Source of the DNA: Yersinia massiliensis CCUG 53443
GTDB lineage: Bacteria > Pseudomonadota > Gammaproteobacteria > Enterobacterales > Enterobacteriaceae
Reading direction: 5' to 3'
Assembly (NCBI RefSeq): GCF_000312485.1
Contig: NZ_HE997643.1
Coordinates: forward strand, 5,392-48,466
DNA: 43,075 nucleotides
Position 1 is the stretch's first letter. Each line of letters begins with the position of its first letter. The position numbers and the translations under genes were made by a program. Of the stretch, positions 1 through 43,075 are shown one piece after another. The notes under the pieces were generated by a model, which was not told the DNA's origin, did no database searches, and saw nothing but the letters and a program-made list of their open reading frames with translations.

Positions 1-313
1 GTCGTGTTTCGTCTCGCAATGCGTCGCATTCATCAACGAACCGCTTAATTTCTGCTTCAGCAGGTTTCACAGCTTCTTTCAGCTTTTTCAGGTAATCTCG
101 GCCCGGCTTTTCAATCGCCGTCTTGCTGCGGGATACGGAAGCTGCTAGTGACGCAATCCGCGCTCTACCTTTCGCTGTTGATAGGTCAGGGACTTCATTA
201 ACCTCCTGTCGAATCTGGTTAAGGTAGCTATCAAGCCCGTTCGGGATATACAAAGTCGGGTAGGATTCAGGCTTTATGTCGATTACCGCCAAATCGGTGC
301 TTTCATCTGCCAT
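1..313 (-). CDS. Phage early protein, partial (C-terminus beyond window)
   Basis: This reading frame starts at an ATG at 313 and is still open at the window edge, so only about 104 residues are seen. An AAGGAA ribosome site lies seven bases upstream of this ATG; a second in-frame ATG at 319 sits directly on the ribosome site and is less likely. The visible part begins MADESTDLAVIDIKPESYP and then becomes a charged, helical stretch rich in Lys, Glu and Ala. Length and style resemble the DUF1351-like coiled-coil proteins that lie next to recombination genes in many siphophages, but this is only an impression. It is the most distal gene visible in the leftward PL operon, where recombination genes would be expected further left. 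Confidence 0.7.
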   Translation of the reverse strand, partial: MADESTDLAVIDIKPESYPTLYIPNGLDSYLNQIRQEVNEVPDLSTAKGRARIASLAASVSRSKTAIEKPGRDYLKKLKEAVKPAEAEIKRFVDECDALRDETR

Positions 314-398
314 GCTCATTTCCTTGTATTTGGCCCACAGCAAAACACCGACTATAGTCAGTTATTTAGTAGTGGGAGTGGGGAGTTAGTGGGGGAGG

Positions 399-683
399 TT
401 AGTCTTGAAATTGGTTTTGGATGCTTTCTATAAGGTTAGTCACGGCATCTCGATAAAAATCGGCGTATGGTTCATCCTCCCATTCTGTTTCGCTACTCTG
501 GGTAAGTTCAGTTAACTCATTCCAAAGTTCAACCGCCAATGCCTCTTGATTTAGGCTGTCAACATTAAGAATGCTATCTCTAAATGCAACCCGAACTAAC
601 TGACCTCCAAGAATATCAGTGGCCTTGTTTACCGCTGGTTCTTTGCCATCTTCAAACTCAACGACAAAAGTCATTTTTCCCAT
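399..683 (-). CDS. Small acidic phage protein, unknown function
   Basis: This 94-residue protein is strongly acidic (many Glu and Asp in the second half, ending QNQFQD) and has no membrane segment or recognised motif. The ATG at 683 follows an AGGTGAG ribosome site with normal spacing. It is read leftward with the flanking genes and lies 11 bases after the upstream gene, so it is probably part of the PL early operon. I do not recognise the family. The compact operon packing and the good start make it a real gene; the function is unknown. Confidence 0.75.
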   Translation of the reverse strand: MGKMTFVVEFEDGKEPAVNKATDILGGQLVRVAFRDSILNVDSLNQEALAVELWNELTELTQSSETEWEDEPYADFYRDAVTNLIESIQNQFQD

Positions 684-694
684 ATCTCACCTAT

Positions 695-1267
695 TTAGTT
701 GGAGGGGTTAGCCTTAATTCCCATTAAGCTGTTTGCCTTTTCGATTACAGAAACCGGCACGATATTGCAGGTTGGAGTCTTGTCTTCTTCTGGGTAAAAC
801 TTATCCGTCCAAGGCAATGCGGCAACCATCTTTTCACCGGATTTGAAGTGGGCCATGGCAGAGAGCAAATCACTTCTGAATTGAATTATTGATCTGACAG
901 TTGTCATTAATTTCTTTAACGCAGTTTTGTCAGAAAGGTCACTAGCGTAAAATGCATAACCCTTCCCATACACGTAGCGACCAATTCCAAATCGCTCTAG
1001 CTTGTCTGAATGAAGCTGCATTGCTGTCGATATGGCGCTGACATCTATTCGATCGCTGTATAAGTCGATTCGGTCTGTCTTATCGCAAGTTTCCAGAACT
1101 ACAGGGCTAACACCCTCAAACAATTCATTCTGATATTTCTTATAAAGCTGCAGACATGCATCTTCTTTGAAAGCTGCAAATGCTTTATCAAATGCCGCTT
1201 TATGTTTGCTGCGAGTTGCCATATCGGCAATGTGATTCTTTATTTTTTGATTTAACTTGTACGGCAT
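695..1267 (-). CDS. Phage early-operon protein of 190 residues, unknown function
   Basis: The protein starts at an ATG at 1267 preceded by an AAGGGG ribosome site. It is basic and helical at the N-terminus (residues 1-45, beginning MPYKLNQKIKNHIADMA), then has a mixed central region. A C-terminal helix with the pattern FRSDLLSAMAHFKSGEKMV is followed by LPWTDKFYP. That C-terminal pattern faintly recalls the Nmad5-type proteins associated with nucleotide modification in phages, but I cannot confirm this. It belongs to the leftward early operon and is expected to be expressed early after induction. Confidence 0.75.
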   Translation of the reverse strand: MPYKLNQKIKNHIADMATRSKHKAAFDKAFAAFKEDACLQLYKKYQNELFEGVSPVVLETCDKTDRIDLYSDRIDVSAISTAMQLHSDKLERFGIGRYVYGKGYAFYASDLSDKTALKKLMTTVRSIIQFRSDLLSAMAHFKSGEKMVAALPWTDKFYPEEDKTPTCNIVPVSVIEKANSLMGIKANPSN

Positions 1268-1301
1268 TCTCTTACCCCTTAACTATGTGGTGGGCTTCCG
1301 G

Positions 1302-1460
1302 TTAGCATTTATGCTTTTTGCTGAAAACTCGTTTAGCCTGAATTATCTTTGACTGATTAGCGGTCTTGTAAAATACCGCCCGACAGTGACTACAGAACAA
1401 GGTAGCGTTGCCGTATCCATCTAATCCCCAGCCGACAAAATCATTAATTTCTCGTTGCAT
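1302..1460 (-). CDS. Small CxxC protein (52 aa)
   Basis: This small reading frame was found by translating the reverse strand directly. It begins MQREINDFVGWGLDGYGN, has a single CSHC pair at about residues 23-26 (FCSHCRAVFYKT) and a lysine-rich end. One CxxC pair could form half of a zinc site or a dimeric zinc site. The ATG at 1460 lies six bases after the TGA of the preceding gene and has GTGAGAAAT upstream, so the two are probably translationally coupled. It is a PL-operon gene of unknown function. Confidence 0.6.
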   Translation of the reverse strand: MQREINDFVGWGLDGYGNATLFCSHCRAVFYKTANQSKIIQAKRVFSKKHKC

Positions 1461-1466
1461 GATTTC

Positions 1467-1631
1467 TCACTTAATAACGTGATAGCAATCTTCACGAACT
1501 TTACGGAAGCCTGCTGAAAACAATGATGCCGGTATGGCTGAACGTATAACCGCCCCAGTAGCTGCCAATATTTCCCTTTCGTTCTGCCTGCGTTCGTGTC
1601 GCCACGCCCGTCTCTTTTGCTTTGAATTCAT
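1467..1631 (-). CDS. Arginine-rich 54-aa protein, candidate N-type antiterminator
   Basis: The ATG at 1631 is preceded by GAGGTGACT, a good ribosome site. The protein opens MNSKQKRRAWRHERRQNERE. The N-terminal 20 residues have five adjacent or near-adjacent Arg/Lys groups, like the arginine-rich RNA-binding helix of lambda N (TRRRERRAEKQAQW) and P22 gp24 (TRRHERRRKLAIERD). It is the first well-supported gene after PL, the place of N in lambda. At 54 residues it is only about half the length of lambda N, so the part that would contact RNA polymerase and NusA is short or unusual. Function is inferred from composition and position only. Confidence 0.6.
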   Translation of the reverse strand: MNSKQKRRAWRHERRQNEREILAATGAVIRSAIPASLFSAGFRKVREDCYHVIK

Positions 1632-1651
1632 AGTCACCTCACTTGTTCAGC

Positions 1652-1676
1652 ACAGGCCGCTATCAAAACGACCTGT
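1652..1676 (-). promoter_or_regulatory. RNA hairpin with five-base loop before the N-like gene
   Basis: On the leftward transcript, ACAGGUCGUU and AGCGGCCUGU pair over 10 positions (three of them G-U) around a five-base UUGAU loop. It lies about 20 bases upstream of the ATG at 1631, between PL and the N-like gene, where lambda has nutL. No clear boxA is seen just upstream, so it may be a boxB-like element, a put-like element or a translational control hairpin. Confidence 0.45.
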
Positions 1677-1742
1677 AATAAACATTTTTGCGCTTATCAC
1701 ATTCACCCATACAGTGCTGCCCATTCGCGCCCGTTCTCATTC

Positions 1743-1937
1743 TCATGCGGGGCTAATCTTCCCATCGACCGGATCGCGCTCGGTGGTACGTCGCATTTGT
1801 GCGTAGGGGGATGACAGAGATTCTGTGACCTTCCGACTTTCTCTATTGTTAAATAAGCAGCCTGTCGTCCTGACTGGCGCGGCGAGTAGTTCCGTCGTCC
1901 GCATCGATGTTTCGTTTCGATGGCTAAAGAATACCAT
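1743..1937 (-). CDS. Doubtful 64-aa reading frame at the start of the PL transcript
   Basis: The open frame runs from an ATG at 1937, or an internal ATG near residue 12, to 1743. Neither start has a ribosome site. The first ATG lies inside one of the OL operators (1929-1945) and would be almost at the 5-prime end of a PL transcript. The translation is rich in Arg, Thr and Ser and has no recognised domain. Some prophages carry Ash-like small proteins in this place, but I cannot establish similarity. The alternative is an untranslated leader, which I find about as likely. Confidence 0.28.
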   Translation of the reverse strand: MVFFSHRNETSMRTTELLAAPVRTTGCLFNNRESRKVTESLSSPYAQMRRTTERDPVDGKISPA

Positions 1938-1998
1938 TGATATTTAATATGTAAATACCCAAGGTATTTTAAAATGAAAAAGAATATTTTAGGTATTG
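1929..1998. promoter_or_regulatory. Left operator OL (three 17-bp repressor sites) and PL
   Basis: Three related 17-bp sites are visible: GAATACCATTGATATTT (1929-1945), the perfect palindrome AAATACCCAAGGTATTT (1953-1969), and GAATATTTTAGGTATTG (1982-1998). Centres are 24 and 29 bp apart. The same half-site (AAATACC) is used three times in the right operator at 4737-4801. On the reverse strand a weak promoter can be drawn with -35 TTTTCA, a 17-bp spacer and -10 TATTTA overlapping the middle operator. That would start leftward transcription near 1945. CI is expected to repress PL here. Confidence 0.8.
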
Positions 1999-2104
1999 AT
2001 TTTTAACGTGATTTATTTTTACTGATATGCAGATTTGCACATCGAACTCACCTGTCAGGAGTAAAAAGTGTGCTAAGTTGGGTGAAATTTATGCGGAGGT
2101 AGGT

Positions 2105-2314
2105 ATGAACTACGAAGAGCAAGCACAAATTCGATATCAAGAAATGTGCCGTATAGTTGGCGATGTGGTATTCGCTATGGTGGCAGAAGGTCATGAGACT
2201 AAAAGAGTGGCTATAGCCGATGTGATTCGAACGGAGCTAGCGAAAGGATTAGATAAGTGGGATGACGATCAGTTGCGGGTAATGGAACTGGCGGTTAAGC
2301 TGCTGGAAGAGTGA
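2105..2314 (+). CDS. Small helical protein, possibly AriR/YmgB-like
   Basis: The preferred start is the ATG at 2105, which follows GGAGGTAGGT; an upstream in-frame ATG at 2027 has no ribosome site. The 69-residue protein is helical and acidic (MNYEEQAQIRYQEMCRIVG at the start). Its pattern of two amphipathic helices separated by a short loop resembles the small dimeric AriR/YmgB connector proteins found in lambdoid prophages, but similarity is weak and unverified. It is read rightward between OL and the terminator of the cI operon, so it runs towards the kinase/DUF3037 genes and away from PL. Confidence 0.55.
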   Translation: MNYEEQAQIRYQEMCRIVGDVVFAMVAEGHETKRVAIADVIRTELAKGLDKWDDDQLRVMELAVKLLEE

Positions 2315-2334
2315 GATTGTCAGATTGCAGGCAC

Positions 2335-2360
2335 AAAAAACCCGGCAGCGGGGCCGGGTT
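2335..2360 (-). terminator. Rho-independent terminator of the cI-kinase-DUF3037 operon
   Basis: On the reverse strand the stem GCCGGG pairs with CCCGGC (genome 2353-2358 with 2341-2346), followed by a run of six T (2340-2335). It lies five bases beyond the end of the DUF3037 gene. The forward strand has the stem but only two T, so it terminates leftward transcription best. Confidence 0.85.
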
Positions 2361-2365
2361 GTGCG

Positions 2366-3184
2366 TCACAAAGAGGCTTTAGCAAACTCAATTATTGATT
2401 TTTCATCATCATGCCTAAAGTGCATAATATGATTGTTATCAAAAGTTTTTCTAATTTCGCTCATTGCTTTTGCTTCAGAAATTGATGGGCTTTTATGTCC
2501 ATCAATAGTGAAAAGCACACTTGATAAATTTAGTAAGTTCTCTGCGGCAGCCCTGCTAACGCGTGCCACCCATGAATCGCAATGCTCCATCATTTTCCCT
2601 GGCTCTTTTTGTACAAACGCCAGTGGCTTAATGGCACAAAGGACTTCATCTTCATTCTTTGCAACGAATGGCATACTGAATCTAGTTAAATCTCCACCAA
2701 AGGTTTCTTTTTTAAATGCGTGTCTTAGTTCAGCATGAGCATTTAATCTACGCTTTAGTTCTTTCGCAAGTATCTCTTCTCTTCGTTCTTTGCTGTAATC
2801 AGAATGATTTACGAACTGATTATAAATCCTAACAATCTCACTTTCTGGATTATCAGCCAGAACAACCCTAGTTGAACTAAAGTGAAAAATAGATTCCCGC
2901 CTTGCAGTTAAGTAATTGAAAAAATTAGCTAGTTCTTCGGATGTGCGGAATCTATGGCTTTGTTCTTGTGCATATTTTAATTCCCTTGCGACGGCATCTT
3001 TAGCTAAAGGGAAAATTGTATCATCCCTAAAAAATGCCGTAACTCTAGCATCATTGCTTTGAGTAAGCATGAAGTGAAAGGTTCGCTTTTTGGGGGCGCA
3101 CATGACTACACCAATGTTCGCAAACTCTTCAGTTTCTGCGAATGGTGCGTATCTCACTATGCTATATAGGCATGGTGTGCTCAT
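2366..3184 (-). CDS. DUF3037 protein, partner of HipA-like kinase
   Basis: This 272-residue protein starts MSTPCLYSIVRYAPFAETEE. The motif YSIVRYAP...EFANIGVVM in the first 30 residues is typical of DUF3037, whose members commonly sit beside HipA-like kinases. The ATG at 3184 overlaps the TGA of the kinase gene as ATGA and has TTGGAG nine bases upstream; a TTG start at 3199 is less likely. The overlap implies translational coupling and joint action. No enzymatic motif is evident; a charged middle (residues 125-160, many Arg, Lys and Glu) could contact nucleic acid or protein. DUF3037 has no function I know of, so a role as regulator, substrate or antidote of the kinase is inference. Confidence 0.8.
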   Translation of the reverse strand: MSTPCLYSIVRYAPFAETEEFANIGVVMCAPKKRTFHFMLTQSNDARVTAFFRDDTIFPLAKDAVARELKYAQEQSHRFRTSEELANFFNYLTARRESIFHFSSTRVVLADNPESEIVRIYNQFVNHSDYSKERREEILAKELKRRLNAHAELRHAFKKETFGGDLTRFSMPFVAKNEDEVLCAIKPLAFVQKEPGKMMEHCDSWVARVSRAAAENLLNLSSVLFTIDGHKSPSISEAKAMSEIRKTFDNNHIMHFRHDDEKSIIEFAKASL

Positions 3185-3921
3185 GTTATCTGGCTCCAAA
3201 AAACGTCATTCGATGCACGTGCTAAAGTATCTTCTATGTATGAGATAAAAAGATCGTTCTCATCTGGCTCTTCAAGTTTCCACTCTTCGGGAATTTCTGC
3301 AATGCATTCAGCTAGAATATTTCTGGCTAGCTCGATTTCATCCTCGCACTCTTGCCGATCTACGATATCAAAAATCCAACTTCTGTGTTGTGGACTATAA
3401 ACATGCATTTTTACATCAGCCTCAGCTTCATCATGATCGAAGGCGAGGTTATGGTCAATTAAGTAATGCCTACTGTTAAAATAGTCAAAGATAATGTTGA
3501 TATTTCCCCCGCGAGCGGACAGGGTTCTATCGGAGTTTTTTATCCATCTATCAAAAAGATATATTCTTTTTTGATGTGGTGTTTCAACACTAGAATGCGC
3601 TTGTTGTAACGTAATGGCCCCAGCCCCAGAAATAAACTTCGTTGCAAAAGCGTAGCCGGGGCTTAACTCGCCTTTCAGGTCTGGTACGAACTCAACTAAT
3701 GATTGATCTACTTCTACAATTTTAAAGTCAGGAATTGATAACCCTAGTGCTTTTGCTAAACATCCTGCTATCCATTCAGCCATTAGCTCTTTTCTTGGCA
3801 GATTAGGCATACCCTTTACAACATAGAGTTCCCCATCCTCACATTTGCATAAGAAAGGGCGCGTAGAACCCTCAGGGATTCGCCTCACAAATTCTTTTAC
3901 CTTTAGTATCCGATTATCCAT
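3181..3921 (-). CDS. HipA-like protein kinase (246 aa) in the rex position
   Basis: The protein keeps the key residues of the short HipA-like kinase family. These are a nucleotide-binding lysine (ELYVVKG, K36), a catalytic loop FDRWIKNSDRT (D131) with GGNIN (N140 or N142), and a metal-binding IDHNLAF (D156). It lacks the N-terminal extension of full-length HipA (about 440 residues), as expected for the compact family. It lies 82 bp downstream of cI on the same strand, overlaps the DUF3037 gene, and is followed by a terminator, so it is probably transcribed with cI from PRM and PRE and expressed in lysogens. The start at 3921 has only a weak ribosome site. Likely a Ser/Thr kinase; the target is unknown. 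A defence or growth-control role is inferred from position. Confidence 0.8.
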   Translation of the reverse strand: MDNRILKVKEFVRRIPEGSTRPFLCKCEDGELYVVKGMPNLPRKELMAEWIAGCLAKALGLSIPDFKIVEVDQSLVEFVPDLKGELSPGYAFATKFISGAGAITLQQAHSSVETPHQKRIYLFDRWIKNSDRTLSARGGNINIIFDYFNSRHYLIDHNLAFDHDEAEADVKMHVYSPQHRSWIFDIVDRQECEDEIELARNILAECIAEIPEEWKLEEPDENDLFISYIEDTLARASNDVFWSQIT

Positions 3922-4003
3922 GGTGTAAAGGCAGTCCTTGTTGTTATCTAACTTTTATACGCCGGTTGGAGTTTACCCACCCTAGCAGTGGGTTAGCCGT
4001 GGG

Positions 4004-4726
4004 TTAGTTGAATGTATCTTCGGGCCACTGTGCTTTAACCACTTTCCCAATAATCCGACAGTTCTCGTCAAATCGTATACTTTGATATCTAGGATTATTA
4101 TTTAGCGGCTCAAGCCAGCGATAACCGTCATCCCATGTAAACTTCTTGAATGTGACCTCAGTATCGTTATGGATACCAGCAACACAGAAATCGCCATAAG
4201 TCACATCTTCTTTTGGATCCACCAAAATCAACATTCCCTCAGGAAAGCTAGGCTTAAAGCCATGAGGTGCGGTCATTGAGTGTCCGGAAACCTCAAGCCA
4301 GAACGCTAAGTCGCTAGCTTTCTTCGTGGTACTAATCCAATCTTTTGCATCTTTCTCTGTATATGAACCCACGGCAGAAAAGTTTCCTGCCTGAACGGTA
4401 GAGAATAATGGGTACGTGTAGGCGAGGATTATCGGACGTTGTGGATCTTCGGTATTTGAAGCTGCATAGTCAGAAATCTCTCTTGCAATCGATGGACTAA
4501 AATCAGATATGGATACCTGCAAGGCTTTTGCAAACACCGATGCTATCGGCGCGTTAAGTGCATTCCTACCATTAAGGTAATGCCCCACAGCACCTTGTGA
4601 TATTCCTAGGTCATCAGCAATCGTATACTGAGTAATTCCCAAGGATTTTTTCTTTGACTCATACAAAGCCTTTAGCCGCTTAGCGTCCTCTAGCTGTTCT
4701 GTCGTCAATTCCTTTCTCTTTTCCAT
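4004..4726 (-). CDS. cI: CI-type repressor with LexA-like autocleavage domain
   Basis: The 240-residue product has an N-terminal helix-turn-helix (about residues 30-55, [20 protein letters not shown]) and a C-terminal S24 peptidase fold. The cleavage dipeptide Ala113-Gly114 is present in STVQAGNF, the nucleophile is Ser150 in SGHSM and the general base Lys is in VTFKK (194/195). This matches lambda CI (A111-G112, S149, K192). It should therefore be cleaved with RecA help after DNA damage. The gene faces away from cro across three operators, and its weak upstream sequence fits a repressor translated poorly from PRM and better from PRE. The kinase and DUF3037 genes follow it. Confidence 0.95.
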
Positions 4727-4736
4727 AATCTCATTG

Positions 4737-4809
4737 TAATAGCGATGGTATTTAGTGCGAAATATCTTAGGTATTGAATATAATAAATACCTGTAGTATT
4801 CTTTTGTTG
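4737..4809. promoter_or_regulatory. Right operator OR with promoters PR and PRM
   Basis: Three 17-bp sites are visible: TAATAGCGATGGTATTT (4737-4753), AAATATCTTAGGTATTG (4760-4776) and AAATACCTGTAGTATTC (4785-4801), with centres 23 and 25 bp apart as in lambda. PR reads rightward with -35 TTGAAT (4774-4779), a 17-bp spacer and -10 TATTCT (4797-4802), inside the cro-proximal operator. PRM reads leftward with -10 TATTAC next to the cI-proximal operator and a poor -35, which fits activation by repressor bound at the middle site. Confidence 0.88.
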
Positions 4810-4830
4810 ATACAAAAATGGAGTGTGTCT

Positions 4831-5025
4831 ATGAACAAAATGACTTTGGCTGATTACGCAGAAATTCACGGACAAGCAAAGGCTGCCAGTGATTTTGGCG
4901 TTATTCAGTGTGCAATCAGTAAAGCCATTCGAGCAGGTCGCCACATTGTCGTGACTGTAATGCCTGATGGAAGTGTTAAAGGCGAAGAAGTTCGCCCGTT
5001 CCCAAGCAACAAAAAAGCAGCTTAA
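4831..5025 (+). CDS. cro: Cro repressor, lambda family
   Basis: The 64-residue protein begins MNKMTLADYAEIHGQAKAAS and ends PFPSNKKAA. It matches the layout of lambda Cro ([20 protein letters not shown] ... VKPFPSNKKTT) almost position by position, including the recognition helix region GVIQCAISKAIRAGR. The recognition-helix contacts differ from lambda at two positions (Cys for Ser28, Ser for Asn31), which fits a different operator sequence. GGAG lies seven bases before the ATG at 4831; upstream in-frame starts lie in the operator. It is the first gene of the PR transcript and should repress PRM and lower PR and PL. Confidence 0.93.
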   Translation: MNKMTLADYAEIHGQAKAASDFGVIQCAISKAIRAGRHIVVTVMPDGSVKGEEVRPFPSNKKAA

Positions 5026-5032
5026 GCACTAC

Positions 5033-5077
5033 CGCTCTTTAAACAATCTGACCTCTTCATCCTTTTGGCCGAAAAGG
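5033..5077 (+). promoter_or_regulatory. Candidate nutR antitermination site
   Basis: Just after cro, CGCTCTTTAAACA (5033-5045) matches a boxA (lambda CGCTCTTACACA; rRNA boxA GCTCTTTAACA). At 5061-5077, CCTTTT and AAAAGG form a six-bp hairpin with a five-base GGCCG loop, the size of a boxB. The boxA-boxB distance (about 15-20 bases) is longer than in lambda. The position between cro and cII is that of lambda nutR. Confidence 0.6.
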
Positions 5078-5136
5078 CACTGGATGGAAAACCAAAGTGA
5101 CAAGCTCACAGCTTTGTCACGTACCAATCAAATCAC

Positions 5137-5175
5137 AAGGGAAGTATTACGCATGGAACGTGCAATTACTCGCAA
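5137..5175 (-). promoter_or_regulatory. PRE, CII-activated promoter for cI
   Basis: On the reverse strand TTGC-GAGTAA-TTGC (5175-5162) is an exact TTGC-N6-TTGC CII site around the -35 position. It is followed by a spacer and a -10 of TAATAC (5149-5144). It lies at the 5-prime end of cII, reading leftward through cro antisense into cI, exactly as in lambda. The stretch TTGCACG, CCAT and GTAA also matches lambda PRE in order and spacing. CII should use it for the establishment burst of CI and of the downstream kinase pair. Confidence 0.85.
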
Positions 5176-5452
5176 CAGTTTATCAATCACGTGTAAGCCA
5201 GAAGTGCTCGAAGGCTACTGGCTTAAAACCGCATTGGAATTTGGCAATAACGCAATGGCGAAGTTGATGGGAATTCATCCCACAGCTTTGAGCCGTGACA
5301 AGGCTCGCATAGCGAAGCTAGCCAGTCAGATGGTTCACATTCTCGGCATGCCTAACGACAGCGTAGCGCCGGAGGGATGCGAACAAAACATAGTCATTAC
5401 AGGCGAGGAAGCTAAAAAGCTTCTTTCGATGCTGGAGCATATCAAGGCGTAG
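5153..5452 (+). CDS. cII: CII transcriptional activator
   Basis: The 99-residue protein (MERAITRNSLSITCKPEVLE at the start) matches lambda CII in length (97). It has the early RAxxRN signature and a helix-turn-helix at about residues 33-55 (NNAMAKLMGIHPTALSRDKA). The ATG at 5153 follows AAGGGAAG with good spacing. An in-frame ATG at 5084 would add 23 residues not present in the family. The CII binding site overlaps codons 4-8 of this gene. CII tetramers would activate PRE and so favour lysogeny; the protein is normally unstable through FtsH. Confidence 0.88.
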   Translation: MERAITRNSLSITCKPEVLEGYWLKTALEFGNNAMAKLMGIHPTALSRDKARIAKLASQMVHILGMPNDSVAPEGCEQNIVITGEEAKKLLSMLEHIKA

Positions 5453-5460
5453 AGGTGTTT

Positions 5461-5730
5461 ATGAGCTGGAGTCAGTTTGTTTACGACCAAATTGAGAAAG
5501 AGCTTCTCAAATTGAAGTACCCGCCAGCAATTGCAAAAGGGGGGGCAGCATTTGGTGAGGATTATTACAAGCGGGCATCACAGGCTAGTGCTAAGGGACG
5601 GATATATGACGATTGCCTGCGACTGGCTAAGGAATGGGCCAAGAAGAACACAACGGCATCAGACAGGGCTGATGAGCTTCGGGTTAAGTATCGTGAAGCT
5701 AAAGCGTCTCAGCAATCAGCATTGTTCTAA
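5461..5730 (+). CDS. Small phage protein downstream of cII, unknown function
   Basis: The 89-residue product (MSWSQFVYDQIEKELLKLKY at the start) is basic and helical, with no membrane segment. GAGGTG precedes the ATG at 5461; a GTG at 5455 is in frame but overlaps that ribosome site. It lies between cII and the replication genes, where lambdoid phages often carry a small accessory gene. I do not recognise the family. Confidence 0.7.
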   Translation: MSWSQFVYDQIEKELLKLKYPPAIAKGGAAFGEDYYKRASQASAKGRIYDDCLRLAKEWAKKNTTASDRADELRVKYREAKASQQSALF

Positions 5731-5735
5731 AGAAA

Positions 5736-5765
5736 ATGCCCCAACAGCTAGAACTGTCAGGGCAT
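5736..5765. repeat. Near-perfect inverted repeat before the replication genes
   Basis: ATGCCC (5736-5741) pairs with GGGCAT (5760-5765), and ACAG (5744-5747) with CTGT (5754-5757). The two stems are separated by symmetrical CA/CA bulges, and the loop is CTAGAA. No T-run follows, so it is unlikely to be an intrinsic terminator. It may be an RNA processing site or a protein site. Confidence 0.55.
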
Positions 5766-5806
5766 CGGTAATCAGGTATGCAAGCCAATTACAGAGGTAA
5801 TTATAC

Positions 5807-5968
5807 ATGCGAAAGAAAACTAACGCAAAGCAGCGAGAGGTTACTCAGCAGCGATCCGCCAAACCTGACGAGTTAGTCATGGTCTGCGTGGACAATCCAA
5901 TATTCGGTCACAAGCTCGTTGAGAAATTCAAGGAGCTTAAGGCTATGCAGGGGAAAGCCAATGAGTAA
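5807..5968 (+). CDS. Small basic protein upstream of the replication initiator (53 aa)
   Basis: Translation from the ATG at 5807, which has a GAGG ribosome site, gives MRKKTNAKQREVTQQRSAKP and continues to GKANE. The N-terminus is Lys/Arg/Gln-rich; a central hydrophobic strand (ELVMVCVDNP) precedes an amphipathic helix. Its stop codon overlaps the start of the initiator gene (ATGAGTAA), implying coupled translation. Function unknown. Confidence 0.65.
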   Translation: MRKKTNAKQREVTQQRSAKPDELVMVCVDNPIFGHKLVEKFKELKAMQGKANE

Positions 5969-6845
5969 CGTCTTAGCGTTTCGTCAACCAGACACAGTAA
6001 GGCCGGAGGCAACCGGTAAGGGGTTTGCCTTGATGCATAGGAAAATAATGGATCTGCCTTTCTACAGGACGGATTCTGAAGCGGTTCACCTGTGGTTCCA
6101 TTTCATACTTATCGCCAATCACGCACCGGCAATAATTAATACTGAGCTGGGTGATGTCATGGTTCGTCGTGGTGAGTTTATGACTGGCAGAAATAAGCTG
6201 GAACTGGCAACCGGTATTACCGGTAACCGCATCAAATATCTCATCGGTAAGTTTGAAAAACTTGGGATGATCACCAAGTCAACCACCAAGAAATTCTCAC
6301 TAATTTACGTCACAAAATACGACGAATATCAGCCAAATATTGTGCCAACAGATTACCAACAAAGTGCCAACGCAAAGCCGCTTGCACCAAGCGCTGGCGC
6401 GGAGGTTGTGCCAACAGATTACCAACAGAGTGCCACAAACAATGAAATAACTAATAACTCTATTACTAACGTAATAGAGAGTCCCTCTTCAGCCGATAAA
6501 ACGGGAAAGAAAAAACCGTCATTCAGTTGTGAAGATGTGGTCAATGCTTATCACGACATTCTGCCAGAAGCCAAAGGCATAAGAGCACTCAGTGACAAGC
6601 GACGTAACCTGATCAAAACCTTCTGGGTGAAAGCCAGCAAGATAACTCGGCAACTGGACAGCCAGCCATTCACGCTGGAAAGCTGGAAAGCCTACCTGAC
6701 TTACATTTCCACCAACTGCCGCTGGATGCTGGAAAACAGACCTGATGCTCGTTCTGGCAAGACGTGGCAGAAAAAAGGGCTGGAGTATTTCCTGAACGAT
6801 GAAACTTATCTGCTAGTCCGTGAGGGGGCCAAGGATGACCATTGA
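5961..6845 (+). CDS. Replication initiator, O-like, with internal origin
   Basis: The 294-residue protein starts MSNVLAFRQPDTVRPEATGK with GGGGAAAG upstream; the longer frame from 5919 lacks a ribosome site. Residues 20-115 form a winged-helix type region (HRKIMDLPFYRTDSEAVHLW; later LATGITGNRIKYLIGKFEKL) as in phage initiators that bind iterons. A low-complexity linker (about 125-185) contains the repeat VPTDYQQSA twice, encoded by direct DNA repeats that look like the origin. The C-terminal part (about 190-290) would contact the helicase. The next gene is a DnaB-type helicase, so the pair corresponds to P22 genes 18 and 12. Confidence 0.8.
   Translation: MSNVLAFRQPDTVRPEATGKGFALMHRKIMDLPFYRTDSEAVHLWFHFILIANHAPAIINTELGDVMVRRGEFMTGRNKLELATGITGNRIKYLIGKFEKLGMITKSTTKKFSLIYVTKYDEYQPNIVPTDYQQSANAKPLAPSAGAEVVPTDYQQSATNNEITNNSITNVIESPSSADKTGKKKPSFSCEDVVNAYHDILPEAKGIRALSDKRRNLIKTFWVKASKITRQLDSQPFTLESWKAYLTYISTNCRWMLENRPDARSGKTWQKKGLEYFLNDETYLLVREGAKDDH
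6340..6480. other. Candidate replication origin (iterons plus AT-rich stretch)
   Basis: Inside the initiator gene a direct repeat of about 30 bp occurs at 6340-6369 and 6406-6435 with one internal mismatch. Its core is GTGCCAACAGATTACCAACA. Each copy contains GTGCCA twice, giving four spaced GTGCCA elements. An AT-rich stretch (6438-6478, AATGAAATAACTAATAACTC onwards) follows. This is the lambda ori layout: iterons in the linker-coding part of O followed by an AT-rich unwinding region. Confidence 0.7.
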
Positions 6846-8241
6846 TTATAAATTACCGCCGCACAGCCTTGAAGCTGAGCAGAGTGTTCTTGGTGGGCTG
6901 ATGATTGACGGCGGTGACACTGACCGGTGCCGAACTGTGTTTTCAATCCTCAAGTCTGAATCGTTCTTCAGTCGCCCACATCGCATTATTTACGAAGGCT
7001 TGCGTCGTCTTGATAGCCAGCAGCAACCGCTAGACCTGATCACGTTATCGGAGTCTCTCGGTGATAGTGGTGAGCTGGATACGGTCGGCGGGTTCGGTTA
7101 TCTGGCTGAGCTATCCAAGAACACGCCCAGCGCTGCGAACATTGTCGCTTATGCGAACGTGATCCGCGATCGAGCAATGAAGCGTTACGGCATTGAGAAG
7201 GCCAACAAAATCACTGAGCTGTTCTACGCCAATGACGGCATGACGGCTGAAGAGAAATTCGAAGCGGCTCAGTCCCTGTTTTCGCAAATAGCAGATCACG
7301 CTAAGACGGGTAATCAGAGAGGCTTACGCCGGTTCGAAGATGTATTTACTGACTGGGTTGATGTCGTGGAGAAGCGATTTTCTGGCGACCAAAGCGCTAT
7401 CGGGCTAACCAGCGGAATACCTTCACTCGACGCCATGCTGGAACCAAAGCGCATTGTGAAAGGGTCACTGTTCGTCGTTGGTGCACGGCCTAAGATGGGA
7501 AAAACAACGGTCTACCTCAACATGGCTATCAACTGTGCGATGAACGAGAAGCTGCCAGCGCTGGCATTCAGTTTGGAAATGCCAGACCTGCAACTTGCCG
7601 AACGTATGATCACCCAGATATCCGGCGTATCAAGCAAGAATTTCTATCTTGATGGGTACGACGATAACCGGTTTGCTCTGGCTTCTGCCAAGGGCGTAGA
7701 GCTGGCTACCAACGGTAATCTCTATATCGACGACACCCCGGGTCTTTCACTGACTCACATCGTTTCAGAATGCCGCCGTATCAAGCGTGAACGTGGCGTT
7801 GTTGGCATGGTATTGGTTGACTATCTAACGCTGATGAAAGCCGAGAAAGCCGATCGCAACGACTTGGCCTACGGAATGATTACCAAAGGACTAAAGAACC
7901 TCGCCAAAGAACTGGATTGCGTCGTTGTGTTGCTAACCCAGCTTAACCGTGATTTGGAAAAGCGAAACAACAAACGCCCACTCCCTAGCGACTCCCGCGA
8001 TACCGGACAAATCGAACAGGACTGCGACTACTGGCTCGGAATATACCGCGCTGGCGCTTACGACGATAACGCCAATCAACACGATACAGAGCTGCTGCTG
8101 AAGCTTAATCGCCACGGTGAAAACGGCATTGTGTATGTTGAGCAGCTATTCGGGGCAATTTATGACTGTGACCAGACTCAAGCCAGAGCAAAGGCTGATG
8201 AATCAGATCGCCGGTCATCCAAACAACAAGGTGGTTTCTGA
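6835..8241 (+). CDS. Replicative DNA helicase, DnaB family
   Basis: The 468-residue product opens MTIDYKLPPHSLEAEQSVLG, the typical DnaB N-terminus. It has a Walker A GARPKMGKTT at about residues 216-225, SLEMP, a Walker B region (VLVDYLTLM), LTQLNR and the late SRDTGQIEQDCDYW motif. Length is close to DnaB (471). GGGGG lies upstream of the ATG at 6835 and the gene overlaps the initiator by 11 bp. As in P22 gp12, a phage helicase replaces a lambda P-type loader, so replication should depend less on recruiting host DnaB. The stop overlaps the next start (TGATG). Confidence 0.92.
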   Translation: MTIDYKLPPHSLEAEQSVLGGLMIDGGDTDRCRTVFSILKSESFFSRPHRIIYEGLRRLDSQQQPLDLITLSESLGDSGELDTVGGFGYLAELSKNTPSAANIVAYANVIRDRAMKRYGIEKANKITELFYANDGMTAEEKFEAAQSLFSQIADHAKTGNQRGLRRFEDVFTDWVDVVEKRFSGDQSAIGLTSGIPSLDAMLEPKRIVKGSLFVVGARPKMGKTTVYLNMAINCAMNEKLPALAFSLEMPDLQLAERMITQISGVSSKNFYLDGYDDNRFALASAKGVELATNGNLYIDDTPGLSLTHIVSECRRIKRERGVVGMVLVDYLTLMKAEKADRNDLAYGMITKGLKNLAKELDCVVVLLTQLNRDLEKRNNKRPLPSDSRDTGQIEQDCDYWLGIYRAGAYDDNANQHDTELLLKLNRHGENGIVYVEQLFGAIYDCDQTQARAKADESDRRSSKQQGGF

Positions 8242-8555
8242 TGGACATAACTAAATCGCAGTCTGACTTTGAAGCTTGGGTGGTTACTTGGTGGCCCCAA
8301 AGCAAAACGATGATTGCTGAAAAGTTTGATGATGGCGGTTACTGGAACATGCCATTGCAACAGTATTTTGAAGCATGGAAAGCTGCGCGAGAAAGCATCG
8401 AGGTGGATATTCCTGAAGAAATGACCTGTCGTGAGGCGCTTGAACAGGGCCATACGAGTGATTATGCCAACGGGTTTACAGCCGCAATTATTCAATGTTA
8501 TTCCGTTGTCCGCACTGCCGGCATTCGAATCAAGGGAGAGAGTGAGAAATGTTAG
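8241..8555 (+). CDS. Nin-region protein, 104 aa, unknown
   Basis: The protein begins MDITKSQSDFEAWVVTWWPQ and contains PLQQYFEAWKAARES. That is a motif seen in several small early proteins of lambdoid phages, often near Ea22-like genes. The start overlaps the helicase stop. No catalytic motif is visible; probably a small accessory early protein expressed from PR. Confidence 0.7.
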   Translation: MDITKSQSDFEAWVVTWWPQSKTMIAEKFDDGGYWNMPLQQYFEAWKAARESIEVDIPEEMTCREALEQGHTSDYANGFTAAIIQCYSVVRTAGIRIKGESEKC

Positions 8556-8743
8556 CAATCCCAAGCCGAATAAAGAGAGCACTTGATGTAATGGATTCGA
8601 TTCTTTTCACGCATAGCTATTACTTTGACGATACCCAGCATTGGTCAAAGGTTGCTAAGCAGCAAATTGAAGGGATGCGGATTGCCACTAAAGCCAAGGC
8701 CATTGTTTATCACGACAGAATACTGAATGAGAGAAAATGCTGA
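8549..8743 (+). CDS. Nin-region protein, 64 aa, unknown
   Basis: The 64-residue protein (MLAIPSRIKRALDVMDSILF at the start) overlaps the preceding gene by seven bases and the next by seven. It is basic and helical with a central aromatic patch (SYYFDDTQHW). No family recognised. Overlaps at both ends indicate a compact co-translated operon. Confidence 0.65.
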   Translation: MLAIPSRIKRALDVMDSILFTHSYYFDDTQHWSKVAKQQIEGMRIATKAKAIVYHDRILNERKC

Positions 8744-9144
8744 TGAAAGAGTTAGATAGTTTCACTGTAGAGAGACTGGAAGAATTTATTCGTCAGCCAC
8801 TAGAAAACGGATTGACTCGCTGCGAACAGATGGCACTAGCCCGAATCGCGTTAGCTGCAAAGAGGGCTGAGCCTGAGGCTTGGCTATGGCGTGGAGCAAT
8901 TGGTGAAATTTGGACGCAGGAAAAGAGAAAGGCTGATTTTGTTAAAGAGCATTGCCCAGAATTAGCAGTAACTAAGTTCTACACCACCCCCCAGTTGAAC
9001 TCTCCGGAGATACCGGAAGGTTGGAAACTATTACCGAAAGAGGCAACTTTAGCCATGCTCACTCTGCTGGGGATGACAGGAAGCTTTGAAAGCATGCAAG
9101 AGCGCTATGCAAATATGCTAGCCGCCGCACCGGAGAATCCATGA
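8737..9144 (+). CDS. Ea22/Ead-like accessory protein
   Basis: The 135-residue protein contains LTRCEQMALARIALAAKRAE near residue 26 and YTTPQLNSPEIPEGWKLLP near residue 85. These blocks recur in mosaic early proteins of enterobacterial phages, often fused to DUF551 or Ead domains. It ends AAAPENP. Two in-frame ATGs at 8737 and 8743 are possible; the second has better spacing to GAGAG. Function is unknown; such proteins vary greatly between related phages. Confidence 0.7.
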   Translation: MLMKELDSFTVERLEEFIRQPLENGLTRCEQMALARIALAAKRAEPEAWLWRGAIGEIWTQEKRKADFVKEHCPELAVTKFYTTPQLNSPEIPEGWKLLPKEATLAMLTLLGMTGSFESMQERYANMLAAAPENP

Positions 9145-9311
9145 AATATCACATCCGAATAAACCGTAACGAGATACTTTGCTGGAACACCTTGCCGAGA
9201 CATCTACGTTACTTCGGTTATAGAAAAGACTGGATGGACGGGCCGATCCCTTGCTTCGGTTTCTGGTTCTTTCACTTTTATATTTGGTGGCGGGAGAAGG
9301 AAAATGGATAA
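9141..9311 (+). CDS. Small aromatic-rich protein (56 aa)
   Basis: Translation from the ATG at 9141 gives MKYHIRINRNEILCWNTLPR and continues through a Trp/Phe-rich C-terminus (CFGFWFFHFYIWW). It overlaps the end of the preceding gene by four bases (ATGA) and the start of ninB by eight. The hydrophobic aromatic end could be a membrane-surface segment but is short. Not recognised. Confidence 0.6.
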   Translation: MKYHIRINRNEILCWNTLPRHLRYFGYRKDWMDGPIPCFGFWFFHFYIWWREKENG

Positions 9312-9774
9312 ACAAAAGTATTTACTTCTAAACGAAAGCATCAGAAATAACGCAATAGCAGCCATCAGAAACACACCGCTCGATTTCAAATCCCCCAAAG
9401 AAGTCATCATCCAGGAACCCAAACGAAGTCTTCCACAGAATAACAAAATGTGGCCGCTGCTTACTGACATTGCTGAGCAGGTTTTCTGGCATGGTGTGAA
9501 GTACAGCAAAGAGGACTGGAAGGATTTAATCACTGACCTTGTCGCAGAAACCAAGAAGCAGGAACGCAGACAGGCACCGGGCATTACAGGTGGCTATGTT
9601 CGCTTTGGTCATCGCACAAGCCAGATGAGAAAGAGCGAGATGGTAGAGATTATTGAGGCCGCTTACTGGTTCGGCACTGAGCATAACGTGAAGTTTAGCG
9701 ATGATGCCAAGCGAGAAGTGGAGTGGGCCAACCGATGGGGAAATACACCATGCGACAAAGGCAAAGCAGCATAG
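9304..9774 (+). CDS. ninB: NinB (Orf) recombination mediator
   Basis: The 156-residue product matches lambda Orf/NinB in order of motifs: KRSLPQNNKMWPLLTDIAEQ (lambda RSLDQNRKLWACLGDVSRQV), WHG, GHRTSQMRKSEMVEIIE, FGTEHNVKFSDDAKREVEW and a closing WANRWG. This protein binds single-stranded DNA and SSB and helps load recombinase. It lies in the nin region under PR control. It overlaps the following ninE-like gene by 25 bases. Confidence 0.92.
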   Translation: MDKQKYLLLNESIRNNAIAAIRNTPLDFKSPKEVIIQEPKRSLPQNNKMWPLLTDIAEQVFWHGVKYSKEDWKDLITDLVAETKKQERRQAPGITGGYVRFGHRTSQMRKSEMVEIIEAAYWFGTEHNVKFSDDAKREVEWANRWGNTPCDKGKAA

Positions 9775-9902
9775 TTGCAGTAATGGAAAATTCAATCTTT
9801 AAAGTATCCCACCGAACCAAGCCTAAACCCCCAATCCCCGCAAGCCAGATAAAGACATTTGATTATTCCATGGGCTGTTGCAAGCAAAATTCGACAAAGT
9901 AA
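9750..9902 (+). CDS. ninE: NinE-like protein lacking the cysteine pair
   Basis: The ATG at 9750 follows GGGG and lies within the end of ninB. The 50-residue protein (MRQRQSSIVAVMENSIFKVS ... RTKPKPPIPASQIKTFDY) lines up with lambda NinE (MRRQRRSITDIICENC ... NKPKPIPKESDVKTFNY). The family CxNC pair near residue 13 is replaced by MENS, and the C-terminus is changed after KTFDY. It is therefore a diverged or decayed NinE. An internal ATG at 9783 would remove the family N-terminus. Confidence 0.65.
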   Translation: MRQRQSSIVAVMENSIFKVSHRTKPKPPIPASQIKTFDYSMGCCKQNSTK

Positions 9903-9912
9903 GGAGAACGCG

Positions 9913-10227
9913 ATGAGTGACTATTCAGCGATGAGCGACGAAGATATTAATAAATTGGTGGGCGGGCACATTAGTTTTGCTGACAAAGTGATGGTAGGAA
10001 CCGGTCAGAATGACTACTGCAACAACCCCGCTGATGCATGGCCGATTATCATGGCAAATAAAATAAGCCTGATGTTCGACAGAAGCTTGGAGGATGGATG
10101 TAATGCTGAGTGGTGCCTCGCTTCATCACCGTGCGACCAGATAATTGTGGACCACGTTATACCGGACAAAATTCTCCGCTCCGCCATGATTGTCTTCCTG
10201 AAGATGAAGGAGAGCAGCCATGCCTGA
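9913..10227 (+). CDS. DUF2591 phage protein
   Basis: The 104-residue protein starts at the ATG at 9913 with AAGGAG upstream. It contains DYCNNPADAWPIIMANKISL and a closing RSAMIVFLKMKES, the hallmark blocks of DUF2591 proteins common in nin-type regions. The first residues (MSDYSAMSDEDINKLVGG) also fit. No activity is established. It overlaps the next small gene by eight bases. Confidence 0.85.
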   Translation: MSDYSAMSDEDINKLVGGHISFADKVMVGTGQNDYCNNPADAWPIIMANKISLMFDRSLEDGCNAEWCLASSPCDQIIVDHVIPDKILRSAMIVFLKMKESSHA

Positions 10228-10336
10228 GCTCCCCCAATCAATATGTATCTTCTGCTTCCTGATGCTTAACAAGGGTGAAACCTACGCTCATCAGAAATGC
10301 ATTGATAAAGCAGCGAAGGAGAAAAAAGATGAGTAG
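10220..10336 (+). CDS. Small cysteine-containing protein (38 aa)
   Basis: The ATG at 10220 has GGAG upstream, and the gene overlaps both neighbours. The product begins MPELPQSICIFCFLMLNKGE and contains CIFC plus a third Cys at residue 29, with a lysine-rich end. It may bind a metal. Overlapping starts suggest coupled translation. Not recognised. Confidence 0.55.
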   Translation: MPELPQSICIFCFLMLNKGETYAHQKCIDKAAKEKKDE

Positions 10337-10667
10337 CTTTCGAGATTTAGTTAAGAAATTACAGGATGACTCCCGCACTACGGTTGATTTAATTGCCTTC
10401 AAAAAAGACAGGTCCAACCAAACATCAGAAAGCCGGTATTTCGTTAAACATTCAGCAAAAACCATTTTAGAACAAGAGATGGTTATTCATGGCAACACTT
10501 TTGGCTATAAGGCCGAAGTGGTTATTACTGAATTCCCTTACATGGAAACTGAGAAAGCTGCAGCGCTAAAGCTTGCTGACTGGCTAAAGAGAATGGCTCT
10601 GGCAATCGAGGGTCACTACATCGAACCAGAGGAGGACGCCGATGATAACCGGCAAGCCGAAGAATAA
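10329..10667 (+). CDS. Nin-region protein, 112 aa, unknown
   Basis: The start at 10329 has GAAGGAG upstream; the longer frame from 10275 is not supported. The protein (MSSFRDLVKKLQDDSRTTVD at the start) has alternating strands in the middle (FGYKAEVVITEFPYMET), then a helix EKAAALKLADWLKRMALAIE and an acidic tail. No family recognised. It overlaps ninG by 26 bases. Confidence 0.65.
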   Translation: MSSFRDLVKKLQDDSRTTVDLIAFKKDRSNQTSESRYFVKHSAKTILEQEMVIHGNTFGYKAEVVITEFPYMETEKAAALKLADWLKRMALAIEGHYIEPEEDADDNRQAEE

Positions 10668-11235
10668 GCCGCCCAAGCAAAAGAAGTGCAAAGTCTGCCC
10701 CACCAAGTTCACCCCTAGAAACTCCCTCCAAATAGTCTGCTGTGGTCACTGTGCTTACCTTTACCAAAAGCGGCAATCTGAAAAGAAAGCGGCTGAAAAG
10801 GCATTGGAAGAAAGGAAATCATGGAGAGAGCGCAAGGCTAAGTTGAAGCCATTGAAGCATTGGGAGGATATGACGCAGCGTGCAGTGAATGACTACATCA
10901 CCAAGTGTCGAGATGTTGATGAGCCCTGTATCAGTTGCGGAACTTATCAGGCATTTGAATGGCACGCTGGGCATTTCAGAACGATAGCTAAAGCATCCCA
11001 AATTCGATATGTGGAGGACAATATAAATAAACAATGCAGTGCGTGTAATACCCATCAGTCAGGAAATGTCACACCGTACCGCATCAATCTTGTAAAGAAA
11101 ATCGGCACTCAGCGCGTTGAGGCGCTCGAAAACAACAATACCCCTCACCGATACACCCGCGAAGAACTCGAAACCATCAGAAAGCTATACAGAGCGAAAT
11201 TACGTGAGTTTATAAAACTTCAGGAGGCCGCATGA
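10642..11235 (+). CDS. ninG: NinG (Rap) Holliday-junction nuclease
   Basis: The 197-residue protein has the NinG architecture. A cysteine-containing N-terminal zinc region (CKVCPTKFTPRNSLQIVCCG) is followed by a Lys/Glu/Arg helix. The catalytic block is CISCG ... WHAGHFRTIAKAS ... NINKQCSACN. Lambda Rap cleaves branched recombination intermediates and supports Red-type recombination. GGAGG lies eight bases before the ATG at 10642. It precedes ninH as in many lambdoid phages. Confidence 0.92.
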   Translation: MITGKPKNKPPKQKKCKVCPTKFTPRNSLQIVCCGHCAYLYQKRQSEKKAAEKALEERKSWRERKAKLKPLKHWEDMTQRAVNDYITKCRDVDEPCISCGTYQAFEWHAGHFRTIAKASQIRYVEDNINKQCSACNTHQSGNVTPYRINLVKKIGTQRVEALENNNTPHRYTREELETIRKLYRAKLREFIKLQEAA

Positions 11236-11423
11236 AAGCAGATGTGAAAACTATTCCCGAGTTACTAATTGCCGCCTATGGAAACCAATCAACTGTAGCG
11301 GCCCAGCTAAATACTCAACGTGCAACGGTAAAGAAATACGCCAATGACTCTAAGAGTGAGCGTCACGCCATTGTTAACGGGCGGCTGATGGTGGGGACGG
11401 CTAACAGGAAGAGGTCAGCATGA
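11232..11423 (+). CDS. ninH: NinH, helix-turn-helix protein
   Basis: The 63-residue protein (MKADVKTIPELLIAAYGNQS at the start) matches NinH, with the block TIPELLIAAYGNQSTVAAQL followed by a recognition-type helix and HAIVNGRLMV. It overlaps ninG by four bases. NinH resembles Fis-like or homeodomain-like DNA-binding proteins; its role is not settled. Confidence 0.88.
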   Translation: MKADVKTIPELLIAAYGNQSTVAAQLNTQRATVKKYANDSKSERHAIVNGRLMVGTANRKRSA

Positions 11424-11806
11424 GCACTGATACCGAAAGTGAATTAAGTAATGTCGTCGCCTTTCCGGAAAGAAAAGAATCCCTAAATGACTCTCAGACA
11501 ATGCGCCTTGATGGTGGAAGTAAAATTCGATGCCAGCACGAATCTGTATTGGTCAATGAAAAGGAGAGAACGTTACGGTGCCGTCGCTGTGATGCGCTAG
11601 TAGAGCCATTCAATTACATTTTGCACCTTTGCGAATACGAAAATAGATACGTGGAGAACGTGAAGTATCTACGTCGTGAGGAAAAGCAGCGGCGGCAGAA
11701 TATCGAAAAGCTAATTCAGATAGAGAAAAATGCAAAAGCCAGAATCAGAAAGGCCGGATGCAAAGATCCTCTCCCGCTATGGCAAAACGAAAGGGTGGAA
11801 TCATGA
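11420..11806 (+). CDS. Conserved phage protein with CxxC element
   Basis: The 128-residue product has a zinc-ribbon-like part at about residues 38-60 (CQHE ... LRCRRCDALVEP), a long charged helix (about 73-110), and a closing KDPLPLWQNERVES. It overlaps ninH and the next gene by four bases each. The family is common upstream of Q in lambdoid phages, but its function is unknown to me. Confidence 0.75.
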   Translation: MSTDTESELSNVVAFPERKESLNDSQTMRLDGGSKIRCQHESVLVNEKERTLRCRRCDALVEPFNYILHLCEYENRYVENVKYLRREEKQRRQNIEKLIQIEKNAKARIRKAGCKDPLPLWQNERVES

Positions 11807-12030
11807 GCAAAATTACCTACCCATGTGAAACGGCAGCAATTTTTCAAGATGTCATTTTCGTTATTCACCCACGAAATTCATCTGAATTGCTCGGCGAAGC
11901 TGATAGGGCGGCTGAATTCTTTCTGAGTCACTTCCCATACGCAACGCTGGAAAATATCCGTGAAGAAATCGTCTATAGCTTCGGCGGTCTGTATCTGAAC
12001 GACTTTCAGTTAATTCGAGAGGCAGCATAA
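11803..12030 (+). CDS. Small phage protein upstream of Q (75 aa)
   Basis: The ATG at 11803 overlaps the previous stop (ATGA). The protein begins MSKITYPCETAAIFQDVIFV and has a helical middle. It ends directly before the Q start with no gap. No family recognised. Confidence 0.65.
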   Translation: MSKITYPCETAAIFQDVIFVIHPRNSSELLGEADRAAEFFLSHFPYATLENIREEIVYSFGGLYLNDFQLIREAA

Positions 12031-12414
12031 ATGCGTGACATTCAACAGGTACTAGAACGCTGGGGCGCATGGGCCGCTGACAATAGAGAAGATGTCTATT
12101 GGCCTCCTATCGCTGCCGGATTTTCAGGTCTAATCCCATCAAAAGTAAGTAGCAGAACTCAATGCTGTGATGAGGACGGGTTAATTATTTCAGGTGTTAT
12201 GGCTGGATTAAATAGTAAGCACCCAGCGGTTCATAACTTGTTGTTTGACTATTACGTATTTGGCAAAACCTTCATGCAGTTATCGAAAGAACATCACTGC
12301 TCTGATGGTCATATCGGCAAGAAACTACAAAACGCTGAGGGCGTCATTGACGGCTATCTGATGGCGCTAGAAGTAAGGCTAGAAATGGATAAACAAGTCA
12401 GGCTCGTTGCTTGA
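12031..12414 (+). CDS. Q: Late antiterminator Q (phage 82/21-type)
   Basis: The 127-residue protein matches the short Q family: [20 protein letters not shown] at the start, then [11 protein letters not shown], a [16 protein letters not shown] block, and a helix-turn-helix-like C-terminus ([20 protein letters not shown]). Q binds DNA at the late promoter, joins RNA polymerase paused there and makes it ignore terminators. It is the last gene of the PR operon, with a candidate late promoter and a terminator within 150 bp downstream. Confidence 0.92.
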
Positions 12415-12460
12415 CGATAAACCACTTGGCGCAAGGATGCGTTAGATATGAAAAATAATC

Positions 12461-12495
12461 TTTACGTACGTAAAAAACTGAATATCATGATAAGA
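12461..12495 (+). promoter_or_regulatory. Candidate late promoter PR-prime
   Basis: Between Q and the first late terminator, TTTACG (12461-12466), a 16-bp spacer and TATCAT (12483-12488) form a plausible sigma-70 promoter starting near 12495, about 35 bp before the terminator at 12530. The position fits the Q-dependent late promoter. No single sequence detail proves Q binding. Confidence 0.5.
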
Positions 12496-12529
12496 GTAGT
12501 CAGTTCGTCACATAGCTTACACAATCAAG

Positions 12530-12557
12530 AAGGCTCAGTTAATCGCTGGGCCTTTTT
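12530..12557 (+). terminator. Late-leader terminator (tR-prime type)
   Basis: AAGGCTCAG (12530-12538) pairs with CTGGGCCTT (12546-12554) around a seven-base loop, followed by more T. It should stop late transcription until Q modifies RNA polymerase. Confidence 0.85.
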
Positions 12558-12652
12558 GCTATATAATACTAAGTGGCTAGGGTAGCTCCCGAAAAGCGGT
12601 ATCGTCACCGCCTGCCTCTTAATCAATGGCGAGCAACTAGACGAGGTTGTAT

Positions 12653-12877
12653 ATGGAAATAATGATTGTAGGTGGTCAGTATGATGGTGAGTGGGTCACT
12701 GTGGGAAGCCATCCGCTGCCATACATAAATATGTATCCTAAGCTTGAACCTTTAACAGCGCCGTTACCAATATATGTAAACCCCAAGGCGACTGTGGACG
12801 TACTTATTTACAAGCTAGAGATGGTTCGGTTATCACCTCAAAAGTGGCATTACGAATATCACTATCAAGGTCGCTAA
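12653..12877 (+). CDS. Small protein in the late leader (74 aa)
   Basis: The ATG at 12653 follows GAGG. The protein begins MEIMIVGGQYDGEWVTVGSH and is rich in Pro, Tyr and strands. It sits between two terminators, and a TATAAT at 12562-12567 could serve a promoter of its own, so it looks like a small independently expressed unit. Its stop codon is in the loop of the downstream terminator. No family recognised. Confidence 0.6.
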   Translation: MEIMIVGGQYDGEWVTVGSHPLPYINMYPKLEPLTAPLPIYVNPKATVDVLIYKLEMVRLSPQKWHYEYHYQGR

Positions 12878-12889
12878 GGCGGCCTTTTT
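12867..12889 (+). terminator. Terminator overlapping the end of the 74-aa gene
   Basis: AAGGTCGC (12867-12874) pairs with GCGGCCTT (12879-12886), one G-U pair, loop TAAG, then T-run. The gene stop codon is in the loop. Confidence 0.8.
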
Positions 12890-12894
12890 GCTTT

Positions 12895-13110
12895 CTACAT
12901 TCGCATGGGTACTGGATTGGTTAATCCGATCGTTGTGAAACAGTATCCAGCCGAATGTGGTAATCCGTTATCAATTTTACTATCCGTTATGAAATCATCA
13001 CGGATAACCATTTCGGTGACGTTAACGATATGGTCCCAATTAAAAGTCCACACATCACTAGCCGTAGGCAATCGTTAATACCTGCACGCTGGTCATGTGT
13101 GGCAAATCTA
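12895..13110 (+). ncRNA. Structured non-coding stretch in the late leader
   Basis: No reading frame is supported here, but base pairing is strong. CTACATTCG (12895-12903) pairs with CGAATGTGG (12952-12960), with TACTG (12910-12914) and CAGTA (12941-12945) pairing inside and GGATT/AATCC inside that. CCACACAT (13048-13055) pairs with ATGTGTGG (13095-13102). ATCCGT and ACGGAT form a further stem in between. A strong terminator follows at 13115. This could be a phage small RNA or a structured leader; it does not fold as a tRNA. Confidence 0.45.
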
Positions 13111-13114
13111 TTTT

Positions 13115-13140
13115 AAGGCTCACTTCGGTGGGCCTTTTTT
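13115..13140 (+). terminator. Terminator with UUCG tetraloop before the lysis genes
   Basis: AAGGCTCAC (13115-13123), TTCG loop, GTGGGCCTT (13128-13136), then T to 13140. It is nearly identical to the terminator at 34995-35020 and closes the structured region. Confidence 0.9.
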
Positions 13141-13158
13141 ATTTCTGGAGCCAGAAAA

Positions 13159-13482
13159 ATGAAAACTTATATCGCTGGCCCCATGACTGGCTTGCCTAAT
13201 TTCAATCGCTCTGCATTCAATGCGGCAGCCAAAGAGATAGCGGCTTCTGGTCACGTCCCGCTGAATCCAGCAATTCTCCCTGACGGATTATCTCAGCCTG
13301 ACTGCATGTGCATTTGCATGGCAATGCTTCAACGAGCTGATGCTATTTACATGCTTGATGGTTGGCAATCAAGCGCAGGCGCTCGGGCTGAATATTCTTT
13401 AGCTGAAAAGCTTGAGATTGAGATTTTGTTCCAAGACATGACCATTGTGGAAATGTTAATGCGTAACGCCTCGCTTAAATAA
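13159..13482 (+). CDS. DUF4406 protein, deoxyribosyltransferase-like
   Basis: The 107-residue protein opens MKTYIAGPMTGLPNFNRSAF, the DUF4406 signature, and continues with PLNPA, a Cys-rich centre (DCMCICMAML) and ADAIYMLDGWQSSAGARAEY. The fold is related to nucleoside 2-deoxyribosyltransferases, so it may act on nucleotides or sugar-base bonds, but activity is not established. A purine-rich ribosome site precedes the ATG at 13159. It is the first gene after the late-leader terminators. Confidence 0.85.
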   Translation: MKTYIAGPMTGLPNFNRSAFNAAAKEIAASGHVPLNPAILPDGLSQPDCMCICMAMLQRADAIYMLDGWQSSAGARAEYSLAEKLEIEILFQDMTIVEMLMRNASLK

Positions 13483-13601
13483 TTTAGCCCGCCGCCAGCG
13501 CCAATCACCCTCAAACAAACTCCGGGTCTGAATGGATCATGGCGGTGGGATATTCCCCAAAACAGCAAATACACGCCCAGGCCAACTGGCAGGGGGAGAC
13601 T

Positions 13602-13802
13602 ATGAGAATGGATAAATATTCAAGCGGCTCATCCTACTGGTTCGGCGGCATAACCACGATGCTCGGTGCGCTGTCATTAAACGAGTGGGCGCTTGTCATT
13701 GGTATCGCCTGTACTGTCGGAACGTTCGGGGTGAACTGGTACTACAAGCGCAAAGAATACCAACTACGGGAGCGGTCAAATGTTTCCAGCTCTCCGCAAT
13801 AA
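13602..13802 (+). CDS. Holin, phage-21 S-type pinholin with dual start
   Basis: The 66-residue protein (MRMDKYSSGSSYWFGGITTM at the start) resembles the S21 pinholin (MKSMDKISTG) in start, length and two hydrophobic segments (about 12-27 and 30-48) before a basic tail (YYKRKEYQLRERS). Two Met codons, 13602 and 13608, are separated by Arg. GGGGGAG is placed so that both could be used, as in S21, where the longer form is the antiholin. It overlaps the endolysin gene by 23 bp. Pinholins make small membrane holes that depolarise the cell and release SAR endolysins. Confidence 0.85.
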   Translation: MRMDKYSSGSSYWFGGITTMLGALSLNEWALVIGIACTVGTFGVNWYYKRKEYQLRERSNVSSSPQ

Positions 13803-14262
13803 GATAATTGGCGTATCGGCTGCCGGGGCATTGGCAATTGCCGGAGCATTGCTTGGTGGTGACGATGGTTTAGAAGGCCGCAAGCATGTGGCTTACTACG
13901 ATGTCATTGGTGTTTTAACGGTCTGCGATGGCCACACCGGAAAAGACATCATCCCCAACAAAAAATATTCAGATGCTGAGTGCGACGCTTTATTGCAAAA
14001 AGACTTGGCCCCAGTACAGCGTACTGTAGATGCTGCGGTAAAAGTCCCACTGAGCAAATACCAGAAAGCTGCCTTGTACTCATTCACTTATAACGTAGGC
14101 CAGAGCGCATTCACTAAATCCACTCTGCTTAAAAAGCTCAACACAGGCGATATCAAAGGCGCTTGCGATGAGTTACGCCGCTGGATATATGCCGGTGGCA
14201 AGCCGTGGAAGGGGTTACAGAACCGTCGCGAGATAGAGAGGGAATTATGTTTAGCGGGATAA
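13780..14262 (+). CDS. SAR endolysin (lysozyme, GH24, R21-type)
   Basis: The 160-residue product is close in layout to R21. Residues 8-28 (KIIGVSAAGALAIAGALLGG) form a weakly hydrophobic signal-anchor-release segment. The catalytic triad follows as E32-(8)-D41-(5)-T47 in GLEGRKHVAYYDVIGVLT. CDGHTGKDI, YSFTYNVGQSAFTKSTLL and LRRWIYAGGKPWKGLQNRRE complete the family pattern. It cleaves peptidoglycan after leaving the membrane when the pinholin depolarises it. GGGAG precedes the ATG. Confidence 0.93.
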   Translation: MFPALRNKIIGVSAAGALAIAGALLGGDDGLEGRKHVAYYDVIGVLTVCDGHTGKDIIPNKKYSDAECDALLQKDLAPVQRTVDAAVKVPLSKYQKAALYSFTYNVGQSAFTKSTLLKKLNTGDIKGACDELRRWIYAGGKPWKGLQNRREIERELCLAG

Positions 14263-14639
14263 AGAACATATTCACCTATCTGCCTGCGCTACTGCTCATC
14301 ATTCTGGCTGGCTTATCGCTTTACTACTATCACGAAGCTGACGAGTGGCACGAGAAAGCAGACGCAATAGCCAAAGAGCGTGACGAAGTCCGGTTCATTC
14401 TCAGCAACCAGGTACGCATGGTTAACATCATCAACGATATCGCCAAGGCCAACGAGAATGACAAACAGAAAATTGCTCAAGCGGGTGAGGCTCGCGTTGT
14501 TTACATTCGAGAAGCGATTAAAGGCGACGATTGTACTAATAAGCCTGTTCCTGCTGCCGCTGCTGACCTCCTGCGAAAACACGCAAATCAAATACGTTCA
14601 GGTGCCACAGGTACCGATACCAGCAAGCTTACTTTCTGA
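14247..14639 (+). CDS. Rz: Rz inner-membrane spanin subunit
   Basis: The 130-residue protein starts MFSGIKNIFTYLPALLLIIL with one membrane segment (about residues 10-27). It continues as a long charged helix that would span the periplasm, as expected of an i-spanin. GAGAGGG lies upstream of the ATG at 14247, and the gene overlaps the endolysin end by 16 bases. Together with Rz1 it fuses inner and outer membranes in the last lysis step. Confidence 0.85.
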   Translation: MFSGIKNIFTYLPALLLIILAGLSLYYYHEADEWHEKADAIAKERDEVRFILSNQVRMVNIINDIAKANENDKQKIAQAGEARVVYIREAIKGDDCTNKPVPAAAADLLRKHANQIRSGATGTDTSKLTF

Positions 14640-14784
14640 CTGCATCCCTCCAGAGATATCCGAGATATTAACTTGGGGTAACAGCCTATTGCTGAATGAC
14701 ACCTTGTTGACGGTGATAGAGCAGTGCAACGCAGATAAGGCGAGCATTCGACAAATCGAATCAACCCGACAAGGTGATAAATAG
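14458..14784 (+). CDS. Rz1: Rz1 outer-membrane spanin lipoprotein
   Basis: In the +1 frame inside Rz, this frame has a hydrophobic signal (ATIVLISLFLLPLLTSC) ending in a lipobox with Cys39. A Pro-rich mature part (QVPQVPIPASLLSDCIPPEI) and an LTWGNSLLLNDTLL block common to larger Rz1 proteins follow. It extends 145 bases beyond the end of Rz. The ATG at 14458 has AAGG upstream; a GTG nine codons later would give a tighter signal peptide. Confidence 0.82.
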   Translation: MTNRKLLKRVRLALFTFEKRLKATIVLISLFLLPLLTSCENTQIKYVQVPQVPIPASLLSDCIPPEISEILTWGNSLLLNDTLLTVIEQCNADKASIRQIESTRQGDK

Positions 14785-14943
14785 AATTGTTCAACCCCGC
14801 AAGGAGTGTGATCACATCTTGCTGACGGGTAAGCCGTAAGTGGTGTAGCAACTCTGTGAAGACGTGGCAAAGCTGCGCTTGTCGCAACTTGAGTACAACA
14901 CACATATCACCTGACGTTTTATAGCGGCAGATCGAATAAGAGG

Positions 14944-14968
14944 GCTCGACTTAGGTCGGGCTTTTTTT
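14944..14968 (+). terminator. Terminator after the lysis cassette
   Basis: GCTCGAC (14944-14950), loop TTAG, GTCGGGC (14955-14961), then seven T. The 160 bases between Rz1 and this stem hold no supported gene. Confidence 0.85.
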
Positions 14969-15019
14969 ATGCAGTAAATCTAACGCCATGCCCGGCGTAA
15001 CCAACCATAGATCCTGTTT

Positions 15020-15107
15020 GGAAATGAGCCTCAGAGGAATGCCGGTATAGCTGGTGAGCTTCTATGGGCTGTCATTTCTGGGCACTGAGGGTCATTTCCA
15101 AAAGGAA
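15020..15107 (+). promoter_or_regulatory. Structured antirepressor leader, C4-antisense-RNA-like
   Basis: GGAAATGAGCCTCAG (15020-15034) and CTGAGGGTCATTTCC (15085-15099) pair at 14 of 15 positions and enclose 50 bases with smaller stems. The 3-prime arm can instead form TTCC-AAAA-GGAA (15096-15107), which covers the ribosome site of the antirepressor at 15114. A terminator lies just upstream. Position and shape resemble the C4 RNAs that control ant genes in P1/P4-type phages; family membership was not tested. Confidence 0.5.
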
Positions 15108-15113
15108 TACACT

Positions 15114-15689
15114 ATGAATTATCCAGTAATCAAAGAAGTAGAATTCAATGGTGATCATCTGACAACCGTTCGAAAAAACGGCATTGATTATGTGGCGATG
15201 AAACCAATTGTGGAAAGTATTGGCCTCGACTGGGCTTCGCAGACGGTAAAGCTGAATAAAGACCGCGAGAAGTACGGGTGTTGTGATATCGCAATACCTT
15301 CTAAAGGCGGTATTCAAAACATGCTCTGCCTTCCACTACGCAAACTCAACGGCTGGCTGTTCAGTATCAACCCTGCAAGGGTTAAGGCATCAATTCGGGG
15401 TAAGTTGGTCGAATATCAAGAAGAGTGCTTTGCTGCTCTGCATGACTACTGGACTAAAGGCGTAGCAATCAATCCCCGCAAACAAAGCATCATGGAAGAA
15501 CTTAACCAGGCTTGTGCGGACATGAAACATGATAAGCGCATTGCCAGCATGTTTGGCACTGGACTTAATGAGTGGAAGGGCGTGAAAGCGGGGCATTTAT
15601 CAAAGATCAAATCACTGGTTCAGGAAGCCAACGAGCTGATTTGTTACGTGCTGGCTGAAACAGGGAAAGGGAAGGTAACCCGAACATGA
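15114..15689 (+). CDS. Phage antirepressor, P22_AR_N family
   Basis: The 191-residue protein starts MNYPVIKEVEFNGDHLTTVR and has the P22 antirepressor N-domain pattern: DYVAMKPIVESIGLDWASQT, KLNKDREKYGCCDI, LPLRKLNGWLFSINPARV and YQEECFAALHDYW. The C-terminal part (about 130-191) is helical. AAGGA lies eight bases before the ATG. Proteins of this family inactivate phage repressors by direct binding. It lies outside the immunity region, in the late strand after lysis, with a structured leader. It overlaps the next small gene by ATGA. Confidence 0.85.
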   Translation: MNYPVIKEVEFNGDHLTTVRKNGIDYVAMKPIVESIGLDWASQTVKLNKDREKYGCCDIAIPSKGGIQNMLCLPLRKLNGWLFSINPARVKASIRGKLVEYQEECFAALHDYWTKGVAINPRKQSIMEELNQACADMKHDKRIASMFGTGLNEWKGVKAGHLSKIKSLVQEANELICYVLAETGKGKVTRT

Positions 15690-15856
15690 CCAACGGCGAG
15701 AAACAGCAACTGGAAACTATCTGCCGTTACTTGAAGGATGGTTTCCAGTATTTGAATTGTGGCCGGATATCTATTGGCTTATCGAATGTTGAGAAGGCGG
15801 AGATCCTTCTCGATGTTTTACTGGCGACAGAAGACCAGAAGCGGTCAAAGCGATAA
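15686..15856 (+). CDS. Small protein coupled to the antirepressor (56 aa)
   Basis: The ATG at 15686 overlaps the antirepressor stop. The product starts MTNGEKQQLETICRYLKDGF, is helical, and ends in a basic tail (DQKRSKR). The overlap suggests co-expression, and a helper or regulator role is possible. Not recognised. The following 120 bases hold only short inverted repeats. Confidence 0.6.
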   Translation: MTNGEKQQLETICRYLKDGFQYLNCGRISIGLSNVEKAEILLDVLLATEDQKRSKR

Positions 15857-15980
15857 ATAGGAGGCTCTGAAATCGGAGCCGCCTCAATCGAGAGCCACTT
15901 TCACAACGGCTTTTAATTACCAATTACAAAATGAAGCAGGTCCTTGGTATTGTGTAGGAGAACACTAACCGAGGATGTAA

Positions 15981-16169
15981 ATGATGGAATGGATCGACAT
16001 AGAGGTAGAAGAGCCAGCGCTTTATCAACGCATTTGGGTTCAGAGTGATCAGGGCAACATCCTTTGTGATTATGCTGGAGATCGTAAAATTAGAAATGTC
16101 GAAGGTTTTGTTGAGATTAACTATAGAAATTTTGTAATCCAGCGCTGGAAGCCATACATACAAGAATAG
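15981..16169 (+). CDS. Small Trp/Tyr-rich phage protein (62 aa)
   Basis: The protein opens MMEWIDIEVEEPALYQRIWV and ends VIQRWKPYIQE, a frame of strand and aromatic residues reminiscent of DUF551-like small phage proteins (W-x-P ... G-x-x ... W-x-P). GAGG is placed for the ATGs at 15981 and 15984. A terminator follows at once, so this looks like an independently expressed unit. Confidence 0.7.
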   Translation: MMEWIDIEVEEPALYQRIWVQSDQGNILCDYAGDRKIRNVEGFVEINYRNFVIQRWKPYIQE

Positions 16170-16174
16170 TTAAG

Positions 16175-16194
16175 CCGCCTACGGGCGGTTTTTT
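16175..16194 (+). terminator. Rho-independent terminator
   Basis: CCGCC (16175-16179), loop TACG, GGCGG (16184-16188), then six T. It ends the rightward unit before the reverse-strand gene pair. Confidence 0.88.
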
Positions 16195-16361
16195 ATTTGA
16201 TGCTATTTATAAAACTCTGCAAAAGGTGCTCACAAGTGCCTTTGACAGAATCTTATATAGGTTTTCAATCGTGTTGGTCTCGCCATTTCCGAGTGGGAGA
16301 CTTTACCAACCAGCGGAATATTCTAAATGGCGACCAAAAAGAAAACTGGCCGCCACAATTA

Positions 16362-16601
16362 CTAGCCTCGCGCTTCTCTGCCGTCTTCATCTTCGGCAAC
16401 GCGATAGCGCCAGTACTTATCAGGCTTAACCCAAACAACATCTATGCCGCTATCGACTCTGAATTTATTAATGACTTTAGTCGATAGGGCTTGGTTTCCA
16501 TCTGCATTCTCTTTTAGGTGCTGCTCTTGACCGCCTTTCACAAGGTAATCAACAACGTCCTGCTGATATAGGCAACCGTCATTTTTTAATTCGCCCATCA
16601 T
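16362..16601 (-). CDS. DUF6953-like protein
   Basis: The 79-residue product contains LYQQDVVDYLVK, NADGNQALSTKVINKF and a closing DVVWVKPDKYWRYRVAEDED. This is the pattern of a small family common in enterobacterial prophages that I associate with DUF6953. The ATG at 16601 has no ribosome site. The frame stays open upstream with protein-like sequence (HQYSVADISSWMM), so the true start or a coupling to the preceding gene is unclear. It is on the reverse strand with the DUF2158 gene, against the late transcript. Confidence 0.7.
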   Translation of the reverse strand: MMGELKNDGCLYQQDVVDYLVKGGQEQHLKENADGNQALSTKVINKFRVDSGIDVVWVKPDKYWRYRVAEDEDGREARG

Positions 16602-16645
16602 CCAAGAAGAAATATCAGCTACTGAATACTGGTGGGCGTTTGGGA

Positions 16646-16828
16646 CTATGGCTTTGGGACGACTAGTTCCAAGGAGTCCGGCTTAAAATAACCTTGCTCA
16701 AGTTTCTTTCCTGCAAACCATTGACACAGGAAAGAGTTACCCTGAGAAGATAAGAAAACCTTTACGGTCATGTCTGGACCTCCAGATTTCAACTTAACAA
16801 TGTCACCTGCTTTAAACTCGTCACTCAT
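16646..16828 (-). CDS. DUF2158 (YodC-like) protein
   Basis: The 60-residue protein reads MSDEFKAGDIVKLKSGGPDM early, then CQWFAGKKLEQGYFKPDSLE, the DUF2158 signature. GGGAG precedes the ATG at 16828. Members are small beta-barrel-like proteins of unknown function, frequent in mobile elements. It starts 25 bp from the terminase small subunit gene and faces away from it, so a divergent promoter region must lie in that short gap. Confidence 0.85.
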   Translation of the reverse strand: MSDEFKAGDIVKLKSGGPDMTVKVFLSSQGNSFLCQWFAGKKLEQGYFKPDSLELVVPKP

Positions 16829-16853
16829 AACATCTCCCTATAGCTAGGTATAT

Positions 16854-17435
16854 ATGGCACTCACCGACAAGCAAGAAATGTTCTGTCGCGAGTACCTCAT
16901 CGATTTGAACGCCACGCAAGCGGCAATTCGGGCGGGGTACAGCGAAAATACCGCCCGGAAGATTGGTAGTGAGAACCTCACAAAACCAGACGTCCAGAAC
17001 AGAATCGCCGAACTTAAATTACAACGCAATGAGCAGGTTAACATTGACGCGGCTTATGTTTTGAGACGCTTGGTTGAAATCGACCAAATGGATGTCCTTG
17101 ATATCGTGAAGGATGACCTCTCTCTTAAACCTGTTAGTGAATGGCCTCCTACATGGCGGCGCTATATTTCAGGGTTTGACGTCGCCGAGATGTTCGAAAA
17201 CTCAGGTGAGGGCGGCACTCGAGAGTTGGCCGGCATCCTCAAGAAGATCAAATGGCCGGACAAGGTGAAGAACCTTGAACTGCTCGGTAAGCACATCTCA
17301 GTGATGGCATTCAAAGAACAAATTGAGCAATCCGGATCTATAACTCACAACATTATGCCAGTCCCGACCTGTAACAGCGCTGACGAATGGGAGGCAGCCG
17401 CACAGCAACAGCAAAGCGAGGTATTAGGCAAATGA
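16854..17435 (+). CDS. terS: Terminase small subunit
   Basis: The 193-residue protein opens [20 protein letters not shown], then [20 protein letters not shown], the helix-turn-helix of the terminase_2 family. An oligomerisation region and a Gln-rich C-terminus ([13 protein letters not shown]) follow. It binds the packaging site and regulates the large subunit. It overlaps terL by four bases (ATGA). Confidence 0.93.
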
Positions 17436-18991
17436 GCTACAACGTAGTTTGGAAGCCGTTACCTGGTTCTCAGTCGCTTTCGTTGAGTTGTCCGTGTGAT
17501 GAAATCCTTTTCGAAGGAACCCGAGGACCGGGTAAAACAGCCGCTCAGTTGGCTCGCTTTCGGCGAAAGGTTGGACTGGGTTACGGCACGTTCTGGCGCG
17601 GTGTCATCTTCGATACAGAATATAAAAACCTTGCCGATATTATTACTCAGTCAAAGCGCATGTATCGCCTGTTTGGTGATGGCGCTCGTTTTCTTGCCTC
17701 CGCATCGGAATTGCGTTGGGTCTGGCCCACCGGTGAAGAGTTACTTTTCAGGTTTGGTAAAGAAGAGAACGATTATTGGGACTATCACGGTCAAGAGTTC
17801 CCGTTTATCGGCTTTAATGAGCTGACAAAGCAGCCTAACGCAGACTTCTATGAGTCGATGTTCTCCTGTCGGCGGTCATCGTTCAGGCCACAAGATTACC
17901 CGCTACCTGATGGCTCGTTACTGCCAAACATCCCGCTTGAGACATTCAATACTACCAACCCGTTTGGCATAGGCCATACATGGGTGAAGAAACGCTTCAT
18001 TGAGCCAGCGCCGCGCGGAACGATAATCCGTGATACTCAGATGGTGCCAAATCCGCAGACTCAGCAGGATGAGGAAATAACCCTTACGAGGGTGGCTATT
18101 CATGGCTCGTTCAAAGAAAACCCGTATCTCGACCCCGTTTATATTGCCTCACTGATGAACATCAAAGACCCCAACAAACGCAAAGCTTGGGTCGAAGGCT
18201 CATGGGATGTGACCAGCGGCGGGCGGTTTGACCATCTGTGGAATGAGAGCATTCACGTTATAAAGCCATTCCGCATACCAGATAGTTGGACTGTTGACCG
18301 ATCTCACGACTGGGGCGAGTCGAAGCCATTTTCTAATCTTTGGTGGGCTCAAGCCGATGGTACAGAGGCATCGCTACCGGATGGCACCAAGTTCTGCCCG
18401 CCAGCCGGTTCGCTGATTCTTATTGGCGAGTGGTATGGCTGCCCGACTGATGAGCTGAATAAAGGCTTGAACATGTCATCAACTAACGTTGCCAAAGGCG
18501 TTGCATGGTTGGATAAGCGTCTTGTTGGTGAGGATATTGCTGAGCCTGAGGAAACTAAAGGGCAAGGCCAGATGCATATCATGCCTGGTATTTGCAAAAA
18601 GGTTATTCCGGGCCCTGCTGATGGGTCCATTTTCAATACTGGAGACAGTGAGTTATCAATCGCGCAAAAAATGGAAGCTCAGGGTGTTAAATGGCTTCCA
18701 GCGAATAAAAAACCTGGGTCCCGCATTAACGGTGCGTCTCTATTCGCGGACATGCTTGAGGCTGTTGTTGAAGGCAAAGCCGCTGAATCAGGGATGCCGG
18801 AGAAACCTGCATTCTATGTTTTCAACTATTGTCGTGGTTGGATAAGCCGCATACCGTCGCTTGTCCGTGATGATAAAAACCCTGATGACGTAGATACCAC
18901 TCAAGAAGACCATGACTGGGATGGCACTCGCTATCGCGTATTGCATGTCCATTACAAGCCAACCGGCAAAGTCACTCAACTACGGATGTAA
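17432..18991 (+). CDS. terL: Terminase large subunit
   Basis: The 519-residue motor protein has a Walker A GTRGPGKT at residues 29-36 and a Walker B-like strand FIGFNE at about 125-130, with Asn-Glu in place of the more usual Asp-Glu. A coupling motif TTNP lies near 186 and a C-terminal nuclease domain beginning near [10 protein letters not shown] has acidic residues. It pumps DNA into the prohead and cuts concatemers. The ATG at 17432 overlaps the terS stop. Confidence 0.93.
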
Positions 18992-18994
18992 CCC

Positions 18995-20383
18995 ATGCCA
19001 GATATTTCAACACCCAATCTCGATTATGGGAACATGACCGAGGCGTGGGACATTAATGACGCTCTGATGGGCGGTACGCTTTATATGCGCCAGCTCGGAG
19101 AGCAGCATTTACCCAGATGGCCCAATGAAGATGGTGATAGCTACAAGCAGCGGCTATCCGTAGCTACATTGCTACCAGCTTATGAAGAAACGATTAAGAA
19201 TAACGTTGGGCGGGTATTTTCTGAGCCAACACAACTTAGCGAGGCTACGCCTGATGTAATTATTGATTACACCAAGAATTTTGACTTGGAAGGAAATCGC
19301 TTGGATGTGTGGTCGCAGGAATACTTCAGCCTCGCCCTGCAATATGGACTTGCTCATGCTCTGGTGGATTATCCCCGCGTAGGTGATATCAAAACAAAAG
19401 CTGAAGAGAAAGCGACTGGCGCACGTCCTTATGTTGTCTTAATTAACCCGCGTCAGGTTATCGGCTGGAAGTCAGAAACTAAAGATGGGAAAGTCAGGCT
19501 CACTGAGTTGCGGATAAAAGAAATTGTTGTCGAAGATGCTGAAAATTACGCACAGCACAAGATTGAGCAAATTCGCAAGCTTACTCCTGGTGCTGTTGAG
19601 TTACATCGTAAGTCAACTGGCAAGAGTGCAGATGGTGGTGATGTGTGGGTTATTCATGATGCATGGGAAACATCACGTAATGATATTACCTTGGTTACTC
19701 TTTACACCAAACGCACTGGTTTTATGTGTGCAACACCACCACTTATTAGCTTGGCACTGCTGAATATCAAACATTGGCAGAGTCAAAGCGAGCAAGACAA
19801 CATTCTTCACGTTGCCAGAGTGCCGTTGCTGACGGTATTTGGATTGGAAGATGGGCAAGAATTAACGATTGGCGCATCAACTGCCACCAGATTCTCTGAC
19901 CGCTCAAAGCAAGGCCTTGAGTATGTAGAACATACTGGTTCTGCTATCAAGTCAGGGAAGGATTCACTGAATGATTTAGTTGAGCAAATGCGACAAGCTG
20001 GGGCAAAGATGCTCCGCGCAGAGAACACTTCAACGAAAGCGGTGGATCAAGTCACTGAGGAGCGCATGCAAGAGCAATCGCCGCTCTATACCATGTCCAA
20101 CTCTCTTGAAGATGCACTGGATAATATTCTGCAGATCATGGCGGAGTGGTCGGGTGAGAATGACGGTGGCAGTGTTGATATTCGCACTGAACTGGAGACG
20201 GCAGAGCAGGCGTTTAATTCGACCTCTGCGTTAGCTATACAGGCATTGCGTCAAGGTGGGGATATTCGACCTATCGATGCGGTTCGAGCCCTGCAAGTTC
20301 TTAAGATTATCGATCCCGACGCTAAGCCGGATGAAGTATTGGACGAGCTTAACAACTTGGGCCCAACCATCGCAGGTGGCTAA
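18995..20383 (+). CDS. Portal protein (DUF4055)
   Basis: The 462-residue protein has the DUF4055 layout: an early LPRWPNEDGDSYKQRLSVAT, TIKNNVGRVFS, a core with YVVLINPRQVIGWK, and a C-terminal NTSTKAVDQVTEERMQEQSP helix. Position directly after terL and before MuF supports portal function. The dodecameric ring would form the DNA channel at one capsid vertex. Confidence 0.88.
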   Translation: MPDISTPNLDYGNMTEAWDINDALMGGTLYMRQLGEQHLPRWPNEDGDSYKQRLSVATLLPAYEETIKNNVGRVFSEPTQLSEATPDVIIDYTKNFDLEGNRLDVWSQEYFSLALQYGLAHALVDYPRVGDIKTKAEEKATGARPYVVLINPRQVIGWKSETKDGKVRLTELRIKEIVVEDAENYAQHKIEQIRKLTPGAVELHRKSTGKSADGGDVWVIHDAWETSRNDITLVTLYTKRTGFMCATPPLISLALLNIKHWQSQSEQDNILHVARVPLLTVFGLEDGQELTIGASTATRFSDRSKQGLEYVEHTGSAIKSGKDSLNDLVEQMRQAGAKMLRAENTSTKAVDQVTEERMQEQSPLYTMSNSLEDALDNILQIMAEWSGENDGGSVDIRTELETAEQAFNSTSALAIQALRQGGDIRPIDAVRALQVLKIIDPDAKPDEVLDELNNLGPTIAGG

Positions 20384-21472
20384 ATGGCAACGATTAACGA
20401 AAGGCTACGTGATGAAACAATAGCACATAGCCTGTTTCAATCTCGTTATGGTTCTGGTGTTGCCCGTGAAATGGTTAAGGTGCTCAACGAGAGCGACGTA
20501 GAGCTATCTACTCGATTAATTGTGGCTCTTGATGGGGTTAATCCAAACAGTGTCACTGTGAAGCGCTTGGAGAGTTTGCTGGCGAGTGTGCGCCTAGTGA
20601 ATAAACAAGCTATTAATGCGATGTATGTCTCTTTGTCCGATGAACTATTGGACTTTGCCAAGCATGAGGCCGGTTATCAGTTGAGTTTGTTTGACTCGCT
20701 ATTGCCGGGGGCAGTTTTAAACCGATTCCCGTTAGTAGCAATCACCCAAGAGCAGGTTTACGCCGCGGCAATGGCTCAGCCGTTCCAAGGGCGATTATTG
20801 CGAGACTGGGCGGAAAATATCGAAGCTGACCGGATGACCCGTATTATCAATGCTGTTAAAAACGGTTACCTGGCTGGTGATACCGTTGAGCAGATAGCGA
20901 GAAAGGTTCGTGGCACTAAAGCAAGAAACTATCAAGATGGTGCAATAGAGGCGGGACGGAAGAATGTTACTGCTGTGGTGAAAACGGCTGTCACTCACTT
21001 GGCTGCTGTCGCGCGGGATAAGTTTGCTGATAACAACAGCAATATTATCGATGCCAAACAATGGCTCAGTACATTGGACAATAAAACCTCTCACGACTGC
21101 ATTATCCGCGATCGCCTCAAATACACGCTGGAAGGTAAACCCATCGGGCACAAGGTTCCATATCTTCAAGGACCGGGACGCATTCATTTCTGCTGCCGTT
21201 CGATGGAGACTTTAATCACTAAGTCATGGCGTGAGTTGGGGATAGATATCGACGAAATGGACGAAGGTACTCGAGCCAGCATGGATGGGCAAGTACCAGC
21301 GGGAACGACATACGGCGAGTGGTTGCAACGGCAATCTTACCGCCGACAAGTTCAGGTGCTGGGAGAGACTCGCGCCAGACTGATGAGAGACGGTGGCATG
21401 CGTACAGATGAATTCTTTAGTGATACAGGCGAGTGGTTGAAGCTAAAGCAATTACAACAAATTGAACTGTGA
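20384..21472 (+). CDS. Minor head protein with MuF domain
   Basis: The 362-residue protein begins directly after the portal stop. Its C-terminal half carries the MuF pattern WLSTLDNKTSHDCIIRDRLK ... GPGRIHFCCRSMETL (about residues 225-280). The N-terminal half is helical. MuF proteins associate with the portal inside the capsid and can be ejected with the DNA. No toxin domain is fused at the C-terminus (ends KLKQLQQIEL). Confidence 0.88.
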   Translation: MATINERLRDETIAHSLFQSRYGSGVAREMVKVLNESDVELSTRLIVALDGVNPNSVTVKRLESLLASVRLVNKQAINAMYVSLSDELLDFAKHEAGYQLSLFDSLLPGAVLNRFPLVAITQEQVYAAAMAQPFQGRLLRDWAENIEADRMTRIINAVKNGYLAGDTVEQIARKVRGTKARNYQDGAIEAGRKNVTAVVKTAVTHLAAVARDKFADNNSNIIDAKQWLSTLDNKTSHDCIIRDRLKYTLEGKPIGHKVPYLQGPGRIHFCCRSMETLITKSWRELGIDIDEMDEGTRASMDGQVPAGTTYGEWLQRQSYRRQVQVLGETRARLMRDGGMRTDEFFSDTGEWLKLKQLQQIEL

Positions 21473-21559
21473 ACACTGGGTATTATCTTCTTGCTGGCAC
21501 TAGCGAATAAGGTTCAAACATGGAAGTATTATGCTTTATTTATGCGAATGAGATGATAC

Positions 21560-21808
21560 ATGGACATTGCCAAAGTTATAGAAAATGTACTCTATAACCA
21601 GAGTGCTGAAAATGGGAAAACCGGAATAGAGACTGATATACCCGGACTGATGCGTATTCTTGAGAAGTACGGCTATGGGCATCTACAGCGAGAGGAGTTG
21701 GAAGACACAATACGAAACCAAAATAAGATTAAGTTTGCGATTACTGAGTTTTCAAACGGAGAAACAGAGATTTCGCTTATTTCTTATAGTGGCTTATCAG
21801 AGTACTAA
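21560..21808 (+). CDS. Small protein between head genes (82 aa)
   Basis: The product starts MDIAKVIENVLYNQSAENGK and ends EISLISYSGLSEY. The ribosome site before the ATG at 21560 is weak (GAG). Flanking spacers are AT-rich and a terminator follows at 21906, so it may be a small inserted unit. Not recognised. Confidence 0.5.
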   Translation: MDIAKVIENVLYNQSAENGKTGIETDIPGLMRILEKYGYGHLQREELEDTIRNQNKIKFAITEFSNGETEISLISYSGLSEY

Positions 21809-21905
21809 ACGTGTAGTTCTAAATCATATTATCAGCAACCTTCTGTTTTTACCGTTCTGACCAATATGAAATAACACATTTAGCCAAATAATCACCAATT
21901 GATTC

Positions 21906-21932
21906 AACCCCGCCACCGAGCGGGGTTTTTTA
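21906..21932 (+). terminator. Terminator within the head operon
   Basis: AACCCCGC (21906-21913) with GCGGGGTT (21920-21927), loop CACCGA, then T to 21932. It would be read through by Q-modified polymerase. Confidence 0.88.
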
Positions 21933-22012
21933 TTACCTGTCGTTAGCGGATGCAATACGGCGAGCGGGTCGGATGACCTTTTTAAAATGGCCGGAAGGCT
22001 TGGAGATTAACC

Positions 22013-22768
22013 ATGAAATTGAAATTAGATGCAGATGGAAAAGTAGTTGTTGAGAACGGAATGCCGGTTTATGTCCATGACGACGGCAAAGAAATTCCAT
22101 TCGATGCTTCTGCTGCACTGAGCAAAATCACTGCGCTAAACGGCGAGGCTAAAACTCATCGAGAAGCGAAGGAAGCGGCGGAAGCCCAACTCGGTAAATT
22201 CTCTGGCATCGACGACCCGGCTAAGGCGATTGAAGCCCTGCAAACCTTAACCAAAATCGACCAGAAGAAACTGATTGATGCGGGAGCGGTAGATCAGGTT
22301 AAAGCGGAAATTACCAAGGCATTCCAAACCCAACTGGATGACGCAAACGGCAAGAATAAGACTCTGGAGGATCAGCTTTATAAAGAGATGATTGGTGGGC
22401 GTTTCGGTAGTTCCACATTCATCAAAGATAAAGTCGCTATTCCAGCAGACTTTGTTCAGGCGCGCTTTGGTCAGTCATTCAAGATTGAAGATGGCAAGGT
22501 TGTGGCTTATGACCCATCAGGCAATAAGGTGTTCTCTCGCACTAAGCCTGGTGAACTTGCTGACTTCGATGAGGCGCTGGAGTTTTTGGTCGAACAGTAC
22601 CCGCAGAAAGATCACATCCTCAAGGCATCCGGCAACAATGGTGGCGGCTCACAACAGCAGACGCAGCATCAGCACGGACAAAAAACACTGAAACGCACCG
22701 CGTTTGATTCGATGGGTATGGCAGAACAACGCGCCGCACTCAAAGACGGCGTGGCGATCGTAGACTAA
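22013..22768 (+). CDS. Scaffold-like head protein (DUF6651 type)
   Basis: The 251-residue protein starts MKLKLDADGKVVVENGMPVY. It has a long Ala/Glu/Lys coiled coil (about 35-125), a globular part with FIKDKVAIPADFVQARFG, and a Gln/Gly-rich hinge (GGGSQQQTQHQHGQKT) before a helical C-terminus. This build and the position just before the coat gene fit a scaffolding or capsid assembly protein. Confidence 0.75.
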   Translation: MKLKLDADGKVVVENGMPVYVHDDGKEIPFDASAALSKITALNGEAKTHREAKEAAEAQLGKFSGIDDPAKAIEALQTLTKIDQKKLIDAGAVDQVKAEITKAFQTQLDDANGKNKTLEDQLYKEMIGGRFGSSTFIKDKVAIPADFVQARFGQSFKIEDGKVVAYDPSGNKVFSRTKPGELADFDEALEFLVEQYPQKDHILKASGNNGGGSQQQTQHQHGQKTLKRTAFDSMGMAEQRAALKDGVAIVD

Positions 22769-22781
22769 TTGGAGCTATAAA

Positions 22782-23930
22782 ATGGCAGCAACAAATACCC
22801 TAACGGGCCTCATCCCAACAATTTACACCGCGTTGGATATCGTTTCGCGTGAGCAAACGGGCTTTATCCCCGCAGTAGCTCGAAATACTAAGGCAGATTC
22901 AGCAGCAAAAGGACAGACAGTATCAGCGCCAGTCGCTCCAGCGGCCAAGACGGTTGATATTGTCCCTGGCCCGACTGCGTCAGGTGACGCAGGGCAAGAG
23001 ATTGGTAATGTGGATGTTGTGATCACTAAATCCAAAATGGCACCGGTCCAATGGAACGGCGAAGAGCAACTCGCTATTGGACCGGCAGGGACATACAACA
23101 CCATTCTTGCCGATCAGTTCAAACAAGCGTTCCGAGCTCTTGCGAATGAGGTCGATGCTGACCTTGGCGCACTGTATTACGGTTCGTCTCGCGCTGTCGG
23201 TACTGCGGGTACTACACCGTTTGGTATCGCTGCTGATTTGTCAGACTTCGCGGATTCTCGTCGCGTATTGGAAGATAACGGTGCGCCTACAACTGACCTA
23301 CAAATGGTACTTGGTTCAGCCGCTATCTCTAACATTCGCGGTAAACAATCAGTTCTGTTTAAAGTGAATGAAGCCGGTACTGAAGAGCTTCTGCGTGAAG
23401 GTATCATCGGTCGAATTGAAGGGTTCAATCTGCATAACTCAGCCGGTGTTAAGCGAGTTACAGCAGGTAGTGGCGCAGGCTTCTTAGTCAATAAGGTTGG
23501 TGGTCATGCAGTCGGTGATCGTCTGATCTCCGTTGATACTGGCACTGGTACGGTGAAAGTGGGGGATGTGGTCACTTTTGATGGCGATGACCACAAATAC
23601 GTAGTGGCCGCAGCCACTTCATCAGTTATCACCATTGCTGCACCTGGCTTGATGAAAGCGCTGGCAGATAATGCGGCCGTGACTGTAGGGGGTAATTACA
23701 CCGCTAACATGGCATTTGACCGCAATGCTTTCCTGCTTGCCTCCCGTACTCCGGCAATGCCTGATGGAGGCGATACCGCTGATGACGTGATGAATGTTAC
23801 CGACCCTGTGTCTGGCATTACATTCCAGATCGCACTTTATCGTCAGTACCGTCAGGTGCGTTATGAGGTTGGTTTGGCATGGGGCGTCGCGTCGGTTAAG
23901 CCTGAGCATAGCACTATCATTTTGGGCTAA
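22782..23930 (+). CDS. Major capsid protein, P22 coat family
   Basis: The 382-residue protein begins MAATNTLTGLIPTIYTALDI and contains SREQTGFIPAV, GQTVSAPVAP and NEVDADLGALYYGSSRAVGT. A later insertion-type beta domain (VGDVVTFDGDDHKYVV) and a C-terminal LASRTPAMPDGGD ... SGITFQIALYRQYRQVRYEV follow. This is the layout of P22 gp5-type coat proteins with an HK97 fold. Good start and a terminator directly after the gene. Confidence 0.85.
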   Translation: MAATNTLTGLIPTIYTALDIVSREQTGFIPAVARNTKADSAAKGQTVSAPVAPAAKTVDIVPGPTASGDAGQEIGNVDVVITKSKMAPVQWNGEEQLAIGPAGTYNTILADQFKQAFRALANEVDADLGALYYGSSRAVGTAGTTPFGIAADLSDFADSRRVLEDNGAPTTDLQMVLGSAAISNIRGKQSVLFKVNEAGTEELLREGIIGRIEGFNLHNSAGVKRVTAGSGAGFLVNKVGGHAVGDRLISVDTGTGTVKVGDVVTFDGDDHKYVVAAATSSVITIAAPGLMKALADNAAVTVGGNYTANMAFDRNAFLLASRTPAMPDGGDTADDVMNVTDPVSGITFQIALYRQYRQVRYEVGLAWGVASVKPEHSTIILG

Positions 23931-23935
23931 TTATC

Positions 23936-23957
23936 AAGGGGCTTCGGCCCCTTTCTT
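23936..23957 (+). terminator. Terminator after the coat gene
   Basis: AAGGGGC (23936-23942), TTCG tetraloop, GCCCCTT (23947-23953), then TCTT. A strong stem with a short T tail; it may lower expression of downstream connector genes relative to coat. Confidence 0.75.
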
Positions 23958-23971
23958 ATTTGGAGTAATAA

Positions 23972-24226
23972 ATGGCCGGATTGACGAAAGAGCAGCGTGA
24001 AGCAAAGAAACTGATTGCTAACGTGGCAGACCCTGCGGCAACTAATCTTCCTGTTGAACCTGTTGAACCTGTTGAACCTGTTGAACCTGTTGAACCTGTT
24101 GAACCCATCACATTTATTCGTATGAATCGTGAATCACCAATGCTGCCTGGTGGGCCAACTGAAGCAGATGTTCACCCTGAATCAGTAGAGTTATGGTTGC
24201 TGGACGAATGGCGTATTAGCGAGTAA
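23972..24226 (+). CDS. Small head protein with Val-Glu-Pro repeats
   Basis: The 84-residue protein (MAGLTKEQREAKKLIANVAD at the start) has six tandem VEP units at about residues 28-45, then a conserved-looking C-terminal part (FIRMNRESPMLPGGPTEADV). GGAG precedes the ATG at 23972. The rigid Pro-rich linker separates a charged N-terminal helix from a small C-terminal domain. Such small proteins between coat and connector genes can be accessory or decoration factors, but the role is unknown. Confidence 0.75.
   Translation: MAGLTKEQREAKKLIANVADPAATNLPVEPVEPVEPVEPVEPVEPITFIRMNRESPMLPGGPTEADVHPESVELWLLDEWRISE
24053..24106 (+). repeat. Six tandem copies of a 9-bp unit (GTTGAACCT)
   Basis: Five exact GTTGAACCT copies and a sixth ending CCC encode VEP repeats. 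The unit is a multiple of three, so copy-number change alters length but not frame. Confidence 0.95.
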
Positions 24227-24235
24227 GGGCGGCTT

Positions 24236-24718
24236 ATGTTGGTTACTAACCCTGATTTTCCTAGCTTCAATAGTTACGCAAGTGTCGATGACTTGAGAGC
24301 TTTGGCCGCGTCTCGCGGATATGACGTACCGGTGGATGACGAATCCTGTGAACAATTACTGTTACAGGGAATGGACTACCTTGCAGGTCTTATATGGAAA
24401 GGGAGCCGGGTGGTAGCTGAACAACCTTTGTTCTGGCCGCGCATTGGGATTGTGGTCGATGGTTACCTGCTGCCTAAAGACGTCATTCCAAAGCAGGTTA
24501 TACAGGCGCAATGCAGGCTGGCAGTTGAAGCGCAGGAAATAGACCTATCTCCAGCATTTGCCGGTGGCGGTGAAGTGACTCAAGAGACAGTAGTTGGCGC
24601 GGTTAGCGTTTCATATGCAGAAGGTTCCAGCGGTTCATCCCCGAGCTTTACTTGGTTAAACGGGTTGTTGCGCGGAATGATAACCAGCACAAACCAAGTT
24701 CGCATGGTGAGGGGATAA
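24236..24718 (+). CDS. Head-tail connector, DnaT-like family
   Basis: The 160-residue protein has the YASVDDLRALAASRGYDVPV and LLLQGMDYLAGLIWKGSRV blocks of the DnaT-like phage connector family. These are followed by PLFWPRIGIVVDGYLLP and IPKQVIQAQCRLAVEAQEID. The position after the coat gene supports a role as head completion adaptor. The family name comes from DnaT similarity, not from a replication role. Confidence 0.82.
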   Translation: MLVTNPDFPSFNSYASVDDLRALAASRGYDVPVDDESCEQLLLQGMDYLAGLIWKGSRVVAEQPLFWPRIGIVVDGYLLPKDVIPKQVIQAQCRLAVEAQEIDLSPAFAGGGEVTQETVVGAVSVSYAEGSSGSSPSFTWLNGLLRGMITSTNQVRMVRG

Positions 24719-24719
24719 G

Positions 24720-25142
24720 ATGACGACTATTGCTTTTGATGGCTTTCATGTGGCTGCTGATTCTCTCATCTCTGAGGGTGGCTACGTTTACGGCTACACT
24801 GATAAAATTCACCAAGTAAAAGGCGGTGTGCTGGCTGTTGCTGGTGGTCTTGTTGATGCATCTCTAGCTATAAAATGGATTAACGATGGCAGTCCTGATG
24901 ATAAAAAACCGAATCTAGAGAGTTTTGATGCCATTTTCATACCCGATACTGGCAATCCTATTGAATACGATGAACGGCTTGTTCCTATGTTTGTGGTTAT
25001 TCCGTGGGCGGGTGGGACTGGGCGCAACTTCGCATTGTCTGCAATGAAGTTGGGTAAGTCAGCACATGACGCGGTCGAGTTCGCGAAAGAAATAGATCTC
25101 TACTCCGGTGGGGATGTGATTTCAATGCGGGTAAGGGAATGA
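24720..25142 (+). CDS. Proteasome-beta/HslV-like Ntn hydrolase family protein
   Basis: The 140-residue protein begins MTTIAFDGFHVAADSLISEG. After Met removal it would expose an N-terminal Thr, as in HslV (TTIVSVR) and proteasome beta subunits. Asp14, Lys29 (TDKIHQV), a GGTGRNFALSAMKLG helix start (98-112) and DLYSGGDV (126-133, with the SGG motif) match the Ntn fold in order. It is shorter than HslV (176). It is embedded between head-tail connector genes, so it may act in head maturation or as a structural protein. Proteolytic activity is not shown. Confidence 0.75.
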   Translation: MTTIAFDGFHVAADSLISEGGYVYGYTDKIHQVKGGVLAVAGGLVDASLAIKWINDGSPDDKKPNLESFDAIFIPDTGNPIEYDERLVPMFVVIPWAGGTGRNFALSAMKLGKSAHDAVEFAKEIDLYSGGDVISMRVRE

Positions 25143-25143
25143 T

Positions 25144-25494
25144 ATGGCAATCAATTACCCACGGATGCGAGCGACAGCAACACGATTACTCACTGAGAAT
25201 GGCATTGCCTACCAGCTCACGCGCGGCGGCGGTGTAGAGTTCATCGGTGGTATCGAGGTTGATATCCCACTCGAAGCTCATACGATTATTGGCGTCATTT
25301 CCAGTTACTCTCCCAGCGAGATTGACGGCACATTAATCCAAAACGGTGATGTGAAAATGTCGGCAACTGCTGATATTGAAATTCGCATCGGCGATCTGAT
25401 TATGGTTGATGGCAAAAAACACCGAGTCATTAAACCTAATCCAGTAAAACCCGCTGCATTGTTGATTTGTTATAAACCACAACTGAGGGCGTGA
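25144..25494 (+). CDS. Head-tail joining (stopper-like) protein
   Basis: The 116-residue protein is mostly beta strand (GGVEFIGGIEVDIPLEAHTI; IRIGDLIMVDGKKHRVIKPN), like head-closure proteins of siphophages. It starts two bases after the preceding stop. The assignment rests on position, size and strand-rich sequence. Confidence 0.7.
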   Translation: MAINYPRMRATATRLLTENGIAYQLTRGGGVEFIGGIEVDIPLEAHTIIGVISSYSPSEIDGTLIQNGDVKMSATADIEIRIGDLIMVDGKKHRVIKPNPVKPAALLICYKPQLRA

Positions 25495-25495
25495 T

Positions 25496-26080
25496 ATGGC
25501 TGAAAACTCCAGTTTCATGGCTTCAATTAATGCGTTTATTGAAAAGGGTAAGCGTAATCAGGAATTGGTAGTTCAAAAAGCGGGTATCAAAATTCTTAAT
25601 CGGTTGATCACGATGTCGCCGGTTGGAAATCCTGAGTTGTGGGCAATCAATAATACTGCCGTTTCATACAATGATGCAGTTTTCGAACATAACGAAGAGA
25701 TGAAGAAAGACTTAGCCAAACTCACCAAAACAGGACGACTGAAAAAACGGACTAGGGTGACGGACGGCATGGAAATCAAAGCGCCTGCTGGTTATACCGG
25801 TGGCCGCTTCCGTGGTAACTGGCAGGTTGGCTTAGATATTCAACCGGACGGCGAAACAGGGCGCATTGATAAAAGTGGCAATATGACACTGGCTGTGGGC
25901 AATTATATGCTTGAGCAGTTCAAGGTCGGGACCAAGGCTATCTACTTCACCAACAACGTCCCTTACGCTTACCGGCTTGAATTTGGTCATTCATCACAAG
26001 CCCCGAATGGGATGGTCCGTATAACCGCCGAGGACGCTGTTAAGTACTTTACCGAAGCAGCTAATGAGGTAAATAAGTGA
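25496..26080 (+). CDS. HK97 gp10-like tail completion/neck protein
   Basis: The 194-residue protein has an N-terminal helix with AGIKILNRLITMSPVGNPEL, then GYTGGRFRGNWQVGLDIQPD and VPYAYRLEFGHSSQAPNGMV, the sequence landmarks of gp10-type neck proteins. It overlaps the next gene by four bases. It probably binds the tail terminator at the head-tail interface. Confidence 0.82.
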   Translation: MAENSSFMASINAFIEKGKRNQELVVQKAGIKILNRLITMSPVGNPELWAINNTAVSYNDAVFEHNEEMKKDLAKLTKTGRLKKRTRVTDGMEIKAPAGYTGGRFRGNWQVGLDIQPDGETGRIDKSGNMTLAVGNYMLEQFKVGTKAIYFTNNVPYAYRLEFGHSSQAPNGMVRITAEDAVKYFTEAANEVNK

Positions 26081-26484
26081 GTACTCAACGAATCACTGCT
26101 TTGCTTGAGAAACGGCTTGGCGAATGGGCTGCGGTTAAAGGCATTCCACTGGCTGCCGAGAACGTTAGTTTTGATGATACTGGTGATATGTATCTGCAAT
26201 CGCATGTCATGCCAGCCACGACAGACACTATCGATCTGGCTCAGGTATCACGCGTATTTAAAGGCGTGTATCAGATTAATATCAACGCCAAAGCAGGTAG
26301 CGGAAAATCAAAATCTCATTCCATTGCTGCTGAGTTAATAGAATTGTTTAACCTCAATACTGAGCTGACGGATGGGGTGGTGGCCTGCTATATTAACAGT
26401 GTCCCCAGCCAGTTTCCCGGCATTACTAACGACACCACATACACAACGCCAATCAGCATGAGCTATCGCGCTGACATCATTTAA
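26077..26484 (+). CDS. Tail terminator protein (DUF4128)
   Basis: The start is a GTG at 26077 overlapping the previous stop (GTGA). The 135-residue protein (STQRITALLEKRLGEWAAVK after Met) has the DUF4128 pattern with GVYQININAKAGSGK and a closing TPISMSYRADII. It should form the ring that ends tail-tube growth and docks to the head. Confidence 0.82.
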   Translation: MSTQRITALLEKRLGEWAAVKGIPLAAENVSFDDTGDMYLQSHVMPATTDTIDLAQVSRVFKGVYQININAKAGSGKSKSHSIAAELIELFNLNTELTDGVVACYINSVPSQFPGITNDTTYTTPISMSYRADII

Positions 26485-26505
26485 ACCTCAATAAGTCCCA
26501 CATCT

Positions 26506-26527
26506 ACCGGCCTATGCCGGTTTTTTT
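26506..26527 (+). terminator. Terminator between head-tail and tail modules
   Basis: ACCGGC (26506-26511), loop CTAT, GCCGGT (26516-26521), then T to 26527. It marks the boundary between connector genes and the tail tube. Confidence 0.85.
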
Positions 26528-26550
26528 ATATCCAAAATCGGAGAATTACC

Positions 26551-27471
26551 ATGGGCTTTGCTCTACCAAATGGCGCGGGTATCTACCTGGCTAAAACATA
26601 TGAAACCGAGTTAGCAGTAACGGCTGTTTCTAATGCTGTTGACGCAGTTCTGACGGTAGCAACGGGGCATGGCATCGCTGAAGGCGATATTGTGCAACTT
26701 ACGTCTGGCTGGGGTGCTTTGAATGACCTCGCTGCCAAAGTGACAGCATCAACCTCCACCACGTTAACGCTTGGCTCTATTGATACATCCAATACAGACC
26801 GCTTTGCGGTCGGTGGTGGTGTAGGAACAGTTAAGAAAGTCGCGAGTTGGATTGAAATTCCGCAAATCACCGAGGTAACGAACAGCGGCGGTGATCAGCA
26901 GATGATTCAAATTCAGTTCCTGAGTGATACCCGCCAGCGCAACCTGAACACGTTTAAAGCGGCCCAATCTCAAACCTTGACGTTGGCGCATGATTCCACT
27001 CAGCCTATCTATCCGGTATTACGTGCCGCCGATGAAACAGAGCAAACTTTGGCAACCTACATGTATGTGCCGAAAGCCAAAGAGAATCGCTACTCAACGG
27101 TGAAGGTGTCATTTAACGACATCCCAATTACGGCGATTAATGCCATTGAAACGGTAGCTGTGGTGTTTAACCTGCAATCTCAAGCGATGACCTTCTATAA
27201 ATCTGGCGCTACCGTAGCGGTGACTGGTGTCACTTTAAACAAGACCACCACTTCTCTTGCTGTGGCTGCCACTGAAACCTTGACGGCAACCATCGCACCA
27301 TCAAACGCAACTAACAAATCCGGCACATGGTCATCATCAGCACCAGCCAAAGCCACGGTTGATCCAGTGACTGGTGTTGTCACCGGCGTTGCTACTGGTA
27401 CTGCCAATATCATTTACACAACAGCAGATGGCGCGAAGACCGCTACTTGCGCCGTCACCGTAACCGCATAA
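26551..27471 (+). CDS. Major tail tube protein with C-terminal Ig-like domain
   Basis: The 306-residue protein has a tube domain in residues 1-220 (MGFALPNGAGIYLAKTYETE; WIEIPQITEVTNSGGDQQMI). A Big_2 bacterial Ig-like domain covers about 222-306 (VAVTGVTLNKTTTSLAVAAT ... GVVTGVATGTANIIYTTADG). This is the architecture of lambda gpV. The Ig-like part would decorate the tail surface and may bind cell-surface polymers. Confidence 0.9.
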   Translation: MGFALPNGAGIYLAKTYETELAVTAVSNAVDAVLTVATGHGIAEGDIVQLTSGWGALNDLAAKVTASTSTTLTLGSIDTSNTDRFAVGGGVGTVKKVASWIEIPQITEVTNSGGDQQMIQIQFLSDTRQRNLNTFKAAQSQTLTLAHDSTQPIYPVLRAADETEQTLATYMYVPKAKENRYSTVKVSFNDIPITAINAIETVAVVFNLQSQAMTFYKSGATVAVTGVTLNKTTTSLAVAATETLTATIAPSNATNKSGTWSSSAPAKATVDPVTGVVTGVATGTANIIYTTADGAKTATCAVTVTA

Positions 27472-27483
27472 GGAACATGAGCC

Positions 27484-27795
27484 ATGGCAGTAAAATTCAC
27501 CCTCGTACCGTCGCCGACATTTAAAGCTGATGTGAAAATCCCTCGCGCTGGCCTAGATGACGGCGAGTTAACGTTTACCTTTAAGCATTTGCCACTGAAT
27601 AAAGTATCGGACATCGAGAAAGCAGAAGGGCAAACAGGGTTAGATTTCGCAGAAAAGATAATCGAAGGCTGGGCGCTTCCTGAGCCATTCAATCGTGAAA
27701 ATCTTGAAGTGCTCGCGAATAACTACCCGAAAGCTATCGAGAATGTCATCAGTGCTTTTTATCACGAACTGCTCGGGAATCGCGAAAAAAACTAA
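27484..27795 (+). CDS. Tail assembly chaperone (gpG-like), 0-frame product
   Basis: The 103-residue protein starts MAVKFTLVPSPTFKADVKIP and ends GNREKN at a stop directly after a slippery A-run. Such small chaperones precede the tape measure gene and are made in two forms by programmed -1 frameshifting. Here the longer form would continue into the frame at 27792-28103. The protein should bind the tape measure and recruit tube subunits. Confidence 0.85.
   Translation: MAVKFTLVPSPTFKADVKIPRAGLDDGELTFTFKHLPLNKVSDIEKAEGQTGLDFAEKIIEGWALPEPFNRENLEVLANNYPKAIENVISAFYHELLGNREKN
27786..27792 (+). promoter_or_regulatory. Programmed -1 frameshift site A-AAA-AAC
   Basis: The 0-frame codons are GAA AAA AAC TAA (27784-27795). 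The heptamer A AAA AAC has the correct phase for a tandem -1 slip one codon before the stop. The -1 frame is then open to 28103. Confidence 0.85.
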
Positions 27796-28103
27796 CCTCG
27801 GTTGCCACTGCTTTCTACACCCCTGAACCCACCCGCGAAGAACTAGCAGGTAATGGACTCACCCCTGATGATTTCGACGATGTAATTATCGAGATATGGC
27901 CGGATGTCTGGCCTGCTTTCAATGTGATTAGAGCAATGTCCACTCAGTGGCGCACCGGAATGTCTGGGCCTACTGGGTTGGACTATGGCTGTTTATCGCA
28001 AGTCATGGATTGGGTAGGTGTAGAGAGTAAAGCAACCGTATTTGATGACATAAGGCATATGGAGAGCGTTGCGCTGTCCGTTATTCACAAGCGGAGCAAG
28101 TAA
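27792..28103 (+). CDS. Frameshift extension of the tail chaperone (DUF1799, gpT-like)
   Basis: Read in the -1 frame after the slip, this adds 103 residues beginning LTSVATAFYTPEPTREELAG. It contains IWPDVWPAFNVIRAMSTQWR and GMSGPTGLDYGCL, the DUF1799 pattern, and ends HKRSK directly before the tape measure ATG at 28104. The fused product would be about 206 residues, like lambda gpGT. There is no convincing independent start with a ribosome site, supporting expression by frameshift. Confidence 0.85.
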   Translation, partial: LTSVATAFYTPEPTREELAGNGLTPDDFDDVIIEIWPDVWPAFNVIRAMSTQWRTGMSGPTGLDYGCLSQVMDWVGVESKATVFDDIRHMESVALSVIHKRSK

Positions 28104-31100
28104 ATGGCAGATATCGCAACAATATCACTACGCGCTGACACGTCCAGCTTAGAGCAGGGCGATAAAGCGTTAGATCACTTCGGGCAAACAGCGGAGAAGG
28201 CCACCAAACAAGCAGATGGCTTGAATGATGCCTTCAAGGCTGGGGCGCAGAGTCAAAAGCAAAACAACGAGAGCCTGAAGCAGCAACAGCAAGCACTTCA
28301 GGACTTATTGGCGAAAATTAATCCCGTCAATAACGCACTGAACAAACTTGATGATATGCAGTTGCAGTTATCAAAATTCCGCTCTCAGGGGATTGTTGAC
28401 GACAGAACCTACCGAGAATCTGCGGTGGCGATAGGGCGCGCGCGACAGGAGCTAACCGCAGCAGCGGAAGCGAGTACTAAGGCAGGAAGGGCAGCAGCAG
28501 AGCAGGCAGCAGCAGACCGTGCAGCCACAACAGCAAAAGAAAACTTCATCACTCGCTTACGTGAGCAAACTGAACTTCAAGGGAAAACGGCTTCAGAGGT
28601 TCAGGCATATAAAGCTGCGCAAATGGGGGTTACAGAGCAAGCCGCGCCATTTATCGCAAAGCTGAAAGAACAAGAGGATGCATGGAAGAAAGGTACTGTC
28701 TCTGCTGGTCAGTATCGTATGGCTATGCGCCAATTGCCCATGCAATTTACCGATATCGCCACCTCAATCGCCGGTGGTATGCCGTTGTACATGATCGCCA
28801 TTCAGCAGGGCGGTCAGATTAAAGATAGTTTTGGCGGTATTGGTAATGCGCTTAAAGCTATGGCATCCCTGATCACTCCAACCACTATTCTGTTAGGTGG
28901 GGCAACGGCTGCCGTTGCAGCTATGGGGTATGCATACTTTCAAGCGGAGAAGCAAAATAGTGCCTTCAATAAGGCGATTATTACTACTGGGGGATATTCA
29001 GGTGTAACCGCCAGTCAACTGAAGGACATGGCTTATAACATCAGTCAGTCTGGCAGTGTTTATAGTGATACAGCGGAGGCTTTAACGAAGCTTACGGCGG
29101 CCGGTGTCAAGACATCGGTAAACCTCCAAGACGCAGGGAAGTCGATTGTAGAATTCAGCCGATACTCCGGGCAATCAATTGACGATTTGGTAGGGCAGTT
29201 TGCTCGTTTATCTGATGACCCAGTTGGTGGTTCAGTCGCACTGACTGAGAAGCTTCATTATCTGACCGCAGCGCAATATCAGCATATTGCCGCTCTTGCT
29301 GAGGAGGGAAACACAGCGCAAGCAGTGACGGCTGCTACTGAAGCTCTTAGCGGGGCAATGGCGCAAAGGGCCGCAGAGATAAAGAACTCTATGGGTACTT
29401 TGCCATCATTTTTTGATGAGATAGGTAAAAGCGCATCAAAAATGTGGGATGGGATCTGGGGACTTGGTCGCGACCCATCCGAGGCTGAGGCAAGAGCTAA
29501 GCTTGTTGCCAAAATAGGCTTTGCTGAAAATGATCCACGCCGTGCCAATGGTGGCTCACCTACAGTATCCAATGAAACGTTATCTCAGTGGAAAGCAGAG
29601 CTGGCATCACTGGATGCAGTTGAGAAAAAGCAGACCAACATATCCCAAATAAACCAAGAAGCGATAAAGGCGCAGCAAGAGGTTAATAAGCTTATACAGC
29701 AGGGGCTGACCTCGGCAGAAAAAAGGGAAAAAGGGGAAAAGGAATTAAATCGCTGGATAGAAGCGAATAAGAAAGCTCATGCAGAAGACGCAACAGTAGC
29801 GTTATTCACTGAAGCTGAAATTGCCAAAGCTCGCGCTGGGATTGAAAAACAGAACAAAGATCCCAAAACACCAAAAACCAAAGCCTACCAAGATGATGCG
29901 GCCACTAAAGCATTACTGGATAGTCAGGCGCGTGTTGCCGCTTTGCGTGAACAGGCAACCGTCACATTAACCATGACGGATCAGGAAAAGCAGCTAGCTA
30001 AATTCACCCAGCAAATTGCTGACCTGAAAAGCAAAACCATCCTCACTGCTGACCAAAAATCACTTCTGGCCCGTTCTGGTGAAATCACTGCCAGTATGCA
30101 GCTTGAAGCCCAACTTTCACGCGAAAACGTTGAGCGCAAGAAGGCCACTGAAGCCCTGAAAAAGATGGAAGAGTATACAGCTTCCATTGCAGCAAAGAAT
30201 AAGCAGAACCAAGATCGCTTTGGTCTGACTTCTAAGCAGGCAGGAAGGGTAGATCAGGAAGCTCAGCTTGATAACACTTTCCGTAAGGATACCAAGGGCA
30301 TAAATGATGCTGAACAACTGGCGAAAATCACAGCAGAGTACAGCAAGGCAAAAGCTGAGTTGCATGCTGGATTTGAACAGGAGGATTTGAACGAAGGTGA
30401 CTGGTTAGCGGGTATGACTCAGGGGCTAGAACAGTACGGTGAAACCGCCAATAACGTTTTCTCTGCTACCGCTCAACTGGCCCAAACCACAATGGGTAGC
30501 ATGACATCCATGGCGACCCAGATGATGACAACCGGCTCAGCTAACGTTAAGCAGTTTGCTACCAACTTCCTGACCAGCATTGTCGATATCATTAACCGGT
30601 TACTGATTGCCCAAGCCATTCAGGCTGCTATGGGGTGGATGAGTGGCGGGGCATCGGCTGGAACTGGCGCAGCGGCCAATAGTTCATTCTCCGGTGGGGC
30701 GTATAACAACCTCACATTTGCCTATGATGGTGGGTACATTCCGCAATATGACCGTGGTGGCTACACAGGTGACGGCGGTAAATTCGAACCGAAAGGCGTG
30801 GTTCATGGCGGGGAGTTTGTCTTTACCAAAGAAGCCACCAACAGAATTGGTATCGATAATCTCTACCAGATGATGCGGGGCTATGCCGATGGTGGGCTGG
30901 TCAGTAATGCGGTAACTGCCACCGCGCCAATGCTTGGCATGCAGGGCGGAGGGACGGCCATATCAGTCGATTTGAGTGGCATGACAATAACCACCCAGGG
31001 AAACCAACAGCAGGATAGCGGCGCAAATAATGGAGAGTTGGTTAGCAAGGCTGCGAGAAATGAAGTCATAGCTATTGTTACGCAGCAGCTTGATCGCGCT

Positions 31101-31154
31101 ATGGGGCAAAGTGGACGCATCACCAATTTTGTCGCTAACAAAACGGGACGGTAA
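28104..31154 (+). CDS. Tape measure protein (lambda gpH family)
   Basis: The 1016-residue protein begins MADIATISLRADTSSLEQGD. It has a long coiled coil rich in Ala/Gln (about 30-200) and the conserved QFTDIATSIAGGMPLYMIAI block near residue 215. A hydrophobic stretch (TTILLGGATAAVAAMGYAYF) follows, with more coiled coil after it. The C-terminal lambda-type domain (about 760-1016) has GGYIPQYDRGGYTGDGG and VHGGEFVFTKEAT. Its length sets the tail length and it is probably ejected into the host envelope. Confidence 0.95.
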   Translation: MADIATISLRADTSSLEQGDKALDHFGQTAEKATKQADGLNDAFKAGAQSQKQNNESLKQQQQALQDLLAKINPVNNALNKLDDMQLQLSKFRSQGIVDDRTYRESAVAIGRARQELTAAAEASTKAGRAAAEQAAADRAATTAKENFITRLREQTELQGKTASEVQAYKAAQMGVTEQAAPFIAKLKEQEDAWKKGTVSAGQYRMAMRQLPMQFTDIATSIAGGMPLYMIAIQQGGQIKDSFGGIGNALKAMASLITPTTILLGGATAAVAAMGYAYFQAEKQNSAFNKAIITTGGYSGVTASQLKDMAYNISQSGSVYSDTAEALTKLTAAGVKTSVNLQDAGKSIVEFSRYSGQSIDDLVGQFARLSDDPVGGSVALTEKLHYLTAAQYQHIAALAEEGNTAQAVTAATEALSGAMAQRAAEIKNSMGTLPSFFDEIGKSASKMWDGIWGLGRDPSEAEARAKLVAKIGFAENDPRRANGGSPTVSNETLSQWKAELASLDAVEKKQTNISQINQEAIKAQQEVNKLIQQGLTSAEKREKGEKELNRWIEANKKAHAEDATVALFTEAEIAKARAGIEKQNKDPKTPKTKAYQDDAATKALLDSQARVAALREQATVTLTMTDQEKQLAKFTQQIADLKSKTILTADQKSLLARSGEITASMQLEAQLSRENVERKKATEALKKMEEYTASIAAKNKQNQDRFGLTSKQAGRVDQEAQLDNTFRKDTKGINDAEQLAKITAEYSKAKAELHAGFEQEDLNEGDWLAGMTQGLEQYGETANNVFSATAQLAQTTMGSMTSMATQMMTTGSANVKQFATNFLTSIVDIINRLLIAQAIQAAMGWMSGGASAGTGAAANSSFSGGAYNNLTFAYDGGYIPQYDRGGYTGDGGKFEPKGVVHGGEFVFTKEATNRIGIDNLYQMMRGYADGGLVSNAVTATAPMLGMQGGGTAISVDLSGMTITTQGNQQQDSGANNGELVSKAARNEVIAIVTQQLDRAMGQSGRITNFVANKTGR

Positions 31155-31156
31155 CA

Positions 31157-31498
31157 ATGGCAATTGAAACATTTCTTTGGCGAACGCAGGGTGTTCCTGA
31201 AGGTAGCTTTAACCAGCGAGTCAGGACTGCTCAGTTCGGCGATGGCTACAAGCAAGTCGCTGGTGATGGAATAAACCCTGAAACCCAGTCATGGCCGTTG
31301 ACTTTTCAGGGTTTGGAAAAAGATATGATGCCAATCCTGGCGTTTGTTCGCAGGCATACTACCAAGTCCTGCCAGTGGACTGCACCTTATGGCGTTATTG
31401 GCCTGTGGCGCGTCACTGCTGACTCCATCAAGGCCGTACCGGTAGGCGGTAATGTTATGTCTGTCTCTTTCACTTTCGAGCAATCTTTCAAGCCTTAA
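31157..31498 (+). CDS. Minor tail protein M
   Basis: The 113-residue protein has the lambda gpM pattern: an early VRTAQFGDGYKQVAGDGINP, then WPLTFQG and a closing VSFTFEQSFKP. It lies between the tape measure and L genes as in lambda and belongs to the tail tip. Confidence 0.92.
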   Translation: MAIETFLWRTQGVPEGSFNQRVRTAQFGDGYKQVAGDGINPETQSWPLTFQGLEKDMMPILAFVRRHTTKSCQWTAPYGVIGLWRVTADSIKAVPVGGNVMSVSFTFEQSFKP

Positions 31499-31514
31499 TA
31501 TCGAGTAACCCAAT

Positions 31515-32267
31515 ATGGCAATTAATACTGACTTGCAACGACTGGAGCCGGGTAACCGCGTTCGCCTGTATGAAGTTGATGGTTCTAAGTTTGATGGGCC
31601 ATTGTTGCGTTTCCATGCCGATACATTACCCCATACCCCAGAAGATATTGCGGCGGCCGGTGGCGACGAAACCAAACTACCAGCTAAATCTATCTGGTGG
31701 CAGGGAGAAGAGTATTCAGCATGGCCGGTACAGGTTGAAGGCATTGAGATGTCCAGTGATGGGCAGAGTGCACAGCCAAAGTTATCGGTAGCGAATCTTG
31801 ATGGGAGCATCACCGCGCTGTGCCTTGCATTTGACGACATGGTGCAGGCTAAAGTTATTGTTCACGACACATTCAAACATTATCTGGATGCGGTGAATTT
31901 CCCTGATGGCAATTCTGAGGCTGACCCGGAGCAGGAGAAAGTACAGGTTTACTATATCGACAGTAAATCGACAGAAACCAATGAAACTGTTGAATTCGCT
32001 CTTTCCAGCCCTGCGGATTTGCAGGGACTGCTTATCCCCACCCGACAAATCCACTCACTCTGCACCTGGTGTATGCGCGGTGATTATCGCTCAGGTAATG
32101 GCTGCGATTATGCCGGAACGCTTTATTTCGATGTGAAAGGCAATCCGACAGATGACCCGAGCAAAGATAAATGTTCAGGGCTATTGGTCGATTGCAAAAA
32201 GCGATTTGGTGCCGACAACCCGCTGTCGTTTGGTGGGTTCCCCGGCGCGGCCCTGATCAAGAGGTAG
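31515..32267 (+). CDS. Minor tail protein L
   Basis: The 250-residue protein begins MAINTDLQRLEPGNRVRLYE. It contains AWPVQVEGIEMSSDGQSAQP, ending with four cysteines (CTWCMRGDYRSGNGCDYAG; later DKCSGLLVDC), which in lambda gpL hold an iron-sulfur cluster. It is a tail-tip hub component. Confidence 0.92.
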   Translation: MAINTDLQRLEPGNRVRLYEVDGSKFDGPLLRFHADTLPHTPEDIAAAGGDETKLPAKSIWWQGEEYSAWPVQVEGIEMSSDGQSAQPKLSVANLDGSITALCLAFDDMVQAKVIVHDTFKHYLDAVNFPDGNSEADPEQEKVQVYYIDSKSTETNETVEFALSSPADLQGLLIPTRQIHSLCTWCMRGDYRSGNGCDYAGTLYFDVKGNPTDDPSKDKCSGLLVDCKKRFGADNPLSFGGFPGAALIKR

Positions 32268-32269
32268 AG

Positions 32270-32971
32270 ATGAGAGATAAAACGCTTAAAGCGATATTGG
32301 CCCATGCCGAGGCTGAATACCCCAAAGAGTGTTGTGGAGTGGTGGCGCAGAAGTCGCGAGTGGAAAAATATTTCCCGTGCAATAACTTGGCTACAAACCC
32401 GACTGAACAGTTTCACCTCGATCCCGCTGACTATGTGGCGGCAGAAGATTGGGGAACCATCACGTCGATTGTTCATAGCCACCCTGACGCCACTACTCAA
32501 CCATCCGAACTGGACATGGCCCAATGCGATAATAACGAGTTACCTTGGCACATTGTGAGTTGGCCTGAAGGGGATTTACGGACTATCCAGCCGCGCGGCG
32601 ACCTCCCGCTAATCGGCCGGCAGTTCGTATTAGGCCATACCGATTGCTGGGGCTTGATAATGTCTTACTTCAAGCAAACGCATGGCATTGAGTTGAACGA
32701 CTATCGTGTTGACCGGCACTGGTGGGAGTCTGGCACGGAAAACTTCTATATGGATAACTGGCATGAGTGCGGTTTCCGTGAGTTCAGTGGCCCAGCACAA
32801 CCGGGCGACCTGATCATCATGCAAGTTTCAGCACCTGTTGCGAATCATGCGGGGATTTTGCTGGGCGATGGGATGATGCTGCACCATTTATACGGACAGC
32901 TTAGCCAGAGGGTGCCTTATGGAGGCTATTGGCAGGAAAGGACAGTGAAGGTAGTAAGATTGGTAACTTGA
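32270..32971 (+). CDS. Tail tip protein K: JAB plus NlpC/P60 peptidase
   Basis: The 233-residue protein starts at the ATG at 32270 after GAGG. Residues 1-100 form a JAB/MPN metalloprotease-type domain with Glu20 and the H69-x-H71 ... D82 motif (VHSHPDATTQPSELD). Residues 115-233 form an NlpC/P60 domain with catalytic Cys126 (HTDCWG) and His193 (NHAGIL). It likely processes tail proteins and/or cuts peptidoglycan during DNA entry. In lambda I follows directly; here 6 kb of other genes intervene. Confidence 0.93.
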   Translation: MRDKTLKAILAHAEAEYPKECCGVVAQKSRVEKYFPCNNLATNPTEQFHLDPADYVAAEDWGTITSIVHSHPDATTQPSELDMAQCDNNELPWHIVSWPEGDLRTIQPRGDLPLIGRQFVLGHTDCWGLIMSYFKQTHGIELNDYRVDRHWWESGTENFYMDNWHECGFREFSGPAQPGDLIIMQVSAPVANHAGILLGDGMMLHHLYGQLSQRVPYGGYWQERTVKVVRLVT

Positions 32972-33124
32972 TAACGATGATAGGAAAAATCTTGTTGTTA
33001 GTATTCTCTATAATTGATACTGTGTATTTATACAGTCATTTAAGGCTGTTTAAATGATCAGCTAACTGATAAGTAAAAATAATATTAAATTAAACCTTTT
33101 CCTAATTACTCAAGGTAGAGGTTT

Positions 33125-34168
33125 ATGGCAGTAGAGCAGGCTACATTTACTTTTTATCGTATTTCGAAAGCAGGTTTTTATAGAACAGGGTCTGCAGATC
33201 CTGCATTCAGTAACACCAGCGAAATGTTAACTGAACTTAAAAACTGGGCTGCTCCAAAGACGTTGAAACAGACAAAAACATTCGAAGCAAACGAGGATAG
33301 ATACCCTTCATATTTAGTAGATACAAAAAATAATGCAGATGACTGGGTTCTACTATTGTGGAATGAAGTGCCTAGTAACGGTCAACGAATGCCTTCTTTG
33401 AGTGAGAATGCTCGGTTTGGTGAAGATCCGGAAGTGATTATGAACCCTATTCAGGACGGGAGCATACCGGGATATGCAACTTACTTCTGGTTCATGCCAA
33501 ACTCTGGATTGATGGCAACCGTTAGGCTGCACAACAAATTAACGGCACAAAGCTCATTGCAGCAATATTTACAATGTTTCTTGAAGCAATCTTCTAAGCA
33601 TGTTCGGTCAGAATTAGTTGAGCTTGATGATGGGTCTCATGAAGTTAAAATTACAGGTTATATGCTTAATCCTGATGATGATAACGAGGACCGTAAGCAT
33701 TATTATCCAAGATTTTCGACACACCTTGTTAAGAATCCAGGTAAACATGATGAAATCAGACAGCGGGCGAATAATGTTAAAAAGATTGAGCGAGTGCTAG
33801 AGCTAGATTTAGCACAGCCAGAGGATCTTGGATTGTGGCAAAAAATGCTGGATTGGGTGAGCCTTGGGCAGCAAGAAGGTGCCGGAATTTCTACTAAAGT
33901 AAGGTATACAATATCTCCAGATGTAAATCTTAAAGATATTAATGACATGATTGATGATTGGGATGCGGATGAGTCGGAAGTGAACGATTATGGCTTTGTT
34001 TTCGAAGGAGATCCGAACAAGATATTTTGGCTGAGCAACTCTTTAGCGAGAACTCAATTTGAATTGGATTTAATAAGGGAGAATGACGAATTCGTTCAGT
34101 CTCAGTCCTTGCTTGATGAGTTGATTCGTAAGAAAAACCTTATAATTGGTGGTGCGGGATTGCTATGA
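33125..34168 (+). CDS. Unknown soluble protein of a two-gene cargo unit, RexA-like in layout
   Basis: The 347-residue protein opens MAVEQATFTFYRISKAGFYR and has no membrane segment. Order of parts: an N-terminal strand region; a core with DWVLLLWNEVPSNGQRMPSL and GYATYFWFMPNSGLMATVRL (about 75-140); a strand block after SSLQQYLQCFLKQS; and a Lys/Asp-rich C-terminus. RexA of lambda has a comparable succession (a strand pair, then a sensing-like GFARTVFGPTTSDLTDFL block), but I see no sequence identity that proves homology. GTAGAGG precedes the ATG. It overlaps the membrane protein gene by four bases and is AT-richer than the tail genes. A role in exclusion of other phages is inference. Confidence 0.6.
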   Translation: MAVEQATFTFYRISKAGFYRTGSADPAFSNTSEMLTELKNWAAPKTLKQTKTFEANEDRYPSYLVDTKNNADDWVLLLWNEVPSNGQRMPSLSENARFGEDPEVIMNPIQDGSIPGYATYFWFMPNSGLMATVRLHNKLTAQSSLQQYLQCFLKQSSKHVRSELVELDDGSHEVKITGYMLNPDDDNEDRKHYYPRFSTHLVKNPGKHDEIRQRANNVKKIERVLELDLAQPEDLGLWQKMLDWVSLGQQEGAGISTKVRYTISPDVNLKDINDMIDDWDADESEVNDYGFVFEGDPNKIFWLSNSLARTQFELDLIRENDEFVQSQSLLDELIRKKNLIIGGAGLL

Positions 34169-34674
34169 GATTTAAATTGGCGCTTATCTTTTTTGCTGCA
34201 TGCATCGTTTTTTCCGCAGGATTTTTGGGGCGCCATATCTCTTTTGCAGTGCAGTGGCCGTTATTCGAAGCATTAAGAACCACGGCTTCTATTATTTTTG
34301 CTGTAGTAGGCGCTTGGTTTGCAATAATTTACCCTGAAAGGTTAAAAAAATCGTTTAGGGGAGGAGTATCAGACGGCAATGGAGGAGGCATTCAAAGACT
34401 CTTCACGCCAATAGTTCATTCTACGGCTATTTTAGCAACAGTTTTATTAATTGGGATTGTGGCGCCATTACTTAAACAGTTTGATTGGATTATTCTTCAT
34501 AAAGTTGCTTTTAGGGGGATATCTTATGGGCTCTTGGTATCCCTGACTCTTTGGCAGTTAGTCACCGTTGTGTTTAGCCTAATTGGTCCAGATATAGTGA
34601 AAAGATTTACTGCTAGACAGACAGCTTCAAAGCAGGCTGCAGAATCAATAATGTCACCAAATAATCGCAAATGA
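34165..34674 (+). CDS. Four-helix membrane protein of the cargo unit
   Basis: The 169-residue protein has four hydrophobic segments: about 4-24 (ALIFFAACIVFSAGFLG), 37-57 (LRTTASIIFAVVGAWFAIIY), 84-104 (STAILATVLLIGIVAPLL) and 118-141 (GISYGLLVSLTLWQLVTVVF). A short basic C-terminus follows. Size and four helices match lambda RexB (144 residues, four helices), a membrane channel activated by RexA. Its ATG overlaps the partner stop (ATGA). A terminator follows at 34696. Homology to RexB is not established. Confidence 0.65.
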   Translation: MRFKLALIFFAACIVFSAGFLGRHISFAVQWPLFEALRTTASIIFAVVGAWFAIIYPERLKKSFRGGVSDGNGGGIQRLFTPIVHSTAILATVLLIGIVAPLLKQFDWIILHKVAFRGISYGLLVSLTLWQLVTVVFSLIGPDIVKRFTARQTASKQAAESIMSPNNRK

Positions 34675-34695
34675 TTTTGTGTAACTTCTCAGCTC

Positions 34696-34717
34696 AAACC
34701 CGCTCCGGCGGGTTTTT
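34696..34717 (+). terminator. Terminator of the two-gene cargo unit
   Basis: AAACCCGC (34696-34703), loop TCCG, GCGGGTTT (34708-34715), then TT. It ends the 33125-34674 unit. Confidence 0.9.
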
Positions 34718-34836
34718 GCATTCTAGCTCCCCAACGCTAAGTGACTTTCATCACAAGCCATCTTGTTGTTATGTGGTAGTTTAAGAGCGCACAAAAATTA
34801 ATCTATTTAATTGGGCAATGAAACAAGGAATCGTTA

Positions 34837-34983
34837 ATGAAGAAGTTTATTTTTGCTTGTATAGCTCTGGCCTTAATGACAACAGCCACAGGAAGTGCTT
34901 TCGCACACTCTGGTGGTACTAATGCAGATGGTTGCCACACGAATAGTAAAACCGGTGATTATCACTGCCACAATAAAAAGTGA
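34837..34983 (+). CDS. Secreted YHYH-motif protein (48 aa)
   Basis: Translation from the ATG at 34837 (AAGGA upstream) gives a signal peptide MKKFIFACIALALMTTATGS with AFA before the mature start HSGG. The short mature part, HSGGTNADGCHTNSKTGDYH followed by C and H, is the conserved YHYH-type Cys/His core. The four His and two Cys suggest metal binding or a disulfide in the periplasm. Flanking terminators at 34696 and 34995 mark it as an independently transcribed cargo gene. Function unknown. Confidence 0.8.
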   Translation: MKKFIFACIALALMTTATGSAFAHSGGTNADGCHTNSKTGDYHCHNKK

Positions 34984-34994
34984 TAGATATACTC

Positions 34995-35020
34995 AAAGGC
35001 TCACTCCGGTGGGCCTTTTT
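34995..35020 (+). terminator. Terminator after the YHYH gene
   Basis: AAAGGCTCAC (34995-35004), loop TCCG, GTGGGCCTTT (35009-35018), then TT. The stem and the following TTGCTTTCT match the late-leader terminators at 12867 and 13115. Confidence 0.9.
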
Positions 35021-35080
35021 GCTTTCTGGCGCGTCCGTGCGCCGGTGGGTTATTTATTTGATATGCTGGTTTTTATCTTT

Positions 35081-35929
35081 TTAATGGTTGTATTTACCAT
35101 CTTTCAAGTTGTAGTCAGCAAGCTTTTCAAGTCGCTCGGCAATTTCATCAAGGCGTTTTAGCCGCTCATCGAGGTGTGTGTTTTCGTCGAATTTAGAATT
35201 ACTCCAAAAGTCTTGGCTGACCTTATGGGCTTCTTCAACTAGTTTTTCAACTTCGCTATGGGGCATGGGAGAGATGAGTTTTCTTCTGTTGATGCGAAAT
35301 TGAGAATGTATTGCGACACCGATAACTTTCAAAAATTCAGCTGGGATCATGGGGAATTCAGGATTTAGGGATTTTAAATACACTCGGCCTTGATCTAGTA
35401 TAAATTGTTTAAATGTCGCTTCAGTTTCATCGTTCAGAACACACAAAGCAAAGTCGCCTGAAACAGCTTCAATTGACGAGTCAAAAGTGACAATTGAGCC
35501 ATGAGGAAAGCTAATCCCCTCGCCTGAGGACATAGAATTACCTTGAATTTCAACAGCAAAACAGTTTTCATTGGCCTCTGGTGGGGCAGGTATGAAGTCC
35601 TTTACTGCTGCTGTTTTTAGTAGCTCATCCAATGTTTCGAACCTTGATTGTACATGAGTAAGCACAGGAATTTCACGAACTGTTACAGTGCGCTTAACGT
35701 TACTCACATCTGGCCCGTTGCCTTTTCCCATTGTCAACCAATCTGTTGTAGTCCCCAAGGCGGCAGCAAGGTTTTGAAGCACTTTTAACCTAGGCTTTGC
35801 TTCTCCCCCCTCATAGGCAGCGATCTGCCTAGGTACAATTCCAACTCTGCGAGCTAATTCGGATTGCGTTAGACCAAGTGAGGTGCGCGCTATTGCGACG
35901 CGCTTATAGAAAGAATCATCAAAACTCAT
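35081..35929 (-). CDS. Second phage repressor (HTH plus S24 fold) lacking the Ala-Gly cleavage site
   Basis: The preferred start is the ATG at 35929 with AAGGTG upstream (282 residues). Residues 8-40 form a clear XRE helix-turn-helix (TQSELARRVGIVPRQIAAYE). The C-terminal fold keeps the S24 residues Ser132 (IQGNSM) and Lys174 (ATFKQF). The expected cleavage region reads LTHVQSRFETL (90-100) where cleavable repressors have VQAG, so the scissile Ala-Gly is Ser-Arg. A 65-residue charged extension (218-282) with a heptad-like HLDERLKRLDEIAERLEKLA is added. It faces an Arc-like gene across an operator region. It should repress this local switch and be relieved by antirepressor rather than by RecA. 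Confidence 0.85.
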   Translation of the reverse strand: MSFDDSFYKRVAIARTSLGLTQSELARRVGIVPRQIAAYEGGEAKPRLKVLQNLAAALGTTTDWLTMGKGNGPDVSNVKRTVTVREIPVLTHVQSRFETLDELLKTAAVKDFIPAPPEANENCFAVEIQGNSMSSGEGISFPHGSIVTFDSSIEAVSGDFALCVLNDETEATFKQFILDQGRVYLKSLNPEFPMIPAEFLKVIGVAIHSQFRINRRKLISPMPHSEVEKLVEEAHKVSQDFWSNSKFDENTHLDERLKRLDEIAERLEKLADYNLKDGKYNH

Positions 35930-35947
35930 ATATGCACCTTTAAAATT

Positions 35948-36016
35948 CATTGACTCTATAAAAAGATCTGGTGCATACTTGCTCATGCAGTATGAACCAT
36001 TGAGTCTATAAAACAC
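35948..36016. promoter_or_regulatory. Divergent control region of the second immunity module
   Basis: Two direct copies of CATTGA(C/G)TCTATAAAA start at 35948 and 35998. Between them CATACT (35974-35979) and AGTATG (35989-35994) form an inverted repeat. A rightward promoter can be drawn as TTGACT, 18 bp, CATACT. The region separates the leftward repressor from the rightward Arc-like gene and is the likely operator. Confidence 0.65.
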
Positions 36017-36028
36017 ATGAGGTGAATA

Positions 36029-36202
36029 ATGGCTGATTCAAAAGCTAACAGCAAGCAGATCTCTTATCGACCTAGACCAGAGGCGCGGGATTTTTTGGAG
36101 AAAAACGCAGAAAAAACCTATCGCTCAGTACAGGGTATGATGGACTACCTGATGGATAGGGTGATTGAGATGGAGAAGAAAGGTGATTTTGTTATCCAGT
36201 AA
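36029..36202 (+). CDS. Arc/Mnt-like ribbon-helix-helix protein (57 aa)
   Basis: The ATG at 36029 follows GAGGTG. The product has an N-terminal strand (KQISYRPRPE, about residues 9-18), helix A (ARDFLEKNAEKT), a turn, and helix B beginning SVQGMMDYLMDRVIEMEKKG. This is the order of P22 Arc (FNLRWPREVLDLVRKVAEEN, then GRSVNSEIYQRVMESFKKEG). It probably dimerises and binds operators upstream of the antirepressor gene, limiting antirepressor synthesis as Arc does in P22 immI. Confidence 0.8.
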   Translation: MADSKANSKQISYRPRPEARDFLEKNAEKTYRSVQGMMDYLMDRVIEMEKKGDFVIQ

Positions 36203-36208
36203 AACGAC

Positions 36209-36240
36209 GAAACCCCATTGGTTGCAGCCGCAGGGGTTTC
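36209..36240 (+). promoter_or_regulatory. Hairpin in the antirepressor leader
   Basis: GAAACCCC (36209-36216) and GGGGTTTC (36233-36240) are perfect inverted repeats around a 16-base loop, between the Arc-like gene and the antirepressor start at 36272. Only a weak T-rich tail (TAATTT) follows, so attenuation or antisense control is as likely as termination. Confidence 0.6.
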
Positions 36241-36271
36241 TAATTTGTCAGTATCTACCAAGGAACTAACA

Positions 36272-37186
36272 ATGAATAGTTTAGCAAAGTCAAACGCAAA
36301 TAACACGCAAACTTCCGCAATATCACAGTTCCATTTTGATGCTCACGCTGTTCGGGTGCTAAGTATCCATAATGAGCCATGGTTCGTTGCTGCTGATTTA
36401 TGCCGAGTGCTCGAATTATCGAACCCAACCAAAGCCATCATGAATTTAGATGATGATGAGAAAGCCCTAACTTCAATTCAGGGCTTAAGTCGTGGTAATG
36501 AAGAGGCCAATATAGTAAGCGAGTCAGGAATGTATACACTGATACTCCGCTGCCGTGATGCTGTAAAGCCGGGAACCATACCTCACCGAGTAGGCAAGTG
36601 GGTCACTGCCGAAGTTCTTCCCGCGATTCGTAAAACAGGAAGCTATGAAAGTCCACGTAAGTCCACCAAGAAAGCATTGCCCGGTAAAATCACCATCGAA
36701 CAGCAGGAAGCGATTAAACAGTTGGTAATGAATCGCGGCAAGGCTTTGCCAAAAGAGAACCAAGCCAAAGCCATGATCACTATGTGGTCAGCATTGAAAA
36801 CTCACTTTGGTTGCAGTTACAAAGAAATTAATGAAGACCAGTTCACGGAAGCTCTCTCACTGGCAGCGCGAGTTCCTATTGAGGGTGAATTCATCGGCAA
36901 GCAGGAAGCACTACCAGCACCGAAAATATCCTACCCAATGTCATGGTTCGATAGTTACCGGTGGATTATAGGTGAGCGCGCACTAAGTTCACCATGGGAG
37001 TATCCGGCTAATATGCTCACTCCCGATGCTGATTACCCTAACCCATGCGGACGGCTACTTGATGATATGAAGAAGGCTGGATATGAAGTCGACGCCGCAT
37101 TGTTTCACCTACTCTCTTTACAACACCATGTTCAAATGTTGCGTCACAAGGTTCGGGCTGTAGAAAGAGCCGTTGGATGCCACTAA
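36272..37186 (+). CDS. Antirepressor with BRO-N domain
   Basis: The 304-residue protein starts at the ATG at 36272 with AAGGA upstream; the longer frame is not supported. The BRO-N domain covers about residues 18-125 (FDAHAVRVLSIHNEPWFVAA, DLCRVLELSNPTKAI, SESGMYTLILRCRDA, HRVGKWVTAEVLPAIRKTGS). A linker with KITIEQQEAIKQLVMNRGKA and a C-terminal ORF-specific domain with a helical end follow. Such proteins bind phage repressors or DNA. Lying after the second repressor and the Arc-like gene, it matches P22 ant in place. Confidence 0.87.
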   Translation: MNSLAKSNANNTQTSAISQFHFDAHAVRVLSIHNEPWFVAADLCRVLELSNPTKAIMNLDDDEKALTSIQGLSRGNEEANIVSESGMYTLILRCRDAVKPGTIPHRVGKWVTAEVLPAIRKTGSYESPRKSTKKALPGKITIEQQEAIKQLVMNRGKALPKENQAKAMITMWSALKTHFGCSYKEINEDQFTEALSLAARVPIEGEFIGKQEALPAPKISYPMSWFDSYRWIIGERALSSPWEYPANMLTPDADYPNPCGRLLDDMKKAGYEVDAALFHLLSLQHHVQMLRHKVRAVERAVGCH

Positions 37187-37213
37187 CTTTGCCGGAACAC
37201 AGGCAATAAAAAA

Positions 37214-37233
37214 CCGCCAGTTAGCGCTGGCGG
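37214..37233. terminator. GC-rich hairpin between antirepressor and Rha genes
   Basis: CCGCCAG (37214-37220) and CTGGCGG (37227-37233) form a seven-bp stem. Forward transcripts have no T-run after it; on the reverse strand six T follow (37213-37208), so it could terminate antisense transcripts or serve as a leader structure for the next gene. Confidence 0.5.
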
Positions 37234-37261
37234 CTCAATAAACTAAACCGTGTGAGGTTTT

Positions 37262-37966
37262 ATGTCTGCATTAACTTTAGCAAATGGTAGATCTGATGTC
37301 ACGAAAATGTCTAGCCGAGAGATTGCGACTCTTACTGGTAAGCAACATAAAGATGTGCTGCACGACTGCCGCAAAATGTTCGAAGCGCTTAATATTCAAT
37401 CGGCGGACTTTTCCGCCGATTACACGGATGCAAAAGGGCGCGTATATCAGGAATATCTTCTCGATGAAGATTTAACCATGACACTGATCACCGGCTACAG
37501 CATTCCACTCCGCCACAAAGTATCAAAACGCTGGCGTGAACTGGAAACTGGCAAGGCGCTTCCTGCAAAAAGTTCATCAGGGCTGCCTGAGTATCGCAGG
37601 GCGAGAACGCTGAAAATGTCAGTTGAAGCAGTTCATCAGCTTTTCGACATGATGCCAAACCTTAGTGAGCTGTCTAAACAATGCGCTGCGGCCAACATTA
37701 TTAACCCAGTTGCTGGTTTTGAAGCCATCCCTTTGCCAAAGCTGGAAGAACATTTCTACACCGCCGGTCAGGTTGGCGAGATGCTTGGTATTTCTGCTCA
37801 AAAAATCGGCCGTATATCTAACGCCAATAACCTCAAGACTGACCAGTACGGTATTTATGTAATGGATAAGTCTGCGTATAGCAGCAAGCAAGTTGAGGCG
37901 TTCCGATACAACGCTAACGGGGTAGAAGCTCTGCGCCACCTGATCCACGGTGCTGATGTAGCTTAA
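37262..37966 (+). CDS. Rha-family phage regulatory protein
   Basis: The 234-residue protein has the pRha N-domain in residues 14-95 (MSSREIATLTGKQHKDVLHD, GRVYQEYLLDEDLTMTLITG, YSIPLRHKVSKRWRELE). A C-terminal part (about 150-234) has a helix-turn-helix-like FYTAGQVGEMLGISAQKIGR. The pattern resembles antirepressor-type proteins with a KilA-C-like end. GAGG precedes the ATG at 37262. In several lambdoid phages Rha blocks growth in hosts lacking IHF. Together with the BRO-N protein it suggests active control of the second repressor. Confidence 0.85.
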   Translation: MSALTLANGRSDVTKMSSREIATLTGKQHKDVLHDCRKMFEALNIQSADFSADYTDAKGRVYQEYLLDEDLTMTLITGYSIPLRHKVSKRWRELETGKALPAKSSSGLPEYRRARTLKMSVEAVHQLFDMMPNLSELSKQCAAANIINPVAGFEAIPLPKLEEHFYTAGQVGEMLGISAQKIGRISNANNLKTDQYGIYVMDKSAYSSKQVEAFRYNANGVEALRHLIHGADVA

Positions 37967-37992
37967 TTAGTTAAGTATTACGACCAAAGCCC

Positions 37993-38015
37993 AACCCACT
38001 TAACTGTGGGTTTTT
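37993..38015 (+). terminator. Terminator after the Rha gene
   Basis: AACCCAC (37993-37999), loop TTAACT, GTGGGTT (38006-38012), then TTT. It ends the second immunity module. Confidence 0.87.
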
Positions 38016-38078
38016 GCGTTGTTTTGCAGCGATCCCCTGATATGATGTAACGAACTGTTACTCATGGAGGGTGAACGA

Positions 38079-38615
38079 TTGGAAATTATCATAGCGGCGA
38101 TTTTTCTTGGTTTAATACCAGCTATTATAGCAAATAGTAAGGGCCGATCATTTGGCATATGGTGGCTATACGGGGCTTTACTGTTTATTGTGGCACTGGT
38201 TCACTCAATAGTTATGAGCGCTGACAATAAGACAATAGAAAAGAAACAAATAGACAACGGAATGAGAAAGTGTCCTTTTTGCGCTGAACTAATCAAACCT
38301 GAAGCCATTAAATGCAAACACTGCGGGAGTGATGTTAAACCAGAAGCGGAAGCAATATCGTCAAATATTGAATATGGATTCAATCCATCTCACTTATCGT
38401 TCGAGTCATTCTTTATTAGGAGAAAAGAGGGATTTGACGTCAATGACCACGCAGTTATGGAAATGGTTAATAAACTAAAACGAGTAAATCCAGGCGTACA
38501 CCCTATGAATCTTCAAACTCGCTATGCTGACGATTTAGAAAAAATAAAGAACCAGTTACCACGCAGTATCAGGGACGAGTTTGAGGATAGATGTAAATAT
38601 TGGATAAACAAGTGA
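38079..38615 (+). CDS. Membrane protein with zinc ribbon
   Basis: The best start is a TTG at 38079, eight bases after GGAGG. An in-frame ATG at 38064 would place that GGAGG inside the gene and has no site of its own. The protein has two N-terminal membrane segments (IIIAAIFLGLIPAIIA and IWWLYGALLFIVALVHSIVM). A zinc ribbon follows (MRKCPFCAELIKPEAIKCKH and CG, two CxxC pairs) and a 100-residue soluble C-terminus. With the ribbon after an inner-membrane anchor it should face the cytoplasm. It is followed by a lipoprotein gene. Function unknown; a superinfection-related role is only inferred from position. Confidence 0.75.
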   Translation: MEIIIAAIFLGLIPAIIANSKGRSFGIWWLYGALLFIVALVHSIVMSADNKTIEKKQIDNGMRKCPFCAELIKPEAIKCKHCGSDVKPEAEAISSNIEYGFNPSHLSFESFFIRRKEGFDVNDHAVMEMVNKLKRVNPGVHPMNLQTRYADDLEKIKNQLPRSIRDEFEDRCKYWINK

Positions 38616-38622
38616 GAATTGA

Positions 38623-38985
38623 ATGAAAAAACTAATCTTATCTTTGGCAGTTCTGGTTTTGGCTGGGTGCGGCATGTCGCCAAGCGAGATAAAGAGTCAA
38701 CCGACAGCAAAGTTTGAAAGCAGTAAGTCTGTCACTGATATAACAACCTGCCTCATTCCTCGGCTAGATGAGAGAACGTTTAATGGTGTAAGGATTAATA
38801 CTGTATCTAAGCCTATTGAGCATGGTGTGTCACTATCGCCGATCGCAGCTAATATCGAATTTATAGATATAACAAATACCGGCGCTAAAACGCATATTAT
38901 TTATTATGGTGCTGGAACAGGTAGCACTATTAGGCCAAAGGTAAGAATAAACGAAACAGTGGAAGATATTAATAATTGTATATAG
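38623..38985 (+). CDS. Lipoprotein (120 aa)
   Basis: The protein starts MKKLILSLAVLVLAGCGMSP, a classic lipoprotein signal with lipobox LAGC (Cys16). Ser at +3 after the lipidated Cys favours outer-membrane sorting. The mature part is strand-rich with two Cys (DITTCLIP and NNCI) that could form a disulfide. It begins seven bases after the zinc-ribbon gene and is followed by a terminator. Phage lipoproteins in this setting often block receptor use by other phages, but no such evidence is in the sequence itself. Confidence 0.8.
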   Translation: MKKLILSLAVLVLAGCGMSPSEIKSQPTAKFESSKSVTDITTCLIPRLDERTFNGVRINTVSKPIEHGVSLSPIAANIEFIDITNTGAKTHIIYYGAGTGSTIRPKVRINETVEDINNCI

Positions 38986-39006
38986 TCCATCAAACGAATT
39001 AACCAG

Positions 39007-39028
39007 ACCCGCCAAGTGCGGGTTTTTT
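39007..39028 (+). terminator. Terminator at the end of the inserted island
   Basis: ACCCGC (39007-39012), loop CAAGT, GCGGGT (39018-39023), then T to 39028. It lies 19 bases before tail gene I. Confidence 0.9.
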
Positions 39029-39046
39029 ATTATCTGGAGATAGTTA

Positions 39047-39673
39047 ATGACCGTGTTTTCAGAAGAAGTAATGACGCCAATTAAGTTAAGTGGTTCCCTT
39101 GCTGCGATGTTTGGGCGCAACCATCAGCGATTAGTAAGCAGTTCAGGTGAAGTGTTTAAAGCGCTTTGTGTGACGATACCCGGATTTGAGCAATATTTAG
39201 CTACTGCAAAGCAGAGAGGATTAACTTTCGCCATTTTCAAAGGTAAGCGCAATATTGGTAAAGATGAATTAGAACTAGCCAGCGGCGGCCAAGAGATTCG
39301 TATTGTGCCTGTAATTATCGGCAGCAAGCGCGGCGGATTATTTCAAACAATATTAGGTATTGCTTTGATTGGTGCAGCTATGGCTTTTGCCCCCGCTGGC
39401 GTTGGAGCTTTAGGTGTGTTCAGTGCGGGTGGGGTTACCGGTTTTACAGCAATGATGGGCGCATCCATGGCCCTAGGCGGCGTAATCCAAATGCTATCAC
39501 CTCAGCAGAGTGGGTTAGCCATGAGGCAATCACCGGACAATAAGCCGAGCTATGCGTTTGGTGGCCCGGTTAACTCTACGGCTCAGGGCAATCCGGTGGG
39601 CGTATTGTACGGCAAGCGTCGAATTGGCGGGGCTGTTATCTCTGCGGGTATTTTCGCTGAAGATCAAATGTAA
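39047..39673 (+). CDS. Tail assembly protein I
   Basis: The 208-residue protein has the lambda gpI pattern: an N-terminal ubiquitin-like part (IKLSGSLAAMFGRNHQRLVS; IRIVPVIIGSKRGG), then a hydrophobic Gly/Ala region (about 100-155, ILGIALIGAAMAFAPAGVGA). The C-terminus is conserved, with NKPSYAFGGPVNSTAQGNPV and GVLYGKRRIGGAVISAGIFA. In lambda, I lies directly after K and is needed for tail tip assembly without being in the virion. Confidence 0.92.
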   Translation: MTVFSEEVMTPIKLSGSLAAMFGRNHQRLVSSSGEVFKALCVTIPGFEQYLATAKQRGLTFAIFKGKRNIGKDELELASGGQEIRIVPVIIGSKRGGLFQTILGIALIGAAMAFAPAGVGALGVFSAGGVTGFTAMMGASMALGGVIQMLSPQQSGLAMRQSPDNKPSYAFGGPVNSTAQGNPVGVLYGKRRIGGAVISAGIFAEDQM

Positions 39674-39714
39674 GAGTGGTTATTTTAATTAAAGCCGAAA
39701 GGCAGGAGTGAGTT

Positions 39715-39930
39715 ATGGAAAGTAAATCAGAAATATCATTCAGCGGCATGGTACGCGCAAATGATGGAGATAACACAAGCGAAAGAGTCTCTGAGTTGGA
39801 ACTGCAGGTGTCAGAGCTGAAAAAACAGCTCATCGAAATTAAGCAATCGGTGAGCTGTAGTGGTGAGTTATATAGTGAAAAGATTACGGGATCGTTATTT
39901 GCCCCTTTGTCCGCTCATCCATCTGAGTGA
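39715..39930 (+). CDS. Small coiled-coil protein between I and J
   Basis: The ATG at 39715 follows AGGAG. The 71-residue product contains RVSELELQVSELKKQLIEIK, a clear three- to four-heptad coiled coil with Leu/Val at core positions. Its last 16 codons overlap the end of the reverse-strand gene at 39884. Not recognised. Confidence 0.6.
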   Translation: MESKSEISFSGMVRANDGDNTSERVSELELQVSELKKQLIEIKQSVSCSGELYSEKITGSLFAPLSAHPSE

Positions 39931-40147
39931 CAAGGTTTTCAAATGCAGCTCTTTGCTCTACTGTCCATTTAATATTATTTGATTCATATCGTAAAGCCTC
40001 AATAGTCACCCGTAATGCATCATCCGGCAGAGACAATGGTAGATATGAAAAGGCTACATTTAGAACATTGACCTCACGTCTTAGATCGCTAACTAATTTA
40101 AGCAATTCCGATATCTCAACTTTTTCTGAATTAATTGAATCAGACAT
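39884..40147 (-). CDS. Reverse-strand phage protein between I and J (87 aa)
   Basis: The protein (MSDSINSEKVEISELLKLVS at the start) has a helical heptad-like N-terminal half (LLKLVSDLRREVNVLNVAFS). A C-terminal block, WTVEQRAAFENLVTQMDERT, follows. AAGGAAATGAC precedes the ATG at 40147. It converges with the preceding small gene, overlapping by 47 bp, and opposes the late transcript, so it must have its own promoter upstream of 40150. Function unknown. Confidence 0.7.
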   Translation of the reverse strand: MSDSINSEKVEISELLKLVSDLRREVNVLNVAFSYLPLSLPDDALRVTIEALRYESNNIKWTVEQRAAFENLVTQMDERTKGQITIP

Positions 40148-40286
40148 GTCATTTCCTTATCTCAGAGTTAATCAGCCATTCCTCCGATAGATAACACTCA
40201 AGCCGCGCAAGGCTAAAGTGGGCTGACCTTACACAATAGAAGATCAGCCGATAATCGCCATTGAGTTGATCAATAAATACGCCAAT

Positions 40287-40309
40287 GCCCACATCTAGTG
40301 GGCTTTTTT
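40287..40309 (+). terminator. Terminator directly before gene J
   Basis: GCCCAC (40287-40292), loop ATCTA, GTGGGC (40298-40303), then six T. The start of J is 12 bases further. The 140 bases before it hold GGCTGA/TCAGCC inverted repeats but no gene. Confidence 0.88.
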
Positions 40310-40320
40310 ATGGGTGAAAT

Positions 40321-43075
40321 ATGGCACGTAAACCGATTAAAGGCCGTAAAGGTGGGAGCAGTAATGCCACAACACCAGTTGAATCACCGGATAGCATTCA
40401 ATCGACCGCAAGAGCAAAGTTATTAATTGCCCTCGGTGAGGGGGAGTTTGCAGGGGGCTTGGATGGAACCAATATTTATCTTGATGGAACTCCGATTAAG
40501 AACTCTGACGGCACCAGTAACTTCACCGGTGTAACGTGGGAATATCGTCCCGGCACTCAGGCTCAAGACTACATCCAAGGCATGCCAAATGTTGAGAATG
40601 AGATAACGGTTAACACTGAGCTTAAATCAGATACGCCGTGGGTTCGCTCCGTCACAAATACCCAGTTATCTGCTACGCGTATTCGCCTTGGATGGCCCTC
40701 ATTGCAACGCCAGGCGGATAACGGTGATGTTGGTGGTTATCGTATTGAATATGCAATTGATGTATCGACCGATGGCGGGGCTTACTCGACGCTACTCAAT
40801 ACAGCTATAGATGGGAAAACAACAACGTTGTATGAGCGCTCTCATCGCATTAATTTGCCTAAAGCCACGACCGGCTGGCAGATCCGCTCTCGCCGTATTA
40901 CCGCCAATGCTAACTCTGGCCGTATTGCCGATAAGATGAATATTGAGGCTATCTCTGAAGTCATTGATGCAAAGTTACGTTATCCAAACACGGCACTTCT
41001 CTATATCGAATTTGACGCGACTCAATTTCAGAATATCCCGGTTATTTCGTGTGAGCCAAAAGGTCGGATCATTCGTGTCCCAACGACATATAACCCGGAA
41101 ACGCGCACTTATTCAGGAGTATGGGATGGTTCATTTAAATGGGCTTACACCAACAACCCGGCCTGGGTATTTTACGACATCGTATTAACTGAACGTTTTG
41201 GACTTGGTCATCGAATTGAGGCGAGCCAATTAGACAGATGGGAACTGTATCGAATCGGTCAATATTGCGATCAGCTTGTTCCAGACGGGCGGGGTGGAAG
41301 TGGTACTGAGCCTCGTTTTACTTGTGACGTGTATATTCAGTCTCAGGCTGAGGCTTTTACAGTACTCCGTGATTTGGCTGCCATTTTCCGTGGCATGACT
41401 TACTGGGGAAATAATCAGCTTTGCGCTTTGGCAGATATGCCACGCGATGTGGACTATATATTCACACGAGCCAGTGTGATTGACGGACAGTTCACCTATG
41501 GTGGTGGTTCTGAGAAAAAGCGTTACACAACTGCAATGGTTAGCTGGAGCGACCCCGCGAACAACTTTCAGGATGCAATCGAGGCAGTATCAGATAACGA
41601 CTTGGTTCGTCGCTACGGTGTCAATCAGCTTGATATGACAGCTATCGGCTGTATCCGGCAAACTGAGGCGAATAGGCGTGGACGCTGGGCGCTACTGACG
41701 AACAGCAAAGACCGAACCGTTAATTTCAATGTTGGATTAGACGGGGCCATTCCGTTACCCGGTCATATCATTGGCGTTGCAGATGAGATGTTATCTGGTC
41801 GGAAGATGGGCGGGCGCATTAGCTCAGCATCGGGCCGCAATATCACGCTTGATCGCGTGGCTGATGTAAAAGCTGGCGACCGGCTACTGGTTAATTTACC
41901 GAGCGGTGTAGCGCAGGGCAGGACGGTGCAGGCAGTCAACGGGAGAGTAATCACGGTTACTACGGCTTACAGTGAAATACCTGAGGCCGAGGGCGGCTGG
42001 TCTATCGATGCGGATGATTTAGCCATTCAGCAATATCGGGTTACTGGTATTTCTGATAATGACGATAACACTTACTCAATTTCTGCTGTGCAGCATGATC
42101 CTGACAAATATGAGCGAATTGATACGGGTGCTCGCATTGATGAACGGCCTATCAGCGTCATTCCGCCGGGTGTTCAACCTCCACCAACGAATGTGGTCAT
42201 CGATAGTTTCTCCGCGCTCTCACAAGGACTCGCAGTAACTACCTTGCGTGTTACGTGGGAACCAGCAGCCAGCGCGATAGCATACGAGGCAGAGTGGCGG
42301 CGCGATAACGGAAATTGGATATCAGCACCACGGACATCGGCACAAGGATTCCAAGTTGAGGGGATTTATGCGGGACAATATCAGGCTCGTGTTCGTGCCA
42401 TTAACCCCTCAGAGATATCCAGTATTTGGGCGAATGCGCAGGAAACCACATTAAACGGCAAAGAGGGCAACCCTCCTATGCCTGTCGGCTTTGCGGCTAC
42501 CGGCATTCTCTTTGGTATTACTCTGAGCTGGGGTTATCCAGAAGGGGCCGAAGATTCGTTAAAAACAGAGATTGAATATAGCCTGTCTGCTGATGGCACT
42601 GATCCCTTATTATTGAGTGATGTACCGCATCCGCAACGGAACTACACCATGCAGGGGTTAAGGGCGGGCCAAGTGTTCTGGTTCCGCGCGCGGATCGTGG
42701 ATAAATCCGGTAATCAGTCGCCCTGGATAGATTGGGTTCGTGGCATGTCCAGTACAGACACAAGTTCGATCCTTGAGTTTGTGGGCGATGAGTTCATTAC
42801 AAACACCGTTGCAGGGCAGCAACTACTTAACGACGACTTCATGAATGCTGAGGCTATTCTTGAAACAGCAAACGCTAATAACGCCAGTATTCGACAGCAG
42901 TGGGCGCAGTATGGGGAGAATAAAGCGGGAATTGTTGAGCTATGGACGACTCAGGCTGATGCGGCCAGAGCATTTGCAGAATATCAATTACTTGTTACAG
43001 CGACCTTTGAAGACCAAACCGCCGCTATTGACCAAAAAATGACGGCAGTTGTTGATGCTGATGGCGCAAGTGCAA
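40321..43075 (+). CDS. J: Central tail fibre / host specificity protein J, partial
   Basis: The frame from the ATG at 40321 is open to the window end (918 codons seen). It begins MARKPIKGRKGGSSNATTPV. It follows lambda J order: ALGEGEFAGG and GTPIKNSDGT early, RIRLGWPSL near residue 120, then the LTERFGLGHRIEASQLDRW and CDVYIQSQAEAFTVLRDLAA blocks (about 300-360). Fibronectin-type-III-like domains follow from about residue 615 (TNVVIDSFSAL ... LRVTWEPAASAIAYEAEWRR) and again near 720. The variable C-terminus that contacts the receptor is outside the window. GGGTGAAAT precedes the start. Confidence 0.93.
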   Translation, partial: MARKPIKGRKGGSSNATTPVESPDSIQSTARAKLLIALGEGEFAGGLDGTNIYLDGTPIKNSDGTSNFTGVTWEYRPGTQAQDYIQGMPNVENEITVNTELKSDTPWVRSVTNTQLSATRIRLGWPSLQRQADNGDVGGYRIEYAIDVSTDGGAYSTLLNTAIDGKTTTLYERSHRINLPKATTGWQIRSRRITANANSGRIADKMNIEAISEVIDAKLRYPNTALLYIEFDATQFQNIPVISCEPKGRIIRVPTTYNPETRTYSGVWDGSFKWAYTNNPAWVFYDIVLTERFGLGHRIEASQLDRWELYRIGQYCDQLVPDGRGGSGTEPRFTCDVYIQSQAEAFTVLRDLAAIFRGMTYWGNNQLCALADMPRDVDYIFTRASVIDGQFTYGGGSEKKRYTTAMVSWSDPANNFQDAIEAVSDNDLVRRYGVNQLDMTAIGCIRQTEANRRGRWALLTNSKDRTVNFNVGLDGAIPLPGHIIGVADEMLSGRKMGGRISSASGRNITLDRVADVKAGDRLLVNLPSGVAQGRTVQAVNGRVITVTTAYSEIPEAEGGWSIDADDLAIQQYRVTGISDNDDNTYSISAVQHDPDKYERIDTGARIDERPISVIPPGVQPPPTNVVIDSFSALSQGLAVTTLRVTWEPAASAIAYEAEWRRDNGNWISAPRTSAQGFQVEGIYAGQYQARVRAINPSEISSIWANAQETTLNGKEGNPPMPVGFAATGILFGITLSWGYPEGAEDSLKTEIEYSLSADGTDPLLLSDVPHPQRNYTMQGLRAGQVFWFRARIVDKSGNQSPWIDWVRGMSSTDTSSILEFVGDEFITNTVAGQQLLNDDFMNAEAILETANANNASIRQQWAQYGENKAGIVELWTTQADAARAFAEYQLLVTATFEDQTAAIDQKMTAVVDADGASA

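Follow-up and report, generated by a model that had tools for sequence, protein, structure and literature searches.

Pairs of a HipA-like kinase and a DUF3037 protein are already described as antiphage systems. According to the excerpted text of PMC13092281, DS-6, there renamed HipAD with credit to Brenes and Laub 2025, defends against phage and loses this defence when the kinase carries a catalytic mutation, with a toxin–antitoxin mode of action put forward by its authors as a hypothesis. The excerpts of PMC12548924 describe a HipA/DUF3037 pair linked to Retron-Sda1 that defends against phage Bas51 without the retron RT or ncRNA; within that operon, deleting HipA abolishes defence and deleting DUF3037 is toxic. 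This retron paper is also the full-text match for the PADLOC candidate system PDC-M66, and in a full-text literature search for HipAD only PMC13092281 concerned phage defence by its title. GenBank record PV340545 (phage PhiR5_1), which we infer belongs to Brenes and Laub 2025, annotates the order cI, HipA toxin, HipD antitoxin, Kil, Gam, Bet.

The place immediately behind a lambdoid repressor gene has its own history. RexAB, the 933W kinase and Hex are all products of the repressor's transcript, as summarized in the passages of PMC3564112 that treat them: 933W Stk, a kinase expressed on the cI transcript, aborts HK97 superinfection, and Hex, encoded on the PRM transcript of the 434 repressor, lowers cleavage of that repressor. 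The excerpts of PMC8585504 locate bstA and rexAB in the cI slot and cite the region from cI to n as a hotspot of mosaic diversity, and those of PMC12894663 describe RexA as a sensor and RexB as an ion channel.

We analysed a window of 43,075 nucleotides from Yersinia massiliensis CCUG 53443, in which a kinase–DUF3037 pair lies between cI and the left operator. The features of the region are as follows.

1928..1955, minus strand: PL-like promoter, TTTACA-16-TATTCT with TG, overlapping OL (consensus match only)
1930..1997, no strand assigned: OL, three operator-like 15-mers at 1930-1944, 1954-1968 and 1983-1997 (repeats and consensus score)
2105..2314, plus strand: DUF2767 ORF (PF10965, 2.5e-34), with a possible longer start at 2027 (ORF and Pfam)
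2339..2360, minus strand: intrinsic terminator at the end of the cI-hipA-hipD unit (consensus scan and folding)
2366..3184, minus strand: hipD, DUF3037 protein (PF11236), 272 aa, PADLOC PDC-M66B (ORF, Pfam, PADLOC)
3181..3921, minus strand: hipA, HipA_2 kinase (PF20613), 246 aa, PADLOC PDC-M66A (ORF, Pfam, PADLOC, alignment)
3922..4003, minus strand: cI-hipA gap, 82 bp (site scan and hairpin shuffles)
4004..4726, minus strand: cI repressor (HTH_3 and Peptidase_S24), 240 aa (ORF and Pfam, 81 bits)
4733..4761, minus strand: PRM-like promoter, TTCGCA-17-TACAAT, giving a near-leaderless cI start (consensus match only)
4738..4800, no strand assigned: OR, three operator-like 15-mers at 4738-4752, 4761-4775 and 4786-4800 (repeats and consensus score)
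4831..5025, plus strand: cro (PF09048), divergent from cI (Pfam)

The sequence-only reading of this DNA had described a single-strand unit of cI, a HipA-like kinase and DUF3037, with the last two genes overlapping as ATGA and a terminator ahead of OL; ORFs, Pfam and folding bear this out. The overlap lies at 3184-3181, and none of 200 shuffles of the terminator stretch (2375-2325) folds as well as the native sequence (z -3.4), even though the consensus scan finds no excess of terminator-like sites in the region (2 versus 3.0 in shuffles). Promoter-like sites likewise occur at chance level (7 versus 7.3), the PRM-like promoter among them ending six bases 5' of the cI ATG. Between the terminator and OL sits the DUF2767 ORF, convergent with hipD. 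A separate promoter or terminator for hipA was considered and dropped: the consensus scan lists neither type of site in the 82-bp gap, and hairpins there are no better than in shuffles. A weak promoter inside the gap is possible. The anatomy fits co-transcription of hipA and hipD with cI from PRM, as we infer. The six operator-like 15-mers form two clusters of three (1930, 1954, 1983 and 4738, 4761, 4786) and score 10-12 of 12 against AATACCNNNGGTATT, a score that is partly circular because the consensus was drawn from these same sites, although the repeats were initially detected without it; outside both clusters, just two sites in the window reach a score of 10.

The kinase matches HipA_2 (PF20613) at 285.8 bits against a cut-off of 27, over profile positions 1-240 of 240, and its partner matches DUF3037 (PF11236) at 81.3 bits against a cut-off of 22.6. 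PADLOC assigns them to M66A (1.1e-18) and M66B (3.3e-15) of PDC-M66, and the two genes are adjacent on one strand, the gene arrangement that defines HipAD and PDC-M66. Residues K36, D131, N140, N142 and D156, which the sequence-only reading had singled out and which are taken here to be catalytic, are invariant across an alignment of 25 kinases made up of the window's own and others that are 44-98% identical to it (rows were hand-picked, with near-duplicates and a broken copy omitted). Measured against the nearest relative, the contig L037, hipA gives a dN/dS of 0.03 and hipD one of 0.05, and between the relatives L033 and L034 the ratios are 0.11 and 0.05, values being obtained for five of eight comparisons, one of them on a saturated dS (4.3). 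Searches against solved structures gave no sequence match for the kinase profile, and for HipD just gamma-tubulin-complex matches (best E 0.06) that we take as chance.

The two protein families also travel together across a sample of 295 genomes from the bacterial family to which the window belongs. HipA_2 matches occur in 15, and by coordinates DUF3037 adjoins HipA_2 in eight of the eight strong matches (>190 bits) and in three of the seven weak ones. Four of the 15 HipA_2 genomes, all weak, have no DUF3037 match, and five of the 16 DUF3037 genomes, all below the cut-off, have no HipA_2 match. In two other loci (L078, 2123-3001, and L083, 2147-3025) a weak HipA_2 kinase is followed by a protein of 292 aa, which in L078 matches no Pfam family; it is possible, judging from the gene arrangement, that this protein is a different partner for the kinase family.

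By these matches the window pair is HipAD, a diverged, well-preserved addition to an established defence system, with the same two families in the same gene order. It shares with PhiR5_1 the 4-base hipA/hipD overlap and the slot directly 3' of cI; the repressors differ, and identity is 48% for the kinase and 56% for HipD, so that activity and phage range may differ. Matches turn up in only three of 50,697 phage records, and kinase and HipD hit the same three; two of these carry no annotation and the third is PhiR5_1. DS-6B is described in the excerpts of PMC13092281 with DUF3037 and DUF1829, whereas in Pfam the HipD of both the window and PhiR5_1 has DUF3037 and no DUF1829. The Retron-Sda1 pair, in which the kinase is required for defence and DUF3037 is required against toxicity, is linked in the excerpted account to a retron and to no repressor operon. 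The earlier proposal of an exclusion or growth-control system with a kinase effector and DUF3037 as antidote thus agrees with what the excerpts of PMC13092281 and PMC12548924 report for relatives, and would apply here by analogy. Its suggestion that the pair was undescribed does not stand, as the pair is already PDC-M66 and DS-6/HipAD and is annotated directly 3' of cI in PV340545.

The comparison with RexAB is one of position. Lambda has cI, a 112-bp gap, rexA, rexB and OL, the order seen in the window. The ORFs and operators place the pair where the sequence-only reading put it: two genes on the repressor strand between cI and OL, behind a gap of 82 bp instead of 112 bp. The window pair is a kinase and a likely antidote, in contrast to the sensor and ion channel described, in excerpt, for RexA and RexB. 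Homology to RexAB was ruled out, with no Rex family found in Pfam, PHROGs or NCBIfam at E up to 0.1. What likens the window kinase to 933W Stk is its presumed expression on the cI transcript of a lambdoid prophage; Stk, however, is a eukaryotic-like tyrosine kinase described as a single gene, whereas the window kinase is HipA_2. Pfam finds HipA_2 and a sub-threshold HipA_C in it and no eukaryotic-like kinase domain, and NCBIfam just a sub-threshold Bud32 (14.7 bits versus 174). HipBA of E. coli K-12 likewise combines a HipA-like kinase toxin with an adjoining antidote gene (a likely antidote in the window), but there hipB precedes the kinase gene, which leads in the window, and HipA has 440 aa compared with 246 aa. 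Profile–profile comparison with K-12 HipA is weak, aligning 25 columns at a probability of 14%; HipA_C scores 13.2 bits in Pfam against a cut-off of 30.5; and HipD has no Pfam family besides DUF3037 and no NCBIfam match at all, hence no HipB-type HTH partner. Classical HipBA was ruled out, as both partner family and kinase differ.

The sequence-only reading had proposed a search of prophages for such pairs in the cI slot. Two viral-contig scans and three phage records yielded 36 contigs that carry the whole pair or a portion of it, among them the window's own; this number includes near-duplicates (such as L030/L031 and L047/L049) and partial loci (L023 with hipD only, L015 ending after hipA, L002 with its kinase in two frames), and the scans favour close relatives because the queries were short peptides from both window proteins, matched exactly. 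The pair lies 3' of a phage repressor in 28 of the 36, and these 28 repressors fall into six clusters at 40% identity. The upstream neighbour was defined as the longest ORF on the same strand that measures 280 bases or more and ends no more than 900 bases from hipA; by this rule the repressor is that ORF in 26 of the 36, and in L015 and L037 it lies one or two ORFs higher. Among 30 scanned upstream ORFs, 27 are repressors, 22 of these with an S24 domain; counting L037, S24 is present in 23 of the 28 repressors, and the remaining five are HTH proteins without S24.

In the other eight contigs hipD, accompanied by hipA in seven, lies 3' of a dinI-like gene, so the link to cI is not essential. Copies in the dinI slot are those of L018, L023-L026, L028, L029, L051 and L084 (hipD alone in L023). 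An annotated E. coli copy of this kind is flanked by tail-fibre genes plus an invertase and, on its opposite side, by dinI together with a gene for a DNA polymerase V subunit. An exact LexA-type box lies just 5' of dinI in L018, L026 and L084, and the exact scan finds none in L023, L024, L025 or L051; L028 begins at dinI, and L029 was left out of the scan. One extra exact match falls inside the cI of L001.

Among 18 loci from named genomes, a repressor lies upstream by profile in six (L054, L056, L057, L058, L060, L063), using an A1 profile that contained three non-repressor ORFs and counting for L060 a short ORF with a weak match; a repressor-like ORF, judged by eye, is upstream in L061, dinI in L052 and L053, and the remaining loci are elsewhere or broken. 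Pairs outside repressor operons also occur in Rhodanobacter contigs and on plasmids. Mapped onto a HipD tree built from 41 selected rows, the dinI label requires two changes, also forced by the starred branches, and the cI label six, at least three of them forced; the tree was made by a quick method and has supports from a single test and long-branch warnings, its slot labels were set by hand, and near-duplicates and copies without full HipD were omitted. Separately, L079 (1339-2975) in the window's family carries a very distantly related HipA_2/DUF3037 pair (27.1 and 28.5 bits) immediately 3' of an S24 cI, so the slot has probably been filled more than once.

L037 is 95% identical to window positions 3982-2322, that is, from 61 bp 5' of hipA through the terminator, and over the rest of the 12 kb compared has only four short matches of 33-72 bases. 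In E. coli, hipAD of the PhiR5_1 type is present in 283 of 5,426 genomes, in 282 at 99% identity or more; the window's own pair matches 288 E. coli genomes at 60-80% identity, just 3 of them over most of the pair. A query of cI plus the pair is at least 80% covered in 283 E. coli genomes, and 2,192 genomes match at least a portion of that query. Seven partial matches were listed and five read in detail; three of these five strains have a cI with the same accession as that of a hipAD-carrying strain and nothing annotated before the cell-division-inhibitor gene. By BLAST, the junctions of the E. coli cassette lie within 1 base of the cI end and within 2 bases of the terminator stem, and the terminator at 2339..2360, whose E. 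coli counterpart forms the right edge of the exchanged cassette, is within the stretch common to L037. These alignments show a cassette that is swapped in E. coli, from the cI stop codon to a common terminator. One and the same E. coli cI protein is followed by hipAD, by nothing or by other cargo.

Behind that same E. coli cI protein, the slot of L090 (4338-5057) holds two small hypothetical ORFs, and behind a sibling repressor that of L091 (4034-5436) holds a DUF6932 gene and a hypothetical gene; these are candidate further exclusion systems. Elsewhere in the window's own genome (L008, G000:C1:1951887-1951925), 39 bases match the terminator region of the window (2322-2360) at 97% identity, with more short matches within 2.6 kb of this terminator-like stretch, perhaps marking another prophage with the same terminator. 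The tail region of the window (35081-37966) encodes a second repressor (minus strand, phrog_4, 311 aa) and antirepressor genes at 36218-37186 and 37262-37966 (both plus strand), a group that resembles a second immunity locus, of the immI kind.

We consider it highly probable that the pair is a HipAD anti-phage module of toxin–antitoxin type carried as cargo of a lambdoid prophage repressor operon, a defence or growth-control function being the preferred reading in view of what relatives have been shown to do. Going by the anatomy, cI in a lysogen would shut PR and PL and drive PRM, and read-through past cI would yield the kinase and HipD before the terminator closes the transcript. HipD, by analogy with DS-6 and Retron-Sda1, would bind HipA and hold it in check; infection by a second phage might disturb this restraint, and the freed kinase could then phosphorylate a target, blocking phage growth or arresting the cell. 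As the comparisons show, the cassette is not bound to one repressor, being exchanged from cI end to terminator and seen at times behind a dinI-like gene, where the LexA-type box of some copies suggests SOS control.

Such a module could instead serve prophage maintenance or growth control, punishing loss of the prophage or of cI, with defence as a side effect. Relatives do act as toxin and antidote (excerpts of PMC12548924; proposed in those of PMC13092281), loss of cI would be expected to lower expression of the pair, and HipD relatives are found on plasmids too (20 of 72,556 records). We nevertheless regard this as unlikely: the same excerpts report that two relatives protect against phages, the slot is known for exclusion genes (excerpts of PMC3564112 and PMC8585504), and HipD is kept without an intact kinase in the prophages L023 and L002, although L021 keeps a kinase with a short HipD.

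Quite unlikely, in our estimate, is that HipAD on the cI transcript guards the repressor state. Silencing of PRM would then stop the supply of HipD and free the kinase, so that the prophage would sense an attack on its own repressor, and the dinI copies would be wired to SOS instead. If so, the silencer could be, for example, an antirepressor of an invader or of the window's own second immunity locus, and one effector would have two triggers set by its position.

An accessory role in lysogeny stability, in which the kinase or HipD would modulate cI, RecA or induction, has a precedent in the PRM-encoded Hex of 434 (excerpts of PMC3564112); the cassette accompanies six repressor clusters, five of whose 28 members are without S24, and also occurs 3' of dinI without cI, which makes this role very improbable. 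It is scarcely credible that the pair is a decaying moron with no present function, even if the kinase is in two frames in L002 and L067, interrupted by one internal stop in L062 (= L075) and missing from L023, HipD is short in L021 and L068, and L069 is a fragment, since the window's hipA and hipD are intact, with low dN/dS against L037 and invariant catalytic residues.

For the family, the window pair contributes a diverged, well-preserved HipAD to a system of which at least two relatives have been tested in print. The E. coli cI protein that occurs with hipAD, with an empty slot or with other cargo is a natural comparison, through which the idea of an exchangeable slot for exclusion genes would become testable in near-isogenic prophages.
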